Shown piece by piece: positions 1 through 64,000 of a DNA stretch of 64,000 nucleotides (the first letter of the stretch is position 1; every line of letters begins with the position of its first letter). The notes under the pieces were generated by a model. The model was given only the letters and a program-made list of their open reading frames with translations, was not told where the DNA came from and did not search any database. The position numbers and the translations under genes are program-made. This DNA comes from Thermococcus sp. SY098 (lineage in GTDB: Archaea > Methanobacteriota_B > Thermococci > Thermococcales > Thermococcaceae): positions 1,888,760-1,952,759 of the forward strand of contig NZ_CP141821.1 of NCBI RefSeq assembly GCF_035621495.1, written 5' to 3'.

Positions 1-942
1 CTTATTGCAAAGCTTATTTTGTTAGCGGTAACATTTATAATAATCACAAGGGCCAAAGAGAAAACATTCCTTATAATGGCTGGTGGTTCAGCACTTTTCG
101 TAATCTTTGCTGTGATAACAGCAATAGCATTCAAGACAAAAATACCAGCTGAAAACTTTTACCTGGACCTTGTTAAGGGAATGATATTTGCAAGGCAACC
201 ACTTTCATTAGCTCTGTTAAGGGATGCTGCTATTAGGGCTTTATATGGTGTCGGTTTGGGCTTTGCGTTCTACTTAATGATTGGAAGCTTTATGGGGAGA
301 AACTTTAACTCTAAGGTAATTATTGGAACTGGCGTAGCTATCCAGGTATTTATTGGAATCATTGCAACGTTTACCGTGATATACTCAGTTGCTCCCGGAA
401 CTCCAGGGTTGCTTCTTACATATGCGACAGGTGGAGAAGAAGGCTCAATTAAATTTATGGAGGCTTTGCCTCATGTATTGGCTAATTATCAAATTTTGCT
501 ACTCATGATTGCGATGTCGCTCTTTTTTGCAGGTCTTACAAGCATTGTTCCAACAGCTGAAATTGGGCTTCAGATTACTCAAATGCTAACTGGCCTAAGC
601 AGAGAAAAGGCAGCAACATATTTTATCAGCTTTGTGGTTCTGCTTGGACTCATTGACTCATATCCTCCAGTTGCCGACATGATGCTTCAGGCAATAAATG
701 TTTTTATCTTCATTGGGGCAATATTTGAGATATATCCCATACTAACAAAACTGAAAGGGCAAAAAAGCCCAATAGAGCATGCAATAGCGACTGTGGGAGC
801 AGTAGTTTTTGCATTATTGGGCATATATGTCATGATTTCGGAGATCAAGATTGGAGGATACAGGGTGGTTTCAACAGTAATAGCCATTGTCCTTTTGATC
901 ATAGGAATTGCAATAAAGGAATTCGGAAAGGCTTCGAAATAA
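1..942 (+). CDS. Sodium-dependent transporter, NSS family (5' partial)
   Basis: The reading frame is open from the first base of the window, so the N-terminal part lies outside. The visible 313 residues hold about seven to eight hydrophobic helices. The stretch SLFFAGLTSIVPTAEIG followed by LTGLSREKA matches the core late in neurotransmitter:sodium symporters (LeuT fold: FFAGLTS then a loop ending LSRK.A). It probably imports an amino acid or related solute driven by sodium, in the cytoplasmic membrane. The family assignment rests on this motif and helix spacing; the substrate cannot be read. The gene converges on a decayed methyltransferase whose stop codon lies 19 bases beyond its own. Confidence 0.75.
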   Translation, partial: LIAKLILLAVTFIIITRAKEKTFLIMAGGSALFVIFAVITAIAFKTKIPAENFYLDLVKGMIFARQPLSLALLRDAAIRALYGVGLGFAFYLMIGSFMGRNFNSKVIIGTGVAIQVFIGIIATFTVIYSVAPGTPGLLLTYATGGEEGSIKFMEALPHVLANYQILLLMIAMSLFFAGLTSIVPTAEIGLQITQMLTGLSREKAATYFISFVVLLGLIDSYPPVADMMLQAINVFIFIGAIFEIYPILTKLKGQKSPIEHAIATVGAVVFALLGIYVMISEIKIGGYRVVSTVIAIVLLIIGIAIKEFGKASK

Positions 943-960
943 CTTTTCACTCTTTTGCTT

Positions 961-1210
961 TTATACACCCACCAGGGAATGCTCTTCCCCATATTTTTGG
1001 AGTTTTTCGTAAGCACTCTCCCAGTTTCTCCTACCATGTAAGCTAATGGCACTGTTGCTATAGCATGAGCACCGCAGCCTATCTCCAGAATGTTCATTCC
1101 CTCTTTAATTCTGGCGAACTGCAAAAGCCTAAAACGTTCGAGTATCTCAAGATGAAGCCAGTTATTTGGAAGGGGAGGCTCATTCCTCAATGGAATTTTG
1201 AAAGGATTTC
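961..1210 (-). pseudogene. Remnant of a class I SAM-dependent methyltransferase with internal deletion
   Basis: On the minus strand the first frame (TTG 1190) reads RNEPPLPNNWLHLEILERF and then LEIGCGAHAIATVPLAY, a glycine-rich SAM-binding loop, up to VGETGR near 1030. A second frame then takes over with WESAYEKLQKYGEEHSLVGV and a stop at 961-963, which resembles the extreme C terminus of archaeal methyltransferases. The middle of the protein, roughly 150 codons judging from usual family length, is missing. The bases at the joint (TGGGAGAGTG) can be read as either side, suggesting deletion between short repeats. The 5' end is also damaged: an upstream ATG (about 1210) is out of frame. Family assignment is from motif recognition only. 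Confidence 0.75.
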
Positions 1211-1355
1211 ATTTTTGAACTTTTCTTCAGAGTTCACAGCTGAACACCAATTGTATTGTAAAAACAGCTCTCTTTAAAGCTCTTTTGCAGAAAAAGATTT
1301 AAAAGTTGAAGTTGATATTCAGGGGGGACAAAAATTTGAAGATAAAATAAAGCCA
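1211..1355. other. Intergenic region without a recognised gene
   Basis: Together with the methyltransferase remnant this fills the 410-base gap between the transporter and gltX. Plus-strand ORFs of up to 70 codons here are antisense shadows of the remnant. I see no RNA gene, repeat or promoter that I can defend. Confidence 0.5.
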
Positions 1356-3071
1356 TCACTTGTGGGCAAATATTGCCTTAACGACTCCATTTTCAATGGC
1401 ATCAATTCTGACAAAGCCGAATCTCTCGAACTGCACTATGTCATCGACTTTAACATCTGCATCTTTCTCAAGCAGACCTTCCTTGACTATGAGCTCATCT
1501 CCCTCTGGAATTATAACTTCGCATTCTTTTCCTTCTGGAACCCAGTGAATCATATGCCATCTGTGTTCTCTCGCTTTCTCATATTCAATGCTGTCAAACT
1601 CTGCAACTATCTTCCCTTCGCTAACTTCAAGGAGCTTAACATTGAAGAGGTCTTTGAGCCTTATGTATTCACTCTTTTTAAGCAGCTCCAAATCATCTTT
1701 TGAAACATAAATTGGTTTTTCTGGCGTGAATTTTAGCTCTCTGTATCCTCTCTCTGGATGATCTGGATGGAGAGGAACTTTTGCGGTGAATTCTTTGTCA
1801 AAGCCTTTAATGTACATTGGAATTGGGTCGGCAACGAAGAAATAGCGGTTTGCTACTGGGTCAATCAGCTTCCTGTTTATCGCAGCCAAGTTGTCCCAGC
1901 TTATGGTTGTGTCACTCCTCTTGAGCCCGACGCTTATAATCAGTTCTCTAATTGCTTCTGGGAGAATTCCTCTTCTCCTTAAAGCTCTTATTGTTCCTAA
2001 TCTTGGATCATCCCAGCCTAAGTATTTGCCCTCCTGAATTCCTTTTCTCGTTTTTGATTTGCTTAGAATTACCCCCTCAATTGACAATCTGCCGTGATGA
2101 ACAGTCACTGGATACTCCCAGCCGAAATAGTTGTAAATATAGCGCTGCCTCGTCTCATTCTCGGCATGCTCCTGTCCCCTGAAGATGTGAGTTACGCCGA
2201 GATCATGGTCATCAATGGCTGATGCAAAGTTATAGAGTGGCCAAACTCTGTATTTATCTCCAGTTCTGGGATGATCTGGATTGTCAATTATTCTTAAAGC
2301 AGGCCAGTCCCTCACAGCTGGATTCGGATGGTTTAAATCGGTTTTTATTCTAACAACAGCTTCTCCTTCTTTGTAAGTACCATCAAGCATCTTCTCCCAT
2401 CTTTCAAGCTGAATTTCAACAGGCTCATCACGGTGCGGACATGGCTTCCCGGCATCACGAAGCTTTCTGAATTCTTCCGGCTTGCAGGTACACACATAGG
2501 CTTTTCCCATCTTTATAAGCTCCTCAGCATACTTGTAATAAATCTCAAGCCTATCGCTGGCATAATGAATCTCATCAATCTTGAAGCCAAGCCACTTTAA
2601 ATCCTCAATTATCCACTCATAAAAGATGAGCTCAGGTCTCTTCACCTTTGGATCAGTGTCGTCAAATCTCAGTATGAACTTTCCATCATACATTCTCGCA
2701 TACTCGTGGCTTAAAATAGCTGCACGAGCGTTTCCTAAGTGGAAAGCCCCATCAGGGTTTGGAGCAAACCTTGTAACTACTTTGCCCTTCTCAGCTTTGG
2801 GAAGAGGAGGTAATCCTTTCTTTTCTTCATGTTTCTCTTCTTTTTTCTCAAAGAACTCCGGATAAATCTCCCTGAGCTTTGCCTCTTGCTCCTCTATGCT
2901 CATCTTGTTGACTTCTTCAACTATCTTATTCACAAGAGGGACTATCTCCCTGGCTTTTGGTCTCAGCTCCGGATGACTGCCGAGAACTTTGCCTATGACT
3001 GCCTTGGGGTTAGCTTTTCCATCGTGCTGAATTGCATTGATGAGCGCGTACTTTAAAATCAACTCTTCCAT
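1356..3071 (-). CDS. gltX: Glutamyl-tRNA synthetase, archaeal type
   Basis: Cytoplasmic class I aminoacyl-tRNA synthetase that charges tRNA-Glu and, in archaea lacking GlnRS, also tRNA-Gln for later amidation. An N-terminal helical extension of about 95 residues precedes the catalytic core RFAPNPDGAFHLGNARAAIL, where HLGN (residues 111-114) is the archaeal/eukaryal form of HIGH. The KMSKS-like loop is ILSKSKTRKG. The C-terminal half is the beta-barrel anticodon-binding region of the GlnRS-like class. The 571-residue length is normal. ATG at 3071 is preceded by GAGAGGTGATAGC, a good ribosome-binding site. Upstream lies a single-gene promoter (GATTTATAAC on the minus strand). Confidence 0.97.
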   Translation of the reverse strand: MEELILKYALINAIQHDGKANPKAVIGKVLGSHPELRPKAREIVPLVNKIVEEVNKMSIEEQEAKLREIYPEFFEKKEEKHEEKKGLPPLPKAEKGKVVTRFAPNPDGAFHLGNARAAILSHEYARMYDGKFILRFDDTDPKVKRPELIFYEWIIEDLKWLGFKIDEIHYASDRLEIYYKYAEELIKMGKAYVCTCKPEEFRKLRDAGKPCPHRDEPVEIQLERWEKMLDGTYKEGEAVVRIKTDLNHPNPAVRDWPALRIIDNPDHPRTGDKYRVWPLYNFASAIDDHDLGVTHIFRGQEHAENETRQRYIYNYFGWEYPVTVHHGRLSIEGVILSKSKTRKGIQEGKYLGWDDPRLGTIRALRRRGILPEAIRELIISVGLKRSDTTISWDNLAAINRKLIDPVANRYFFVADPIPMYIKGFDKEFTAKVPLHPDHPERGYRELKFTPEKPIYVSKDDLELLKKSEYIRLKDLFNVKLLEVSEGKIVAEFDSIEYEKAREHRWHMIHWVPEGKECEVIIPEGDELIVKEGLLEKDADVKVDDIVQFERFGFVRIDAIENGVVKAIFAHK

Positions 3072-3153
3072 GCTATCACCTCTAAGAGAGTGAGCGTTGG
3101 GGGAGTTATAAATCTTCTGAAATCGTGCATGATAAAAATAGTGGAAGGTAGGA

Positions 3154-4014
3154 TCATTTTCTGTGGTTATAGGAGAGTCTCAAAAATGCCAATGGAACGA
3201 GGAATACCATCGTAAATGTTGATATGGCAAATGTTGGTAATCCAGGAGATCCAGATTTCCAGAGAACATAGCCAGCACCACTGACAAATAGACCAATAGC
3301 TGTCATTATTATTCTCTTTTTGAAGGGAATCTTTGATGTATCTGGTAAGTTAAATTGTTTAAATGATGAATACCCAACAACTGCGCCAATCAGGGAGCCC
3401 TCAACTATTGAAAATGTTTCGTTGGCATATCCAATGCTTCTTGATATCACTGGAAGCAGAAGGCTTAGGATAATCCCTAATAAAGCAACTTTTGGTGTGT
3501 ATTTGACTTTATTCTTTAGGTATACCCCCAGAGAAATAACTGCAACTCCCAGTACAATTCCCCCAAATATGTCCCTCCAATAGTGGACTCCCAGAACTAT
3601 CCTTGAAAGCGAAATCAAGGCTATCATAGTCATGCAGAAAACTCTAAATCCAATTCCTTCCTTTGTGTAGGCAAAGTAACCAAAGACCATGCTTGAGCCT
3701 TGAGCATGTCCGCTTGGGAATCCATATCCTTCAGCTTCGACTATCCTAAGATTTTCTGGAGGTCTTGGCAGCTTGAAGAAGTTTTTAAGGAACAAATTGA
3801 GCCACATGCCAAGGATGAAGGGAATAAAGAGTGTTATTCCATATGATGAACTGTAGCCGAGATATATCACTGGGATTAAAACCATGTAAAATTTCTCGTA
3901 TCCAAGGAATGTTATAGCTTTCCAAAATGCATAAACTTGGAAATGGGTAGCTAAAATAGAAGAGAGCATAAGAAAAATTGAAACTATAAGTAAGGCATTG
4001 TCGAGTTTCCTCAT
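3154..4014 (-). CDS. PAP2-family membrane phosphatase
   Basis: Integral membrane phosphatase of the type 2 phosphatidic acid phosphatase superfamily, which hydrolyses lipid or polyprenyl (pyro)phosphates at the membrane surface. All three signature blocks are present: K77 to RP84-85 (KX6RP), PSGH at 100-103, and SR137...H144...D148. About eight hydrophobic helices surround them. The last 100 residues add extra helices beyond the minimal domain. It starts 11 bases after the upstream hydrolase gene and is probably cotranscribed with it. The substrate (for example undecaprenyl- or archaeal polyprenyl pyrophosphate) cannot be inferred from sequence. Confidence 0.88.
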   Translation of the reverse strand: MRKLDNALLIVSIFLMLSSILATHFQVYAFWKAITFLGYEKFYMVLIPVIYLGYSSSYGITLFIPFILGMWLNLFLKNFFKLPRPPENLRIVEAEGYGFPSGHAQGSSMVFGYFAYTKEGIGFRVFCMTMIALISLSRIVLGVHYWRDIFGGIVLGVAVISLGVYLKNKVKYTPKVALLGIILSLLLPVISRSIGYANETFSIVEGSLIGAVVGYSSFKQFNLPDTSKIPFKKRIIMTAIGLFVSGAGYVLWKSGSPGLPTFAISTFTMVFLVPLAFLRLSYNHRK

Positions 4015-4025
4015 GTCTGTACACC

Positions 4026-4889
4026 TTAGAGGTGTCTCTCGAAAAACTCCAGAATTCTCTTCTTGTATTCATCCTTTGCTATGAGTATTGTCCTGACATG
4101 AGGAGCCTCTGTAACCCAAAGCTCAACGTTTGGATTGATTTTCTTGTTCCTTTCGTAGAACTCCTGAATTTCTTCAACTCTAACGAGCGGGTCTTTCTTT
4201 CCGGCTATTAGTAACAGAGGCTTCTTTACTTTCTCTGCATATTCTAATGGATGAACAACTTTTCCCCCACTTATCATTAGTGTAAATGGCTTTACAAAAA
4301 TATACAGCCACTCTGGGAGCTTTGCAAAATACTTTAAACCACGTGCTCCGGTTTTATCAAGGTGCATTGGTGGAGAATCAGCAACTCCACAGCAAACTCT
4401 TTCGTCTTCAGCTAAAGCCCTTATAGTGACCATTGCACCCATTGAAAAACCTATAAGTCCGATCTTCTTGGCTTTCTCTGGGTGATTCTCCTTAAGCCAG
4501 TCAATTGCTGACACTAAGTCAATCAGCTCTTTGTCTCCAACTGTCGTGTACTTCCCTTCGCTCTTCCCATGTGCCCTGAAATCAAAGGCAAGGACATTGT
4601 ATCCGGCTTTCAGCAGAATTTCCATTGTCGGCTTTATGTAGAGGTCGTTCCACTTACTTGAGGTGTAGCCGTGGAGGGGAATTACAGTTTTTTCATTCCC
4701 TTGGTCAATCCACCATGCGTGAAGCTTTAAGCCGTCTTTTGTTTGTATCGTTACTTCCTCGTAGTCGTAGCCCAAATCCTTTGGCGTCCATCCTTTAATC
4801 TCTCTCGGCGGCTTAACCATTTTGTATGCTACAAAGACTACGAAGAGGAAAAAGAGAGCTAAAAGGAGGATTAAAATTTTTATAATCAT
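4026..4889 (-). CDS. Membrane-anchored alpha/beta hydrolase
   Basis: Serine hydrolase of the alpha/beta fold. Residues 2-23 form one hydrophobic N-terminal anchor. The oxyanion HG (73-74) lies in PLHGYTSS, the nucleophile is Ser149 in GFSMGA, the acid is in AGKKDPLVRVEE (about 234) and the base His is in EAPHVRTI (about 265). The closest family look is the peptidase S15/lysophospholipase-like hydrolases (YqkD/BEM46 type). Four bases overlap the upstream MFS gene, and the PAP2 phosphatase follows at 11 bases, so the three form one leftward operon. The substrate is unknown. Confidence 0.85.
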   Translation of the reverse strand: MIIKILILLLALFFLFVVFVAYKMVKPPREIKGWTPKDLGYDYEEVTIQTKDGLKLHAWWIDQGNEKTVIPLHGYTSSKWNDLYIKPTMEILLKAGYNVLAFDFRAHGKSEGKYTTVGDKELIDLVSAIDWLKENHPEKAKKIGLIGFSMGAMVTIRALAEDERVCCGVADSPPMHLDKTGARGLKYFAKLPEWLYIFVKPFTLMISGGKVVHPLEYAEKVKKPLLLIAGKKDPLVRVEEIQEFYERNKKINPNVELWVTEAPHVRTILIAKDEYKKRILEFFERHL

Positions 4890-6190
4890 TGCTTCTCACC
4901 CGGTTCAAGGTTTTTCATGCGCCATATCATGGGCATTGCCAACAACACAAGCAATGCACCGATTGGGAATAAAATGCGGTAATTTTCACCGGCTAAGTCA
5001 ACTATTGCACCGCCAATTGTTCCTGCCAAAAGCACTGGTAGTGAGCGAGTAGCTTCAAAGAATCCATAGTATCTGCCTGTGAATGCTTCTCTTTCATAGT
5101 GGGTTAGTAAATCACCAATGACCGGATAGGATGCCGCCATTAGTATTCCCCATCCTATTCCAGCCAATCCGAGGGCTATCACTATCTCTGTCTGCGTGCT
5201 TATGAACCATCCCCAGAGCTGTGGCAGGGCAAAGATTATGCCTCCAAGGATTATGCTGAGTCTCCTTCCAAGCTTGTCGTAGATTATTCCTCCGGGTAGA
5301 GCTCCAAGCAAGACTGTGATGTTAAAGAGTGCCATTAGGTATAAGCCGAGGGATGTTACTGCTTTAACGTTCTCTTCAGTGGCTGAGCCATGGAGGATAA
5401 ATGCTAAGATTCCATATAGGAAGATCGCTATGAACTCAAAGCTCATCCACCAAAGGGTCTGGGCTGCATAAAACTTTAAGAAGTCCCTGTTTTCAACTAT
5501 GCTCTTTAAGTACCCGATGAGACTTTCATCCTTCTCGATTTCTGGGGCTTTCGGCTCTTTAACTATGAAATAAACGAACAATGCTGCACCAATGAGAAAG
5601 ACAGCAGTTATTATGAAGGGTATCTTAAGGTAAGGAGTTTGGGCCAAGGCTTTTATGCCCTCAGCTTCTCCTGTTTCAGCAACAGCTTTAGCTATTAGAA
5701 ATCCGGCTAACCCAAAGAGGAAAAGGTTGCCCGCCCATTCCAAAAGTGTAATTACACCGCTCGCTTTTCCCCTCTCACCACTTTCTATTGTGTCTGGCAT
5801 TAATGCCCTAAACTGTGCGGTGTAGAGATGCATTGAGAAGTAGAAGAACGCTAAGGTTAGTGCAAAACCTGCCAGTGGGGCTCCAAGTGCATAAGCAGTG
5901 TAAATCATCAGAGCTGCTATTCCTGCCAGCAATCCTCCAATCATTATGAAAGGTCTTCTCCTTCCGTGTTTTGATTTTAATGTATCGCTGTAATACCCCA
6001 AAAGTGGTGGGATTAACAACCCTATGATCCCTTCAAGGGCTAAGATAGTACCCTTGACAAATGCAGACTGGGTATAGCTGGAAAGCAATGGGAATGAAAG
6101 TCCTTTATTTAATGCCCACCCTACACTTCTACTAAACCCAAGAAGTGCTAATCCCAAGACTACCCCCCAGCTAAACTTCTTGCGTTCCAT
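4886..6190 (-). CDS. MFS transporter, GPH/SLC45-like
   Basis: Twelve-helix major facilitator. The loop between helices 2 and 3 reads KSKHGRRRPFIMIGG, matching the GRRRP form found in glycoside-pentoside-hexuronide and SLC45-type sugar carriers. A second, weaker copy, YDKLGRRLSIILGG, follows helix 8, as expected from the internal duplication. The 434-residue length is normal. It overlaps the downstream hydrolase by four bases, indicating translational coupling. The next gene upstream encodes a related carrier, so the two may have arisen by duplication or act on related solutes. A sugar or glycoside is the likely but unproven substrate. Confidence 0.8.
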   Translation of the reverse strand: MERKKFSWGVVLGLALLGFSRSVGWALNKGLSFPLLSSYTQSAFVKGTILALEGIIGLLIPPLLGYYSDTLKSKHGRRRPFIMIGGLLAGIAALMIYTAYALGAPLAGFALTLAFFYFSMHLYTAQFRALMPDTIESGERGKASGVITLLEWAGNLFLFGLAGFLIAKAVAETGEAEGIKALAQTPYLKIPFIITAVFLIGAALFVYFIVKEPKAPEIEKDESLIGYLKSIVENRDFLKFYAAQTLWWMSFEFIAIFLYGILAFILHGSATEENVKAVTSLGLYLMALFNITVLLGALPGGIIYDKLGRRLSIILGGIIFALPQLWGWFISTQTEIVIALGLAGIGWGILMAASYPVIGDLLTHYEREAFTGRYYGFFEATRSLPVLLAGTIGGAIVDLAGENYRILFPIGALLVLLAMPMIWRMKNLEPGEKQ

Positions 6191-6282
6191 CTCAGCACCC
6201 CCTTATTGCTAAATAGGGATTAACGCTTGGAAAGTTTTATGCTTTATGGTAAACGAAGAACAAGAAAAAAGCAAAAAGAAAG

Positions 6283-7611
6283 TTAATCCATGTCAGGAAT
6301 TAGCTCGTATATGTCCTGCGGTTTTTGTCCTACAATGTCTCCTCTCCTAACAAACTGCACTGCAATCAGTGCTAAGATAAAGAATATTGTGGCAAAGATT
6401 AGCAGCGACTGATATCCAAAGTGATCTATTGCTATTCCAGAGAGGGGAGGTGCAAATATGTTCGCTGCCATTGAGAAGAAGTAGTAGAGACCAGTGTATC
6501 CCCCAACTTTTTCTTCTGTTGTCATGTCAACGACCATTGGGAGTGAGTTTACATTCACCATTCCCCATCCAAAGCCTCCGAGAAGGAATAGCCCAGCAAA
6601 CGCCTTTACTACAAAGTTTACTTCAATTTTTCCGCTTGCGGCTTGGGTTCCAAGATATAAAGCAATAAGCATTACAGCTATTATCACAAATAGTCCGAGT
6701 GTTATTGTCTTCTTTCTTCCGATTCTTCCTCCTATAAATCCTGCAGGGATTGAGAACACCATAAATCCTAAGGCAAAGAGCCCAAGCAAGAATGCCCCAG
6801 TGCTCTCCTTTATTCCGAGCTCAAACTTGGCATAGCTTGTGAAGAATGTTTCGAGGGAATTGAATGCTATGAACCACAAGAATATTGCCAGCAAGATGAA
6901 TAAAAGGCTCTTTTCTTGGCTTGCAAAGACATCTTTGAGGTTCTCCTTCAGCTCCCCAAAGCTCTCGTGGCTTGTTTTCTTGAGCAGCTCCCATAAGTTG
7001 ACCTTTTCCTTTGAGGGCTTTCTGTATTCCTCTGGCTCTTTTATAAAAATAACAACCAGCAAGTTGGCAGTCAGCATCATTGCGGCTCCAACATAGAAGG
7101 GCAGGGCATAGTTAATATCATAGAGAGCTTTTCCTCCGAAGTAAGCGAAGAGTGCTCCTAATCCGCCCATGAAGTTTATTATTCCGTTTGCTTGGCTTCT
7201 AAATCTTGAAGGAGTTATATCCGGCATCAGGGCAATTACTGGAGACCTAAAGACTGCCATGAAGAAGTTCATCAAGATTATCGTTCCCATCATCAAAGCC
7301 AAGTTCTTATGCGCCCTTGCAACTGGTATCAGAGCAAAGAATATTGCTGCGGATGGTGCACCGATTAAGATATATGGCATTCTTCTTCCCAATCTTGTCC
7401 TTGTTTTATCACTTAGTGCTCCAAGGTATGGGAGCATAACTATTGCAAAGACATTGTCTATAACCATTACAATTCCAATTATAAACGAGCTGAGTGCAAA
7501 ATCCTTTAGAAAAATTGGCACGTATGCGTTATATAACGCCCAGATGATGCTTATCCCAAAAAATCCAAATCCCAGAATGAATATCCTCTTATAGCTGAAC
7601 TTCTCGTTCAT
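6283..7611 (-). CDS. MFS transporter, GPH/SLC45-like (second copy)
   Basis: Twelve-helix major facilitator of 442 residues with SDKTRTRLGRRMPYILIG after helix 2 and GGRIGRKKTITLG after helix 8. It is a distant relative of the gene just downstream. A 92-base gap with GGATTAACGC-type AT-rich sequence separates them, so each may have its own promoter. The start ATG at 7611 lies 85 bases from the divergent GDPD gene; the shared region carries TTTTTAAG for the plus strand. The charged C-terminal tail ends DIYELIPDMD. A sugar-type substrate is inferred only from family. Confidence 0.8.
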   Translation of the reverse strand: MNEKFSYKRIFILGFGFFGISIIWALYNAYVPIFLKDFALSSFIIGIVMVIDNVFAIVMLPYLGALSDKTRTRLGRRMPYILIGAPSAAIFFALIPVARAHKNLALMMGTIILMNFFMAVFRSPVIALMPDITPSRFRSQANGIINFMGGLGALFAYFGGKALYDINYALPFYVGAAMMLTANLLVVIFIKEPEEYRKPSKEKVNLWELLKKTSHESFGELKENLKDVFASQEKSLLFILLAIFLWFIAFNSLETFFTSYAKFELGIKESTGAFLLGLFALGFMVFSIPAGFIGGRIGRKKTITLGLFVIIAVMLIALYLGTQAASGKIEVNFVVKAFAGLFLLGGFGWGMVNVNSLPMVVDMTTEEKVGGYTGLYYFFSMAANIFAPPLSGIAIDHFGYQSLLIFATIFFILALIAVQFVRRGDIVGQKPQDIYELIPDMD

Positions 7612-7696
7612 TATTGTACACCTCCTGCATTTGATGCATATTTTTGTCTAAGTGACAAGACATTTTTAAGTTTTGAGCATGTGTATTGGAACAGTG

Positions 7697-8422
7697 ATGA
7701 GCATGCCTCAAACAATAGTCCTTGGACACAGCGGGTTTAGGAGGGTGTATCCGGAAAACACCATAATAGCCTTTGAAAAGGCAATTAAAGCTGGAGCGGA
7801 TGGAATTGAGTTCGATGTTTGGCTCACAAAAGATGGAAAGCTGGTTACGCTTCATGACGGCAAATTTAGGACAAATGGTGAAGTGCACTATATTAAAGAA
7901 TTGAACCTAAAGAGCCTTAGAAAATCTCATCCCCATGGCAAATTTATCCCCACCGTCGATGAGCTTTTTGAAAGGTTTCCCAACTCGATTTTCAATATTG
8001 ACGTGAAGGATAAAGAAGCTGTAAAGCCTCTTTTAAAACTTGTTGAGGAGTTTGATAGTTTTGATAGGGTTATATTCTCATCTCCAAACCCTGAGACGCT
8101 CAGACTTATAAGGAAACATTCCAAAGAAGCTAAGCTTGGATTTTCTATAATCACGGAAACTGGAGTAGTCAAGGTAGCATTGCTTAAAAGAAACTTGAAG
8201 TTATATTCTCTTCACGTGCCGTTAGATGGCATCAGCTATGTCGGATTTCCTATGTTCGCTGCCCTCTTAAAGTGGGTGAGAGGATTGGGAATTAAGGTCT
8301 TTATGTGGAACTATGAAATGGATGAGCTCTTCTGGTTGCCCAGATTAAAGGGATTATATGACGGGATTATTGCAGATAATGCCGTAAAAGTGCTTAATCT
8401 TATAGAATTGGGCGTTATTTAG
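7697..8422 (+). CDS. Glycerophosphodiester phosphodiesterase-like protein with variant HSG motif
   Basis: GDPD-family TIM barrel, expected to cleave glycerophosphodiesters to glycerol 3-phosphate and an alcohol. The acidic motif [11 protein letters not shown] and the HD of TLHDGKF are present, but the first catalytic motif, normally HRG, reads HSG at residues 11-13, and the RT after HD is spaced differently. Activity is therefore uncertain. I prefer ATG 7697 (or 7703) to the TTG at 7673, because the TATA-like TTTTTAAG at 7664-7671 would place transcription start near 7695. A close paralogue follows 42 bases downstream with the motif intact. Confidence 0.82.
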   Translation: MSMPQTIVLGHSGFRRVYPENTIIAFEKAIKAGADGIEFDVWLTKDGKLVTLHDGKFRTNGEVHYIKELNLKSLRKSHPHGKFIPTVDELFERFPNSIFNIDVKDKEAVKPLLKLVEEFDSFDRVIFSSPNPETLRLIRKHSKEAKLGFSIITETGVVKVALLKRNLKLYSLHVPLDGISYVGFPMFAALLKWVRGLGIKVFMWNYEMDELFWLPRLKGLYDGIIADNAVKVLNLIELGVI

Positions 8423-8464
8423 GCAAAAGGTTTTTAAACTGCTGAAGGTGCTTCTTTTGAGGCG

Positions 8465-9226
8465 ATGAGTATGCCAAGCTGGGAAGAAAACAGAGTTTTG
8501 GTCCTTGGGCATAGAGGTTTCATGTCGAAATATCCCGAAAACAGCATTTTGGCATTTGTTGAGGCAATTAGTGCAGGTGCAGATGGCATTGAGCTTGATG
8601 TCTGGCTGACCAAAGATGGGAAAGCGATAATAATGCACGATGAAACCTTAGAGAGAACTGCAAAGATAAAGAAAAGGACCAAAGACGTCACCCTTGAAGA
8701 AATAAAAACAGCTGATTTAGGAATGGGACAGAGGGTTCCAACCCTTGAGGAAGTTTTTCAGGTCATTCCGGAGGATTCCCTCATTAACATTGAAATAAAG
8801 GATGTGGATGCTGCAGAAGAGAGTATTAAAATCGTTAAAAAATTTGATGCCTGCGATAGAGTTATGATTTCTTCATTCAACATCGATGCCCTCAGGAAAG
8901 TTAGAGAATACAGTAAAGATGTTAGGCTTGGTCTTTTAATTGATAATGAGCAGATAGTCCCACAGATTCCCAAGCTGAAGGAAGAGCTTAATTTATGGTC
9001 GGTAAATGCACCTATGGAAGGAATCCCGATCATTGGATTCGAGAAGTTCAAGCAAGCCTTAGCTTGGGCTAAGGGCTTGGGATTAAAGGTTGTTCTCTGG
9101 ACTGAGAATGATGAGCTGTTCTACGTAGATAACAACTTAAAGCGCTTAGTGGGTCTTTTTGATGTCGTCATTGTCAACGATGTTGTGAGAATGATTGACT
9201 ATTTGAAGAGTTTGGGTTTGAGATGA
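8465..9226 (+). CDS. Glycerophosphodiester phosphodiesterase
   Basis: Cytoplasmic GDPD-family enzyme of 253 residues that hydrolyses glycerophosphodiesters to glycerol 3-phosphate plus alcohol, with a divalent metal. Catalytic elements are complete: HRGF near residue 14, [11 protein letters not shown], and MHDETLERT. The gene has its own promoter (GTTTTTAAAC at about 8430-8439) and begins ATGAGTATGCCA; the first (8465) or second ATG (8471) may be used. It is paralogous to the preceding HSG variant over the whole length. Glycerol kinase and glycerol 3-phosphate oxidation genes a few kilobases downstream give a sensible destination for the product. Confidence 0.92.
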
Positions 9227-9309
9227 CTTTTCTTTTGTTTCTTCATGCTTGAGTGAGCGAAGGAATTGCATATTGTAGAAGTGTGCTCCTATTCTTAGAT
9301 GGTGGGAAG

Positions 9310-9463
9310 ATGGAAATTGTGATTCATGATGATGTTCTTATACCGCTCAAGCTTCCCAGAAAAGAGATTATAAAAAGAGAGTTCGGAGCTTGCAAAAAGA
9401 GGGACTCCAAGACACTACATAGAAAAGGAACTTGGGGAAGATTTGGAGTTTGCCCGTAGTTAG
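9310..9463 (+). pseudogene. Remnant of a UPF0175-family antitoxin
   Basis: An ATG at 9310 behind GGTGGGA opens MEIVIHDDVLIPLKLPRKEI, the start of a UPF0175-type antitoxin. After about 25 codons the matching sequence moves to another frame: ELAKRGTPRHYIEKELGEDL then EFARS and a stop at 9461-9463, which is the C-terminal end of the same family. The central helix-turn-helix part (about 40 codons) has been deleted and the frame broken, so the 68-codon ORF at 9253-9459 is not a real protein. It directly precedes a broken PIN toxin, the usual UPF0175/DUF3368 arrangement. Confidence 0.75.
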
Positions 9464-9808
9464 CAACTCTACACCGTTAATCCACTTGGCCAAGATTGAT
9501 AGACTCGACTTTTTAAAAGAATCCTTTGGGAAAAATATTTATTCCTGAAGCCGTTTATTAGAGCTTGTCCTTGAGGTAAAAGGGTCAAAAGATTCTGGGC
9601 TCATTAAAAAGCTGATTGGATTAGAGTTGTGAAAAATAAATGACGAGACCCTTAAGAAGTCTTTAATGCTTGAGCTTGATGAGGGAGAGGTAAGAACTAA
9701 GGAAAAATCTCCAACTTAAAGAAGGAGCTTGAAAAGCTCAAGAAAACCGGCTTTTGGCTGAACGATGAGCTTTACAAAAGAATTTTGGAAGAGATTGGGG
9801 AGGATTAA
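9452..9808 (+). pseudogene. Decayed DUF3368/PIN-domain toxin
   Basis: Translation in changing frames gives VVSNSTPLIHLAKIDRLDFL then KESFG, IFIPEAVY, ELVLEVKGSKDSGLIKKLIG, DETLKKSLMLELDEGE and LKKELEKLKKTGFWLNDELY before the stop at 9806-9808. In order these match the start, middle and C terminus of DUF3368 PIN nucleases, including the first metal-binding segment (SNSTPLIHLAKI) and the LDEGE segment. At least three frameshifts, an in-frame TAG after AVY and loss of the DDR-containing stretch make it nonfunctional. It begins inside the end of the antitoxin remnant, as intact modules do. Confidence 0.8.
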
Positions 9809-10179
9809 GTTTCCTTTGCCTTCTTCATGCCGACTTCAACGCCTTTGGCTATGGCTTCTTGGAGAATTTGCTTTTGTCTAATTTCTTCGGCAAGTCTGTT
9901 ATATTTGTGCCATTTATATATTCCCCAGAATCCTACTGGATATGCAATCAAAGCTGCTATGAGTGCAAAATATGCTAATTGAGGGGATTCATACATAATT
10001 ATTACATTCAAAAACAGCGTGATACCACCAATTGAAATAAGAGATCCATACAGCAACTTATCAGCAAAGTTTTTTAGTACTCTATAGTTCTCTTCATTTA
10101 AAGGCTTCGCGTCCATTAGCCAAATCGTACTAATAAATGCTGCAAAGCCACCAATAATTCCCAAAACTTTTAAAACCAT
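9805..10179 (-). CDS. Small membrane protein ending in KAKET (family A)
   Basis: Unrecognised 124-residue protein with three hydrophobic segments (about 4-20, 45-66 and 70-92) and a charged C-terminal helix ending GVEVGMKKAKET. ATG 10179 follows GGAGGGAGAAGGGAA, a strong ribosome-binding site. Its stop codon overlaps the last bases of the dead PIN toxin on the other strand. A remnant of the same C terminus lies at 10947-11024, and a similar three-helix KAKET protein lies at 11632-11988, each also tail-to-tail with a toxin gene. The function is unknown; the repeated context suggests a link to the toxin-antitoxin modules. Confidence 0.7.
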   Translation of the reverse strand: MVLKVLGIIGGFAAFISTIWLMDAKPLNEENYRVLKNFADKLLYGSLISIGGITLFLNVIIMYESPQLAYFALIAALIAYPVGFWGIYKWHKYNRLAEEIRQKQILQEAIAKGVEVGMKKAKET

Positions 10180-10205
10180 TTCCCTTCTCCCTCCGGATAT
10201 TTATG

Positions 10206-10235
10206 TATTTCCCTTCTCCCGAAGGGTTAATATAT
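10206..10235. repeat. 30-bp promoter repeat, copy 1 (with CCCTTC/GAAGGG inverted repeat)
   Basis: Thirty bases identical to 12019-12048. Inside is the inverted repeat CCCTTC-TCCC-GAAGGG (10211-10226), followed directly by the TATA element TTAATATAT. The half TTTCCCTTCTCCC occurs again at 10179-10191, where, read on the minus strand, it is the ribosome-binding site of the KAKET gene. Confidence 0.85.
10219..10235 (+). promoter_or_regulatory. Core promoter of the HEPN-MNT operon
   Basis: CCGAAGGGTTAATATAT, a BRE/TATA pair 50 bases before the HEPN start codon. The same 17-mer, with one or two changes, precedes the AF2212 antitoxin (11039), glpK (12349) and an orphan site (12032). Expected transcription start is about 10257-10260, leaving a short leader. 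Confidence 0.7.
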
Positions 10236-10268
10236 AAGCTCTGCAACATCCATAATCAGGGGTATACA

Positions 10269-10676
10269 ATGGGGGTTAGTGAGGAGATTAAGCTTCATCT
10301 TAAGCTTGCCGAGGAAGAGCTTGCCTCAGCCAATGCGCTCCTTGAGCTTGGGTATTATAGAGATGCCATAAGCAGGGCATATTATTCCATGTTCCATGCG
10401 GCGAAGGCTCTTCTTTTAACAAAAGGTATCAATCCAAAAAAGCATTCTGGAGTTGTCAAGATGTTTGGGCTGCATTTTGTGACGGAAGGCTTTGTTGAGG
10501 AGGTTTATGCCAAGGCTTTTAACCGCGCATTTGCCTTGAGATCGAGGGCTGACTATGACATCTACTATTCCCCAGTAAGTGAAGAAGCCAGAGAAATCGT
10601 TGAGAGTGCTGAGGCATTTTTAGAGAGAATTAAGAGCGCATTGGAGATGATTGATGATGAAGAAAAAAGCTCTTGA
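10269..10676 (+). CDS. HEPN-domain toxin of a HEPN-MNT pair
   Basis: All-helical HEPN protein of 135 residues. The HEPN signature R-X6-H appears as R36AYYSMFH43, followed by KKHSGVVKMFG. HEPN partners of MNT proteins act as RNases and are kept inactive by nucleotidylation from their MNT antitoxin (type VII toxin-antitoxin, by family knowledge). ATG 10269 fits the TATA box at 10227-10235; the longer frame from 10203 starts upstream of the promoter and is unlikely. It overlaps the MNT gene by 20 bases, the usual coupled arrangement. Confidence 0.85.
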   Translation: MGVSEEIKLHLKLAEEELASANALLELGYYRDAISRAYYSMFHAAKALLLTKGINPKKHSGVVKMFGLHFVTEGFVEEVYAKAFNRAFALRSRADYDIYYSPVSEEAREIVESAEAFLERIKSALEMIDDEEKSS

Positions 10677-10950
10677 GGCTTTTTTAGAAGAGCTGAGGGA
10701 TAAGTTTGGAGATAGAATTGAGGAAATTATTGTTTTTGGCTCCTATGCAAGAGGAGACTATGACGAAGAGAGTGACATTGATGTCCTTATAGTTGGTAAT
10801 GTATTGTTTGATGATGTTGTGGATATCTCAACAAAAGTGCTCCTTAAGTATGGTGAGCTTATAAGCCCAATAGTAATTAGTCCTGAAGAGTTTAGAAGGA
10901 GGAATGATTCATTCATACGAACTGTTAAGAGGGAAGGAATAAAGGTTTAG
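10657..10950 (+). CDS. Minimal nucleotidyltransferase (MNT) antitoxin
   Basis: A 97-residue protein of the DNA polymerase beta nucleotidyltransferase fold. G28-S29 and D40-x-D42 lie in FGSYARGDYDEESDIDVLI, the complete nucleotide- and metal-binding signature. Such proteins adenylylate or otherwise modify their HEPN partner to neutralise it. It overlaps the HEPN gene; GGAGATGAT (10643-10651) supports ATG 10657 (10654 is the alternative). Its stop at 10948-10950 overlaps the stop of the KAKET remnant on the opposite strand, so no transcription barrier separates the two. Confidence 0.88.
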   Translation: MKKKALEAFLEELRDKFGDRIEEIIVFGSYARGDYDEESDIDVLIVGNVLFDDVVDISTKVLLKYGELISPIVISPEEFRRRNDSFIRTVKREGIKV

Positions 10951-11024
10951 GTCTCTTTTGCCTTCTTCATGCTGATTTCAACGCCTTTAACAATTGCTTC
11001 TTCTGTATTCGCTTTTGCTAACAT
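10947..11024 (-). pseudogene. C-terminal remnant of a KAKET membrane protein
   Basis: A 25-codon frame reading EEAIVKGVEISMKKAKET at its end is nearly identical to the end of the gene at 9805-10179 (QEAIAKGVEVGMKKAKET). The membrane segments are absent, and sequence upstream at once becomes the promoter of the AF2212 antitoxin. I read it as the stump of a third member of this family, still tail-to-tail with the MNT gene. Confidence 0.7.
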
Positions 11025-11038
11025 CTTTGGCGAGTCCA

Positions 11039-11055
11039 CCGAAGAGTTAATATAT
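11039..11055 (+). promoter_or_regulatory. Core promoter of the AF2212-VapC operon
   Basis: CCGAAGAGTTAATATAT, 49 bases before the antitoxin ATG. It differs by one base from the HEPN-MNT promoter core at 10219. Confidence 0.7.
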
Positions 11056-11087
11056 CCCTATCCGAGAACTCTAAAGTGGTGAGAAGG

Positions 11088-11261
11088 ATGGGTATTATTG
11101 TTGAGGCTGTTTATGAGAACGGTGTTTTTAAGCCATTAAAAAAAGTGAACATCCCCGAAAAGGCAAGAGTTAAGATTAGAATTGAGATTTTTGGCATGCT
11201 GAAAGATTGGAAAGCTGATGCGCAGGAGATAAAGGATGAGCTGAGGGAAGTGCATGGCTAA
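11088..11261 (+). CDS. AF2212-like (DUF104) antitoxin
   Basis: A 57-residue protein beginning MGIIVEAVYENGVFKPLKKV, the classic AF2212-like antitoxin N terminus (a short beta-rich dimerisation and DNA-binding unit), followed by a charged C-terminal tail that would wrap the partner toxin. GGTGAGAAGG just upstream supports ATG 11088 rather than the GTG at 11076, which is part of the ribosome-binding site. It overlaps the PIN toxin by eight bases. It probably also represses its own promoter, as antitoxins of this class commonly do; the sequence does not show an operator clearly. Confidence 0.87.
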   Translation: MGIIVEAVYENGVFKPLKKVNIPEKARVKIRIEIFGMLKDWKADAQEIKDELREVHG

Positions 11262-11631
11262 GTACTTTGCTGATACTTACGCACTGATCGAGATTTTAAA
11301 GGGTAATCCAAATTATCGGAAGTATTCTGCCGAAGAGCTCTACACCACGGAGTTTAACTTGTTAGAACTTTCTTATGCTCTTGTCAGGGATTTTGGATAT
11401 GAAAAGGCAGAAGAAGTACTTAAAATTGTGAGAAGTGCAGTTAACGTTGTTTCTCCTTCTCTTTGTCATTATGTTCTTGCTTCAGATATGAGAATTAGAG
11501 AAAAGAAGAAAGGGAAAAAGCTTTCTTTAGTAGATTGTCTTGGTTATGTTGTGGCAAAGAGCTTAGGAATGAAGTTTCTAACGGGAGATAGGGAATTTAA
11601 GGAAATGGAGAATGTTGAGTTCGTAAAATAG
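11254..11631 (+). CDS. PIN-domain ribonuclease toxin (VapC-like)
   Basis: A 125-residue PIN nuclease. Acidic residues that would bind the catalytic metals are D7 (FADTYALIEIL), E33/E39, D94 (SLVDCLGYVVAKSLG) and D112 (FLTGDREF), in normal order and spacing. Such toxins cleave tRNA or rRNA when released from the antitoxin. It starts within the antitoxin gene and ends at 11631, the base next to the stop codon of a convergent KAKET membrane-protein gene. Nothing suggests decay; the module looks intact. Confidence 0.9.
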   Translation: MAKYFADTYALIEILKGNPNYRKYSAEELYTTEFNLLELSYALVRDFGYEKAEEVLKIVRSAVNVVSPSLCHYVLASDMRIREKKKGKKLSLVDCLGYVVAKSLGMKFLTGDREFKEMENVEFVK

Positions 11632-11988
11632 CTAAGTTTCTTTTGCTTTCAGCCCTTTAGCCATTGACTCGCCGAGCTTTTCACCTACCTTCTCTGCGAG
11701 CTTTTCGAGCATTTCCTCCTGTTCGAAGCGCTTGAGACGGCGGTAGGTAATCACAGTTGTGATTATAAGAGTTGCAGCCGTGACGGGACTTAATATTATT
11801 GCCCAGCTGTTTGTTTGGTAAAACTCTGCAAAATACTCAGGATCTGAATACAAGAGGGTTAATCCAAGAAATAGCGCTAATAACAAGCCTAAGCTCACTC
11901 TAAAGTCGTCTTCAGCAACGTTTTTACTCGGTGGACTTCTGAAGAGTACCAGCAAAAAGCCTATAACTCCTAACATTTCCGTGAACAT
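11632..11988 (-). CDS. Small membrane protein ending in KAKET (family B), possibly from an AUA start
   Basis: Unrecognised 118-residue protein with three hydrophobic segments and a C-terminal charged helix, GEKLGESMAKGLKAKET. It shares architecture and tail with the gene at 9805-10179 but little else. The first usable ATG is at 11988, yet the frame is open to 12021, where ATA sits immediately after GGGAGAAGGGAA. In the sister gene that same ribosome-binding sequence is followed by ATG. Either AUA is used, the start codon has mutated and the internal ATG is now used, or the gene is dying. It is tail-to-tail with the VapC gene. Confidence 0.65.
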   Translation of the reverse strand: MFTEMLGVIGFLLVLFRSPPSKNVAEDDFRVSLGLLLALFLGLTLLYSDPEYFAEFYQTNSWAIILSPVTAATLIITTVITYRRLKRFEQEEMLEKLAEKVGEKLGESMAKGLKAKET

Positions 11989-12018
11989 TAATATTAATCC
12001 TCCAATGCCTCCAACGCT

Positions 12019-12048
12019 TATTTCCCTTCTCCCGAAGGGTTAATATAT
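12019..12048. repeat. 30-bp promoter repeat, copy 2
   Basis: Identical to 10206-10235, including the inverted repeat CCCTTC-TCCC-GAAGGG (12024-12039) and TTAATATAT. On the plus strand it looks like a promoter without a gene; on the minus strand it supplies the ribosome-binding site next to the ATA codon of the family B KAKET gene. Confidence 0.85.
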
Positions 12049-12326
12049 GGGGTGAGGGCGTCAGCCCCCAATAGATGAGAAAAAAGTGGGGCAAAATGCA
12101 TTACACTTAATCTTTCGGAAAACATTGAGGTAGGTATTTTGCACATCTTCTGTTTGAGGGTAGAAGTAATGTGAAGTCGTTGAGTCCACAGAGTGGTTTT
12201 GGTTGGTGTTCTCTCTTCTTTGTACCTAAAGGCGCTTATTTGAGTTGAAACACATGCAATAGCTGAGTGAGTGAAGGAAGTTTACTCAAACAGCTAAATC
12301 TTGTAGGGTAACGTACGAATTTTGAT

Positions 12327-12345
12327 CAAACTTTCCCAAAGTTTG
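12327..12345. promoter_or_regulatory. Palindromic site upstream of the glpK promoter
   Basis: CAAACTTT-CCC-AAAGTTTG is a perfect inverted repeat with 8-base arms, ending three bases before the BRE/TATA core of glpK. In archaea a site just upstream of BRE is a typical activator position. It differs from the Thermococcales glycolytic motif (TATCAC-N5-GTGATA). The binding protein is unknown. Confidence 0.6.
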
Positions 12346-12348
12346 CTA

Positions 12349-12365
12349 CCGAAGGATTAATATAT
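12349..12365 (+). promoter_or_regulatory. Core promoter of glpK
   Basis: CCGAAGGATTAATATAT, 51 bases before the glpK ATG. It shares this core with the two toxin-antitoxin promoters and the orphan site in the preceding islet. Confidence 0.75.
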
Positions 12366-12399
12366 TTCCCTCATTTATCTCTCATTTTGGTGGACATCA

Positions 12400-13881
12400 A
12401 TGGACAAGTTTATACTTTCTCTCGATGAAGGAACTACGAGTGCAAGGGCGATAATCTTCGACAGGGAAAGTAACATCTTGGGGGTTGGGCAGTATGAGTT
12501 TCCCCAGTATTACCCAAAGCCGGGATGGGTTGAGCATAATCCTGAAGAAATCTGGAATGCCCAGATTAGGGCCATAAAAACAGCTTTAAAAAATGCCAAA
12601 ATTACTCCAGAGCAGATAGCGGCAATTGGAGTAACAAATCAGAGGGAAACAACGATAATCTGGGACAAAAGTGGAAAGCCCGTTTACAACGCTATTGTCT
12701 GGCAGTGCAGAAGAACCGCGGAGATGATTGAAGACATTAAGCGAAATTATGGAGAGATGATAAAGGAAAAAACCGGTTTAGTTCCAGATGCATACTTCTC
12801 GGCATCAAAGATAAAGTGGCTCCTTGACAACGTTCCGGGTTTAAGAGAAAAAGCTCAGAAAGGGGAGGTAATGTTTGGGACAATTGACACTTTCTTGATT
12901 TACAAGCTCACAGGGAAGCATGTTACTGACTATTCAAATGCCTCAAGAACTATGCTCTTCAACATCAAGAAGCTTGAGTGGGATGAGGAGCTTTTGGAAA
13001 TCTTCGGAATTCCAGATGCAATTCTGCCCGAGGTTAAGGAATCGAGTGAGATTTATGGTTATACTAAAAAAGAGCTGTTTGGTGTTGAGATTCCAGTAAG
13101 CGGAGATGCTGGGGACCAGCAGGCAGCTCTTTTCGGTCAGGCATGTTTTGATGAAGGTATGGTGAAAGCAACATATGGCACTGGGAACTTTATACTCGTC
13201 AATACAGGTGATAAAATAAAGTATTCCCAAAACCTTCTCACGACCATAGCCTGGGGATTGAATGGAAAAATCAGCTATGCCCTTGAGGGAAGCGTTTTCA
13301 TAACAGGTGCAGCTGTCCAGTGGCTTAGGGATGGGTTAAAAATTATCAATAGTGCAGCTGAAACTGAGGAACTTGCATCAAAGTTGGCATCAAATGATGG
13401 GGTTTACTTTGTGCCAGCCTTTGTCGGTCTCGGTGCTCCTTACTGGGATCAGTTTGCGAGGGGTTTGATAATTGGTATAACAAGAGGCACTACAAGGGAG
13501 CACTTTGCGAGGGCTACGCTTGAGGCGATAGCATATCTCACGAAGGATGTAATAGATGAGATGGAAAAGGAAGTTCCAATCAAGGAGCTTAGGGTTGATG
13601 GGGGAGCAACCAAGAACAACTTCCTCATGCAGTTCCAAGCTGATATCTTGGGAAAGACAGTCATAAGACCTGTTGTTCAAGAGACAACCGCTTTGGGGGC
13701 TGCATATCTGGCTGGTTTGGCGGTGGACTACTGGGAAAGCTTGGAGGAAATTGGGGAACTTTGGAAAGTTGAAAAAGTGTTTGAGCCGAAGATGAGCGAG
13801 AAAGAGAGGAAAAAGCTCTACAAAGGTTGGAAAGAGGCAGTAAAGAGAGCCTTAGGGTGGGCGAGGATTCTGGGAGTCTAA
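12400..13881 (+). CDS. glpK: Glycerol kinase
   Basis: FGGY-family kinase that phosphorylates glycerol to sn-glycerol 3-phosphate with ATP in the cytoplasm. [13 protein letters not shown] at residues 8-20 is the N-terminal phosphate loop, [10 protein letters not shown] and the [14 protein letters not shown] stretch are the FGGY signatures, and GGATKNN lies in the C-terminal ATPase lobe. The 493-residue length is standard. Its own promoter and a nearby palindrome suggest glycerol-dependent control. A T-rich run (13897-13910) after the stop is a probable terminator, and the oxidation operon that follows has a separate TATA box. Confidence 0.97.
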
Positions 13882-14022
13882 ATTCCAAATAGTTTAAATT
13901 TTTTAATTTTAGGACGTCGTTGAAACTATTTTCACATTTAGAGCCTGTTTGAAGCAGAAAATATTTAAATTAATTCAATCTAAACTCTAAGATCCTTAAC
14001 TAAAAGCCATGGAGGGGTATTC
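13882..14022 (+). promoter_or_regulatory. Promoter region of the glycerol 3-phosphate oxidation operon
   Basis: After a T-rich run behind glpK, AATATTTAAATT (about 13957-13968) is the best TATA element, roughly 55-65 bases before the next ATG, which is preceded by GGAGGGG. Confidence 0.55.
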
Positions 14023-15513
14023 ATGAAGACAAAAGTCGCTATTATCGGTGCGGGGATTGTTGGTGCGAGCATTGCCAGAGTTCTCAGCAAGTATGAGAAC
14101 CTTGAGGTTCATCTCATTGAGAAGGAAGCTGATGTTGGATGGGGAGTTAGCAAGGCAAATACAGCTTTAATCCATGGAGGTTACGACGATGACCCAGACA
14201 AATACCCAGTGAGGGCAAAGCTGTGCATAAAAGGAAATCGCTTATGGCACCAATGGGTTAAGGAGCTTGAGATTCCCCACATATGGAATGGGGCATTGAT
14301 TGTTGCCCTTAAAGATGAAGACTTTGATGAGCTTGAGCGGCTGTTAGAGAGAGGACAGAGAAATGGCGTTCCAGAGATGAGGATAATTGATAGAGAGGAA
14401 CTGTTTCATCTCGAACCAAATGTAAATCCAAACGCCTTGGGCGCTCTTTATGTTCCAATAGTTGGTCAGATAGGGCCAATACCAGCTGTAATTGCAATTG
14501 TTGAGAATGCTGTTGCCAACGGGGTAAAGGTTCACTTAGAGACGGAAGTTAGAGGAATAAAAGTAGAGAATGGGGAAGTTAAAGGGGTTGAGACAAACAA
14601 TGGCTTCATTGAAGCTGATATTGTAATAAATGCTGCTGGTCTCTATGCTGATGAAATATCAAAGATGGCTGGAATTGATTACTTCGAAATTCACCCGAGA
14701 AAAGGTGAATACTGGATTTTTGATGAAGGAATTCCCGGCCCAAATCATGTTCTCTTTCCAACACCGACTCCAATAAGCAAAGGTGTCGTTGTTACAACTG
14801 AAATTTCTGGTCATCTAATGATTGGGCCAAACGCTCAAGATCTGCCTAAGGACTACAAGGAGAACACAAGCACGACGAGGGAGGGTCTTGAGGAAGTTTG
14901 GCAAAAAGCTCAGGAAATCTGGCCAAATTTGCCTCCGAGATGGAAGGTCATCAGGACTTTTGCTGGGTTAAGACCCGAACCAACGGGAGGGGACTTTATA
15001 ATTAAGGCTGAGGAAGAGGTTCAAGGCTTCATAAATGTTGCCGGAATCAGGTCGCCTGGCTTAACTTCAGCCCCGGCAATCGGATACGAAGTTAGGGACA
15101 TCATTGAGAGGGATTTGGGGATCAGGCTTGAGGAAAAGGAGAAGTGGAACCCATATCGCAGAGAAATCACTCACTTCTTCATGCTTCAGCCTAATCAAAT
15201 TAATGAACTTGTAAAGAAGAACCCAGCTTATGGCAGAATCGTCTGCCGCTGTAACAAAGTTAGCGAAGGGGATGTTTTAGAGGCAGTTGAGAGGATGAAG
15301 TTCATTGGGGTTAGAACGCCAAGTGTTGATTCGGTTAAGTTCAGAACAAAAGCCACAACAGGAACTTGTCAGGGATCATTCTGTAAGGTAGTGATAATCA
15401 ATCTGCTTGCTAAAGAATACGGTATTCCTCCGTGGAAGGTTACCCTCAAGGGCAAAGGCAGTGAAATTGGTATTGGGGATGTTAAAGTGCTTCTTAGGGG
15501 TGAGGCACAATGA
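14023..15513 (+). CDS. FAD-dependent glycerol 3-phosphate dehydrogenase, GlpA-like, with C-terminal [2Fe-2S] BFD-like domain
   Basis: DAO-family flavoprotein of 496 residues expected to oxidise glycerol 3-phosphate to dihydroxyacetone phosphate. The N-terminal dinucleotide fold reads VAIIGAGIVGASIARVLS. The C-terminal 110 residues form a BFD-like iron-sulfur domain with cysteines in VCRCNKVSEGDV and GTCQGSFC. ATG 14023 follows GGAGGGG. It overlaps the next gene by four bases and forms an operon with the NAD-linked flavoprotein and a DUF1667 protein, an arrangement resembling bacterial GlpABC-type anaerobic enzymes but with soluble partners. Function is inferred from family and context. Confidence 0.88.
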   Translation: MKTKVAIIGAGIVGASIARVLSKYENLEVHLIEKEADVGWGVSKANTALIHGGYDDDPDKYPVRAKLCIKGNRLWHQWVKELEIPHIWNGALIVALKDEDFDELERLLERGQRNGVPEMRIIDREELFHLEPNVNPNALGALYVPIVGQIGPIPAVIAIVENAVANGVKVHLETEVRGIKVENGEVKGVETNNGFIEADIVINAAGLYADEISKMAGIDYFEIHPRKGEYWIFDEGIPGPNHVLFPTPTPISKGVVVTTEISGHLMIGPNAQDLPKDYKENTSTTREGLEEVWQKAQEIWPNLPPRWKVIRTFAGLRPEPTGGDFIIKAEEEVQGFINVAGIRSPGLTSAPAIGYEVRDIIERDLGIRLEEKEKWNPYRREITHFFMLQPNQINELVKKNPAYGRIVCRCNKVSEGDVLEAVERMKFIGVRTPSVDSVKFRTKATTGTCQGSFCKVVIINLLAKEYGIPPWKVTLKGKGSEIGIGDVKVLLRGEAQ

Positions 15514-16763
15514 ATTCAACCATGCTCCAGTATGATGTTGTCGTTATCGGTGGTGGTCCAGCGGGTTTAGCGGCTGCCGTTAAAGCTAAAGAGTATGGAT
15601 TAAGTGTTCTTCTCCTCGATGAGAACGATTATCTGGGCGGAATTTTGCCGCAGTGCATTCATCCAGGCTTTGGAATTCACTATTTCAGGGAAGAGCTTAC
15701 TGGACCGGAGTTTTCCCACAGATTCGTGCAGAGGGTTGAAGATCTTAAGATTGACTACTTTGTAAAGGCAAGGGTTCTTGAGATTAAGAACTATTCAGAC
15801 TTGGAAAAGGTCGTTGTATTTACATCTCCTAAGGGTGTTTTTGAGGTGTGGACTAAGGCAATCATCTATGCCACTGGAGCAAGAGAGAGGCATGCATTTG
15901 AGATTGGCATTGTTGGGGATAGAGTGGCCGGGATTTACACAGCTGGAGAAGCTCAGACGCTCATGGACATTTATGGTGTCATGCCGGGAAAAGAAGTTGT
16001 GATAGTTGGCTCTGGAGATGTTGGCTTGATAATGGCTCGCCGCTTTGCACTTGAAGGAGCAAAAGTCAAGGCAGTGATTGAGCTGATGCCCTATCCTGGG
16101 GGTTTGGCGAGAAATGTGATGATTCTGAGGGATTTCAACATTCCACTATACTTGAGCCATAAAGTTGTTGAGGTCAGAGGAAAGAAGAGGGTTGAGAAAG
16201 TCAAGGTCGTGAAGGTTGATGAAAACCTAAGGGAAATTCCAGGAACTGAGTTCTGGATTGATTGTGATACTGTTGTGATTTCAGCTGGTTTGATTCCACA
16301 AGTGAAGCTCTTAACGGAGATAGGTGTTGAAATAGACCCAACCACCGGAGGTCCTGTGGTCAATGATCTCTTAGAGACCACAGTTCCTGGAATATTTGTG
16401 GCAGGAAACTCCTTGCTGATAAATGACCTGGTGGATTATGTCGCTGAGCAAGGTGAATTAGCTGCCTATGGAGCAAAGCTGTTCATTGAAAACGGGGGAA
16501 TTCCAGCTGAAAAGTGGATAAAGCTTGAAAAGGGGAACAACGTCCGCTTAGCTGTTCCTCACTACTTAAGCGGCAAGAGAGATGTTTACATTTATGCAAG
16601 AGTCAGAAAGCCAATGGAGAATGTTGTACTTAACTTTCCAGAGATTGACAAGAAGATAAGGCTGCCTGTTGTAAGGCCCGCAGAGATGCTCAGAATTAGG
16701 CTTAGGAAAGAGGAGATAGCGAAAGCTAATGACAAGATTACAATGGAGGTGGTTCAGCAATGA
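15510..16763 (+). CDS. FAD/NAD(P)-dependent oxidoreductase partner of the G3P dehydrogenase
   Basis: Pyridine-nucleotide-disulfide oxidoreductase-type flavoprotein of 417 residues. The FAD fold VVVIGGGPAGLAAAVKA is at the N terminus, a second dinucleotide fold VVIVGSGDVGLIMARRFA is near residue 160, and the FAD-binding ATGARERHAFEIG precedes it. It probably passes electrons from the GlpA-like subunit to NAD(P)+ or another acceptor. ATGA overlap with the upstream gene and another four-base overlap downstream indicate coupled translation and a complex of fixed stoichiometry. The final acceptor cannot be determined. Confidence 0.85.
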   Translation: MNSTMLQYDVVVIGGGPAGLAAAVKAKEYGLSVLLLDENDYLGGILPQCIHPGFGIHYFREELTGPEFSHRFVQRVEDLKIDYFVKARVLEIKNYSDLEKVVVFTSPKGVFEVWTKAIIYATGARERHAFEIGIVGDRVAGIYTAGEAQTLMDIYGVMPGKEVVIVGSGDVGLIMARRFALEGAKVKAVIELMPYPGGLARNVMILRDFNIPLYLSHKVVEVRGKKRVEKVKVVKVDENLREIPGTEFWIDCDTVVISAGLIPQVKLLTEIGVEIDPTTGGPVVNDLLETTVPGIFVAGNSLLINDLVDYVAEQGELAAYGAKLFIENGGIPAEKWIKLEKGNNVRLAVPHYLSGKRDVYIYARVRKPMENVVLNFPEIDKKIRLPVVRPAEMLRIRLRKEEIAKANDKITMEVVQQ

Positions 16764-17125
16764 CCGTTTATAAGTTTACGTGCATCATCTGCCCGCTTAG
16801 CTGTGATATTGAAGTGAAGGTAGAGAACGGGGAGATTAAGGAAATCAAAGGCTACACATGTCCAAGAGGAAAAGAATGGGCTATCGAGGAGATTAAAAAT
16901 CCCAAACGTGTAGTTATGAGCGTAATTAAAGTCAAGAACGGCAATATGCCAACGGTTTCCGTCAAAACTACCAAGCCAATTCCGAAAACAAAGATTCCTG
17001 AACTCATGAAGCTTTTGGCAGAGATTGAAGTTGAAGCACCGATAAAAGTTGGACAGATACTTCTTGAAAATCCTCTCGGCTTGGATACAAAGATAGTTGC
17101 GACAAGGGAGGTTGAGAGGGCTTAG
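16760..17125 (+). CDS. DUF1667 protein, likely Fe-S subunit of the G3P oxidising complex
   Basis: A 121-residue soluble protein with clustered cysteines CIICPLSC and YTCPRGKEWA in the first 45 residues, enough for a small iron-sulfur cluster. This is the DUF1667 family, which is regularly the third gene after GlpA-like and FAD oxidoreductase genes. It overlaps the preceding gene by four bases. The role is probably electron transfer or maturation; no biochemical assignment can be made from sequence alone. Confidence 0.83.
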   Translation: MTVYKFTCIICPLSCDIEVKVENGEIKEIKGYTCPRGKEWAIEEIKNPKRVVMSVIKVKNGNMPTVSVKTTKPIPKTKIPELMKLLAEIEVEAPIKVGQILLENPLGLDTKIVATREVERA

Positions 17126-17188
17126 CCCTCCTTTTACTCCAGTGATGTTTATTTAGTCCCAACAAAATGGACAAAAGTACCTGTGCCC

Positions 17189-18019
17189 TTACTTCTTTAT
17201 CCTTTTAAGCTCTTCGGCCCATTTTGGAGGGTTATATTCATAGGAGAATTTTATCATATAGTCTCCTGTTGCATCTATGGTTTCATTGGAATATAAGTAT
17301 GTTATCTTTGCATTGCTTTTCATTTTCAGCAGCAGTGGCTTTCCGTCCTTGTCTACTAAGAGAACGCCAGCTATGCTTTCCCTCACGAGCTTCCTCATAA
17401 CGTTCATGTATTCCTGAACTTCACTTGCATTGCCGGGATATGACTGCAATATGCTTGGTGTTGAAATGTATTGCCTGTATAGAACAAATTTAATCTCATA
17501 CCTGTCCCCTTTTTTTGTTATCTCTGTGATGTTTGCTTTTGAGAGCAAATCCTTAACATTGAGGATTTCATCCCTGCTCTCGATAAATTTATTGAGTACT
17601 TGGTCTCTGGGTAGATCCGGATAATACTGCTCATACGCCCTGTAAATGTCATTGATTGTGAATGCCCATGCTCCACTGGTTTCCTTTCCGTTCTCATTGG
17701 TTTCCATCTTTACATAGTTTTTTGATCCGTCGAAATATTGCAGCATTTTTGTCCTTTGAAATTGACCATTGGAGTACGTTGCATTTATCTCTAACAGCTC
17801 AAAGAACTGCTTTTCTTGTCTGTTTATGCCCGAGTATATATAAACCACCCTTGTCAGCGATGGGTATCTCATTATCATCTTTTTCTCATATGTGTATGTA
17901 TCAACACTGTCAATTGCCTGTAAAATTGTTTCTTTGGTTGGTGGCTTTGAACCTTGGAGGCATCCTGAAAAACTCATGATCAAAATGACTGCAACAAGCA
18001 GCCCGAGCACTTTCTTCAT
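17189..18019 (-). CDS. Lipoprotein of unknown function (tandem paralogue 2)
   Basis: A 276-residue secreted protein with an N-terminal signal peptide and a lipobox SFSGC at residues 16-20, so it should be lipid-anchored on the outer face of the membrane. The mature part begins with PPTKETILQAIDSVDTYTYE and is rich in beta-prone segments and Tyr, resembling the LolA/outer-membrane-carrier-like fold of archaeal lipoproteins, although I cannot confirm this. It overlaps the upstream paralogue by four bases. The shared opening (TK.[ST]IL.A.DS..[AT]YTYE) shows a local duplication. Function unknown. Confidence 0.75.
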   Translation of the reverse strand: MKKVLGLLVAVILIMSFSGCLQGSKPPTKETILQAIDSVDTYTYEKKMIMRYPSLTRVVYIYSGINRQEKQFFELLEINATYSNGQFQRTKMLQYFDGSKNYVKMETNENGKETSGAWAFTINDIYRAYEQYYPDLPRDQVLNKFIESRDEILNVKDLLSKANITEITKKGDRYEIKFVLYRQYISTPSILQSYPGNASEVQEYMNVMRKLVRESIAGVLLVDKDGKPLLLKMKSNAKITYLYSNETIDATGDYMIKFSYEYNPPKWAEELKRIKK

Positions 18020-18828
18020 TTTTTCTCAACCTCATAAACCCATTCCGGAAGCTGGTATTTATAGGTGACGGTTACGTTGTATTCAACATAGCCTTCAACA
18101 GTTATATTTGTGATTAAATAAGTTTCAATAGTATGCTTCTTGATCTCAAATTTTAGAGGTAGAGATTCATTATTAACCCACACAATGCCCGTTATGTTCT
18201 CTTTAACGTTTCTTCTCAGCGTATTTATGTAATCTCGTATTGCTTCGGAATTTTCTGCATTTGTGTTCAGAAATGTTGGGGCTTTCTCGTAGTATCTGAC
18301 AAGCTTAAATGTAATTTTGTACAACGCTCCGTCCTTTTCTATTGATGTAATAGTGGCATTTTCCAGTATCTTTCTCAAATGAGCAAGTGCATTTCTGGTT
18401 TTTATTGTCCTTTCAATGAACTCCTCTCTGTTTATGTTTTTGGAGTACTTGCTCATGTTTTTGTAAATTTCCTCAATTGGAATTTTTCCTGTTCCGGTGC
18501 TATTTCTTTTTGAATCTTCAACTTTGAAATAAACATATGAACCATCAAAGTACTGCCACAGCTTAAAGGTGTCATTTCCAATTGTTGTTTTGATGGACTC
18601 AAAAAATTGAAGTGATTTTCTATCTATTCCAACAACACCGTAGATATTGTAAGTAGTTCTGTTTTGAATGAGTCTTTTCTCGCTAAGCTCATAGGTATAA
18701 GCATTGATGCTATCAAGTGCACTTAGAATTGAACTCTTTGTTGGTTGTTGGGTTTGTTGGATGCAACCAGAAACAATGGCAAGTACCAACAAGCTCACTA
18801 AGATAAGAACAGCAAGTCCTTTCTTCAT
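18016..18828 (-). CDS. Lipoprotein of unknown function (tandem paralogue 1)
   Basis: A 270-residue protein with signal peptide MKKGLAVLILVSLLVLAIVS and lipobox VSGC. The mature chain opens QPTKSSILSALDSINAYTYE, matching the following gene, and carries many potential N-glycosylation sequons (NRT, NAT, NIT, NVT), fitting an extracellular location. I start at ATG 18828 because this puts the signal peptide at the N terminus; the longer frame from 18882 would bury it. It is coupled by a four-base overlap to its paralogue. Function unknown. Confidence 0.75.
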   Translation of the reverse strand: MKKGLAVLILVSLLVLAIVSGCIQQTQQPTKSSILSALDSINAYTYELSEKRLIQNRTTYNIYGVVGIDRKSLQFFESIKTTIGNDTFKLWQYFDGSYVYFKVEDSKRNSTGTGKIPIEEIYKNMSKYSKNINREEFIERTIKTRNALAHLRKILENATITSIEKDGALYKITFKLVRYYEKAPTFLNTNAENSEAIRDYINTLRRNVKENITGIVWVNNESLPLKFEIKKHTIETYLITNITVEGYVEYNVTVTYKYQLPEWVYEVEKK

Positions 18829-18891
18829 TTTCTCACCAAAATATATTAAACTGTAGAGTTTGATAAAACTTTTGCTGGGCAAAAGTAAAAG

Positions 18892-19107
18892 TTAAAGGAT
18901 CTCAAACTTCTGAAGGAATATCCTAAGGTCTGTCTTAAAAGGCTCCTGAACCTTGGTTATTTCTTCTTCTAAGAGATTTCTAAATTCCCTTTCATCAGCA
19001 GCCTTTTCTTTTAGTTTGTTGACAGTTTCATTCAGCCTGTCATAGTATTCCACATAAGGTCTTGCTTCAAACAGCGCTTTTTCAATTTTCTTTTCAAGTC
19101 CCTCCAT
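18892..19107 (-). CDS. Small coiled-coil protein
   Basis: A 71-residue, strongly charged, all-helical protein (MEGLEKKIEKALFEARPYVE at the start) without a recognised domain. GGAGGAAGGAGAT precedes ATG 19107, which lies inside the end of the upstream PrsW-like gene (14-base overlap), so the two are translationally coupled. It may be an accessory of that protease. A start at 19125 would be in the ribosome-binding site. Confidence 0.65.
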   Translation of the reverse strand: MEGLEKKIEKALFEARPYVEYYDRLNETVNKLKEKAADEREFRNLLEEEITKVQEPFKTDLRIFLQKFEIL

Positions 19108-19816
19108 ATCTCCTTCCTCCCACAAACCAGTACCACCACTGCTTTTCTAAGTCTTCCTTCTGTCCAAGCATTATAAAATATCTAATTAACGCCAAGTTCA
19201 GGAAGAGCAACATTATAACAAGTATGTAATACGACGGAACCGCTATTGCAAGGAATGCATAGTAATCCCAGATGAAATGCAGTAAAATCGCCAGTGCAAA
19301 ATAGTTGGTTACGCTGTGAATTTTGCCCTCTGCTTTAAGCCCGTATCCGACGCCAACTATAGCACTCCATGTTGCGTGAGCGATTGGTGTTAGGAATGCC
19401 CTTGTTATAGTAGTTCCAACCCCATAACCGAGACCGTATAATAAATTCTCGGTAGCTGCAAAGCCCAATCCCGCAGCAACACCGTAAACAACACCGTCCA
19501 TTATGCCATCCATCTGACCTGCTTTGTAGGGCCATCTGATTGCAAGAGCTTTTGCAGGTTCTTCTACAATACCTGCAGTCAAAGCCAGATAGAATGCTGT
19601 AGCTGGGAAGATAGTGTAGCCAAAATTTACCTTTCCTGGAGTCAAAATACTCTCAATTATGAAGGCGACTATAACTGAAAGCGTGCCTCCGAGTATGAAT
19701 GTCCCTATCACGTATCTCTTTGGTTCCGGTTCAAATTTATCCTCGTGATAGAAGTACCATAACAACGCCAATGCCGGGGCATAGGCAAAAAAGATTATTG
19801 TACTCAGCACATCCAT
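19094..19816 (-). CDS. PrsW-family intramembrane metalloprotease
   Basis: A 240-residue membrane protein with about seven helices. Family signatures are GIVEEPAKALAI (EExxK), GFAATENLLYG (second Glu-bearing motif), IAHATWSAIVG and LLHFIWDYYAF with the His residues that would bind zinc. PrsW homologues cut membrane-bound regulatory or signal proteins. It is followed, with overlap, by a small coiled-coil gene and then by two lipoprotein genes in the same direction, which might be its targets or partners. This link is inference only. Confidence 0.85.
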   Translation of the reverse strand: MDVLSTIIFFAYAPALALLWYFYHEDKFEPEPKRYVIGTFILGGTLSVIVAFIIESILTPGKVNFGYTIFPATAFYLALTAGIVEEPAKALAIRWPYKAGQMDGIMDGVVYGVAAGLGFAATENLLYGLGYGVGTTITRAFLTPIAHATWSAIVGVGYGLKAEGKIHSVTNYFALAILLHFIWDYYAFLAIAVPSYYILVIMLLFLNLALIRYFIMLGQKEDLEKQWWYWFVGGRRYGGT

Positions 19817-19849
19817 GCTATCACCGAATTGAGTTCTGCTTTTAAGCTC

Positions 19850-20539
19850 TTAAATTTTCCTGAGAACTCCTCTAAGCTGCTTCATGGTACTGAAGTTTAA
19901 GAGTTCATCTTCAATTGGCACAACAACTTCTGCATCCTCGATGTTGAATTCCAAAAGAAATGGGGAAACAATCTCCCTTAGAATGTCATTTCCATATGCC
20001 CAGGGCGTAAAAGCCGGTAGAACGATGAGTTCATCACTCAGCAAGAAGATAGGAACTTTAACCAGTGCTCCAACTTCATCCCTAAGCCTGATTGCGGGAT
20101 GTTCATGTCCTATTATGAACTTGTTTCCCCCAACAAGCTTGTGTCCGTGAACTATTTTCCATCCGCTGATTTCAAGCTCATCAATAACTTCAACTCCCGA
20201 TTCCTTAATCCACGCTATTCCAACATCATGATTGCCTTTGACGACAACAATCTCATTTACGAGCGGGGAAATTTCCTCAAAAAAATCCTTTAACTCGAGC
20301 TTCTCCCTTCTAAATGGGATGAAGGAATGCTTTAAATCACCGTTTATAATTAGTCTTTTTGGTCTCTCTTTTTGAAGCATAATTTTTAAGGAGCTCATCA
20401 TTTCATGGAATGCTTTTGGCAGGTATGCTCCCTCTCTAGCCAAGCTTTCTTCATACCCTAAATGCAAATCGGTGATAATGATGTTGTTCCCAATTTTCAG
20501 TGCCTTATTTGGGAGAGGCTGGGGTCTCATGGTAAACAA
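19850..20539 (-). CDS. Metallophosphoesterase
   Basis: Calcineurin-like phosphoesterase of 229 residues with all metal-binding blocks: ITDLHLGYEE (D-x-H), INGDLKH (GD), VKGNHDVG (GNHD) and HGHKL/IGHEHPAIRL (GHEH). The family resembles archaeal YbbF/Mre11-like phosphoesterases that hydrolyse nucleotide or phosphodiester substrates; the real substrate is unknown. It is 33 bases upstream of the PrsW gene. ATG 20539 has a promoter-like AT-rich region upstream, shared with the divergent gene at 20622. Confidence 0.87.
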   Translation of the reverse strand: MFTMRPQPLPNKALKIGNNIIITDLHLGYEESLAREGAYLPKAFHEMMSSLKIMLQKERPKRLIINGDLKHSFIPFRREKLELKDFFEEISPLVNEIVVVKGNHDVGIAWIKESGVEVIDELEISGWKIVHGHKLVGGNKFIIGHEHPAIRLRDEVGALVKVPIFLLSDELIVLPAFTPWAYGNDILREIVSPFLLEFNIEDAEVVVPIEDELLNFSTMKQLRGVLRKI

Positions 20540-20621
20540 TAGATTGCTTCGATTTTTAAACCTATTGAATTTTGTTAGGTGAGCAAAACATTTTTAAGTT
20601 CGAACTCTGAATTAGTATCAG

Positions 20622-20909
20622 GTGGAGAATTTGGCATACATTGGGTTTGCAAGGACGAATTTTGGTCCTTATGAAACGTATGAAAGGATCCTCGAAGAAC
20701 TTAGAAAAAGAGGATTCAACATTTCGTTTTCCAAGCATCATTGGATGGGGGATGCTCCGTTTGGCCTGATAATTGCAGATAGCGATAAAGGAAAAATAGC
20801 AGTTAGATGGTCGCTGGGAAAGGAGTTTGAGCTTAAACTGGAAGAAGTAAGCGATGAAGATTGGGATGAATTCATTGAAGATACCCTTGAATACCTAAGT
20901 GGAGATTAA
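20622..20909 (+). CDS. Conserved-looking small protein of unknown function
   Basis: A 95-residue soluble, acidic protein. I recognise no domain. TTTTTAAG at 20590-20597 should start transcription close to 20620, so translation is nearly leaderless from GTG 20622. TTG 20631, behind GGTGG, is an alternative start. It ends at the base before the stop codon of the convergent HAD hydrolase gene, with no space for a separate terminator. Confidence 0.65.
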   Translation: MENLAYIGFARTNFGPYETYERILEELRKRGFNISFSKHHWMGDAPFGLIIADSDKGKIAVRWSLGKEFELKLEEVSDEDWDEFIEDTLEYLSGD

Positions 20910-21584
20910 TCATTTTAACTTTCTTTCTTGCTTAATCCTCTCAATTACATCAAATAAGCTCCATAAGTCTCTAATTACATGCAAATGGGGGATTTGAGCT
21001 AAGATTTCCTCCTTTACGTATTTTGCTGTTGGTGGAAAATAATACCACACATACTCTGTGTTCTCGTCTCCTCTGCCTATAAAGCGCCAAGGTTTGTCGT
21101 CCACCCACACAAAAATTTCATCTCCATATTTTTCCCTAACCAGTGAAAATGCTTCACAGAGAGTAATGTCCCTTCCAAAGATTATAACATCATCGAAAAG
21201 ATCGTAAAATCCGCCAACTTTCAAGCGGTATTCTTTCATGCCGTCTATGAAGTCTTCAGCTGAGAATGATATCACTATGTGTCCTTCTTCCTTCAACTTT
21301 TTCAAAAGTTCCTTTGCATTGTCAAGTTCTTTTGTTAGCTTTGCCCTCTCTTCAAACCACGTTCTGAAAAACTTGAACCTAAAGATAAAGGGTTGCTTAA
21401 TCTTTCCACTATGTTTTCCAAATTTGGGTCTTTCAAGGTATTCCTCAATTTTTGTCAGGACTTTAGCCCAGAATTCTTTAAATGGGAGCCAGCGAAAGTG
21501 TTTTTCTAAAGCTCTTTTAAATGCTTCCTCAATTACCGAATAGCTGTCCACTAAAGTACCATCAAAGTCAAACGCAACTATCAC
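20910..21584 (-). CDS. HAD-family hydrolase
   Basis: A 224-residue haloacid dehalogenase-superfamily protein. [10 protein letters not shown] at residues 5-14 is motif I with both aspartates, ISFSAEDF (about 105) is the motif II position and [11 protein letters not shown] (about 173) the motif IV acidic pair. It probably acts as a phosphatase. The insertion after motif I, a helical cap with many aromatic and basic residues (KFRTW-type), is unusual enough that the substrate cannot be guessed. It converges with the small gene at 20622. Confidence 0.82.
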
Positions 21585-21702
21585 TTTCTATCACCTGGTC
21601 AGGTATCCGTTACTCCATCCATTAAAAGTTTATCTCATATCACAAAGCATATATTCTATAGACGGGAAATATTTAGATGATCATTTAAAAAAGGTGATGC
21701 CA

Positions 21703-23058
21703 ATGGGAAAGCAGTATCTCCCTAATCTGGCACATAAAGATGAAATGATTAAGGAGATTGGATTTGAGAGTATTGATGAGCTTTTCTCGGATGTTCCAAG
21801 AGAAGTAATGCATGAGTTCAATCTTCCAGAAGGGAAGAGCGAATACGAAGTGTTTTTAGAGATGAACCAAGTTCTCAACAAGAATAAGTCTGTCCTGGAA
21901 ATGCCATCGTTTTTAGGGGCTGGGACATACTTCCACTATGTTCCAGCACACGTTAAGTACCTCATAGAGAGGAGTGAATTTCTGACAGCTTACACACCAT
22001 ATCAGGCAGAGATCAGTCAGGGAATGCTCCAGGCACTGTTTGAGTACCAAAGCTTGATAGCAGAGCTTGTAGGTTTGGAGATTGTAAATGCCTCGATGTA
22101 CGACTGGGGGACTGCCTTAGGTGAAGCAGCATTAATGGCGGCAAGGGTTACCAAAAAGAATAAATTCGTGGTTCCAAGGCACATAAGCCCAGAGAAAAAG
22201 AGAGTCCTTGAGACATATGTAGCTGGGGCTGGAATGGAAATAGTCTACATTGACTGGAACGAGAGGGGGCAGATTGACTTAGAGAAACTCAAAGAGAATG
22301 TTGAGAATGCCGCAGGGGTTTACATTGAGATGCCCAACTTTTTCGGACTAATTGAAGAGAACATCGTTGAGGTTGGCGAAATTGCTCATGACAGCAAAGC
22401 CCTGTTTGTCGTTGGAGTTGATCCGACACTTCTTGGAATAGTTGAAGCTCCTGGCGAATTGGGTGCGGATGTTGTAATTGGTGAAGCAGCTTTCTTTGGA
22501 AACCCAATGAACTTCGGCGGTCCAAGGGCAGGAATTTTTGCGACAAGGAATGACAGGAAGCTTATCAGGCAGATGCCGGGAAGGATCATAGGCATGACAA
22601 AAGATGCCGATGGAAAGAGGGCCTTCGTAATGACACTCCAGACAAGAGAGCAGCACATTAGGAGAGCAAAGGCAACATCAAATATCTGTTCAAATGAAGC
22701 CCTTGTAGCAGTTGCAGCAGCGATACACTTAGCTTCACTTGGTCCCCAGGGTTTGAAAAAGCTTGGAGAAATAATCCTCAAAAACACCGCATACTTCAAG
22801 AAGAGAATAAGCGAAGTTGCTGAGCTGCCCTTTGATGGGATTAACTTCAAAGATGTCCTTGTGCGGTTTGAGGTGCCTTATGATGTGATTCACGAGCGTT
22901 TGTTAGGAAAGAACATTCATGGCGGTTATTACATTAAGCCGCACTTCCCAGAGCTTGGTGAGAGTGCGTTATTTGCAGTGACTGAAACAACAAGAAAAGA
23001 ATGGATTGAGAAGCTTATAGTTGCGTTGAAAGAGATAATAGCCGAGGCCGAGCTGTGA
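21703..23058 (+). CDS. gcvPA: Glycine dehydrogenase (decarboxylating) subunit 1
   Basis: Alpha subunit of the two-subunit P-protein of the glycine cleavage system, which decarboxylates glycine and transfers aminomethyl to lipoyl-H protein. It is 451 residues of the aminotransferase-like PLP fold; this subunit lacks the PLP lysine, which lies in subunit 2. The opening ([20 protein letters not shown]) and [17 protein letters not shown] are family-typical. GGTGAT at 21693-21698 supports ATG 21703. gcvPB follows within ten bases. No gcvT or gcvH is in the window. Confidence 0.95.
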
Positions 23059-23068
23059 GGTGATGAAA

Positions 23069-24574
23069 ATGTACAGACAAGCTAAATGGGACGAACCTTT
23101 AATATTTGAGCTCTCAAAGCCTGGAAGGGTTGGGTTCTCACTTCCAGAACCAATTAAGGATGTTGAAGTTGATATTCCTGAAAAGCTCAAGAGAAAGAAG
23201 CTTGAGCTGCCAGAGTTGAGTGAGCCTGAGGTTGTTAGACACTACACAAGACTGAGCGAGATGAATTATGGCGTTGACAGTGGAATGTATCCTCTTGGCT
23301 CTTGTACTATGAAATACAATCCCAAGATAAATGAGGAAATTGCTGGGCATCCAAAGGTTGCATTCATACACCCATATCAAGATGAAAGAACAGTCCAAGG
23401 TGCTTTGCAAATAATGTGGGAGCTTGAACAGTGGCTTAAGGAAATCACGGGCATGGATCGCTTTACTTTGCAGCCAGCTGCTGGAGCCAACGGTGAATTT
23501 ACCGGAGTCATGATCATCAGAGCTTATCATCTCGACCGCGGTGAGGTTCAGAGGAATGAGATGATTGTTCCGGACTCAGCTCATGGAACAAATCCGGCAT
23601 CAGCAGCAATGGCTGGCTTCAAGGTCATTGAAATCCCATCAAATGAGCAGGGAATGGTCGATTTAGAGGCTTTGGAGAATGCTGTAGGTGAAAGAACAGC
23701 CGGATTGATGCTCACAAATCCAAACACTCTGGGGATTTTTGAGGAGGATATTTTGGAGATCGCAAAGATTGTCCATAAAGCTGGTGGACTGCTCTACTAT
23801 GACGGAGCAAACTTAAACGGCATTCTTGGAAAGGTTAGACCTGGAGACATGGGCTTTGATGTTATTCACGTCAATTTGCACAAGACCTTCTCAACCCCTC
23901 ACGGGGGCGGCGGACCAGGAGCTGGACCTGTTGGTGTTAAGGACTTCCTGAAGGACTACCTCCCGGTGCCGGTTGTTGAATACGACGAAGAGAACAACCG
24001 TTATTACCTTAACTACGACTTGCCGAAGAGTATTGGGAAGGTAAAGGAGTTTTACGGTAACTTTGCCGTTCTGGTTAGAGCATTGACGTATCTCAAGATA
24101 ATGGGCAAGAACGGGCTTAAGGCTGTAAGTGAGATAGCTGTGCTAAATGCTAACTATCTAACGCAGAGGCTCAAGGGAACGAAGGGTTACGAGCTACCTC
24201 ACAAGGAGCTTAGAAAGCACGAAGTGGTTTTCAGCGCGGAGCCTATGAAGAAAGAGACTGGAGTCAAAGCCCTTGATGTGGCCAAGAGATTGCTTGACCA
24301 TGGCTTACATGCGCCGACAATTTACTTCCCACTTATTGTGCATGAGGCTTTGATGATTGAGCCCACTGAAACGGTGACCAAGGAGGATCTTGACTATTAC
24401 GTTGAAGTTCTCAAGAAGATCAGCGAAGAAGCTTATACTAATCCAGAGATTGTCAAGAACGCCCCACACAACACTGCCGTTAGAAGGGTTGATGATGTCT
24501 TGGCAGCAAAGAGGCCTGTCATCACTTGGAGGATGTACAAGCAGCTTAAAGAGAAGGGAGAGATCGACATTTGA
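23069..24574 (+). CDS. gcvPB: Glycine dehydrogenase (decarboxylating) subunit 2
   Basis: Beta subunit of the glycine cleavage P-protein, 501 residues. The PLP-binding lysine is in [20 protein letters not shown], and the [16 protein letters not shown] segment is diagnostic. The ribosome-binding site GAGGTGAT overlaps the end of gcvPA and sets ATG 23069; the GTG and ATG just before lie within it. Together with gcvPA it forms the alpha2-beta2 enzyme. Confidence 0.95.
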
Positions 24575-24629
24575 GATTTTCTTTTATTTTTTCGAAAGAC
24601 TTAAATACTAATCTATCTTAGTACTAATC

Positions 24630-26012
24630 ATGATTAGTCATTTTGTGAACAGGAAAAGGGAGCTTGAAAGACTTGAAAGGGAATGGAAAAACGTTCCATC
24701 ATTTGTAGTTGTCTATGGGAGAAGGAGAATCGGGAAGACTCGTTTACTGGTGGAGTTCTCCAAAAACAAGAACACATTTTTTCACACATTTTTCGAAGGT
24801 ACAAAAGAGAGCCACATTAAAGCGCTTAGAAAAGAACTTGCGGAATTCTTTAGCGATGAGATATTCCTAAGCCTGAACGATTACTACACTATTTTTAGGT
24901 ATCTTGCAGACAAAATAGATGCCAAAACCCTCATTGTGCTTGATGAGTTTACATATGCTCTAAAGGGAGACAAGGAACTGGCAAGCAAGCTCCAAAGGGC
25001 TTGGGATCACCATCTAAGCAAGAAGCCCGTGATGCTTGTGGTCTCTGGCTCGTTAATCGGGATGATGCGTGATGAAGTGCTTAGCTACTCTTCGCCGCTT
25101 TACGGTAGAAGAACCGCTGGCTTCATGCTGAGACCTCTGGGTCTGTTTGACTCGCTTGAACTTTTTGAAAATTTTGAGTACGGGATTAGAACGTATATGC
25201 TCCTTGGAGGCATTCCATCGTATTTGATTGTGGCATCTAAGTACAGAAGCATCAAGGAGCTGTTAAAATGGGAGTTTCTAACTCCCGAGGGCTTCTTCTA
25301 TGATGAACCGTACATTCTGCTCTCACAGGAGCTCAGAGAGCTCAAGCTTTACTTTTCCATACTCTCCGCAATTGCCGTGGGAAAAACGAGGATAAGCGAA
25401 ATTGGGAATCACATTGGGGTTGAAGCAAGAAAACTCTATCCATACCTTGAGAACTTGATTAGGCTGGGATTTGTGAAAAGGGAGGTTCCAGTTATCGGAA
25501 AGAAGAACAAAGGAGTTTACAAGCTAAATGATCCGATGCTGCTGACTTGGTTTTCAATGATTTACCCACACAAGACGGAGATAGAAACGGGAGTAATCGA
25601 TATTGAGAACCTTAGGGATGAGCTCAAAAAAGTCATGGCTCTGAGGTTTGAAGAGGTTGCGAAGGAGTTTTTGGTTGAGATTAACAAAAGAGAGAGACTT
25701 CCTTTCAAATTCGAGAGAATTGGAAGGTGGTGGCGTAAGGGCGAGGAGATTGATTTGATTGCCTTGAACGAGAAGGAGAGGAAGGCGCTTTTCGTGGAAG
25801 TAAAGTGGAAGGATTTAAACGAGAGAGAAGCCAAGAGAATTTTAAGGGATTTAGAGCTAAAGGCGGAGCTTGTTGGGTTGAATGGATGGGAGAAGTTTTA
25901 CGGGCTGGTTGCTAAGAAAGTGGATGATAAAAAGGAGCTGAGCGAAGAGGGCTTTTCAGTTTGGGATTTGGCTGACTTCAAAAGGTTTATTTCTCTTAGG
26001 GGTGAGGTCTAA
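24630..26012 (+). CDS. Archaeal ATPase with C-terminal DUF234 nuclease-like domain
   Basis: A 460-residue STAND/AAA-like ATPase of the archaeal ATPase family. The P-loop is VVYGRRRIGKTRLLVEF (residues 24-40), the Walker B is LIVLDEFTYA, and the sensor is VVSGSLIGMM. A winged-helix segment follows, then DUF234, whose RWWRKGEEIDLIALNE and FVEVKWK give the D-(E/D)xK pattern of PD-(D/E)XK nucleases. Such genes occur in many lineage-specific copies in Thermococcales; roles in defence or element maintenance are suspected but not shown. It has its own promoter (GACTTAAATA). Confidence 0.88.
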   Translation: MISHFVNRKRELERLEREWKNVPSFVVVYGRRRIGKTRLLVEFSKNKNTFFHTFFEGTKESHIKALRKELAEFFSDEIFLSLNDYYTIFRYLADKIDAKTLIVLDEFTYALKGDKELASKLQRAWDHHLSKKPVMLVVSGSLIGMMRDEVLSYSSPLYGRRTAGFMLRPLGLFDSLELFENFEYGIRTYMLLGGIPSYLIVASKYRSIKELLKWEFLTPEGFFYDEPYILLSQELRELKLYFSILSAIAVGKTRISEIGNHIGVEARKLYPYLENLIRLGFVKREVPVIGKKNKGVYKLNDPMLLTWFSMIYPHKTEIETGVIDIENLRDELKKVMALRFEEVAKEFLVEINKRERLPFKFERIGRWWRKGEEIDLIALNEKERKALFVEVKWKDLNEREAKRILRDLELKAELVGLNGWEKFYGLVAKKVDDKKELSEEGFSVWDLADFKRFISLRGEV

Positions 26013-26023
26013 GGGGTGGTGTG

Positions 26024-26302
26024 ATGTTCCTCAAGAAGAAGAAAAAGGAGGAAAAGCCAAAGAAGAAAACATGGGATGAAAAACTGGAAGAGTTCGCAAA
26101 GAAGTACGGACTCCCAAAGGAGAACGTTAAATACATCGCAGCCACATACCTCAACCCGTCAATCGGTTTCCTGAAGATCCTCGCTCGAGCAAGTCCCGAT
26201 GGATCATACAAGAGGGTTGCTAAGGCACTCTCAGCAGAAAAGCAGCCAAGAGGATATATATTAAGGGTATCCGTGAACACCCGTACCACAAAAAAATCGT
26301 GA
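26024..26302 (+). CDS. Small basic protein of unknown function, possibly frameshifted at the 3' end
   Basis: A 92-residue frame starting MFLKKKKKEEKPKKKTWDEK. No domain recognised. The last 25 residues (RGYILRVSVNTRTTKKS) look less protein-like than the third frame, which reads IYIKGIREHPYHKKIVR and ends in a TGA overlapping the ATG of the next gene. A one- or two-base slip near 26235 may have changed the end. It is nine bases after the ATPase gene and probably belongs to the same transcript. Confidence 0.5.
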   Translation: MFLKKKKKEEKPKKKTWDEKLEEFAKKYGLPKENVKYIAATYLNPSIGFLKILARASPDGSYKRVAKALSAEKQPRGYILRVSVNTRTTKKS

Positions 26303-26303
26303 G

Positions 26304-27008
26304 ATGAAGAACCCAAAAGCCGTTCATCTCCCACTGCTCCACGGCTTTCTGACGCTGGCTCTTGTTCACCATATGGGAGAGAGTTCCCCTTCTATCGGGG
26401 ATGCTATTGGTGATGCGTTATACGATTGGACAGATATAGGAAAAGGCTGGGAAGAACTCAAGAAAAACCCTGAAGAATTTGCAGAATATGTTTTGAGCTA
26501 CCTAGAACAAACCGGGAGCGCGCCGATAAACAGGGATGCGACAAAGAAGGTAATTGTGCAGGCAGTCCAGAAATCTGCTAAGGTACTCGACAAGATGATT
26601 CCCTCCGTAGAGAGCCTAAAGCATCTGAAGGCAACATCACACGCTGTTTCCGGAGCTGTAGATGATCCCTTCGTTGTTCTCCGGAACGCAGGCATCGACA
26701 TAGAGCCAGAACTTGAGGAGTTCAGGCAGTTCCTGGCGGAGATCAGCGGGAAGAAGGTATCAAGGCAAAAAAGCTCTGAGCTTGCTTTAACTGTTCACGA
26801 GCTTCTCGGCATCCTTTATGGCTTAAAGCTCGCTGGCTATTCTGAGGAAGCCCTAAACAGTGTTAGGACTGAACTGTGGGAGAAAATTGATTTTCTCATA
26901 CAGAATCCAAGTGATGAAAACTTGAAGCTCATTGGCATCTATGCCTCAGTTCTCAGATTACTTGAAAAAGGTGAAGATGCTGAGGGATTCCTTAAAAGGA
27001 TTCTTTAA
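26304..27008 (+). CDS. Protein of unknown function
   Basis: A 234-residue soluble, mostly helical protein that I do not recognise. It begins MKNPKAVHLPLLHGFLTLAL and has no membrane segment after that weakly hydrophobic start. The gene starts one base after the preceding stop and ends six bases before the 3' end of a tRNA-Met gene on the other strand. Base composition is richer in G+C than the neighbouring ATPase, suggesting a separate origin. It could form a small cassette with the ATPase and the gene at 26024. Confidence 0.6.
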   Translation: MKNPKAVHLPLLHGFLTLALVHHMGESSPSIGDAIGDALYDWTDIGKGWEELKKNPEEFAEYVLSYLEQTGSAPINRDATKKVIVQAVQKSAKVLDKMIPSVESLKHLKATSHAVSGAVDDPFVVLRNAGIDIEPELEEFRQFLAEISGKKVSRQKSSELALTVHELLGILYGLKLAGYSEEALNSVRTELWEKIDFLIQNPSDENLKLIGIYASVLRLLEKGEDAEGFLKRIL

Positions 27009-27014
27009 AAACGC

Positions 27015-27092
27015 TGGTGGGCCCGCGGGGCTTCGAACCCCGGACCACGCGGTTATGAGCCGCGCGCTCTGACCAGGCTGAGCTACGGGCCC
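27015..27092 (-). tRNA. tRNA-Met (anticodon CAT; elongator, or Ile2)
   Basis: Complete cloverleaf with acceptor GGGCCCG/CGGGCCC, T-loop GGTTCGAAGCC, anticodon loop CTCATAA and encoded CCA. The acceptor rules out an initiator of the usual archaeal AGCGGG type. Elongator Met and the modified-C34 Ile2 tRNA cannot be told apart with certainty here. Confidence 0.93.
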
Positions 27093-27102
27093 ACAAGAGT
27101 AT

Positions 27103-27178
27103 TGGCGCCGCCGCCCCGACTCGAACGGGGGACCACGCGGTTAACAGCCGCGCGCTCTACCAACTAAGCTACGGCGGC
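27103..27178 (-). tRNA. tRNA-Asn (GTT)
   Basis: Acceptor GCCGCCG/CGGCGGC, anticodon loop CTGTTAA, T-loop CGTTCGAGTCG, encoded GCCA end. Ten bases separate it from tRNA-Met on the same strand, so the two are probably processed from one transcript. Confidence 0.96.
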
Positions 27179-27279
27179 ACAGCCCAATGATAGAGATACG
27201 AGGATGATTTATAAAGATTACGGTGCTCTTAAATTCAGCGAAAACTTTATATATCTACCGAAACTTTTCTTCATTCGGT

Positions 27280-27356
27280 GCCCCGGTGGCTCAGCCTGGG
27301 AGAGCGGCGGACTTGTAATCCGCAGGTCCCGGGTTCAAATCCCGGCCGGGGCTCCA
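27280..27356 (+). tRNA. tRNA-Thr (TGT)
   Basis: Acceptor GCCCCGG/CCGGGGC, anticodon loop CTTGTAA, encoded CCA. The TATA element CTTTATATAT (27245-27254), about 30 bases upstream, drives the Thr-Pro-Thr cluster. Confidence 0.96.
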
Positions 27357-27368
27357 GTCTTTTGGCTT

Positions 27369-27446
27369 GGGGCCGTGGGGTAGCTTGGTCTATCCTGCCG
27401 GCTTTGGGAGCCGGCGACCCGAGTTCAAATCTCGGCGGCCCCACCA
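27369..27446 (+). tRNA. tRNA-Pro (TGG)
   Basis: Acceptor GGGGCCG/CGGCCCC, anticodon loop TTTGGGA, encoded ACCA end. It lies 12 bases after tRNA-Thr(TGT), in the same transcript. Confidence 0.96.
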
Positions 27447-27454
27447 GTTTTAAT

Positions 27455-27531
27455 GCCCCGGTGGCTCAGCCTGGTGGAGCGGCCGCTTGGTAAGCGGCAG
27501 GTCGCGGGTTCAAACCCCGCCCGGGGCTCCA
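27455..27531 (+). tRNA. tRNA-Thr (GGT)
   Basis: Acceptor GCCCCGG/CCGGGGC, anticodon loop TTGGTAA, encoded CCA. The acceptor arm and D-arm are almost the same as in tRNA-Thr(TGT) 175 bases upstream, as expected for isoacceptors from a duplication. Confidence 0.96.
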
Positions 27532-27668
27532 TTCTGCGGTTTCAATGAGCCTGATGATATTTAAGCCCTTAGAATGTCCATCTATGTTCATCAATGTGGG
27601 TTTTCGGCTATAAGAACCCTTCTTAAACTTTACGCAAGGAATATAAACCCTATCTCCGATTTATCTCA

Positions 27669-27684
27669 CGAAAAGCTTATATAC
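27669..27684 (+). promoter_or_regulatory. Promoter of the RNA polymerase operon
   Basis: CGAAAAGCTTATATAC is a near-ideal Thermococcales BRE/TATA element, about 66-80 bases before the rpoH GTG. A weaker AT-rich element lies near 27640. The leader between promoter and rpoH is about 40 bases and ends with AAGGGGG. Confidence 0.75.
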
Positions 27685-27749
27685 CCAAAGCGAAAGCTGG
27701 AGGTAGTGAGAGATTATACTTTCTAAAAATTCTAAGGGGGCAATTCTCG

Positions 27750-27998
27750 GTGGCGGCGAAAAAGGAGTTTAATATATTTGATCACGAATTAGTTCCTGAG
27801 CATAGAGTATTAAGCGAAGAAGAAAAGGAGGAACTGCTTAAAAAATACAGAATAAAGATTTCCCAGTTACCCCAGATAAAGGCTAAAGATCCGGCTGTTG
27901 TTGCATTAGGAGCAAAGCCGGGAGATATAATTGAAATCAAGAGAAAAAGTCCAACTGCAGGTGTTTACTATTACTATAGGATTGTTGTTGAGGATTGA
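27750..27998 (+). CDS. rpoH: DNA-directed RNA polymerase subunit H
   Basis: An 82-residue subunit equivalent to the C-terminal domain of eukaryotic Rpb5. It sits in the lower jaw of archaeal RNA polymerase. [20 protein letters not shown] and the ending [12 protein letters not shown] are typical. It starts at GTG 27750 behind AAGGGGG and leads the operon rpoH-rpoB-rpoA1-rpoA2, 17 bases before rpoB. Confidence 0.96.
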
Positions 27999-28015
27999 AT
28001 TTTTGAGGTGAGAAC

Positions 28016-31000
28016 ATGAGAGGTCCAACTGTTGTTGAGGTTACTCCGGATGACCTTTGGAGCGTTATGGAGAGCTACTGGAATGAAAAAGGACTTGTTA
28101 GACAGCATCTTGACTCTTATAATGCATTTATAGACCACGGGATGCAAGAAGTTATCAATGAGTTTGGCGGCATAAAGCCAGATATCCCAAACTTTGAAGT
28201 TAAGTTTGGAAAGATAAGACTTGGGGAGCCGGAATTCCAGGAGGCACAGGGTCAAAGAAAGCCACTTTATCCAATGGACGCAAGGATAAGGAACCTCACT
28301 TATGCTGCTCCGATATATCTTGAAATGATCCCAGTCGTTAACGGCATCGAGCAGGAACCCGTTGAGGTTAGGATAGGAGAGCTCCCGATAATGCTTAAGT
28401 CAAAGGCATGCAGGCTCTACGGAAAGAGTAAAGAAGAATTAATAAAGCTTGGAGAAGATCCGAAAGATCCAGGTGGTTACTTTATTATTAATGGGTCAGA
28501 GAGGGTTATTGTATCTATTGAAGACTTGGCTCCAAACAGAACCTTAGTTGAGAAAGATGAAAGACAAGATAAGGTCGTTGCAAAGTGCTTTTCATATAGA
28601 CATGGCTACAGAGCCCTGATTGCTGTGGAGAGAAGAAAGGATGGCTTGCTTTACGTTTCTATACCCAACGTTCCTGGTGTTGTCAAGTTCGTTTATGTAA
28701 TGAGGGCCCTTGGTCTTGAGAGTGATAAGGAAATCGTTGATGCAATAAGTGATGATCCAAGGATCCAGCAGGTTCTTTTCGACAACCTTGAAGATGCAAG
28801 CGATATCCAGACCCAAGAAGAGGCTTTGGATTACATTGGTAAGAAAGCCCTTCCAGGGCAGCCAAGAGAGTACCGGCTAAGGAGGGCAGAATCAATAATT
28901 GACAACAACCTCTTGCCTCACATGGGAGTTAGACCAGAGGACAGAATTAAGAAGGCTTATTATCTCGGCATGATGGCGCTCAAAGTGCTTGAGCTTTCAC
29001 TTGGTCTGAGAGGAGAAGATGACAAAGATCACTATGCCAACAAGAGGCTGAGGCTTGCTGGAGATCTGCTTAGAGATTTGTTTAGAGTTGCATTTGGTCA
29101 GCTTGTTAAGGACATGCAGTATCAGCTGACTAAGACCTATCAGAGGAAAGGGGAAAAATACGTTTTTGAAAACGTTCAGAGATTTGTGAGAAATTCTGTG
29201 AGACCGGACGTTCTTACGGAGAGGATTGAGCACGCCTTAGCAACAGGCGCCTGGCCTGGTGGAAGAACTGGTGTCAGCCAGCTTTTGGATAGAACAAACT
29301 ACATGTCAACTCTCTCACACTTGAGAAGAGTTACCTCACCGCTGAGCAGAGACCAGCCGCACTTCGAGGCAAGAGATTTACACGGAACCCACTGGGGAAG
29401 AATCTGTCCCACTGAAACGCCAGAAGGTCCAAACTGTGGTCTTGTTAAGAACTTAGCATTGATGGCTCAGATCACAACTGCTATTCCAGAGGAAGAGGTT
29501 CTCAAGTATCTGAGGAAGCTCGGCATTGTTTCAATTGAAGAGAGGAGACCGAATCCACATGTCTGGAGAGTATATCTTAATGGTGTGCTGATTGGAACGG
29601 TTGAGGATGGCATAGCTTTGGTAAACAGGATTAAAGCTGACAGAAGGGCTGGCAGGATTAGCGATGTCATAAACGTTGCATACTATGATGACGTTAGGGA
29701 GGTTTACATTAACAGCGATGACGGTAGAGTTAGGAGACCTCTTATCGTCGTTGAGAACGGTGTTCCAAAGCTTACAAAGGAGCACGTTGAAGGGATAAAG
29801 AACGGGACGCTTACATGGAGCGATCTCATTAAAATGGGTGTCATCGAGTATCTTGATGCAGAGGAAGAGGAGAACGCCTATGTTGCAACCTGGCCATGGG
29901 AAGTCACAAAAGAACACACCCACTTAGAGCTGATGCCCGCTGCAATCCTTGGTATTCCAGCATCACTCGTTCCTTATCCGGAGCACAATGCAGCTCCAAG
30001 AAACACATATGGAGCTGGTATGGCTAAGCAGAGCCTAGGTTTAGGATGGGCTAACTTCAGAATCAGAGTTGACACCAGAGGACATCTCCTGCACTATCCG
30101 CAAATCCCACTTGTTAACTCAAGGATCATGAAGGCCGTCGGTTTTGAAGAGAGGCCTGCTGGTCAGAACTTTGTTGTCGCTGTTCTCAGCTATCAGGGTT
30201 ACAACATGGAAGATGCCATCGTGATCAATAAAGCATCAATTGAGAGGGGATTGGCAAGATCGACATTCTTCAGAACGTATGAGGCTGAGGAGAAGAAGTA
30301 CCTTGGCGGTCAGACAGATAAGTTTGAAATTCCAGACCCAACTGTCAGGGGATACAGAGGAGAAAAGTACTACAGACATCTTGATGAGGATGGTATAATC
30401 TTTCCAGAGTCAAAGGTCAACGGTAAAGACGTCCTTGTTGGTAGAACATCACCACCAAGATTCCTTGAGGAGCAGAGCGGATTGGGTGGAATAATCCTTC
30501 AAGAGAGGAGAGAGACAAGCATAGCTGTAAGGCCGAGTGAGAAGGGTGTTGTTGACAAAGTCATAATTACTGAGACTGGCGATGGAACCAAGCTCGTTAA
30601 AGTTACCGTTAGAGACCTTAGAATCCCAGAGCTTGGAGACAAGTTCGCAAGCAGACATGGACAGAAGGGTGTTATAGGATTAATCGTTCCACAGGAGGAC
30701 ATGCCATGGACAGAGAGCGGAATAGTTCCAGATTTAATCGTCAACCCGCACGGTATTCCATCTCGTATGACTGTCGGACAGCTCATTGAAGCAATTGGTG
30801 GAAAGGTTGCATCACTTAAGGGAAGGAGAATTGATGGAACAGCATTCATTGGAGAGCCAGAAGAGAAGCTTAGAAAAGAGCTCGAGGAGCTCGGATTCAA
30901 GCACAGCGGAAGGGAGATCATGTATGATGGAATTACTGGGAGGAGATTAGAAGCAGACATCTTCATTGGTGTCATCTACTACCAGCGTTTGCACCACATG

Positions 31001-31372
31001 GTTGCCGATAAAATGCACGCTCGTTCAAGAGGTCCAGTGCAGGTCCTTACAAAGCAGCCAACTGAAGGTAGAGCAAGGGAAGGCGGTCTTAGATTCGGTG
31101 AGATGGAAAGAGACGTTCTCATTGGACACGGTGCTGCAATGCTCCTTGTAGAACGTCTATTGGAGGAGAGCGACAAGACAGAGGTCTGGGTCTGTGAGAC
31201 CTGTGGTCACTTAGCGTTAGAAGATAAGAGAAGGGGACAAGTGTACTGTCCAGTATGTGGAGAGACTGAAAAGATAAGCAAAGTTGAGATGAGCTATGCA
31301 TTTAAGCTGTTGCTGGACGAGCTTAAGGCTATGGTAATAAGACCTGCTTTGAGATTAAAGGAGAGGGTGTGA
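28016..31372 (+). CDS. rpoB: DNA-directed RNA polymerase subunit B (unsplit)
   Basis: The 1118-residue second-largest catalytic subunit. It is a single chain, as in Thermococcales and Crenarchaeota, rather than split into B' and B'' as in methanogens. Diagnostic stretches are the [17 protein letters not shown] active-site region, [15 protein letters not shown], and a C-terminal zinc ribbon (CETCGHLAL ... CPVCGE). ATG 28016 follows GAGGTGAGAAC. Its stop codon overlaps the ribosome-binding site of rpoA1. Confidence 0.98.
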
Positions 31373-31377
31373 GAGCG

Positions 31378-34098
31378 ATGCAGTCAATTAAAAAGGTTAT
31401 CGGTTCAATTGAGTTTGGTATCCTTTCCCCTCAAGAGATTAGAAAGATGAGCGCTGCCGAAATTACAGTTCCAGACACTTACGATGACGATGGTTACCCA
31501 ATAGAAGGAGGGCTAATGGACAAGCGCTTGGGTGTTATTGATCCAGGTCTGAGATGTGAAACCTGTGGTGCAAGATACGGTGATTGCCCTGGCCACTTTG
31601 GACACATTGAGCTTGCTCGTCCAGTAATTCACGTTGGATTCGCCAAGACAATCTACCGCATCTTGGAAAGCACTTGTAGGGAATGTGGCAGGATAAAGCT
31701 CACCGACGAGGAAATTGAGGAGTACATGAAGAAGTTTGAGCTGATCGGTGATAGGAAGAAAACAAAAGACAAGCTCATCAAAGAGATTCACAAGAAGGCA
31801 AAGGAAAGAATGGTCTGTCCCCACTGTGGTGCCCCACAGTTCCCACTGAAGTTTGAGAGGCCAACGATCTATTGGGAACTCAGAAGGGATGAGCAGGGTA
31901 ACGAGTACAAGCACAGAATGATGCCCACTGAAGTCAGAGATAGACTTGAGAAGATTCCAGACAAGGATTTACCTCTTCTCGGCCTTCATCCTGAAAAATC
32001 TCGTCCGGAATGGATGGTTCTCACGGTTCTGCCTGTTCCTCCTGTCACTGTAAGACCATCCATCACCTTAGAGAGCGGTATAAGAGCTGAGGATGATTTG
32101 ACCCACAAGCTTGTTGATATCATCAGAATCAACAACAGACTTAAGACTAACATTGAAGCTGGTGCACCACAGCTGATTATTGAGGACCTCTGGGATCTCC
32201 TCCAGTACCACGTTACCACCTACATCAACAACGAAACCTCGGGCGTTCCTGCTGCGAAGCACAAGAGCGGAAGACCTCTCAAAACCTTGGCACAGAGATT
32301 GAAAGGTAAGGAAGGAAGATTCAGAGGAAACCTCAGCGGTAAGCGTGTCAACTTTTCAGCAAGAACTGTTATTTCTCCAGATCCAATGCTCAGCATCAAT
32401 GAAGTTGGTGTCCCATTGGCAATCGCTATGGAGCTGACAGTTCCTGAGAAGGTTACAGACTTCAACATTGAGAAGCTCAGAAAAATGGTTTTGAATGGTC
32501 CAGAAAAATATCCGGGAGCGAACTATGTAATTGATCCGCAGGGAAGAAGGATTAGACTCATGGAGAGCAACAGAGAAACAATTGCAGAGATGCTCGACAT
32601 AGGTTGGACTGTGGAGAGGCACTTAATGGATGGGGATATTGTCCTCTTCAACAGACAGCCTTCTCTGCACAGAATGAGTATCATGGCTCACCGCGTTAGG
32701 GTAATGCCTTACAAAACCTTCCGCCTTAATTTGGCAGTATGTCCGCCTTACAACGCTGATTTTGATGGAGACGAAATGAACCTCCACGTTCCACAGACAG
32801 AGGAAGCACAAGCTGAAGCAAGGATTTTGATGGAAGTGCAGAACCACATAATTTCACCGAGGTATGGAGGACCGATCATCGGTGGAATTCAGGATCACAT
32901 CTCGGGGGGATATCTGCTTACAAGGGAGGGAGCATACTTCACAAGGAGCGAAGTTGAGCAGATGCTCATGTTTGCTGGTGTTGACATTGACAAGCTCCCA
33001 GAGCCGGATAAAGTTGAGGATGGCATTGAATACTGGAGCGGAAAGACAATATTCTCCCTCCTCCTTCCAGATGACTTAACAATATGGTACAGAAATAAGC
33101 TCTGTGACGACCCAAGCAAGTGCGAGCCGCTTGAAAAGCTCATTGAAGAAAAGCTTCTTCCGGACCCAGAGGAAGTTAGGAAATTAGCATATGATGGATT
33201 TGTATACATTCAAAACGGTAAATTGTTAAGCGGTGCAATTGACAAAAAGGCTTATGGTAGGGAGGATGGCAAGATCCTCGACATAATAGTTAGAGAATAC
33301 GGTGTTGAGAGGGCGAGGCAGTTCCTTGATCAGGTTACAAAGCTCGCAATCTGGGTGATAACGCACAAGGGCTTCACAACAGCAATTGATGATGAGGACT
33401 TGCCTGAGGAAGCAATGGATAGGATTAAGGAGATCATAAGGGAAGCTGAGGAGAGAGTGAAGAGACTCATTGAGGCTTACAAAGCTGGAGAGCTTGAACC
33501 ATTGCCCGGTAAGACTCTTGAGGAAACACTGGAGAGCAAAATCATGGCAGTTCTGGCTGAGGCAAGAGACAACGCTGGTAAAGTCGCCGAACAGTACCTT
33601 GGTATGAACAACTTCGCAGTTATCATGGCAAAAACCGGTGCAAGAGGTAAGATACTTAACATCACGCAGATGGCAGCTTTACTCGGTCAACAGTCAATCA
33701 GAGGTAAGCGTTTGTACAGAGGTTATAGAGGAAGGGTTCTGAGCCACTTCAAGCCTGGGGATTTAGGGGCGAGAGCGAGGGGATTTGTTATCAATTCATA
33801 CAAGAGCGGACTGACACCACAGGAGTATTTCTTCCATGCAATGGGTGGTAGAGAAGGGCTGGTTGATACAGCAGTCAGAACAGCCCAGAGCGGTTACATG
33901 CAGCGTAGATTGATCAATGCCCTGCAAGACCTTAAAGTCGACTACGACGGGACGGTTAGAGACCCGACTGGAATAATCGTCCAGTTCCGCTATGGTGAGG
34001 ATGGCGTTGACCCAATGAAGAGCTGGCAAGGGAAGACTGTTGATATCGACAGAATTATTGTGAGGTCTCTGATTAAATTGAGGGCAAACAGCAAGTGA
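31378..34098 (+). CDS. rpoA1: DNA-directed RNA polymerase subunit A'
   Basis: N-terminal two thirds of the largest subunit, 906 residues. Zinc-binding clusters (CETCGARYGDCPGHFGH and CRECG ... CPHCG) lie near the N terminus, the catalytic magnesium motif NADFDGDEMNLHVP is near residue 460, and the bridge-helix region follows. The chain ends before the trigger loop continues in A''. ATG 31378 with GGTGTGAGAGCG upstream fits better than GTG 31369, which overlaps the rpoB stop. Confidence 0.98.
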   Translation: MQSIKKVIGSIEFGILSPQEIRKMSAAEITVPDTYDDDGYPIEGGLMDKRLGVIDPGLRCETCGARYGDCPGHFGHIELARPVIHVGFAKTIYRILESTCRECGRIKLTDEEIEEYMKKFELIGDRKKTKDKLIKEIHKKAKERMVCPHCGAPQFPLKFERPTIYWELRRDEQGNEYKHRMMPTEVRDRLEKIPDKDLPLLGLHPEKSRPEWMVLTVLPVPPVTVRPSITLESGIRAEDDLTHKLVDIIRINNRLKTNIEAGAPQLIIEDLWDLLQYHVTTYINNETSGVPAAKHKSGRPLKTLAQRLKGKEGRFRGNLSGKRVNFSARTVISPDPMLSINEVGVPLAIAMELTVPEKVTDFNIEKLRKMVLNGPEKYPGANYVIDPQGRRIRLMESNRETIAEMLDIGWTVERHLMDGDIVLFNRQPSLHRMSIMAHRVRVMPYKTFRLNLAVCPPYNADFDGDEMNLHVPQTEEAQAEARILMEVQNHIISPRYGGPIIGGIQDHISGGYLLTREGAYFTRSEVEQMLMFAGVDIDKLPEPDKVEDGIEYWSGKTIFSLLLPDDLTIWYRNKLCDDPSKCEPLEKLIEEKLLPDPEEVRKLAYDGFVYIQNGKLLSGAIDKKAYGREDGKILDIIVREYGVERARQFLDQVTKLAIWVITHKGFTTAIDDEDLPEEAMDRIKEIIREAEERVKRLIEAYKAGELEPLPGKTLEETLESKIMAVLAEARDNAGKVAEQYLGMNNFAVIMAKTGARGKILNITQMAALLGQQSIRGKRLYRGYRGRVLSHFKPGDLGARARGFVINSYKSGLTPQEYFFHAMGGREGLVDTAVRTAQSGYMQRRLINALQDLKVDYDGTVRDPTGIIVQFRYGEDGVDPMKSWQGKTVDIDRIIVRSLIKLRANSK

Positions 34099-34108
34099 GG
34101 TGATTTGG

Positions 34109-35293
34109 ATGGTTGCTCCTTCCACTATTAAATCTTTAATTGAAAAGAATGCTCCTCATCTTCCCGAGAAAACCAAGGAAGAGCTTTATGAGAAGCTTGT
34201 CAAGTACAACGAAAAGTACAAGCTCAAGAAGAAGGAAGTTGAGGCTATTATAGAGGAAGTTGTTAAAGAATATGAAAACGCTGTGGTTGAACCTGGTGAG
34301 GCAATTGGTACTGTGGCTGCTCAGTCTATTGGTGAGCCTTCAACACAGATGACGCTTAACACTTTCCACTATGCTGGTGTCGCTGAGATCAACGTTACCC
34401 TTGGTCTGCCAAGAATCATTGAGATTGTTGATGCGAGGAAAAATCCATCAACACCAATCATGACAGTTTATCTTGATGAGGAGCATCGCTATGATAGGGA
34501 AAAGGCATTAGAAGTTGCGAGAAAGATTGAGGGAACTACTTTAATTAATTTGGCCCAGAGCATGACAATGGACATTCTTAACATGGAGTTTGTTGTTGAG
34601 ATTGACCCAGAGCGCTTGGAGAGAAGTGGTTTAACAATGGAGAAGATTAAAAAGAAGCTTGAAAGCTCGTTCAAGACAGCTGAATTTGAAGTTGATGGAT
34701 ATACGCTTATAGTGAGGCCCAAGAAGGCGGAGAAGCTTTCCGACTTAAGAAGGATTGCCGAAAAGGTTAAAAGCCATCGCTTAAAAGGTCTCTCAGGCGT
34801 TGGAAAAACTATAATCCGCAAAGAGGGCGATGAGTACGTTATCTACACAGAGGGCTCAAACTTCAAGCAAGTGCTAAAAGTTCCGGGTGTTGATCCAACA
34901 AGAACAAGAACAAACAACATCCACGAAATCGCAGAAGTTCTGGGAATTGAAGCAGCGAGAAATGCAATCATTGAGGAGATTGTAAATACTATGCAGGAGC
35001 AAGGTCTTGAAGTAGATGTGAGACATATAATGCTCGTCGCTGATATAATGACCCTTGATGGGATCGTTAGACCCATCGGAAGGCATGGTGTTGTTGGGGC
35101 AAAGGCGAGCGTATTAGCAAGGGCAGCTTTCGAGATAACCGTTCAACATCTGTTTGAAGCCGCTGAAAGGGGAGAAGTTGACCCCTTAAACGGTGTCGTT
35201 GAAAATGTCCTCATCGGACAGCCTGTTCCAGTTGGAACAGGCATAGTTAGGCTCGCTATGAGGTTACCATTAAAACCAATAGAAGAAGAGTAG
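34109..35293 (+). CDS. rpoA2: DNA-directed RNA polymerase subunit A''
   Basis: C-terminal third of the largest subunit (394 residues), split from A' as in all archaea. VEPGEAIGTVAAQSIGEPSTQ and MTLNTFHYAGVAEINVTLG form the trigger-loop region. GGTGAT (34099-34104) places the start at ATG 34109; GTG 34100 lies inside that ribosome-binding site. I see no intein or frameshift. Confidence 0.97.
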   Translation: MVAPSTIKSLIEKNAPHLPEKTKEELYEKLVKYNEKYKLKKKEVEAIIEEVVKEYENAVVEPGEAIGTVAAQSIGEPSTQMTLNTFHYAGVAEINVTLGLPRIIEIVDARKNPSTPIMTVYLDEEHRYDREKALEVARKIEGTTLINLAQSMTMDILNMEFVVEIDPERLERSGLTMEKIKKKLESSFKTAEFEVDGYTLIVRPKKAEKLSDLRRIAEKVKSHRLKGLSGVGKTIIRKEGDEYVIYTEGSNFKQVLKVPGVDPTRTRTNNIHEIAEVLGIEAARNAIIEEIVNTMQEQGLEVDVRHIMLVADIMTLDGIVRPIGRHGVVGAKASVLARAAFEITVQHLFEAAERGEVDPLNGVVENVLIGQPVPVGTGIVRLAMRLPLKPIEEE

Positions 35294-35305
35294 GAGGTGT
35301 GATTA

Positions 35306-35611
35306 ATGGATGTAGCTTTCGAGCTTAGAAAGGCTCTCGAAACAGGAAAGGTAGTCATCGGTTCAAACAAAACTGTAAAATTAGCCAAAATCGGTGGTGC
35401 AAAGCTTATCATCGTTGCAAAGAATGCGCCGAAGGAAGTTAAAGAGGACATTTACTACTATGCCAAGCTCAGCAACATTCCAGTCTATGAGTACGAGGGA
35501 ACGAGCGTTGAGCTGGGTACTGTCTTAGGTAAACCGTTTGTGGTGGCATCTCTGGCTATAGTTGATCCAGGAGAAAGCAACATTTTAGCCTTGGCTGGGG
35601 GTAAGCAGTAA
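35306..35611 (+). CDS. rpl30e: 50S ribosomal protein L30e
   Basis: A 101-residue RNA-binding protein of the L7Ae/L30e fold: [20 protein letters not shown] and the following core are typical. It is placed, as in other Euryarchaeota, between rpoA2 and nusA. GGAGGTGTGAT precedes the ATG. The stop TAA overlaps the nusA start (TAATG). Confidence 0.96.
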
Positions 35612-36048
35612 TGCCCCTGAAGTTAAATACCGACCAGATCAAGTATATTGCCCTCTTTGAGAGCTTCACAGGAGCTACAGTGCTTGACTGCATTATAGAT
35701 CAAGACAGAAACCGCCTGATCTATGTTATAAAGAAGGGCGAGATGGGATTGGCTTTAGGGAAGAGGGGAATGAACGTTAGGAGAATACAGAGCATGCTTG
35801 GAAAGGAGATTGATCTCATAGAGCACTCAGAGAATCCAGAAGAGTTTCTCAGGAACATTTATAAAACAATGGGCGTAAGAGTTAAAAAAGTCCACATAAC
35901 TGAAAAGAAGAATGGTAAAAAGGTCGCCCTCCTTGATGTTAATCAGAGGGATAAGCCGAGGGCGATCGGTAGAGGCGGTCATAATATAAATCTCGTTAAG
36001 GAATTAATGGAGAGACACCATGGAATTGAAGATGTGGTCATAATTTGA
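35611..36048 (+). CDS. nusA: NusA-like transcription factor
   Basis: A 145-residue archaeal NusA consisting of the two KH RNA-binding domains only, without the N-terminal polymerase-binding domain of bacteria. [20 protein letters not shown] and [16 protein letters not shown] carry the two GXXG loops. It overlaps rpl30e by one base and precedes rps12, where it may act on transcription of the operon itself. Confidence 0.95.
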
Positions 36049-36058
36049 GGTGATGATC

Positions 36059-36502
36059 ATGCCTGGAAAGAAAGCCCCATATGGAGAATTCGCTGGAAGA
36101 AAGCTCAAGCTCAAGAGAAAGAAGTTCAGATGGAGCGATATCACATTCAAGAGAAGAGTGCTTAGACTCAAGGAGAAGAGCGATCCCCTTGAGGGTGCTC
36201 CACAAGCAAGAGGAATTGTCCTTGAAAAGATTGCCGTAGAGGCAAAGCAGCCAAACTCTGGAATGAGAAAGGCAGTTAGAGTTCAGCTCATCAAGAACGG
36301 TAAGGTCGTTACAGCCTTCTGTCCTGGTGATGGAGCTATCAACCACATTGACGAGCACGATGAGGTAATCATCGAGGGTATCGGTGGTCCAAAGGGTGGT
36401 TCAATGGGTGACATCCCAGGAATTAGATACAAGGTCGTTAAGGTCAACAGAGTTTCACTCAAGGAATTAGTTAAAGGTAGAAAGGAGAAGCCAAGAAGGT
36501 GA
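36059..36502 (+). CDS. rps12: 30S ribosomal protein S12 (uS12)
   Basis: A 147-residue decoding-centre protein. [20 protein letters not shown] is the universal loop next to the A site. GAGGTGAT sets the start at ATG 36059. The stop overlaps the ribosome-binding site of rps7. Confidence 0.97.
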
Positions 36503-36507
36503 TGGTC

Positions 36508-37155
36508 ATGGCAAAGCCATTACAAGAGAGATTTTTCATCCCAAAGGACTTGAAGGTCTTTGGAAAGTGGAGCACGGAGGATGTCGTTGTAAACGACCCA
36601 TCACTTAAGCCATACATAAACCTTGAGCCCCGCTTGTTGCCCCACACTCATGGAAGACACGCAAAGAAGCCCTTTGGTAAAGCTAACGTTCACATTGTGG
36701 AGAGGCTTATTAACAAGGTCATGAGAAGCGGTGCATCAAGCTATAAAGTAGCGGGACACTTCATGAGAAGAGAACACCGCTCGTTGATGAGCAAAAAGAT
36801 GAAGGCTTATGAGGTCGTCAAGGAGGCATTTGAGATCATTGAGAAGAGAACAAAGCAGAACCCAATCCAAGTCCTCATCAGGGCTATTGAAAATGCTGCT
36901 CCAAGAGAGGATACAACAACTGTTATGTTTGGTGGTATCAGATATCACGTTGCCGTTGATATATCACCATTGAGAAGGCTTGATGTTGCTTTGAGAAACA
37001 TTGCATTAGGTGCATCTGCAAAGTGTTACAGAAACAAGATGAGCTACGCTGAAGCACTTGCAGAGGAAATCATTGCAGCAGCAAATAAGGACACAAAGAG
37101 CTATGCTTACAGCAAGAAGGAAGAAATCGAGAGAATTGCACAGTCCTCAAGGTGA
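36508..37155 (+). CDS. rps7: 30S ribosomal protein S7 (uS7)
   Basis: A 215-residue head-assembly protein of the small subunit, with an archaeal N-terminal extension ([20 protein letters not shown]). The core matches the family, for example [32 protein letters not shown] sets ATG 36508. The last codons and stop form the left arm and loop of the terminator hairpin. Elongation-factor genes, often next in this operon, are absent. Confidence 0.97.
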
Positions 37156-37166
37156 GGACTGTTTTT
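37141..37166 (+). terminator. Hairpin plus T-run terminator overlapping the rps7 stop codon
   Basis: CAGTCCTCA-AGG-TGAGGACTG is a perfect nine-pair stem with a three-base loop, followed directly by TTTTT (37162-37166). The TGA of rps7 is in the right arm (37153-37155). Archaeal termination usually needs only a T-run, so a full bacterial-style hairpin is unusual here; it may also protect the 3' end from exonucleases. Confidence 0.8.
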
Positions 37167-37226
37167 ATCCCCTCACTTTTCTATATCACCTGATCTTAAA
37201 TTCACAAGATTCAGTGTTTGAGGATA

Positions 37227-38348
37227 CTATGTCAGGAGGCTTTTTCCAACCATCTCTTTGGGCTTCTCAACTCCGAAGAAAGCTAAAACCGTTGGAGCTA
37301 TATCCATAAGACTTGCATTCTCAATATTGACATTCTCAAATCCCCATAAAATCAGTGGAACTTTCACAACTTGTTCATTCATTGAGCCGTGCATGCCCCT
37401 AACCCAGTAGCTTGTCCCCTTAATACCTTTACACTTCGCATGGCTGCAGAACCAGTATCCCTCTTTAGCTGAAACTATCAGTTCTCCACTGTTCGGTGTA
37501 TTTAAATGAGGCAAATCTTCCCTGAAAAAGACGTGCTTAACTCCTGGCGCTTTTAGTAAAACTTGATAAGCTTCTTCAGCTTGGTTTGGATTTTTCAGAT
37601 AGATGTGCACTCCTCCACCTGAAGAAACACGGAGTGTTTCAATGCCATGCTTCTTCAAATAAGTCTTGAGGTTCACCCAGGTGTGAACGTTCTCCTGCCC
37701 GTGGTCTGCAAAGATAATGAAAGCGTATTCATCTTTTAAACGCTTCCAAATCAGATTGAGCATCTCGTCTACGGTTTTTACAGCTTTTAGAGCCTCTTCG
37801 CTCTCAACACCGTAATCGTGTTGCATTCCATCAATTGAGCAGAAGTGAACCAGCAATAAATCTGGCTTGCATTCCTCATAAAGGTATAATGCTGACTGTG
37901 CAACCCATACGTCTTTCCTCCAATCCCTTCCATGCTGTCTGTAGAGCTTGTCATCACTGAAGAATGGTGGAAAAATCCTCACGTTGGTTCCGCTGAAGGG
38001 TGGCATTGTATAGCCGCTAACAGAAGCACTCCTTATTCCTTTTTCCCTGAGAATATCGACAACTGTTCTTGCCTTTATCACCTTATGGGGATTAAATGCA
38101 ACCTCATAATCGTAGAAGTTTATCTTCCTGTCAGCTAAGCGGTCATAGTAACCGTTCTCAACAACACCATGTTCCTTTGGATAAACACCAGTCATAATGG
38201 AGGTATGAACTAAGTCAGTGAGAGTGGGAAAGATGGAGTCAACTACCTCAAAGGAGCCCCCCTCAATCAAACTGCGGAGGAATGGCATGTGCTTAAGGTT
38301 GTAAACTCCATTTCCATCGAGACTTATTAAAGCAAGCTTTTCTCTCAT
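37227..38348 (-). CDS. Type I phosphodiesterase / nucleotide pyrophosphatase family protein
   Basis: A 373-residue alkaline-phosphatase-superfamily enzyme. The N-terminal metal aspartate is in LISLDGNGVYN, the nucleophile Thr in FPTLTDLVHTSIMTG, the second metal site in FCSIDGMQHDYG, then FADHGQENVHTW and a C-terminal His in YWVRGMHGSMN. All metal ligands appear present. No signal peptide is visible, so it is probably cytoplasmic. Substrate (nucleotide, phosphonate or sugar-phosphate diester) unknown. It converges with the rps7 operon across the terminator. Confidence 0.88.
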   Translation of the reverse strand: MREKLALISLDGNGVYNLKHMPFLRSLIEGGSFEVVDSIFPTLTDLVHTSIMTGVYPKEHGVVENGYYDRLADRKINFYDYEVAFNPHKVIKARTVVDILREKGIRSASVSGYTMPPFSGTNVRIFPPFFSDDKLYRQHGRDWRKDVWVAQSALYLYEECKPDLLLVHFCSIDGMQHDYGVESEEALKAVKTVDEMLNLIWKRLKDEYAFIIFADHGQENVHTWVNLKTYLKKHGIETLRVSSGGGVHIYLKNPNQAEEAYQVLLKAPGVKHVFFREDLPHLNTPNSGELIVSAKEGYWFCSHAKCKGIKGTSYWVRGMHGSMNEQVVKVPLILWGFENVNIENASLMDIAPTVLAFFGVEKPKEMVGKSLLT

Positions 38349-38353
38349 GAAAG

Positions 38354-38419
38354 CACCCCATCAGCCTGACGTGCAGTCATCACCACTCAGACCTAGCGAA
38401 CTTCATCATCTACGGGGTT
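38354..38419 (-). ncRNA. C/D-box guide sRNA candidate 1
   Basis: On the minus strand: C box ATGATGA (38409-38403), 12-base guide AGTTCGCTAGGT, D' box CTGA (38390-38387), three-base linker GTG, C' box GTGATGA (38383-38377), 12-base guide CTGCACGTCAGG, D box CTGA (38364-38361). ACCCC (38414-38418) pairs with GGGGT (38355-38359) to close the kink-turn. All four boxes fit consensus (RUGAUGA, CUGA). It would guide 2'-O-methylation of a base paired five positions before each D box; the targets have not been identified. Confidence 0.85.
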
Positions 38420-38436
38420 TCTTAGATACCATAAAA

Positions 38437-39669
38437 TTAAAAGTTTTTCAAAAATTCATCAAGTGTCATCTGTTTCCTCCACATCTTTAAGAGCCAGCTC
38501 TTCTCGAGATATTTCTCAAGAGGGTGCTCTAAGAGCTTTTTAACTTCGTTTAAAGCCTCCTGCAGTGTGTTGAATCTCCCAACTGGGTTTTTCAGGGCTT
38601 TCTTAACTCCTAATCTAATCTGCCATACTCCAACAGGAGCATAATATTTCGGGGTCACCTCTCTAAACACTAAAATCCTTGCTTGTCTTCTTCTATTCCT
38701 TAGAAATTCGAGGACACTTAAGCGGGCTGCATAGTAGGCGCCGGTTGTTTCCTCAGCATAACCTTTGATGCCTCTCCAATCTTCATAGTCATGAATCACT
38801 TGGGGCTCTTCGCTTCCAAACAGCGACCCCTTGAGCCACACCTCTAAGAGCTCAAATGCAAAACTCTCCGGCATCAAAAGCACAGCGTATCTATTCCCAA
38901 GGAATTCGTAAAAGTAAAGCTCGAACTCGTTTATTGTGTCATATTTCAGAATCTCTTTTCTCAAATGCTTTCCAATGGTGTCTTGAACTGCTGTGATGCT
39001 CCATCTCGTTGGCACAAGCTTTCTGCTAATCCCCAACAAACCGGCTGAAAGCAATCGTATAATGTAATATTCGTCAAATCCCCAAGTATAGAGCCTCATA
39101 ATGGCTTCTTCAGCCTTTAGTTCATCGCTCACAACATAGTCAGTCTTTCTTGGGATTCTTGGATTTTCTGTAAGTTCAAAATCTAAAAGCTCCGCTTTTG
39201 GCCCAACTGGTGGGGCAAACTCATTTGGCAGAACTTTTAAAATCGGCTTTCTCTTGAGAAGAATTTCGCTATCTACTGGTCTTATTGACATTGCTAACTC
39301 TTGAATTTCGCTCAGAATTCGCTGGCTTTTGCTCACTTTTACATCAGCCTTCGTTTCTCCCATAATCAAAAGCGAACGGTATTTGAGAATGTCATTTATT
39401 GTTTTGTTTTCCCATTTAAGGGGGTTGTCAAGATAAGATGTGTTTCCTTCAATTGGCGGCACAAGGGGTCCAATTCGGACCTTTGGATATCCAAACTCTC
39501 CAACGAATATGCTTGGCGGTGAAGAGCCAAAAATTTCCCTTCTGTTTACAATTCTCTCGACACTCTTAACTACCCTAAATCTCTCAAGAATTGGGCATGT
39601 GGGTCGCCCACAGAGTAATTTGCGACCCTTGCACAATGCACATAGCTTTGAGTTAAAGAGCTGCATCAT
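38437..39669 (-). CDS. nreA: DNA repair protein NreA
   Basis: Archaeal Nre-family protein of 410 residues. An N-terminal zinc-ribbon-like CALCKGRKLLCGRPTC is followed by the conserved FVGEFGYPKVRIGPLVPP. The C terminus ends KQMTLDEFLKNF, where Q-xx-L-xx-FL fits a PCNA-interacting (PIP) motif; NreA proteins are known to bind PCNA through such a motif and to take part in DNA-damage responses. TTATAAATA lies about 12 bases before GTG 39684, too close for that start, so ATG 39669 (or 39666) is preferred, giving a leaderless or nearly leaderless message. Confidence 0.9.
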   Translation of the reverse strand: MMQLFNSKLCALCKGRKLLCGRPTCPILERFRVVKSVERIVNRREIFGSSPPSIFVGEFGYPKVRIGPLVPPIEGNTSYLDNPLKWENKTINDILKYRSLLIMGETKADVKVSKSQRILSEIQELAMSIRPVDSEILLKRKPILKVLPNEFAPPVGPKAELLDFELTENPRIPRKTDYVVSDELKAEEAIMRLYTWGFDEYYIIRLLSAGLLGISRKLVPTRWSITAVQDTIGKHLRKEILKYDTINEFELYFYEFLGNRYAVLLMPESFAFELLEVWLKGSLFGSEEPQVIHDYEDWRGIKGYAEETTGAYYAARLSVLEFLRNRRRQARILVFREVTPKYYAPVGVWQIRLGVKKALKNPVGRFNTLQEALNEVKKLLEHPLEKYLEKSWLLKMWRKQMTLDEFLKNF

Positions 39670-39746
39670 TATTAGTTTGTGCACTGGTATTTATAATTGC
39701 CCCCTCCAAAAAGCTTAAATACCCACTGCTTATGAGTAATAACCGT

Positions 39747-39833
39747 GCCGCGGTAGCCTAGCCTGGTAGGGCGCCGGCCTGCTAAGCCGGTGGGCGTGGT
39801 CCCTCCGGGGTTCAAATCCCCGCCGCGGCGCCA
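39747..39833 (+). tRNA. tRNA-Ser (GCT)
   Basis: Class II tRNA with long variable arm. Acceptor GCCGCGG/CCGCGGC, anticodon loop CTGCTAA, encoded GCCA end. Promoter TTAAATACCC lies about 30 bases upstream (39715-39724). Confidence 0.96.
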
Positions 39834-39855
39834 GCCTGGTTTCTCCGGGTCAAAT

Positions 39856-39930
39856 GCCGGGATAGCCTAGAGGTGAGGCGGGGGACTGCAGATCCCCTTT
39901 ACGGGGGTTCGAATCCCCCTCCCGGCTCCA
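39856..39930 (+). tRNA. tRNA-Cys (GCA)
   Basis: Acceptor GCCGGGA/TCCCGGC, anticodon loop CTGCAGA, T-loop GGTTCGAATCC, encoded TCCA end. It follows tRNA-Ser by 22 bases and probably shares its promoter. Confidence 0.96.
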
Positions 39931-40093
39931 TAAAAACGTTTTCTAATAAAAAAAGTTCGATCAAGTTTGTTTTTTATCTTTGTGTTTTTCTTAGAGTGGA
40001 GTTTCTTTAGATTGGCATATTTTCAGGTCTTCACTAAAAAAGCGTCCTACGAACCCAAGAAGAAAAGAGACTGCTTACTTAAAATGCTGCATC

Positions 40094-41140
40094 TCAGATA
40101 ACTTTTAATCCAGATCCGGTTAAAGGTAACAGGACTTTTGAGCCTTTTTCAAATTCGCCTCTCTCAAGAAGTTTCTTAAATGCGGCAAAGACGACTGCAG
40201 AGGTTGGCTCGACCAGGAAACCCATTGAAATGAGGTCATTAAAGGCTCTGTCTATTTCGCTATCCCCTACTGATATGCAGAATCCTTCAGTTTCTTTTAG
40301 AGCTTTGAGCATTTGCTCTTTTCTTGGAGGCTCTGGGATTGCTATCCCCTCTGCAAGCTTGCTTTTTTGTTCACTTCGTCTGCATAAGCTTTCATAACCT
40401 TCAGCCTGAACTGCAATTAACTTCGGCATTTTAGCTTTTCCGAAATCCTTGAGCTCTTTGAATCCTTTATATAGTCCTAAAAACAATGTCCCACTTCCTG
40501 TTGGAACTAAGGCATAGTCAACATCTCCAATTTGCTCAAAAATCTCATATGCAACAATTTTCGTACCCTCTAAGAAATAGGGATTATACCAGTGTGAAAT
40601 ATAAAATGCATCTTTAAACTCACGGGCTTTCCAATGTACCTCCATTCTTGAGCCTTTGATTTCATGAACTTCAGCCCCTAAAAGTTTTAAAATCCTTTTC
40701 TTCCCTCTGCTTGTGTGCTCTGGAATAAACACATGAACTTTAATTCTTTCAGCTTTTCCAAAGAGGGCAAAGCTTATGGCTGCATTCCCTGACGAATCAA
40801 TGCTTATCTCCTTAATTCCTTCCTCTTTCAGCTTTGCAATTGTTACGTAAGTTCCTCTATCCTTGAATGAGCCGGAAGGCATCAAATATTCAAGCTTGAA
40901 AAGAACTTTAACATTTTCAATGTTCATTTCAACAGTTGGGATTATTGGAAGGACTAACTTTGGAAGAGCTCTTTCGTTGATTGGTAAGAAGTTCAAGTAA
41001 CGTCTTACATCTAAATATTCCTTCTTTAAAAGCCTTTCAAAGCTCCCTTTAAACTCCATTACAACATCGAGAAGTCCACCACATTCACAAACTAAATGGA
41101 ATTTTTTATAGGTTTTTCCGCATTTTTGGCATTTTAGCAT
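40094..41140 (-). CDS. Threonine synthase-like PLP-dependent enzyme
   Basis: Fold-type II PLP enzyme of 348 residues with an N-terminal zinc ribbon (CQKCGKTYKKFHLVCECGG), as in archaeal threonine synthases. The PLP lysine is in MPSGSFKDRGTYV, the substrate-carboxylate loop is SSGNAAIS and the phosphate-binding glycine loop is VPTGSGTLFLG. Threonine synthase (O-phosphohomoserine to threonine) is the best guess, but closely related cysteate synthase cannot be excluded. GGTGGTGAGTAC before ATG 41140 fixes the start; the frame to 41188 would run into the divergent promoter. Confidence 0.83.
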   Translation of the reverse strand: MLKCQKCGKTYKKFHLVCECGGLLDVVMEFKGSFERLLKKEYLDVRRYLNFLPINERALPKLVLPIIPTVEMNIENVKVLFKLEYLMPSGSFKDRGTYVTIAKLKEEGIKEISIDSSGNAAISFALFGKAERIKVHVFIPEHTSRGKKRILKLLGAEVHEIKGSRMEVHWKAREFKDAFYISHWYNPYFLEGTKIVAYEIFEQIGDVDYALVPTGSGTLFLGLYKGFKELKDFGKAKMPKLIAVQAEGYESLCRRSEQKSKLAEGIAIPEPPRKEQMLKALKETEGFCISVGDSEIDRAFNDLISMGFLVEPTSAVVFAAFKKLLERGEFEKGSKVLLPLTGSGLKVI

Positions 41141-41210
41141 GTACTCACCACCAAGATTTATGCGAAGACTTTTATTTGCTTTTTGCAAAGCTTATGATAA
41201 GGTGATGGAG

Positions 41211-42041
41211 ATGAGGTTTGTATCAGCAGATAGACCCCAAACCGAAGAAGGGTACCAGTACCATATAGCCTGCAAGCCAGGGGATGTGGCAAGATACGTT
41301 CTATTGCCTGGAGATCCAGAGAGGGTGCCTAAAATAAGTGCTCTGTGGGATGAGGCAAAGGAAATAGCCTTCCACAGGGAGTATCGGACTCATACTGGAA
41401 AATATAAGGGGGTTCCAATAAGTGTAACTTCAACGGGGATTGGAGGGCCTTCTACGGCAATAGCAATTGAAGAATTGGCAGCTATAGGGGCTGACACCTT
41501 CATAAGGGTTGGCTCAACTGGAGCAATTCAACCAGGAATAGAGATTGGCGACTTAATAATTGCAAAAGCTGCCGTTAGGCTGGAGGGAACATCAAAGCAG
41601 TACGTTAGGGTTGAATATCCAGCGAGTGCAGATTATGAAGTGACCTTAGCATTGATTGAAGCCGCTGAGACATTAGGAGTTCGCTATCATGTGGGAATTA
41701 CAGCATCAACGGACAGCTTCTATGTCGGTCAGGCAAGACCGGGATTAAATGGCTATTTCCCAAGCTTTGCAAAGCATCTGATTGATGATCTGAGACAGGC
41801 AAAAGTCACAAACTTTGAAATGGAAGCAGCGACACTCTTTACATTGGCTAACATCTATGGTCTTAGAGCTGGCTGTGTATGTGCGGTCTTTGCGAATAGA
41901 GTTACCAATGAGTTCGGAAAAGCTGGGGAGAAAGAGGCGGCATTAGTTGCAAGTGAGGCCGTAAAAATTTTGGCTGAGTGGGATGAAGAGAAGGAGAAAA
42001 AAGGAAAGAAATACTGGTTCCCAAGCTTGAGGAAGCTTTAG
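41211..42041 (+). CDS. udp: Uridine phosphorylase
   Basis: Nucleoside phosphorylase of the NP-I family, 276 residues, cleaving uridine with phosphate to uracil and ribose 1-phosphate. LPGDPERVPKI binds phosphate, the STGIGGPSTAIAIEELAAIG and FEMEAATLFTLA segments form the nucleoside site. GGTGATGG places the start at ATG 41211; the preceding 24 codons cross the divergent promoter. A basic C-terminal tail (EKEKKGKKYWFPSLRKL) is present. It functions in pyrimidine salvage. Confidence 0.92.
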   Translation: MRFVSADRPQTEEGYQYHIACKPGDVARYVLLPGDPERVPKISALWDEAKEIAFHREYRTHTGKYKGVPISVTSTGIGGPSTAIAIEELAAIGADTFIRVGSTGAIQPGIEIGDLIIAKAAVRLEGTSKQYVRVEYPASADYEVTLALIEAAETLGVRYHVGITASTDSFYVGQARPGLNGYFPSFAKHLIDDLRQAKVTNFEMEAATLFTLANIYGLRAGCVCAVFANRVTNEFGKAGEKEAALVASEAVKILAEWDEEKEKKGKKYWFPSLRKL

Positions 42042-42163
42042 CGTCTCTTTTTGACTTTAATTTTTTAACATGTGCAGTCTTGACTTTGAGCAAAACATTG
42101 TATTCTTATGGTAACTTTGCATGAAATAATTAAACTCCAATCGGGTCTTCTCAGAAAAGTTTG

Positions 42164-42241
42164 TGGTGCGGTGGCCGGGATTTGAACCCGGGCCCGCGGC
42201 GTGGCAGGCCGCTGTCCTAGACCAGGCTAGACTACCACCGC
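42164..42241 (-). tRNA. tRNA-Gly (GCC)
   Basis: Acceptor GCGGTGG/CCACCGC, anticodon loop CTGCCAC, T-loop GGTTCAAATCC, encoded ACCA end. Confidence 0.96.
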
Positions 42242-42331
42242 ACAGCCCGTTAAATACTAACATAAGAGTGCCTTTATAAGCTTTTCGCCAGCAAACTTTA
42301 TAAAGAGCATTTTTTAAAACCCAATGAGCGC

Positions 42332-42409
42332 GCCCCGGTGGCCTAGTCTGGATAGGGCGCGAGGCTGCGGACCTCGAGGTCCGGGGTTCAAATCCCCGCC
42401 GGGGCGCCA
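42332..42409 (+). tRNA. tRNA-Arg (GCG)
   Basis: Acceptor GCCCCGG/CCGGGGC, anticodon loop CTGCGGA, encoded GCCA end. The TATA element CTTTATAAAG (42296-42305) is about 30 bases upstream. It is divergent from tRNA-Gly. Confidence 0.96.
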
Positions 42410-42440
42410 TTCTCCTAAAAACAGAATTAAAAAAAGAGAA

Positions 42441-43244
42441 TCAGTCTCCTGTAGCACCTTTTAGGGCATCTTTGCACATGCATCTCCTTTCCTTTGGTAT
42501 GTATTCGATCGCCTTCATAAGGAGATACTTTATCTCCTCGCTCTTCTTGGCCATCAGCTCGACTACTTCTGTGTGGGTTAGCTTTTGAGAACTTATTCCT
42601 GCAGCAAAGTTTGTAACTATTGCAACACTTGAATAACACATCTCAAGTTCCCTTGCTAAAATTGCCTCTGGACATTGAGTCATTCCAACGACATCTGCCC
42701 CTAAAATCCTTAATGCCCTGATTTCAGCTCTTGTCTCAAACCTTGGTCCTTCCATACAAGCATAAGTACCCTTTGGATGGTAGCTGAATCCAAGCTCCTT
42801 TGCTGCTCTAATGAGGGCATTCCTGATCTCTGGACAGTATGGGTCAGTAAAGTCTATATGGGCAACGAATTTCCTCTCATGTGGTGAATCTTCTCCATCA
42901 TAGAACGTGTACACTCTGTTTTTTGTAAAGTCCATAAGCTGGTCGAGAATCACGAAGTCTCCGGGCTTCATAGCTTTATTCAATGAGCCCACAGCTGAAG
43001 TTGCTAAAATTCTTTCAACACCGAGTTCATAGAGCCCCCAGATATTTGCACGGTAGTTTATCTTATGGGGAGGAACGCTGTGTTTTTCTCCGTGTCTTGC
43101 TAAAAAGGCTATTTCCTCGCCTTTGTATGTCCCTATTTTCACTTTGATCTTTCCGTAGGGAGTGTTTATCTCCTCTTCCCTTATATTCTCTAAGAGCTTG
43201 GGATCATAAACTCCAGAACCTCCAATAATGGCTATCCTTACCAT
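42441..43244 (-). CDS. mtnP: S-methyl-5'-thioadenosine phosphorylase
   Basis: Purine nucleoside phosphorylase family, 267 residues. It cleaves methylthioadenosine, the by-product of polyamine synthesis, to adenine and methylthioribose 1-phosphate. IAIIGGSGVYDP binds phosphate, FLARHGEKHSVPPHKINYRA and ATSAVGSLN are signatures, and GTYACMEGPRFETRAEIR and GMTQCPEAILARE shape the base site. C-terminal cysteines (CMCKDALKG) resemble the disulfides of thermophilic homologues. GGTGATAAAA before ATG 43244 fixes the start. The gene ends 31 bases from the tRNA-Arg 3' end, convergent with it. Confidence 0.94.
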   Translation of the reverse strand: MVRIAIIGGSGVYDPKLLENIREEEINTPYGKIKVKIGTYKGEEIAFLARHGEKHSVPPHKINYRANIWGLYELGVERILATSAVGSLNKAMKPGDFVILDQLMDFTKNRVYTFYDGEDSPHERKFVAHIDFTDPYCPEIRNALIRAAKELGFSYHPKGTYACMEGPRFETRAEIRALRILGADVVGMTQCPEAILARELEMCYSSVAIVTNFAAGISSQKLTHTEVVELMAKKSEEIKYLLMKAIEYIPKERRCMCKDALKGATGD

Positions 43245-43288
43245 TTTTATCACCTTAAGAAAAGAGTATAAAGGAAGGTTTAAAAAAG

Positions 43289-44587
43289 CTACTTTTCCCA
43301 CAGTGTCCTATGTTCATTAGCTCTCTTTTCTAAATCATCCTCAACCTCTTTGCTTTTAGCAAGTTCTAATATCTTCACAAGCAACTCTCCAAGGAGCCAT
43401 GAACCCCATTTGGGATCTTTAACTTCCAATGCTGTGTCAATGGCCCTGTCGATATCCCCCTCTTTGAGCAAATTCACAGCTATGCTGCCAAATGCTAAGG
43501 AACGCAAATGGCTGTCCGTGACTCTATGGGCAAAATGGAGAGCTTTGTTATACTCTCCGACTTTTGCTAAGAATGTCACTACCTTTACAAGAATGGCTTC
43601 GTTTCCTGTCCTTGCTCCAATAGTTTCAACAACTTTGATATATTTTTTGTCGGGCTTTTCTAATAATTTTGTAAGCAGAAACTTCGCTACTGGGATAAAC
43701 TCTTCCCTGCCGATTTTAATCATCAATATCCTTAGCAATTCTTCGTCCTCTATAATCTTGGCTGAAATTTCCTTCAAGGTTTTAATTCTCTCTGCGGGAG
43801 GCATCTTTTTAATAATTCTGATGACAGAATCTATCTCTCCCGAACTGCCAAAGCCTACAAGCAAGTTTCTAAGGGCATCAAAGCTAAGTTCATCCGCCAT
43901 GGTCAGTGCAGCATCAACAAATTTTTCAAAAGTAGCCTTTGGTGCCCCGTAGTTTTTTAGATGAATGGCAATTTCCTTCATCGCTTCGTTTATCCAGTAC
44001 TTACTTTTTAAACTCTGCAATATTTTCATGGCACTCCCAAATTCTTCCCTCTTTAAATGTGTCTTGAGAAGTTCAACAGCTGCTATTGAGTACCATGGTT
44101 CTTCATCTATGATTTCGAGAATCGAATATGCTTTTCTAACTTTTCCAGTATTTATGTAGGAGATTAGCAGTCTGAGGAGCATTTCATTTCTTCTTATTTT
44201 ATCCTTTATTTCAGAGGTGTACATGAGGGCTTCATCGTGCATTTTGAGCTCTATTAATGTGTTAACTATGCTCTCAATGAGTTCGTCGTGCACCGGGTTT
44301 GGAATTGCCTTTGTCATCTCAAATGCTTGGTGAAAGACTTTAACAGCTGCTGCGATTTTAGCTTTTCTTAAATATTTGCCAATTTCTATAAGTGTTTTTA
44401 TTATTGCAATTGGATTTTCGATCATTTTTACAGTTTCGACGGCATTGGCAAATGCTTTTTTGTATCTGTTGTCCCTAAGCAGGAACAGCTGGTACCCAAT
44501 CCGAGCATAGGAAATAGCGCGAAAATAGGGATCCCTTATCATTGATGTGAGTTTGAGAACTTCACCTGCAACATCTACCTTGGTCAT
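43289..44587 (-). CDS. Helical-repeat protein of unknown function (HEAT/TPR-like)
   Basis: A 432-residue all-helical protein built of loosely repeated helix pairs of about 35 residues (for example GKVRKAYSILEIIDEEPWYS, GEYNKALHFAHRVTDSHLRS, GDIDRAIDTALEVKDPKWGS). This resembles TPR or HEAT solenoids used as protein-binding scaffolds. No catalytic motif is seen. TTAAATACTT about 40 bases before ATG 44587 is the promoter, and TTGGTAACC precedes the start, giving a short leader. The partner is unknown. Confidence 0.7.
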   Translation of the reverse strand: MTKVDVAGEVLKLTSMIRDPYFRAISYARIGYQLFLLRDNRYKKAFANAVETVKMIENPIAIIKTLIEIGKYLRKAKIAAAVKVFHQAFEMTKAIPNPVHDELIESIVNTLIELKMHDEALMYTSEIKDKIRRNEMLLRLLISYINTGKVRKAYSILEIIDEEPWYSIAAVELLKTHLKREEFGSAMKILQSLKSKYWINEAMKEIAIHLKNYGAPKATFEKFVDAALTMADELSFDALRNLLVGFGSSGEIDSVIRIIKKMPPAERIKTLKEISAKIIEDEELLRILMIKIGREEFIPVAKFLLTKLLEKPDKKYIKVVETIGARTGNEAILVKVVTFLAKVGEYNKALHFAHRVTDSHLRSLAFGSIAVNLLKEGDIDRAIDTALEVKDPKWGSWLLGELLVKILELAKSKEVEDDLEKRANEHRTLWEK

Positions 44588-44683
44588 GGTTACCAAATTG
44601 AAAGTTTGATTATGAAGTATTTAACAATTTTTGAGATTAAAGCGAATAGTAGAAAAGTATACGACAAAAAACGAAAGCTTACA

Positions 44684-44893
44684 TCAGCTAAGATCGTCGT
44701 ACACAATGCTCACTGTCTCACCGTCGTCTAAAGCTACAAAGCTGATCTTGACTTTTTTTCCTGTTTTTGGATCAATAACAATGAAATCTGGGTTATCGAG
44801 GTATCTACTGGATGGGATTTTCCAAACATCGCTGTAATGCTTCTTTAGCTCTTTTACAAATTTGTTGACATCTTTTTTAATAATAGCTGTCAT
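44684..44893 (-). CDS. Small protein of unknown function
   Basis: A 69-residue soluble protein: MTAIIKKDVNKFVKELKKHY at the start and two beta-prone halves (DFIVIDPKTGKKVKISFVAL, ETVSIVYDDLS). GGTGATATCT fixes ATG 44893. No domain recognised. It has its own AT-rich promoter region (TATAAAAAGC read on the minus strand). It stands alone between two minus-strand genes. Confidence 0.68.
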   Translation of the reverse strand: MTAIIKKDVNKFVKELKKHYSDVWKIPSSRYLDNPDFIVIDPKTGKKVKISFVALDDGETVSIVYDDLS

Positions 44894-44979
44894 AGATATC
44901 ACCATGTATATGTACAACCCTAAAGTATAAAAAGCTTTTTAATCGCTATTCGTTAAAGATATTATCGACAATTGTCTAT

Positions 44980-45834
44980 TCAGAGGGCCTTGCAAATCAT
45001 TGCACCTTGTGGAACATTTAACTCCCTTGCCACAGGTTTGCATTTTGCCTTTAGAAGAAAGAACACCCTATCATCTTTAATCTCACTTAGTGTTTCGAAG
45101 TTGCCTTGTCCTTTAGCTATTATCACATCGGCTTTATTGAATATCTCAATGAAATCTCTGCTGACTTTATTCATGGGAACACCGACTATTCTTGTTCCCG
45201 TAGAAATTATTTTTCCAAATTTGTCTATACCTGCTTCTTTTAGATCATTAACAGTTGCATCGTTTATTATGGCATCCTCTTTTCCAGCAATGTAAACTTC
45301 CAGCCTGGGGAACTCTTCTCTGATTTTTTCCAAGAGCAGTTTGTCAAAATAAATCTCTCCACAATTGTCAGTTATATACAACAGAATTTTTGACATCTTT
45401 AGTGTGTCAAACAGCTTTTTACTTTCATCAATGTATAGCCCCTCTTTTACCATCTCCAAAATGTCCTCCTCAATTTTTTCGGGATTATATCCGACGGCAA
45501 AGTCAATTACATTGCCTGCTATAGCCAGCTTAAGGGCAGTGTTTAGGTCAATCTTAAGCTTTCTTTTTAAGTCATCTACCACTTTTCGTGCAAGTTTGTT
45601 AGACCTATCCTTGTATCCTTTAAATGGATCGTTAACTCCTAGATACTCATAGAGCCTAAGGAATATTTCACTTCCGACAACAGCTGGAATTGAGTTTTCA
45701 TTGAAGTAATCTGCAAAAAGCTTGGATGAAAAAATCATAGCTCTTCTTCTTTTCTCTAAATCTTCAGTGCTGAGTTCTGCTATTCTTTGGCACTGAAGCA
45801 CTTGGCATGCAAGACACTCGTAATGTACCTTCAT
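44980..45834 (-). CDS. DUF89 / ARMT1-like damage-control phosphatase
   Basis: A 284-residue metal-dependent phosphatase of the DUF89 family. The N-terminal CLACQVLQC and the metal-site stretches ITDNCGEIYFDKLLLEKI and VIIAKGQGNFETLSE (Asn-Asp-Lys pattern) are diagnostic. The family removes phosphate from damaged or stray sugar phosphates and cofactors. ATG 45834 is preceded by GGGATGAAAAA; the frame to 45951 crosses the divergent promoter. It is divergent from an MFS gene whose operator lies 80 bases away and may share regulation. Confidence 0.87.
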   Translation of the reverse strand: MKVHYECLACQVLQCQRIAELSTEDLEKRRRAMIFSSKLFADYFNENSIPAVVGSEIFLRLYEYLGVNDPFKGYKDRSNKLARKVVDDLKRKLKIDLNTALKLAIAGNVIDFAVGYNPEKIEEDILEMVKEGLYIDESKKLFDTLKMSKILLYITDNCGEIYFDKLLLEKIREEFPRLEVYIAGKEDAIINDATVNDLKEAGIDKFGKIISTGTRIVGVPMNKVSRDFIEIFNKADVIIAKGQGNFETLSEIKDDRVFFLLKAKCKPVARELNVPQGAMICKAL

Positions 45835-45897
45835 TTTTTCATCCCGCTTTCTTAAAGTTTTTGTCCCTCTTAATTCTTGCGCTGTGTTCTGTGAAAA

Positions 45898-45907
45898 GAT
45901 TTTTAAG
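45898..45907 (+). promoter_or_regulatory. TATA element of the MFS gene
   Basis: GATTTTTAAG, about 35-40 bases before the GTG start and directly upstream of the palindromic operator. Confidence 0.65.
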
Positions 45908-45915
45908 TCAGTCAA

Positions 45916-45931
45916 CCGAACAAATGTTCGG
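45916..45931. promoter_or_regulatory. Palindromic operator CCGAACA-AA-TGTTCGG
   Basis: Perfect inverted repeat with seven-base arms and a two-base spacer, lying between the TATA element and the start codon and therefore over the expected transcription start. This is a repressor-type position. I find no second copy in the window and cannot name the regulator. Confidence 0.72.
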
Positions 45932-45940
45932 TGAGGCAAA

Positions 45941-47224
45941 GTGGAGGTCATAGAGAATGCAAGGTTTGGAAAGTTCCATTACAGATTGCTGGCAGTCTTG
46001 GGCACAATATGGGCGTTTATAGCAATTAACACTCTCTCTGTGGCATTTATAATTCCGTTGCTGAAAAAAGAACCTGCATTTCAAGGAAGCCTAACGAAGC
46101 TTGGAGCAATGGGATCGGCAGCGTTATGGGGCATGTTGCTTGGAGCGTGGTTCTTCGGAATACTGGCTGACTATATAGGAAGAAAGAAAAGCTTGAGCTT
46201 GGCAGTGGCCACATTCGGCATTGCCTCAGTGGTAAGCTCATTTGTTCAAAGCTTGGATCAGCTGATTGTTCTAAGATTTATAGTTGGTCTTGGTTTGGGT
46301 GGTTCTCTCCCAGTCGCAAGTTCATACTTCGCCGAATTCATGCCAAAGAAGATCAGGGGCGCTATGATTTCAATTTTGGAAAGTTTCTGGGCAATTGGTA
46401 CAATAATAATTGGAATTGTTGCTTTGATAGTGAAGGCAGATTGGCGGGGAATACTTCTATTCGGGGGTGCAATTCTGTTAGCATTGCCTTTCTTAGTAGC
46501 ACTGCCAGAATCTCCCCGCTTTCTGCTTCTCAATGGGAAGATTAGAGAAGCTGAAGAGGTAATAGGAAAAATTTTCGGAGTTTCTGTAAAACTGGAGAGG
46601 CCTAAAGAGGAGCACGGAAAAATCACAATTGCAGAACTTTGGAGCAAACACGCCAAAACAACTTTCATGTTGACAGTTGCATGGTTCAGCATTGCATTCG
46701 CTTACTATGGATTCTTTATATGGCTTCCAAAGTTTCTTGCATCAACGCTTAACATCACTGTTTTTAAGAGCTTTCAGTATTTCATAATTACTGCACTTGC
46801 GCAGTTGCCCGGCTACTGGAGTGCTGCATATTTCATTGAGAAAGTTGGAAGAAAGAAAACATTATCTGGCTATCTATTCGTATCAGGTTTGGCTGGAATC
46901 TTATTCTATAAGTTTGCAAGTTCTGGAAATGCATCGATGATACTTCTGAGTGCTGTGTTATTCAGCTTCTTTAACTTGGGTGCATGGGGAGCAATCTATG
47001 CTTACACCCCCGAGCTATATCCAACAAGTGTCAGGGGTACAGGAACTGGTTGGGCTGGAGCCATGGCAAGGATAGGCGGCGGATTGGCACCTATAGTTGC
47101 TGGAAGGATTATGGAAATCTCAACAGTCGGGATGGCAGTGCTCATAATAGCAATAATCTCAATAATAGGTGCGTTGGATATTGCAGTACTTGGAAAAGAA
47201 ACAAAAGGAAAAGCCTTAGAGTAG
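45941..47224 (+). CDS. MFS transporter, sugar-porter/SV2-like
   Basis: Twelve-helix major facilitator of 427 residues. Signature loops are GILADYIGRKKSLSLAVATF (after helix 2), RFIVGLGLGGSLPVASSYFAEFMPKKIRG with its PKKIRG (helices 4-5), ALPESPRFLL after helix 6, and YTPELYPTSVRGTGTGW after helix 10, as in sugar porters and aromatic-acid or niacin-type SV2 carriers. It starts at GTG 45941. A palindromic operator covers the promoter, so expression is probably substrate-inducible. Substrate unknown. Confidence 0.87.
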   Translation: MEVIENARFGKFHYRLLAVLGTIWAFIAINTLSVAFIIPLLKKEPAFQGSLTKLGAMGSAALWGMLLGAWFFGILADYIGRKKSLSLAVATFGIASVVSSFVQSLDQLIVLRFIVGLGLGGSLPVASSYFAEFMPKKIRGAMISILESFWAIGTIIIGIVALIVKADWRGILLFGGAILLALPFLVALPESPRFLLLNGKIREAEEVIGKIFGVSVKLERPKEEHGKITIAELWSKHAKTTFMLTVAWFSIAFAYYGFFIWLPKFLASTLNITVFKSFQYFIITALAQLPGYWSAAYFIEKVGRKKTLSGYLFVSGLAGILFYKFASSGNASMILLSAVLFSFFNLGAWGAIYAYTPELYPTSVRGTGTGWAGAMARIGGGLAPIVAGRIMEISTVGMAVLIIAIISIIGALDIAVLGKETKGKALE

Positions 47225-47325
47225 TTCTTCTAAATACTCAAGTTCTTCTGGCACCGGTTTTTTCTTTCTTTTTTCAATCTCTCTAATGATCATGTAGCCG
47301 TGAAGGATTGGTAACCATTCCATAT
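47216..47325 (-). pseudogene. Tiny gene (about 35 codons) interrupted by a two-base slip in a CT repeat
   Basis: AAAGGAGGTGAGAGAT (a perfect ribosome-binding site) precedes ATG 47325, and a TATA-like CTTTTAAGCC lies about 50 bases upstream. The frame reads MEWLPILHGYMIIRE, then at a (CT)n tract (47279-47286) the sensible frame shifts by two bases to IEKRKKKPVPEELEYLEELL and TAA 47216. Unshifted, the product ends RLKKERKNRCQKNLSI. Strong signals suggest a real small protein, damaged here by slippage or by a sequencing error; recoding is possible. The 3' end overlaps the end of the MFS gene. Confidence 0.55.
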
Positions 47326-47599
47326 CTCTCACCTCCTTTTTCTTTTTCCCTCATACTCAATAATTATTTGATATTTTGGGCTTAAAAGTCTTGTGCGCTC
47401 TGGAATGGCTGTGAATGTTCTTCTAAGGTCAAAACTCACGTAAAACAGCTTAAATGCTTCGTTTCCAGATATAATGTACATGTTTGAACATAAAGAGGTA
47501 TTTAGATTGGACTATTTGATGAAAAAGTATTCATTAATACAATTTGGTAAAACCTAAGGATTATAAAGTTGTCATCACTCTTTCTTATGGTGGGAAGAA
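47326..47599. promoter_or_regulatory. Divergent promoter region of the tiny gene and SRP54
   Basis: Leftward it holds CTTTTAAGCC and the ribosome-binding site of the tiny gene; rightward GATTATAAAG (about 47560-47569) and GGTGGGAAGAA serve the SRP54 gene. The 150 bases between show no RNA gene or ORF that I can support. Confidence 0.5.
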
Positions 47600-48946
47600 A
47601 TGGCTTTAGAGAGTCTTGGTAAGGCATTAAACGCTGCATTAAAAAAACTCGCACGTGCAGGTTCTGTTGATGAAGTGCTGATTAGGGAGGTCGTAAGGGA
47701 CATTCAGAGAGCTTTAATAATGAGCGATGTTAATGTTAAACTTGTTCTTGACTTAACTAAGAAAATTCAAAAAAGAGCCTTAGAAGAAAAGCCTCCTGCT
47801 GGGGTATCCAGAAGGGAACACATCATAAAGATAGTCTATGAGGAGCTCACAAATTTCCTTGGAAAGGAAGCGAAACCCATAGAGATAAAAGAAAAGCCAA
47901 CTGTTCTGCTTACAGTTGGAATTCAGGGTTCTGGTAAGACAACGACAGTTGCCAAGCTTGCTCGGTATTTCCAGAAAAGAGGATATAAAGTGGGAGTTGT
48001 GTGCTCAGATACTTGGCGCCCTGGGGCTTATCATCAGCTTAAACAATTGGTTGAGCCCTATTCAATTGAGGTTTTTGGAGATCCCGATGAAAAAGATGCC
48101 GTTAGGCTTGCTAAAGAAGGAGTTGAGTACTTCAACCATAAAGGAGTCGACATAATTATAGTTGATTCTGCTGGAAGGCATAAAGAAGAGAAAAGTCTAA
48201 TCGAAGAAATGAAGCAGATAAGTGATGCGATAAACCCCCACGAGGTTATTCTTGTTATAGATGGAACGATTGGCCAGCAGGCTTATAGTCAAGCTTTAGC
48301 ATTTAAGGAAGCAACCCCGATAGGTTCAATTATTGTAACAAAACTTGATGGTTCAGCAAAAGGAGGAGGAGCATTGTCAGCTGTTGTGGCGACAGGAGCC
48401 CCAATAAAGTTCATTGGTGTTGGAGAGAGAATTGATGATTTAGAGCCTTTTGATCCCAAGAGATTTGTATCAAGGTTACTTGGCTTAGGTGATATTCAAG
48501 GTCTTTTAGAGAAATTTGAAGAGCTAAGCAGGGCTCAGGAACTCAAAGAAGAAGATTTGGAAAAGTTCATGCGTGGAAAGTTCAATCTTAAAGATATGTA
48601 CGCCCAGCTTGAAGCTATGAGCAAGATGGGACCATTAAAGCAAATTCTCCAGATGATTCCCGGTTTGGGGTACTCTCTTCCTGATGACGTTGTCAGGGTT
48701 AGTGAGCAGAGGTTGAAGAAATTTAAAGTGATTATGGATTCAATGACTGAAGAGGAGCTTGAACATCCTGAGATTATCAACTACTCGCGCATTAAGAGAA
48801 TTGCCAGAGGTTCTGGAACTACAGTGAAAGATGTTAAAGAGCTGCTTGAGCAGTATAATCAGATGAAGAAATTCTTTAAGAGCATGAACAAAAGAAGTCT
48901 TAATAGGATGATGAAGAGATTAGGTATGGGAGGTTTTGGCATATGA
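47600..48946 (+). CDS. srp54: Signal recognition particle 54 kDa protein
   Basis: GTPase of the signal recognition particle, 448 residues. It binds signal peptides and 7S RNA and delivers ribosomes to FtsY at the membrane. Helical N domain (1-95), G domain with [15 protein letters not shown] (P-loop), [20 protein letters not shown] and [11 protein letters not shown], then the Met-rich M domain ([20 protein letters not shown] through [11 protein letters not shown]). Four-base ATGA overlap couples it to a small Lrp-type RAM-domain gene. Confidence 0.97.
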
Positions 48947-49182
48947 TGGAGGCGTTTGTTTTAATCATTGTAAAGCCGGGTAATGAAGAAAAAGTATACA
49001 ACAAGCTCAAAGACAAGCCCATGGTGAAGGAGATTTATCGGGTGTATGGCGAATACGACATTGTCATTAGGGTAGAGGTTAGTAACATAGCAGAGCTGGA
49101 TAAGTTCCATGATGAAATACTCAGGAGAATAGGGGACATTGAGATGACGGAAACACTGATAGCGAGTTCATATAGAATTTAG
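48943..49182 (+). CDS. Stand-alone RAM (Lrp/AsnC ligand-binding) domain protein
   Basis: A 79-residue protein equal to the effector-binding domain of Lrp/AsnC regulators without the helix-turn-helix: [20 protein letters not shown], then [19 protein letters not shown]. Such proteins form ring-like oligomers that bind amino acids and may modify full-length Lrp proteins such as the one at 52017. The start is ATG 48943 or 48946; it overlaps srp54, so expression is tied to it. The physiological role is unknown. Confidence 0.85.
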
Positions 49183-49190
49183 GAGGTGGG

Positions 49191-49694
49191 GTGGTGAAGA
49201 AAAAGTGGATTGCCACAATTCACTTGGATACACTTGAAATTGAATCCGATCCTTCTTTTAAATTTAGATGTCTTGAAAACTGTGCTGAGTGCTGTTTTAG
49301 ACTTGAAGTGCCTCTTAGAGATGAGGATATTGAAAGACTTGAGGAGATTGGATACAGTACTTGGGAGTTTGTGGATTATGAAAAAATGTTTTACAGAGGG
49401 GATAGGTTTTTGGGATATGCTCTGAAAAAGAGACCTTTTGATGGAGGTTGCATATTTCTTCAAGAGGATGGAAAATGCAAGGTATATCCACATAGACCCC
49501 TTGCTTGTAAGCTCTACCCTTTTGTGCTTATAAGAAAAGGCAACACGCTTGAGGTTTATATAAAAGAAGAAGAGTTTTGTAAAGGAATAAACCATCCCCA
49601 AGGTGAACCTTTCACCTTAGAACTCGTTAAAAAGTATTTTTGGGAAATTGTTGAAGACTACCGTAGAAAATTGGGATTTTCCAAAGTGTCTTAG
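49191..49694 (+). CDS. YkgJ-family cysteine-cluster protein
   Basis: A 167-residue protein with the CxxxC-type zinc or iron-sulfur cluster of the YkgJ/Fli-B family: CLENCAECC near residue 27, then CIFLQEDGKCKVYPHRPLAC near 87, and a final Cys in EEFCKGI. The family binds a metal cluster of unknown use. GGAGGTGGG fixes the GTG start (49191, or 49194). It is eight bases after the RAM-domain gene, in the same operon. Confidence 0.83.
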   Translation: MVKKKWIATIHLDTLEIESDPSFKFRCLENCAECCFRLEVPLRDEDIERLEEIGYSTWEFVDYEKMFYRGDRFLGYALKKRPFDGGCIFLQEDGKCKVYPHRPLACKLYPFVLIRKGNTLEVYIKEEEFCKGINHPQGEPFTLELVKKYFWEIVEDYRRKLGFSKVS

Positions 49695-49782
49695 ACTGAT
49701 AATACCAATGTAGATTGTAATTTTCACCGAAACCTATTTATACATTTTTTTGTCAATCATTTTTTCAAAGGAGGTGGAGGCA

Positions 49783-50496
49783 TTGAGTCAGATAAAAGCA
49801 GTCAAGGAAAAGCTTAGGGTAATAAGAATCCTAAAACTGCTCAAAAAGAGGTATACATATGAGGAACTTTCAAAGATAACTGGGCTGCCGATTACAGTGC
49901 TCAACAGATATGTGAGGGGAAAAGTCCTTCCAAGCACTGACAGGGCTAAGGAGCTTCTGGAAATGTTATCCCCCTACATTAACATAGAAGAAGAAGTGAA
50001 AAGAAGAATACAGTTTGATGAACATGGTCTCTTTGATAATATGAAGATATTGAGCGATACCAACCTAATGAGCCTGATAGCTGAAGAAGTTGCATCAAGA
50101 TACATTAGCAAAGATATTTCAAAGGTTCTCACAGCGGCTACAGACGGCATACCATTGGCTGTTCACATAGCAAATGAGCTAAATGTTGATGTTGTATATG
50201 CAAAGAAGAAGAAAGAAGTTGGGGTTGAGAAATTCTATGAGGTCAATTACGTCCCCAGTGCTTCAGGGAGCGTTATGACACTATACTTGCCACAGTGGGC
50301 TTTGAAAAGAGGTGAAAAAGTTTTGATCGTTGATGATGTAATCAGGAGTGGAGAAACCCAAAAAGCCTTGCTGGAAATGTGTAAACAAGCTGGTGCTGTA
50401 CCCGTTGGAATGTTTTTCCTAATAAGCGTTGGCAATGTTATTGATGTTCTTAAAAATGAATATAAGATTCCAGTTGAAAGCTTGGTGAGACTATGA
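49783..50496 (+). CDS. HTH-phosphoribosyltransferase-domain transcription regulator (GfcR-like)
   Basis: A 237-residue protein with an N-terminal helix-turn-helix (TYEELSKITGLPITVLNRYV) and a C-terminal PRTase domain whose PRPP loop is VLIVDDVIRSGETQ. This layout is that of archaeal GfcR-type regulators, often misannotated as orotate phosphoribosyltransferase. GGAGGTGGAGGCA favours TTG 49783. BRE/TATA CCGAAACCTATTTATAC lies at 49724-49740. The next gene overlaps by four bases, so the regulator and the V4R protein probably work together. Confidence 0.83.
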   Translation: MSQIKAVKEKLRVIRILKLLKKRYTYEELSKITGLPITVLNRYVRGKVLPSTDRAKELLEMLSPYINIEEEVKRRIQFDEHGLFDNMKILSDTNLMSLIAEEVASRYISKDISKVLTAATDGIPLAVHIANELNVDVVYAKKKKEVGVEKFYEVNYVPSASGSVMTLYLPQWALKRGEKVLIVDDVIRSGETQKALLEMCKQAGAVPVGMFFLISVGNVIDVLKNEYKIPVESLVRL

Positions 50497-51677
50497 TTAG
50501 CACAGGGATACAAAGGCTCGATGACATATTAAAAGGTGGCATTAGAGAAGAGCACAGCGTAATGTTCTCTGGGCTATTTGATGAAGACCACAGAATATTA
50601 ATGCACCAATTTGTTTTTTCTCTTCTCTCTCAAGACTACAAAGTGCTATTAGTAGAGTTTAAGCAGACTCCACGCTCTTTGATAGAATGGGTTAAAGAAT
50701 ACGGCATAGATTATTCGTCGTTTATGGAAAGTGAAAAATTAAGGATACTTGACGGTTATACAAACATATACTCTAAAATGACAGTCTCAGGGAAGGATAT
50801 GCTCCCAAATCCCTTAGACTTACCAATAACGACAGCAATTATAAGAGATATCTTAATAAAGGAAAAGTACGATTTCCTCGTTATTGATGATTTATCAATT
50901 CTTTATGCCGTTTTATCAAGCAAGGAAGAATTCTTCAAAATTATCGTTAGATTCATAAACTCAATTTCCCTTGAGCATGTATCCACAGTTGCATCATTTA
51001 TGGAAGAATTAACTTCTCCTGACTACTATTCCCTTCTAACCTTGCCTTTTGGGTACGTTATTTCAGTCAAGAACGGCAAAATACATGTTCTTAAGGCACC
51101 TCACCCTCTAAGTTCTGTGACATATTTCACTTATGTGAAAACCGAAAGGGGAATTCAGCCTTATGGAGAATATTATGAAACTGTGGAAAGGCTGAAAGAA
51201 TCCCTATTTTTGGATGAAGAGGGTATGTTGTGGGCTGGAAATGAGAGGGTCCAATTAGTGGAAGAGAACAGTGAAGCAACGCTTATTGAGGGCCTTTTTG
51301 AATATCTGGGGGAAGAGGAGGCTAAGAGATTTTTGTACTTTTGGGGGAGAAAATCATTCCAAGAGATAGGAAAAATATATGCAAAGGTTCACAAAAGTCT
51401 CAGGCACGTTTTAGAGAAAATATTTGATGAAACCAAGATTAGTGGGGGAGGGATGCTGGAAATTCTTCAATTTTCTAATGACATGATAGTAATTAAAGGA
51501 AAAAACTTGTTCCCAAGGATGCCAAACTTTGGATCTCAGGTTCACCTTCATTATGCTGGTGCACTTGCTCAGATAGTGGAAGAAATATCGGGCAGTGAAT
51601 GGGAAGGTCATGAGGTTAAATGTGAAGCTAAGGGTGATTCATACTGTGAATTTGTAATAAAAAGAAAAGAGGAGTAA
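50493..51677 (+). CDS. KaiC/RecA-like domain without P-loop, fused to a V4R domain
   Basis: A 394-residue protein. The first 230 residues resemble KaiC/GvpD-type RecA folds (STGIQRLDDILKGGI opening, FLVIDDLSILYA as Walker B), but the P-loop position reads GLFDEDHRIL without the GK[ST] pair, so ATP binding is probably lost. The C-terminal 150 residues are a V4R (4-vinyl reductase-type) small-molecule sensor ending CEAKGDSYCEFVI, whose cysteines may bind a metal. Coupled by a four-base overlap to the HTH-PRTase regulator, it is likely a sensory partner. Confidence 0.78.
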   Translation: MISTGIQRLDDILKGGIREEHSVMFSGLFDEDHRILMHQFVFSLLSQDYKVLLVEFKQTPRSLIEWVKEYGIDYSSFMESEKLRILDGYTNIYSKMTVSGKDMLPNPLDLPITTAIIRDILIKEKYDFLVIDDLSILYAVLSSKEEFFKIIVRFINSISLEHVSTVASFMEELTSPDYYSLLTLPFGYVISVKNGKIHVLKAPHPLSSVTYFTYVKTERGIQPYGEYYETVERLKESLFLDEEGMLWAGNERVQLVEENSEATLIEGLFEYLGEEEAKRFLYFWGRKSFQEIGKIYAKVHKSLRHVLEKIFDETKISGGGMLEILQFSNDMIVIKGKNLFPRMPNFGSQVHLHYAGALAQIVEEISGSEWEGHEVKCEAKGDSYCEFVIKRKEE

Positions 51678-51698
51678 AAATGTTGGGAGAGTTCATGG

Positions 51699-52028
51699 AT
51701 GGGAAGGTTTTTGGTTTATAATGCAGAGGGCAGAAGCTTGGTTATTGATGCCAACATTGGAGAAAGATTTTCTTTTTATTGCTCCAGGGAGGAATGTGGA
51801 ACAGAAATAGCAATTGAGGGAGTCATAAGACATGCAACTTTTGATGAGTTTGTTAGAGTTAGAGATCATATTATTGAGCAGAACAAAGAATTTAAAGTAC
51901 TTAGGGATGTACTTCCCAAAGAACTTGTCATTTTTGAGGGCACAGTAAACGGAAAGAGGGTGAAATTGCCAGTAGAAAAACTGGACGAAGCAGCGAAGCG
52001 ATTCATTAATAAATATCTAAATAGGTAG
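51699..52028 (+). CDS. Protein of unknown function
   Basis: A 109-residue soluble protein beginning MGRFLVYNAEGRSLVIDANI, with one CSREEC motif. I recognise no named domain. The start is uncertain: ATG 51699 has only a weak GGGAG upstream, and an out-of-frame ATG (51680) opens a 13-codon ORF overlapping it. It is 21 bases after the V4R gene and probably cotranscribed. The end overlaps the convergent Lrp gene by 12 bases. Confidence 0.7.
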   Translation: MGRFLVYNAEGRSLVIDANIGERFSFYCSREECGTEIAIEGVIRHATFDEFVRVRDHIIEQNKEFKVLRDVLPKELVIFEGTVNGKRVKLPVEKLDEAAKRFINKYLNR

Positions 52029-52460
52029 AACGAGATCCTCTTTTACTATATCCATGGCAACATGGGTATTTGTTTTTTCAACTCCATCAATTGCCAAAAC
52101 TTTTTTCACGAACCTGTTCATATCCTCTCTTCCCTTGAATTTTGCAACTACAATTATGTCGTACTCTCCAGTAACATCATAGACACACAAAACATGGTCA
52201 TCTTTAGCGATCTCTTTTTCAATTTGAATAATCCTTTTTCCTTGGGCCCTGACTCCTATAATAGCTGTCAGCTCATAACCAAGCTTTTCATAGTCTAACT
52301 TTGGGTAAAATCCTTTTAGTATGCCTTCTTCTTCAAGTCTCTTCAATCTATTATAAACGGTGCCAACGGCAACATTTAGTTTCTTGGCGATTTCTCTGTA
52401 AGATAAACGTGCATCTTTTTGGAGCAATGAAAGTATCTTCCTGTCAAGTTCATCTATCAT
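52017..52460 (-). CDS. Lrp/AsnC-family transcription regulator
   Basis: A 147-residue regulator with N-terminal helix-turn-helix (SYREIAKKLNVAVGTVYNRL) and C-terminal RAM domain (YDVTGEYDIIVVAKFKGRED). It is the form of LrpA-type archaeal regulators that bind amino acids and control metabolism or their own gene. GGTGAGAACA places the start at ATG 52460. The stand-alone RAM protein at 48943 might form mixed oligomers with it. The promoter region is shared with the divergent tRNA-Arg gene. Confidence 0.92.
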   Translation of the reverse strand: MIDELDRKILSLLQKDARLSYREIAKKLNVAVGTVYNRLKRLEEEGILKGFYPKLDYEKLGYELTAIIGVRAQGKRIIQIEKEIAKDDHVLCVYDVTGEYDIIVVAKFKGREDMNRFVKKVLAIDGVEKTNTHVAMDIVKEDLVLPI

Positions 52461-52529
52461 TGTTCTCACCTTATAGAGCTCCACCGCAAAGTTTAAATAT
52501 TCTTCTCCTACACCTCATACCGGGTTCAA

Positions 52530-52607
52530 GGACCGGTAGCCTAGCCAGGATAGGGCGGCGGCCTCCTAAGCCGCAGGTCCGGGGTTCGAATCCCCGCCGG
52601 TCCGCCA
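52530..52607 (+). tRNA. tRNA-Arg (CCT)
   Basis: Acceptor GGACCGG/CCGGTCC, anticodon loop CTCCTAA, encoded GCCA end. The TATA element GTTTAAATAT (52492-52501) is about 30 bases upstream. Confidence 0.96.
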
Positions 52608-52811
52608 TAAAAGTATTTTGCTCTTTTCTTAGACATTGTAGATTCTTGGGGTATGACTTTATGCATCATAGATAAAACATCAGCAGAAAGTTTTATAAAA
52701 CTAACAAAAATTAACTAAAATCTGAAGGTTCTTTAAAACTTGCAAGCGCATGAATAAAAATAGAAAATTCTGCGAGATTTTCAACAACAAAAATATAAGG
52801 AGGTGATGCCG
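52608..52811. other. Intergenic stretch before the 30-residue ORF
   Basis: AT-rich region. TTTTATAAAAC (about 52690-52700) and TTCTTTAAAAC (about 52731) are possible TATA elements for the small gene that follows. No RNA gene or repeat recognised. Confidence 0.4.
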
Positions 52812-52904
52812 ATGATTGAAGATGCGCTGATGCTTTACATAATGACCAGTGTAAAAGAGGAGAGCAAAAAGAAAAAGAGGAAATTTTTAGCCTTTTCCCG
52901 CTGA
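52812..52904 (+). CDS. Very small protein (30 residues)
   Basis: AAGGAGGTGATGCCG, an exact anti-16S complement, precedes ATG 52812. The product has a hydrophobic start (MIEDALMLYIMTSVKEE) and a basic tail (SKKKKRKFLAFSR). This is too short for ordinary ORF calling, but the ribosome-binding site is among the strongest in the window. A promoter for the next gene (GCGAAACTTTTAAATATA, about 52918-52935) begins just after its stop. It could be a leader peptide or a small regulatory protein. Confidence 0.55.
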   Translation: MIEDALMLYIMTSVKEESKKKKRKFLAFSR

Positions 52905-52978
52905 ACTTTCTCTTTTTGCGAAACTTTTAAATATACCATTTTAGTAAAATAAAGTTAGAAAAAGTGGGGGGTGAGCGG

Positions 52979-53734
52979 ATGAGATACGTAGCGGTATTAG
53001 CAAACATAAATGGAAACTTCCCGGCTTTAGTTAAAGCACTTGGAAAAATTGAAGAACTCAAAGAGAATGGGTATGATATTGAGAAATATTACATTCTTGG
53101 GAACATTGTAGGATTATTCCCATATCCGAAAGAGATCTTGGATGCCCTTGATGATTTGATTAAAAGCACCAAAGTTAAACTAATCCGGGGTGAATTTGAC
53201 CAGATAATTGCTATGAGCGATCCCCATGCTGAAGGTCCGGATTACATTGATAATATCAGCCTTCCAGAGCATGTTAAAGCAGCTCTAAAATACACATGGG
53301 AAAAGCTTGATCATGATGGAAGGGAGTTTATAAGAGATTTACCAGTGTACCTTGTTGACAAAATTGGGGACAACGACATATTTGGAGTTTATGGGAGCCC
53401 ATTAAACCCATTTGGGGGCATAGTACTTCCAGAACAACCAACCTCATACTATGAAGCAATAATGAGGCCAGTAAAAGAGTATGAAATTCTTTTAGTGGCT
53501 TCTCCAAAGATACCGGTGAATGCTATGACAAGATATGGGAGGGTAGTCTGCCCAGGAAGCATAGGCTTCCCGCCAGGAAAAGAACACAAAGCAACGTTTG
53601 CCCTCATTGATGTGGATACACTTCATGTGAAATTCGTTGAAGTTGACTATGACAAAAGAATAATTGAAGACAAGATAAAGAAGGAAGGTCTACCCGAAGA
53701 GCTGATTAGGATTCTCTACCATGGAAAGCTTTGA
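52979..53734 (+). CDS. Calcineurin-like fold protein lacking metal ligands (probable pseudoenzyme)
   Basis: A 251-residue relative of YfcE-type metallophosphoesterases in which the usual blocks are all changed: VLANINGNFPAL in place of SDxHGN, LGNIVGLFPYP in place of GDxVG, LIRGEFDQ in place of GNHD, and VASPKIPVN in place of GHTH. The fold landmarks remain, but essentially every metal ligand is missing, so catalysis is unlikely; a binding or regulatory role is more plausible. GGGGGGTGAGCGG supports ATG 52979. Its 3' end overlaps the convergent flippase gene by 29 bases. Confidence 0.77.
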   Translation: MRYVAVLANINGNFPALVKALGKIEELKENGYDIEKYYILGNIVGLFPYPKEILDALDDLIKSTKVKLIRGEFDQIIAMSDPHAEGPDYIDNISLPEHVKAALKYTWEKLDHDGREFIRDLPVYLVDKIGDNDIFGVYGSPLNPFGGIVLPEQPTSYYEAIMRPVKEYEILLVASPKIPVNAMTRYGRVVCPGSIGFPPGKEHKATFALIDVDTLHVKFVEVDYDKRIIEDKIKKEGLPEELIRILYHGKL

Positions 53735-55019
53735 TGCCCTCTTTTATTTTGTTCTTCAGGATTAACGTATAAAGCAAAATTCCAATGAGCAAAACTATTT
53801 TTGATATAAAGACTAACAACTGAAGTGGTATTGCAAACAATAGTGGTTTATATGATTTAGGAGAAATTTTTAGCTTTTTATGACTGAGATACGCTGTTCC
53901 ACACAATATTGTCAAGTATCCGACTAATAATCCCATCACTGCTCCATACTCATTAAGCATTCTAATAAGGGGTATCCACGTAATTAACGCTACCAAAGCC
54001 CCAACAGTTGCGATAAAACTGCCCTCTTTCACGTATCTTGTGGAGTTTAAAGCAACGATGCTGGGGTTGTAGGCTATATAAATCTCAACTGCCAGCAGTG
54101 CGATGTAAAACTCATTTCCAAGATTAAAACCAAAAAGAAATGAAATTACCTCTCTTCCGACAAGCAACAGAGCAAAGACGACAAAAGCTGTGAAGATTGA
54201 TAGTAGTTCCGTGGTCTTTTCTGCAAGTAGCTTTACATAATTTAATTCCTCTTTCCCGTATTTGTATGAGTATAGCGGCATGATTGCAGATTGGAGCACC
54301 TGAGGCAAATAAGTCAGCAGAAATGCTGCTGACAGAGATGCCGAGATCTTACCAGCAATCAGTGCATTTCCAAGCTTTTCGCTTAGGAAGTAAGGTCCCT
54401 GAACTAAAAATACCCCAGAAAGGGTTCCGAGGAATGCAAAGGATGAATATCTAAGTAGAATGTGAAGTTCATATTTTCTGGGTTTTCCCAATAAACCCTT
54501 TTTGAAGAGATATATGAAAGCAAAAGAGGATATTGTAAACAGCAGTGCTATATATGGCAGATAGGGATCGTTAGAATAAAAGCTGGCAACAAAGGGTATG
54601 AAACTGAGGATCATAATATATGCATAAATCTCTCCTCTATGGATTCCGTAGACGAAGCTCCTAAATGTGAGTTGAACTGCTCTCAGAACTGAAAGAATGG
54701 CAAGATGCACGTTCAACGGGGCAAGTAAAATCCCAATCAGTGGAAATGAAAACGAAATTGATGTCATTGATTTTATTTTTTCAAAATCTTTCTTTGCAAG
54801 AAATTCCGAAGAGTACTTGCCCAATGCAACCGCAAAAAAGCTCAGCGGCATTGCCACAAGAAATGCTTGGGAAATCAGAGAATTTGCAGATCCTAAAGTT
54901 TCAACCCCAAATTTTCTTGAGATGATAATGCTGTAGAGAAATCTGCTAATTCCAAATAAAGCAAGAGCTACTATGCTTGCAATTGAATGTCTTATTAGAA
55001 CTTTTCTCTCATAACTCAT
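53706..55019 (-). CDS. Polysaccharide flippase-like (MOP/MATE) membrane protein
   Basis: A 437-residue protein with about 12 to 14 hydrophobic helices of the MVF/MATE superfamily. The opening SIASIVALALFGISRFLYSI and the repeated FG.ETLGSANSLISQAF pattern are those of oligosaccharide flippases (Wzx/RfbX-like). It would move lipid-linked sugars across the membrane for glycosylation or surface polysaccharide. No glycosyltransferases are adjacent, so the substrate is open. ATG 55019 precedes a basic MSYERKVLIRHS. It is 25 bases after the FUN14 gene. Confidence 0.8.
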   Translation of the reverse strand: MSYERKVLIRHSIASIVALALFGISRFLYSIIISRKFGVETLGSANSLISQAFLVAMPLSFFAVALGKYSSEFLAKKDFEKIKSMTSISFSFPLIGILLAPLNVHLAILSVLRAVQLTFRSFVYGIHRGEIYAYIMILSFIPFVASFYSNDPYLPYIALLFTISSFAFIYLFKKGLLGKPRKYELHILLRYSSFAFLGTLSGVFLVQGPYFLSEKLGNALIAGKISASLSAAFLLTYLPQVLQSAIMPLYSYKYGKEELNYVKLLAEKTTELLSIFTAFVVFALLLVGREVISFLFGFNLGNEFYIALLAVEIYIAYNPSIVALNSTRYVKEGSFIATVGALVALITWIPLIRMLNEYGAVMGLLVGYLTILCGTAYLSHKKLKISPKSYKPLLFAIPLQLLVFISKIVLLIGILLYTLILKNKIKEGIKAFHGRES

Positions 55020-55044
55020 AAGAGAAAAATTAGATGTAGAGGAT

Positions 55045-55344
55045 TTAACCTTTGTGGAATCCTAAATAAAATCCGACTACAAATGCTCCTCCTCCTGGAA
55101 GAATACCCATAACTTTGTCTGCCAGACTCAGTGTCTGGGTTGCTGCACTTTCTGTAAGATTAAAAAGTGCATTTGTGTTTATTGTTATTACTCCCTTCTG
55201 CTGAAGCCAAAAGAGGCTGAGTACATATGCTCCAATTAGTGCTAATACAAGTTTGATGAACTTCTTTAGTGCATAGCCGGTTATGAATCCCACAAGCCCT
55301 CCAACACCTATATCCCCTGCAATTCCACCAAAATTCACTTCCAT
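55045..55344 (-). CDS. FUN14-family small membrane protein
   Basis: A 99-residue membrane protein with a glycine-rich first helix (GGLVGFITGYALKKFIKLV), a second helix and a C-terminal GGGAFVVGFYLGFHKG, the FUN14 arrangement. In eukaryotes the family includes a mitophagy receptor; the archaeal role is unknown. It precedes the flippase gene by 25 bases in the same direction and is probably cotranscribed. Confidence 0.8.
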   Translation of the reverse strand: MEVNFGGIAGDIGVGGLVGFITGYALKKFIKLVLALIGAYVLSLFWLQQKGVITINTNALFNLTESAATQTLSLADKVMGILPGGGAFVVGFYLGFHKG

Positions 55345-55503
55345 TTCAATCCACCTAATCAGAATCTATACGGTTGAGGGTTAAATAGTTTTACGTTAGT
55401 TGTTTTATAGATACGAAATGTTTAAAGAATATAAAAGAAAAATATTTATAACTGGTGAAAGCTTTGATTTGATATACTTTATGTATTATTATAGGTGATA
55501 CTT

Positions 55504-55830
55504 ATGACTGCGCCAATGGAAAGGTTGAAAGAAAAGCTGACGAAAGAAGTGCTGTGGCTGTACATTTTAAGTCTTCTAAAAGAGAGACCAATGTACGCTT
55601 ATGAGCTAAAGAGCAGAATAAGGGAAAAGTTTGGATTTGAACCGGCAACAGTCAGTTCATATGTAGTTCTGTACAAGCTTGAAAAAGATGGTTATGTTAC
55701 ATCAAAATGGCAAGAAAGCGAAACTGGGAAGCCCTCGAGAAAGTATTATGAACTTACAGAAAAAGGCAGAAAACTTTTAGAGGAAGGAATAAACTTCATA
55801 GAAAATACCTTAGAGAAGCTTAAAAGTTAA
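55504..55830 (+). CDS. PadR-family transcription regulator
   Basis: A 108-residue winged-helix regulator. [20 protein letters not shown], then [20 protein letters not shown] and [18 protein letters not shown] are the PadR signature. PadR proteins usually repress a transporter or stress gene, often adjacent. GGTGATACTT fixes ATG 55504. TATA-like GAATATAAAAG lies about 70 bases upstream. The end overlaps the convergent rpl40e gene by four bases. The FUN14-flippase pair, divergent from it, may be its target. Confidence 0.88.
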
Positions 55831-55985
55831 CGTCCAACTCCTCCTCTTGGCTCCCTGGCTTTTGGCCTTAGTCCTTTGTATCCACATTTTCTGCACTTAT
55901 CTGCCTTCCATGGATTGGTTGCTCCACACCTCATGCATATATACTTTTTAAATATTCTTGCTTCCGCTTCTGGAAACCTCGCCAT
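55827..55985 (-). CDS. rpl40e: 50S ribosomal protein L40e
   Basis: A 52-residue zinc-finger ribosomal protein. [20 protein letters not shown] provides the four zinc ligands, and ARIFKKY and [12 protein letters not shown] are family-typical. In eukaryotes the homologue is fused to ubiquitin. ATG 55985 lies just after the 3' end of the tRNA-Leu gene on the same strand, with GGAGGGATTATC as ribosome-binding site. The longer frame to 56102 reads through the tRNA and is not real. Confidence 0.95.
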
Positions 55986-56010
55986 GATAATCCCTCCATG
56001 ATCTTGATGA

Positions 56011-56098
56011 TGGTGCGGGGGACGGGATTCGAACCCGCGCAGCCCTCCGGCAGCGGATCTTAAGTCCGCCCCCTTTGGCCAGGCTCGGGCACCCCCGC
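56011..56098 (-). tRNA. tRNA-Leu (TAA)
   Basis: Class II tRNA with long variable arm. Acceptor GCGGGGG/CCCCCGC, anticodon loop CTTAAGA, T-loop GGTTCGAATCC, encoded ACCA end. It lies 25 bases upstream of rpl40e on the same strand, so the two may share a transcript. Confidence 0.96.
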
Positions 56099-56137
56099 TC
56101 ATTCACTAAGATGAGAGGGTAAATTAAAAAGCTTTCG

Positions 56138-56201
56138 GTAAGCCTCGGAAGTGATGGCCCTCATCACCTTTCGGTGCCGGGCCTTCTCATCATCGGCAAT
56201 A
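56138..56201 (-). ncRNA. C/D-box guide sRNA candidate 2 (CCGA-type D boxes)
   Basis: On the minus strand: C box ATGATGA (56193-56187), guide GAAGGCCCGGCA (12), D' CCGA (56174-56171), linker AAG, C' GTGATGA (56167-56161), guide GGGCCATCACTT (12), D CCGA (56148-56145). GCC/GGC outside the boxes closes the stem. Both D boxes read CCGA in place of CUGA, yet all spacings equal those of the candidates at 38354 and 57841. It lies 40 bases upstream of tRNA-Leu on the same strand. Targets have not been identified. Confidence 0.78.
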
Positions 56202-56257
56202 ATTAATTTTCCCAGAAATTTATAAACCTAAACTTCAACGCTCATCTGGTGATGGAG

Positions 56258-56461
56258 ATGATAAAGGTTAGGGTCATTGGAAGAAAAATCGAGAAGGAAA
56301 TTGAATGGCAAAAGGGTATGAAAGTTGCAGATGTTTTGAGAGCCGTTGGATTTAACACAGAGAGTGCGATAGCAAAGGTGAATGGAAAAGTCGCTTTGGA
56401 AGATGATCCAATTAAAGACGGCGATTATGTTGAGGTCATTCCGGTGGTTTCGGGAGGATAA
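56258..56461 (+). CDS. Ubiquitin-like small archaeal modifier / ThiS-MoaD family protein
   Basis: A 67-residue beta-grasp protein ending VIPVVSGG; the terminal Gly-Gly is where an E1-like enzyme would adenylate it. MKVADVLRAVGFNTESAIAK and VALEDDPIKDGDYVEVIPVV are typical. It serves as sulfur carrier for cofactor or tRNA thiolation, as a protein modifier, or both. GGTGATGG places ATG 56258. No E1-type gene is adjacent. Confidence 0.88.
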   Translation: MIKVRVIGRKIEKEIEWQKGMKVADVLRAVGFNTESAIAKVNGKVALEDDPIKDGDYVEVIPVVSGG

Positions 56462-56473
56462 AAAGAAGAAAAA

Positions 56474-57670
56474 TCAGCTGAGCCTTTCTTTCATGAATTT
56501 TTCTAAGTTGTTCATAGCCTGCTCAAGGATTTCGACTGGCGGCAGGAAGACAGCTCTGAAGTGCCATTCTCCACCTTCTCCGAATCCTGAGCCGTGGACC
56601 ACTAAGATGTGAGCGTTTCTGAGCACATCAAGAACAAATTCCTTGTCACTCTTCCACTTGCTCCTATCTTCAATGCGTGGGAAGATGTAAAACGCTCCTT
56701 CTGGCTTTTGGGCACTCAAACCAGGAATTTCGTTCAGCCTCTTGTAGATATAGTCCCTCCTCTCTTTGAGCTTTTTCATATATTCCTCAAGGTAGTCCAT
56801 TGGACCTGTGAGACCAGCAATGGCGGCTTTTTGAGCTGGTGTATTTGGACAGAGCCTTACTCTTGCGAGCTTTCCTATTGCCTCTCTTACTTCAGCAAGC
56901 TTGTCCTCCGGATCAACGAAGTACATGTATCCTAATCTCCACCCTGTTGCAAAGTAAACTTTTGAGAGACCGTTCATTACAATTACTGGAACATCTTTTG
57001 TCAATGAGCCCGGAGAAACGTGCTTCCCTTCATAGGTCATTAAATCGTAAATTTCATCGCTGATAACGGGAATGTCATATTCTCCAGCTAAGTCAAGAAT
57101 CTCTTTGAGCGTCTTTTTGTCATACAAGGCTCCAGTTGGGTTATTTGGATTTATAACTGCTATAGCTTTTGTTTTTTCACTTATCTTCTTTCTCATGTCA
57201 TCTATATCTGGCTGCCATCCTTCTTCTTCAATTCCAAGGTAGGCTTTTGGAACTCCATCGTAGAACTTTACAAGTGCTACGTATGGGGGATAACTCGGCC
57301 CTGGGATTAAAACTTCATCTCCAGGCTCAACAAGAGCGCCAAAGACGAACTGTAATGCCTCTGTAACTGCTGCTGTTACCATCACATCATCCACAGTTAT
57401 ATCAACGCCATTTTTCTTCTTTTCCCTTTCTACTATTGCCTTTCTGAGCTCTATGTCGCCTTCACTCTCTCCGTAGTAGTTGTGTCCCTCCATGATAGCT
57501 TTACAGTATGCCTCTTTCATGTGCTTTGGTGGCTGAAAGTCGAACTTAACTGGATCCCCGATGTTAAGCTTGATTATTTTTATCCCCTGCTTTTCAAGTT
57601 CTCTGGCGGGTAGAACAACATCTCTAATCGCATATTCGATTCCCATAGCCCTTTTAGATGCATGAATCAT
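56474..57670 (-). CDS. Alanine aminotransferase (class I/II aminotransferase)
   Basis: PLP-dependent aminotransferase of 398 residues, very close in sequence to the alanine aminotransferase described from Pyrococcus furiosus. It interconverts alanine plus 2-oxoglutarate with pyruvate plus glutamate, a route by which these organisms dispose of excess reductant as alanine. VINPNNPTGALYDKK, SDEIYDLMTYEG and the PLP lysine in NGLSKVYFATGWRLGY are present. GGTGATTGAA fixes ATG 57670; the extra 16 codons to 57718 are not needed. Confidence 0.92.
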   Translation of the reverse strand: MIHASKRAMGIEYAIRDVVLPARELEKQGIKIIKLNIGDPVKFDFQPPKHMKEAYCKAIMEGHNYYGESEGDIELRKAIVEREKKKNGVDITVDDVMVTAAVTEALQFVFGALVEPGDEVLIPGPSYPPYVALVKFYDGVPKAYLGIEEEGWQPDIDDMRKKISEKTKAIAVINPNNPTGALYDKKTLKEILDLAGEYDIPVISDEIYDLMTYEGKHVSPGSLTKDVPVIVMNGLSKVYFATGWRLGYMYFVDPEDKLAEVREAIGKLARVRLCPNTPAQKAAIAGLTGPMDYLEEYMKKLKERRDYIYKRLNEIPGLSAQKPEGAFYIFPRIEDRSKWKSDKEFVLDVLRNAHILVVHGSGFGEGGEWHFRAVFLPPVEILEQAMNNLEKFMKERLS

Positions 57671-57840
57671 TTCAATCACCAACAAATTGCTTTCATAATT
57701 AGTTGAGCATTCTATCATAAAAGCTTACCTCTCCCGCAGTATCAAATAACAGGAAGTAGAAAGATGATGACGGTTTTATGTTTGCTTCAGCATTTATTAG
57801 AAAACACTTAACTTTAAAAGCCAGAGAAAATAATAGAAGT

Positions 57841-57900
57841 AGGCGATGACGAATAGCAAGCATGCTGAGTAATGATGACGTGAACACCCTCCGAGCCTTT
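57841..57900 (+). ncRNA. C/D-box guide sRNA candidate 3
   Basis: Plus strand: C box ATGACGA (57846-57852, one base off consensus), guide ATAGCAAGCATG (12), D' CTGA (57865-57868), linker GTA, C' ATGATGA (57872-57878), guide CGTGAACACCCT (12), D CCGA (57891-57894). GGC (57842-57844) pairs with GCC (57895-57897). The geometry is the same as in the other two candidates. Its 3' end touches the stop codon of the convergent debranching-enzyme gene (57900). Targets have not been identified. Confidence 0.78.
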
Positions 57901-59882
57901 TAATGGCTTTTGTTCATATCTACCCTAATCTGTTCATCTTTCTTTTCAATGGTTATCCTGTATTTTGTTCCTCCAATGGTTATCGTTTTTATTTCAATCT
58001 TTTCAAGATGCTCTGGGAGCTGTGGATTTGTTGATACTCCCTCTGGAGTGAGTCCAAGCATGGCTGTTAAGAATGCAAAAGGGGTTGCGGCACTCCATGC
58101 TTGAGGGACATTTGCTCTTGGAATGGGAAGTGGAATCTCACTTCTAACACCACTGAAAAGCTCTGGCAACTGATAGTTCATCAAATTCGCAGCTTTCAGA
58201 AATTTATCGGCCAGAAAAGCTGCTTTTTCAGTTTCTCCAATTTTTGCTAATCCCAATGCAATAAGTGCATTATCATGTGCCCAAACGCTGCCGTTATGGT
58301 AGCTGAAAGGATTGTATGCTTTTTCTTTTGAGCTTAGAGTTCTAATTCCCCATCCCGAAAACATGTCTTTTTTGAACAACCTTTCGGCAACTTCTTTTTC
58401 ATGCTCTGCGATGCCTGTGAAGAGCAAGTGACCGGGATTGGAGGAAATTACTTTTGAAGGCTTGTTGTTGCCATTTAGAGCAATTGCATAAAATTTCTCC
58501 TTCTTCATCCAGAAATCCGTATTAAATTTCCTTCTTAGTTTTTTGGCTTCTTCCCTCAGGGTCGATTCTTCAAACTCCAAGATATCCGAAAGTCTCGCCA
58601 TGTCTAATAGGGCTTTATACACATAACCCTGAACTTCAACTAATGCAATTGGCGGTTTTGTAGGTTCTCCGTGCTCATCTGGAACCCCTTCTTTTGAGTC
58701 CTTCCATCCTTGGTTCATTTGAACATAGGGGGAAGCCAACGAATACCTCACGTATCCATCTCCCTCTTCAAGCTTCATAAAAATCCATTCAAGTGCCTTG
58801 TTTAGGGTGTCTTTAAGTTCTTTCACTGTGTTGTAATCTCTTGTCCATCTAACGTATTCCCCTGCTAAGATCAAATACAGGGGAGTAGAATCCACTGTTC
58901 CGTAATATGGAGCAAAAGGCATTAAGTTTGCTTGAGAGAGCTCTCCAAGTCTGTATTCGTGAGGAATTTTCCCAGATTCTTCAAGTGTTTTTTTGTCAAA
59001 TTTTCTTCCTTGGAGTTTTGATAGGATTTTCAAGGTTCCTTTGGCGTATTCCGGGAAGTATGGCAGAAGGAATAAGGATGTTATTATGCTATCCCTGCCA
59101 AAGAGGCACATGAAATACGGGATTCCAGCAAAAACTGTTAATCCGTGATTGGTCAGTACTGTTAGAGAAGCCAAATCTTTCAGCGAGGTCTTGAATATGT
59201 TATTCACCTCAATGTTGCTTGTGATCACTCTCTGCTCAAATTTGAAATTGAAGACATTCCTAATTAGAAATGGTGCACTTTTTATGTGGATCTTGGGAGA
59301 AAATTCGATGCTGATGCTCTTTTTTTCCAAAGGTTTTAAAGAAATCTCTGACGTGAGATAATTGCTTTCAAATCGGAATCCTTTAGCTTTAATTTCAAGC
59401 TCTCTCTTTATTTTATCAATGCCAATGTAAGTATATCTAATCCCTTTTGGAGTCTGTTTTTTAATTATTTTTCTCTTAAGTGGTTTGTGATTCCCTCTAA
59501 CCTCGAATATGTCCTCAAAGCAAACTTCGAAGAAGTATTTGGGTAGTATTTTTGCTGGTTCCTTGGCCATATTGTAAAAGGTCAGCTCTTCTCTATATCT
59601 CCAGCCATTCAATAACTCACGTTTTCTCAGTAGGATTACCGAGCCTCCTATAAGTATGCGTGATATTGAAGTCATGTTATCATGCCCGATATGTCCTAAA
59701 AACATCTCTTTGCCAATTTCCAGAGATATGTTTTTTACAAACCTTGTATCAAAAGCATAGAAGCCGTGATAGTGCTTGTTCATATCGCCTTTTTCATCTG
59801 AGAGAACGAATGCTCCATTAAATGCCAATGTCACTTTGGACATCAACACACCGTCCATGACTTGTGTTATCTGATCCTTCAA
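57900..59882 (-). CDS. Glycogen debranching-type glycosidase (amylo-alpha-1,6-glucosidase family)
   Basis: A 660-residue cytoplasmic enzyme with an N-terminal beta domain of debranching enzymes (NGAFVLSDEKGDMNKHYHGFY ... DTRFVKN) and a C-terminal (alpha/alpha)6 barrel (IPYFMCLFGRDSIITSLFLL, FSYHNGSVWAHDNALIALGL, NVPQAWSAATPF). Acidic residues in GRDS and near WDNAL-type loops are the probable catalytic pair. It would hydrolyse alpha-1,6 branches or related alpha-glucosides. It is last of a leftward operon with GH65 and beta-PGM genes, so it probably supplies or trims their substrate. Confidence 0.83.
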   Translation of the reverse strand: MKDQITQVMDGVLMSKVTLAFNGAFVLSDEKGDMNKHYHGFYAFDTRFVKNISLEIGKEMFLGHIGHDNMTSISRILIGGSVILLRKRELLNGWRYREELTFYNMAKEPAKILPKYFFEVCFEDIFEVRGNHKPLKRKIIKKQTPKGIRYTYIGIDKIKRELEIKAKGFRFESNYLTSEISLKPLEKKSISIEFSPKIHIKSAPFLIRNVFNFKFEQRVITSNIEVNNIFKTSLKDLASLTVLTNHGLTVFAGIPYFMCLFGRDSIITSLFLLPYFPEYAKGTLKILSKLQGRKFDKKTLEESGKIPHEYRLGELSQANLMPFAPYYGTVDSTPLYLILAGEYVRWTRDYNTVKELKDTLNKALEWIFMKLEEGDGYVRYSLASPYVQMNQGWKDSKEGVPDEHGEPTKPPIALVEVQGYVYKALLDMARLSDILEFEESTLREEAKKLRRKFNTDFWMKKEKFYAIALNGNNKPSKVISSNPGHLLFTGIAEHEKEVAERLFKKDMFSGWGIRTLSSKEKAYNPFSYHNGSVWAHDNALIALGLAKIGETEKAAFLADKFLKAANLMNYQLPELFSGVRSEIPLPIPRANVPQAWSAATPFAFLTAMLGLTPEGVSTNPQLPEHLEKIEIKTITIGGTKYRITIEKKDEQIRVDMNKSH

Positions 59883-59932
59883 GTGTGAAGTTTTATAATT
59901 TTCGTTTTCAAAAAAAGAATAGATAAAATGAG

Positions 59933-62179
59933 TTACTTACGAAGGATTGTCTCCTTTCCGCGTTTTACTACTGCATCTTTACCAAAGGCTCGTATTTTAA
60001 CCCCTCCACCCTCAAGGAGTTTTACCCGTACAGAATCTTCTCTGACTTCCAAGCTCAGCAATGCTTTTTTGAAGAAGAATTTCAGTCTCACGGCTTTCCA
60101 TTTCTTTGGGAGCTTCGGGTTAATTTCTACTCCTTCGTCGTTTATATCTATCCCGCAGAAACCCCTGAATATTATCTGCCATACTCCCCCTGCCGTTGCT
60201 AAGTGGAATCCATCTTGGGTATTGCCGTAGAGATTGTGTAGATCTATGAAGGCACATTTCATGAAGTAGTCGTAGGCTAAGTCTTCGTAATCGAGCCAGG
60301 AAGCAACTATAGCGTATGGTGGCATGGAAAGTGATGAGGCATGGGTTGTTCTAATTATGTAGTAGTCGAAGTTCTTCCTTATTGTTTCCAGGTCAAATTG
60401 ATCTTTAAGGAGGTACTGGGCTGCTATCACATCAGCTTGTTTTATTATTTTTGTTTTCCTTAAGTTCCTTCTTATCTCTTCAGGAAGCCTCTTTTCTCCA
60501 AGTCCATAAGGGTCGAGGGTGTGATCACTTAAATCAAAATAGCCTTCAAACTCCTCAAAGACGCCATTTTTCTGTCTCGGTATGTAAATTTTCTCTGCGA
60601 TTTCAAGCCATCTTTGCACTTCTTCCTCAGTTATATTGATCCTCCTTAATGTTTTGCTCCATTCTCCACCGGAACGCCGGGCAATTTTGAAATACTTAAC
60701 AGCTAAGAGAAGGTTGTATCTTGCCATTAAGTTTGTGAAGAAGCTGTTGTTCACATGTTCATGGTATTCATCTGGTCCAATGACTTTCTTGATAACATAA
60801 CCCTTTTTCTCATCATACTCAACTCTGCTTGCCCAGAATCTCGCTGTTTCTAAGATAATCTCGAGTCCATATCTGGACATGAATTCCTCATCACCAGTAA
60901 ATTTATAGTAAAGCTCTACAGCATACGCTATGTCAGCGGTTATATGGTGCTCTTCTTCCCCTGTATAGATTTTGACAACTTTTTTGCCCATCATGTCAAG
61001 GGGTATGACTGAAGGGGTTGCTTCATAACCATCATCAGCGGATTCCCAAGGAAACTGAGCTCCGTCATATCCATTCAGCTTTGCGTTTTCTCTTGCCGCG
61101 TTTAAGTTGTTATATCTGTACATCAGCATTTCTCTGGCTTTTTCAGGAAAAACTGCCATGAAAAATGGTAGAGCATATATCTCGGTATCCCAAAAGACAT
61201 GTCCTCTGTATCCAAAGCCGTGAATGCCTCTTGCGGTTAAGGAAATTCTGCTGTCTATGGGCATTGATTGGATCAGATGAAAAATGCTGAAATTTAAGCC
61301 ATTTTCGGCATTTTTATCTCCTTCAATTTCAATCTCCGCTCTTTTCCAAATTTCTTTCCAGTATTTTCTGTGTTCATAGTAAAGTTTGTTAAAACCTAAA
61401 GACTTAGCTTCTTGTAGTTGTTGGAAGACACTTTCCTTTAAATTGGCGGTTGGATTCTTGGAAGAGAGTATGGTAATGTATTTGATGAACTCATACGTCC
61501 TGTTTTTCTTAACGGAAAGTGTTAAAATCTCAGCAATGCCATCTGCAGACTTGATGACGGCTCTCTTAGCTTTGGTTCCACTGATAAGAGAGCTTGCTAT
61601 GCCAATTCTGTATCTTCCGTCGAGGGTTTCAACTTCAGCATAGATTTCGTTTTCTCTGTCCTCCATCTGCACAACATTCAGGTGTTTTACCATTATTTCA
61701 TTCCGATATGAGGGATTCACAACATTGGTTTTAATGGGGCTTATTATTGTCAGCATGCCGTCTTCATTGGCTTTAATCTTGAATTTTAAGAGAATCAGGT
61801 TTTTTCTCTTTCCATGAACAATTCTTATGCTCTCATATTCTATGTGGGTTCTACTCCGAGTTTCGATTGCCATCAGAGTTTTTAAAGTTGCGTCTTCAAT
61901 GTTGAGTTCTCTCTCATATTTCAGAATTTTCTGAGTGCTTAGGGAGATTGGTTCCCCATTGAAGAAAATCTGAAGACCTATGACTCTTGGAGCATTTACA
62001 ATTTCACGATAGAAATACGGAGCGTAGTCATAAACTCCTGCTATGGTTGTGCCGTAAATTGTTGGTTCAAGCTCTATCTCTCCTCTGATTCCGATGTATC
62101 CATTTCCCAAAGTTAGTATTGTACCATAAACTGCTTCTGCTTTGGGGTCATATTCCTTGAAACCGAAGTGAAACTTCAC
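59933..62179 (-). CDS. GH65 disaccharide phosphorylase (trehalose/kojibiose/maltose phosphorylase-like)
   Basis: A 748-residue inverting phosphorylase. N-terminal beta-sandwich (LTLGNGYIGIRGEIELEPTI), then an (alpha/alpha)6 barrel with GHVFWDTEIYALPF and the catalytic acid Glu in VIGPDEYHEHVNNSFFTN; a phosphate-binding THASSLSMPPYA follows. The family converts an alpha-linked glucose disaccharide and phosphate to glucose plus beta-glucose 1-phosphate. Which disaccharide cannot be read. It overlaps the upstream beta-PGM-like gene by four bases, and that enzyme would use its product. Confidence 0.9.
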   Translation of the reverse strand: MKFHFGFKEYDPKAEAVYGTILTLGNGYIGIRGEIELEPTIYGTTIAGVYDYAPYFYREIVNAPRVIGLQIFFNGEPISLSTQKILKYERELNIEDATLKTLMAIETRSRTHIEYESIRIVHGKRKNLILLKFKIKANEDGMLTIISPIKTNVVNPSYRNEIMVKHLNVVQMEDRENEIYAEVETLDGRYRIGIASSLISGTKAKRAVIKSADGIAEILTLSVKKNRTYEFIKYITILSSKNPTANLKESVFQQLQEAKSLGFNKLYYEHRKYWKEIWKRAEIEIEGDKNAENGLNFSIFHLIQSMPIDSRISLTARGIHGFGYRGHVFWDTEIYALPFFMAVFPEKAREMLMYRYNNLNAARENAKLNGYDGAQFPWESADDGYEATPSVIPLDMMGKKVVKIYTGEEEHHITADIAYAVELYYKFTGDEEFMSRYGLEIILETARFWASRVEYDEKKGYVIKKVIGPDEYHEHVNNSFFTNLMARYNLLLAVKYFKIARRSGGEWSKTLRRINITEEEVQRWLEIAEKIYIPRQKNGVFEEFEGYFDLSDHTLDPYGLGEKRLPEEIRRNLRKTKIIKQADVIAAQYLLKDQFDLETIRKNFDYYIIRTTHASSLSMPPYAIVASWLDYEDLAYDYFMKCAFIDLHNLYGNTQDGFHLATAGGVWQIIFRGFCGIDINDEGVEINPKLPKKWKAVRLKFFFKKALLSLEVREDSVRVKLLEGGGVKIRAFGKDAVVKRGKETILRK

Positions 62180-62886
62180 GCTTCACTCCTCCTTTTTAGT
62201 CGATCCAAAATTTTCTCCCAGCTAATCTCCCTGAAGTCCTTGAATGTTAAATCCGCATCAAGTTTTGCCTCCCTTTCATACCCAAGGGTGAAAATCCCAA
62301 GTTTTTTTGCTACTTCCACTCCAGTCGGGGAGTCTTCGATCACTATGAAGACTTCAAGTTCTGGAAATTTAGATTTGAGTTCTTTGATTGCCAGCTCAAA
62401 CACAGCCTTTTTGGTGGGTGCCCGCCCACTAACATTAACATCAAAAAGCTCAAGAAGGGTTTTTTCTTCTCCTTTGACATGGACGTTAATTTTTTGAGCA
62501 AGTTTTGGTGCGTTTTTTGAGGCAGAAGCCAAAGCATGCTTAACACCAGCTTCTTTTGTTTCTATGAGAAATTTTATTGCCTCATTGTTAATGCCGTATT
62601 CTCCTCTGTCAAACATTTCGTTTACAAGCTTGTTTTTGAATTCGGCAAATTCTTGGAGAATTTTTTTCTTTTCTTCTTCTGTACGTGCTCCCAATTTCTT
62701 ATATATTCCTTTCAGTCTTAGGATATTATCTGCTCCTTCATATCGCGGCTTACCGGAGACATAGTTAACAAAAAAATCATGGTCAAAATCTTTAACACCA
62801 TAATGTTCAGCGGCTCTTTTCCAGGCCTCTTCATGAGGAGTAAAAACCAAAACTCCGTCAAAATCCCAAATTATCGCTGCTTTCAA
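62176..62886 (-). CDS. Beta-phosphoglucomutase-like HAD enzyme
   Basis: A 236-residue HAD phosphomutase. The catalytic motif WDFDGVLVFTPHEEAWKRAA holds both aspartates (D9 and D11), LASASKNAP is motif II, and VIEDSPTGVEVAKKLG is motif IV. Such enzymes turn beta-glucose 1-phosphate into glucose 6-phosphate. The four-base overlap with the GH65 gene, which makes beta-glucose 1-phosphate, supports this over a generic phosphatase. It follows the TrmB-like gene by 16 bases. Confidence 0.88.
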   Translation of the reverse strand: MKAAIIWDFDGVLVFTPHEEAWKRAAEHYGVKDFDHDFFVNYVSGKPRYEGADNILRLKGIYKKLGARTEEEKKKILQEFAEFKNKLVNEMFDRGEYGINNEAIKFLIETKEAGVKHALASASKNAPKLAQKINVHVKGEEKTLLELFDVNVSGRAPTKKAVFELAIKELKSKFPELEVFIVIEDSPTGVEVAKKLGIFTLGYEREAKLDADLTFKDFREISWEKILDRLKRRSEA

Positions 62887-62902
62887 GAGGATCCCTCCTT
62901 TT

Positions 62903-63967
62903 CTACTGTTTTTCGATTCTTTCTATAATAACGCGCTGAGCTTCTATATCCTCAACTTCAGCATCAAAGCCTCCAACTGTAACTTCACCATCATTTGTTT
63001 CAAGGACAAAATTGCTTATTATTCCGGAACGATTAACAGAACGTGCTCTTCCCACAATTTTCACTGGAGATCCTTCTTTTACATTTCTGCCTTCAACAGT
63101 TACTATTGGAACATATCCGAGCTTAAAGAGAGCTTCTATTTCGTCAAGCACTATAGAGAATTCTAAGAATGTCTTTGGATAAGTCTCTGGCTCGTAATCC
63201 CAAGAGATTATTTCATTGGCTTTTCTCCATAGGTTGTTATGGATGTTTAGAAGTCTCAAAAGTAGATCTTTTTCTTGAATTTCATACCCGTAGATTTCAG
63301 AATTTGAAAGTGGTAGCTTGTTTGGACTGAAAAATCTTCTTTTTGAATAAACGGCAACTGAAAGGTCTGAAATTACTAAGAGAAAGTTGCCTAACTCGGA
63401 GGTTCTTATTTTCACCTGATTTTTGAACCGTTGGAACTCTCCAAAAGATTCTTTCCCTGGATATACAAGGAGATATAGGTTGACCCCTCTTTGAAGGGCA
63501 CTGAGGAGATATGGTTTTATTGCCTTAAATACGTTATGTGGTACCTCTGCTCTGATCTCAATTTCAGCAGAATTTATTGTCTCAATAACACTTGACATCA
63601 CGCCTTCGAGGCTCCTTACGACTGATATGTATGGTCCTTCTTCCTCTGTTCTGCTCCTGATTTTCATGAGTTCTTCTTTGAGAGTTTCTTTCAGCAAATC
63701 AAGCTTCATCTTATAAACATCAATAAGAGAAACGATGTCTGTGGCTGTGTAAATTCTTGGCCTTCCGGCGGAGGCTTTTACAAAACCCTTTCGTATTAGG
63801 CTTTGGATTATGTTGTAGAGCTGAGGTTGATGGACGTCAAGAGAGTCTAAAAGCTCTTTTACAGTTGCTCCATTCTTTGTCCATATTGTCAGGTAAACTT
63901 CAGCTTCTCTCTTTGTGAGTCCCAACTCTTGGAGTTTTTCAATGAGAGTTGCGGTTGACATTGTCAT
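62903..63967 (-). CDS. TrmB-family sugar-sensing transcription regulator
   Basis: A 354-residue regulator with an N-terminal winged helix (GLTKREAEVYLTIWTKNGAT ... HQPQLYNIIQSLIRKGFV), a coiled-coil linker and a C-terminal sugar-binding part (PHNVFKAIKPYLLSAL, then the beta domain GYVPIVTVEGRNVKEGSPV). TrmB proteins repress sugar uptake and catabolism genes and release DNA on binding sugars. It heads the operon with beta-PGM, GH65 and debranching genes, its likely targets including itself. GGGGTGGTCAAT favours ATG 63967; GTG 63976 is within the ribosome-binding site and ATG 63961 is also possible. Confidence 0.92.
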   Translation of the reverse strand: MTMSTATLIEKLQELGLTKREAEVYLTIWTKNGATVKELLDSLDVHQPQLYNIIQSLIRKGFVKASAGRPRIYTATDIVSLIDVYKMKLDLLKETLKEELMKIRSRTEEEGPYISVVRSLEGVMSSVIETINSAEIEIRAEVPHNVFKAIKPYLLSALQRGVNLYLLVYPGKESFGEFQRFKNQVKIRTSELGNFLLVISDLSVAVYSKRRFFSPNKLPLSNSEIYGYEIQEKDLLLRLLNIHNNLWRKANEIISWDYEPETYPKTFLEFSIVLDEIEALFKLGYVPIVTVEGRNVKEGSPVKIVGRARSVNRSGIISNFVLETNDGEVTVGGFDAEVEDIEAQRVIIERIEKQ

Positions 63968-64000
63968 ATTGACCACCCCTCACTGCATTATATTCTGAGT

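Follow-up and report, generated by a model that had tools for sequence, protein, structure and literature searches.

A predicted C/D-box double-guide sRNA in the gap after an archaeal NreA gene, with one guide exchanged between lineages

What does the short gap between the gene for an NreA/Nre family protein and that for a type I phosphodiesterase/nucleotide pyrophosphatase contain? Both genes reside on the minus strand of the window (the whole stretch of DNA analysed, 64,000 nucleotides), the former upstream of the gap (38437..39684; PF04894 and PF04895) and the latter downstream (37227..38348; PF01663). The original prediction placed an unannotated guide RNA in a 90-base gap; the gap between the flanking open reading frames is present, with a length of 88 bases, and the sRNA gene within it was indeed passed over by protein-based annotation. 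We conclude with high confidence that this gene encodes an archaeal C/D-box double-guide sRNA, one guide of which has been exchanged in the window's genus (designated g1) and in a second genus (g6). The gene is of an ordinary, well-known kind, and it represents a well-supported and clear case of one-guide replacement.

Box architecture and predicted rRNA targets

A direct reading of the minus strand from 38409 to 38361 gives a perfect ATGATGA-12-CTGA-3-GTGATGA-12-CTGA plan, exactly as had been proposed. The C box ATGATGA (38403..38409), which is returned by the motif scan and is the same in five genomes, is followed by the D' guide AGTTCGCTAGGT (38391..38402), the D' box CTGA (38387..38390), a 3-nt loop (GTG), the C' box GTGATGA (38377..38383), the D guide CTGCACGTCAGG (38365..38376), and the D box CTGA (38361..38364). 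These elements agree with the archaeal C/D-box pattern, i.e., RTGATGA for C, CTGA for D', NTGATGA for C', CTGA for D, and spacers of approximately 12 nt. The gene is assigned to 38354..38419 (minus strand), an approximate extent that includes the terminal flanks and is based on the 64-nt circular RNA of the T. kodakarensis ortholog. When both strands of the 64-kb window were scanned, the strict C/D motif occurred only once, and it was absent from all 60 windows simulated with a second-order Markov model. The single-strand fold of the sRNA (z -1.9) is a duplex that disregards the k-turns and is hence uninformative. A second C/D RNA was observed in the window, a match to Rfam sR47 at 56143-56197 (minus strand; 53.1 bits, gathering cut-off 40), with a same-strand tRNA gene (56014-56098) at a distance of 45 nt.

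The two guides were scanned against the genome's own 16S and 23S rRNA. For each guide one site stood out, in 23S rRNA in both cases; the original prediction had expected complements to the guides in stable RNA, and 10-bp complements are present for both. The D' guide is opposite GCCTAGCGAACC (23S 2484-2495) and the D guide opposite GCTGACGTGCAA (23S 862-873), in both cases with Watson-Crick pairing throughout guide nt 2-11, counted from the box, and no pair at nt 12; nt 1 forms a T:G wobble in the D' guide and is mismatched in the D guide. A 10-bp core of this type was found in 16S plus 23S rRNA for 137 of 50,000 random 12-mers from the window (0.27% each), and this chance rate implies that both guides would match about once in 100,000. 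In archaeal C/D RNAs, 8-10 bp give high methylation, and the modified site is opposite the fifth nucleotide upstream of the D or D' box (PMC7089733). Cores at guide nt 2-11 agree with this optimum and with the fifth-nucleotide rule (PMC7089733): both guides have 10 consecutive Watson-Crick pairs and a standard pair at nt 5, where the opposite base is an adenosine in each case, A2488 for the D' guide and A866 for the D guide. A2488 aligns to E. coli A2388; A866 aligns loosely, at about E. coli U746 in helix 35, a known methylation hotspot in archaea.

Judged by these complementarities, the sRNA very probably directs the methylation machinery to two sites in 23S rRNA. L7Ae would bind the C/D k-turn and the C'/D' k-loop, and Nop5 and fibrillarin would then join the L7Ae-bound sRNA; with the D' guide paired to 23S 2484-2495 and the D guide to 23S 862-873, fibrillarin would 2'-O-methylate A2488 and A866, the bases opposite the fifth guide nucleotides. 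Two precise 2'-O-methylation predictions, 23S A2488 and A866, are thereby added for the ribosome of a hyperthermophile. Alternatively, the guides could bind rRNA as a folding chaperone that ties domain II to domain V, methylating little or nothing. In favor of this, 1600 nt of 23S rRNA separate the two targets, and chaperone roles have been proposed for archaeal double guides (PMC4644070); however, both sites combine a full 10-bp core with a standard pair where methylation would fall, an arrangement that supports methylation, and we regard a chaperone role of this kind as improbable.

Gap, terminal stem, and overlap with the downstream leader

The box plan had been described as enclosed by a five-pair ACCCC/GGGGT stem. 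Both arms exist, the 5' arm ACCCC (38414..38418) and the 3' arm GGGGT (38355..38359) on the minus strand, separated from the boxes by 4-nt and 1-nt stretches, respectively; the stem is, however, not conserved in the genus. It occurs in the window genome only: four of the five g1 genomes carry CAGCTAAT/C between the D box and the G-run, their 5' flanks differ too, and the window genome lacks an eight-base segment that congeners have behind the D box. The stem is therefore unfit as evidence for the RNA. In most Thermococcus orthologs (designated g4), GGTG/CACC lies directly at the k-turn.

The end of the D box is 12 nt from the ATG of the phosphodiesterase gene (38348), and GGGGTG, which falls in the 3' arm of the stem, sits 6 nt before this ATG and is, by its position, the probable ribosome-binding site of the gene. 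Beyond occupying the gap, the sRNA thus overlaps with the phosphodiesterase gene's 5' leader, and its release may be mutually exclusive with translation of the mRNA. This overlap raises the question of whether the element acts, solely or additionally, in cis, as a k-turn in the phosphodiesterase mRNA's 5' leader, where L7Ae binding or excision would remove or mask the ribosome-binding site and lower expression. Besides the short distance from the D box to the ATG and the inclusion of GGGGTG in the stem, published data show that 5' overlaps reduce downstream expression (PMC7994747), and a role in cis is considered possible for some predicted snoRNAs (PMC4247193). A purely cis role, however, leaves unexplained two conserved guides with rRNA complements, the covariation of one guide with its target, and a free circular ortholog; moreover, the gene directly behind the sRNA is another one in T. 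kodakarensis and some other genomes, where the phosphodiesterase gene comes later. We consider the cis-acting reading to be rather unlikely, and favor that of a trans-acting double-guide sRNA.

Upstream of the sRNA gene is a TATA-like stretch, TTTTAATTTTAT (38431..38442, minus strand). In g1, the distance from the start of TTTTAAT to the C box is 31-33 nt; most Thermococcus orthologs have TTTATA or TATATA starting 29-33 nt before this box, and such a TATA hexamer is absent at 29-33 nt from the T. kodakarensis copy. The median distance from TATA to the start of transcription in T. kodakarensis is 23 bp (PMC4247193), according to which transcription would begin near 38418, the proposed 5' end. 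A promoter role for this stretch is put forward only tentatively, since it also encodes the C terminus of NreA.

Conservation of the locus and known relatives

Boxes and guides are invariant in all five g1 genomes that cover the locus, with a single genome differing at D guide nt 12. The boxed D guide pattern is present in g1, g2, g3 (Pyrococcus, defined by above-threshold sR7 matches), g4, and g6, and was not found in g5. In four genera of the family, the sRNA follows NreA in this gap, namely in g1, g6, g4 (all genomes that were checked), and g2 (one genome), and the phosphodiesterase gene is close downstream in those genomes, sometimes after one further gene. The expectation that relatives retaining the flanking genes would also keep the boxes is borne out by these comparisons, which extend to the locus and the D guide. 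In Pyrococcus, the sR7 RNA resides elsewhere in the genome and not at the NreA/phosphodiesterase gap.

The gene is absent or damaged in several relatives. No such RNA was found after the end of NreA in g5 or in the g2 genome G009; the gaps of G084, G087, and G009 are empty, and those of G084 and G009 are each only about 40 bases long. Among Thermococcus genomes, G021 (L250) has a damaged, internally deleted copy, G039 (L249) has a truncated copy, and G041 (L252) has none. The gene has therefore been gained and lost, and since some relatives lost or damaged it, the sRNA is dispensable. These losses could be taken to mean that the window copy is a functionless, decaying remnant. Its boxes and both guide cores are nonetheless invariant in g1 and both rRNA complements are intact, which speaks against decay, as the simulated windows do against chance resemblance; we judge either explanation highly improbable. 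Of the six g5 genomes examined (with the loci L241, from G084, and L243-L246 among them), five have a second Nre paralog elsewhere, which is approximately 40% identical.

By sequence and position, the window sRNA is an ortholog of T. kodakarensis Tko-sR29, an sRNA with an sR7-like D guide, and its D' guide has been exchanged. The two RNAs (PMC4247193, PMC9014305) share the gap after NreA, the box plan, the core of the D guide (the guides as a whole depart from each other at their two end positions), and the D target in 23S rRNA. In contrast, Tko-sR29 has the D' guide GCCTTCCATCCCG in place of AGTTCGCTAGGT and the D' box CCGA, and another gene separates it from the phosphodiesterase gene. In wild-type T. 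kodakarensis, sR29 was recovered as an abundant, circularized RNA (940146-940209) with 475,600 small-RNA reads and 36 circular reads, and no circular reads were obtained without the RNA ligase (PMC9014305). The copy in our T. kodakarensis genome (G030, L260) spans these published coordinates, and the flanking NreA gene was confirmed; the rRNA operon of G030 (2022701-2027700) matches in position that of T. kodakarensis NC_006624.1 as listed in PMC9014305. This transcript evidence belongs to the T. kodakarensis ortholog, not to the window species, in which the sRNA is presumably transcribed as well. Together with the rRNA complements and the conservation alongside the flanking genes, the published ortholog supports the proposal that the element is a canonical archaeal C/D guide RNA.

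Two Pyrococcus RNAs each resemble one half of the window sRNA. The sR7 family (RF01310) has the D guide TGCACATCAGG, which differs by one base that changed in step with the rRNA, and shares the D target in 23S rRNA; its D' guide, CCTCCATCC, is different, and NreA and phosphodiesterase genes do not adjoin it. The second, a C/D sRNA assigned to snoPyro_CD (RF00095), is about 90% identical in the D' half, from the C box to the C' box, carries the D' guide AGTTCGCTAGAA/AC, and shares the D' target in 23S rRNA, whereas its D guide (CCYAGGGTAT) is unrelated to that of the window and was not found in g1. The window sRNA scored 37.6 bits against snoPyro_CD (gathering cut-off 45; E 5.8e-7) and 29.5 bits against sR7 (gathering cut-off 37; E 2e-5), the latter matching in the D half and not in the D' half. 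Because both scores are below the cut-offs, a gathering-level Rfam scan of the whole window omits the sRNA; orthologs with swapped guides thus escape the Rfam thresholds.

A constant D guide and an exchanged D' guide

The D guide is kept in step with its target. Outside Pyrococcus, TGCACGTCAGG occurs with 23S GCTGACGTGCA, and in Pyrococcus TGCACATCAGG occurs with 23S GCTGATGTGCA, so that guide G faces rRNA C in the former and guide A faces rRNA U in the latter. The covarying position, guide nt 6, adjoins the methylation pair. Relatives accordingly conserve the RNA, and it can change in step with its target; this strongest instance of covariation is one event, a single substitution common to one genus.

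The D' guide, in contrast, differs by lineage at one locus, and each version is complementary to a different rRNA site. In g1 and g6 it has the TTCGCTAGG core (as in the window's guide) and is directed to 23S 2488. In Thermococcus (g4) it is of the TCCATCCC type, which is also the D' guide of Pyrococcus sR7, and is directed to 23S ~840-848, at a distance of 23 nt from the D target. The g2 genome G008 (L212, ~1450-1530) has, in the same gap between NreA and the phosphodiesterase gene, an sRNA with an unchanged D guide and the D' guide GCTTCACCGAA, which forms 11 consecutive pairs with G008's own 23S rRNA at 313-324. With the exchange in g1 and g6, one mark of the pair would have left domain II (~nt 843) for domain V. 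A search for the boxed TCCATCC guide did not find it in g1, where the older mark may thus have disappeared or depend on a divergent RNA; the boxed form of the pattern replaced a looser one, which was not informative.

At one syntenic locus, the guides of a C/D RNA have thus evolved separately, one kept and covarying and the other exchanged between lineages. Fluidity of guide modules was proposed earlier from duplicated genes within species (PMC4644070), and for this reason the present case is a clean example and adds no new principle.

Where might the new D' guide have come from? In Pyrococcus, the TTCGCTAG guide sits in another RNA, the one with the D guide CCYAGGGTAT. One possible but doubtful scenario is recombination, in which a Pyrococcus-type sRNA donated its C-to-C' module (C box, D' guide, D' box, and C' box) to the otherwise orthologous locus; the gene would thereby have been re-aimed in place with its second guide fixed. 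If this were the case, the further exchange in g2, to 23S 313, would make the gap a natural series of guide-module swaps. A search for the CCYAGGGT partner guide found none in g1, and no donor sRNA was identified by that route. The rRNA dictates most guide letters, and transfer of the module and convergence are consequently indistinguishable.

We also searched genome contigs with exact patterns for guides to the A2488 site. The matches listed were mostly chance bacterial ones, and full C/D architecture was used as the filter; among the matches listed, it was found in four of the six archaeal ones and in none of the bacterial ones with titles shown. At least one Thermococci contig and three Thermoproteota/Thermoproteales contigs carry full C/D RNAs that match the A2488 site with other partner guides; in the latter three (L134, L112, and L164), TTCGCTAG guides for the site are combined with unrelated partner guides. 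The A2488 site, matched by C/D RNAs with various partner guides, is therefore a repeatedly chosen target.

Two minor observations concern the D' guides of the other lineages. For that of Tko-sR29, the 16S-23S spacer offers a better match (11 Watson-Crick pairs plus one G:U; L261, record position 2024511) than does 23S rRNA near 843, and pre-rRNA might be what this guide acts on. Between Pyrococcus (L033-L039) and Thermococcus (g4), the sR7 D' guide is, by our own reading, shifted by one nucleotide; under the fifth-nucleotide rule, the predicted mark would accordingly change from 23S G842 to A843.
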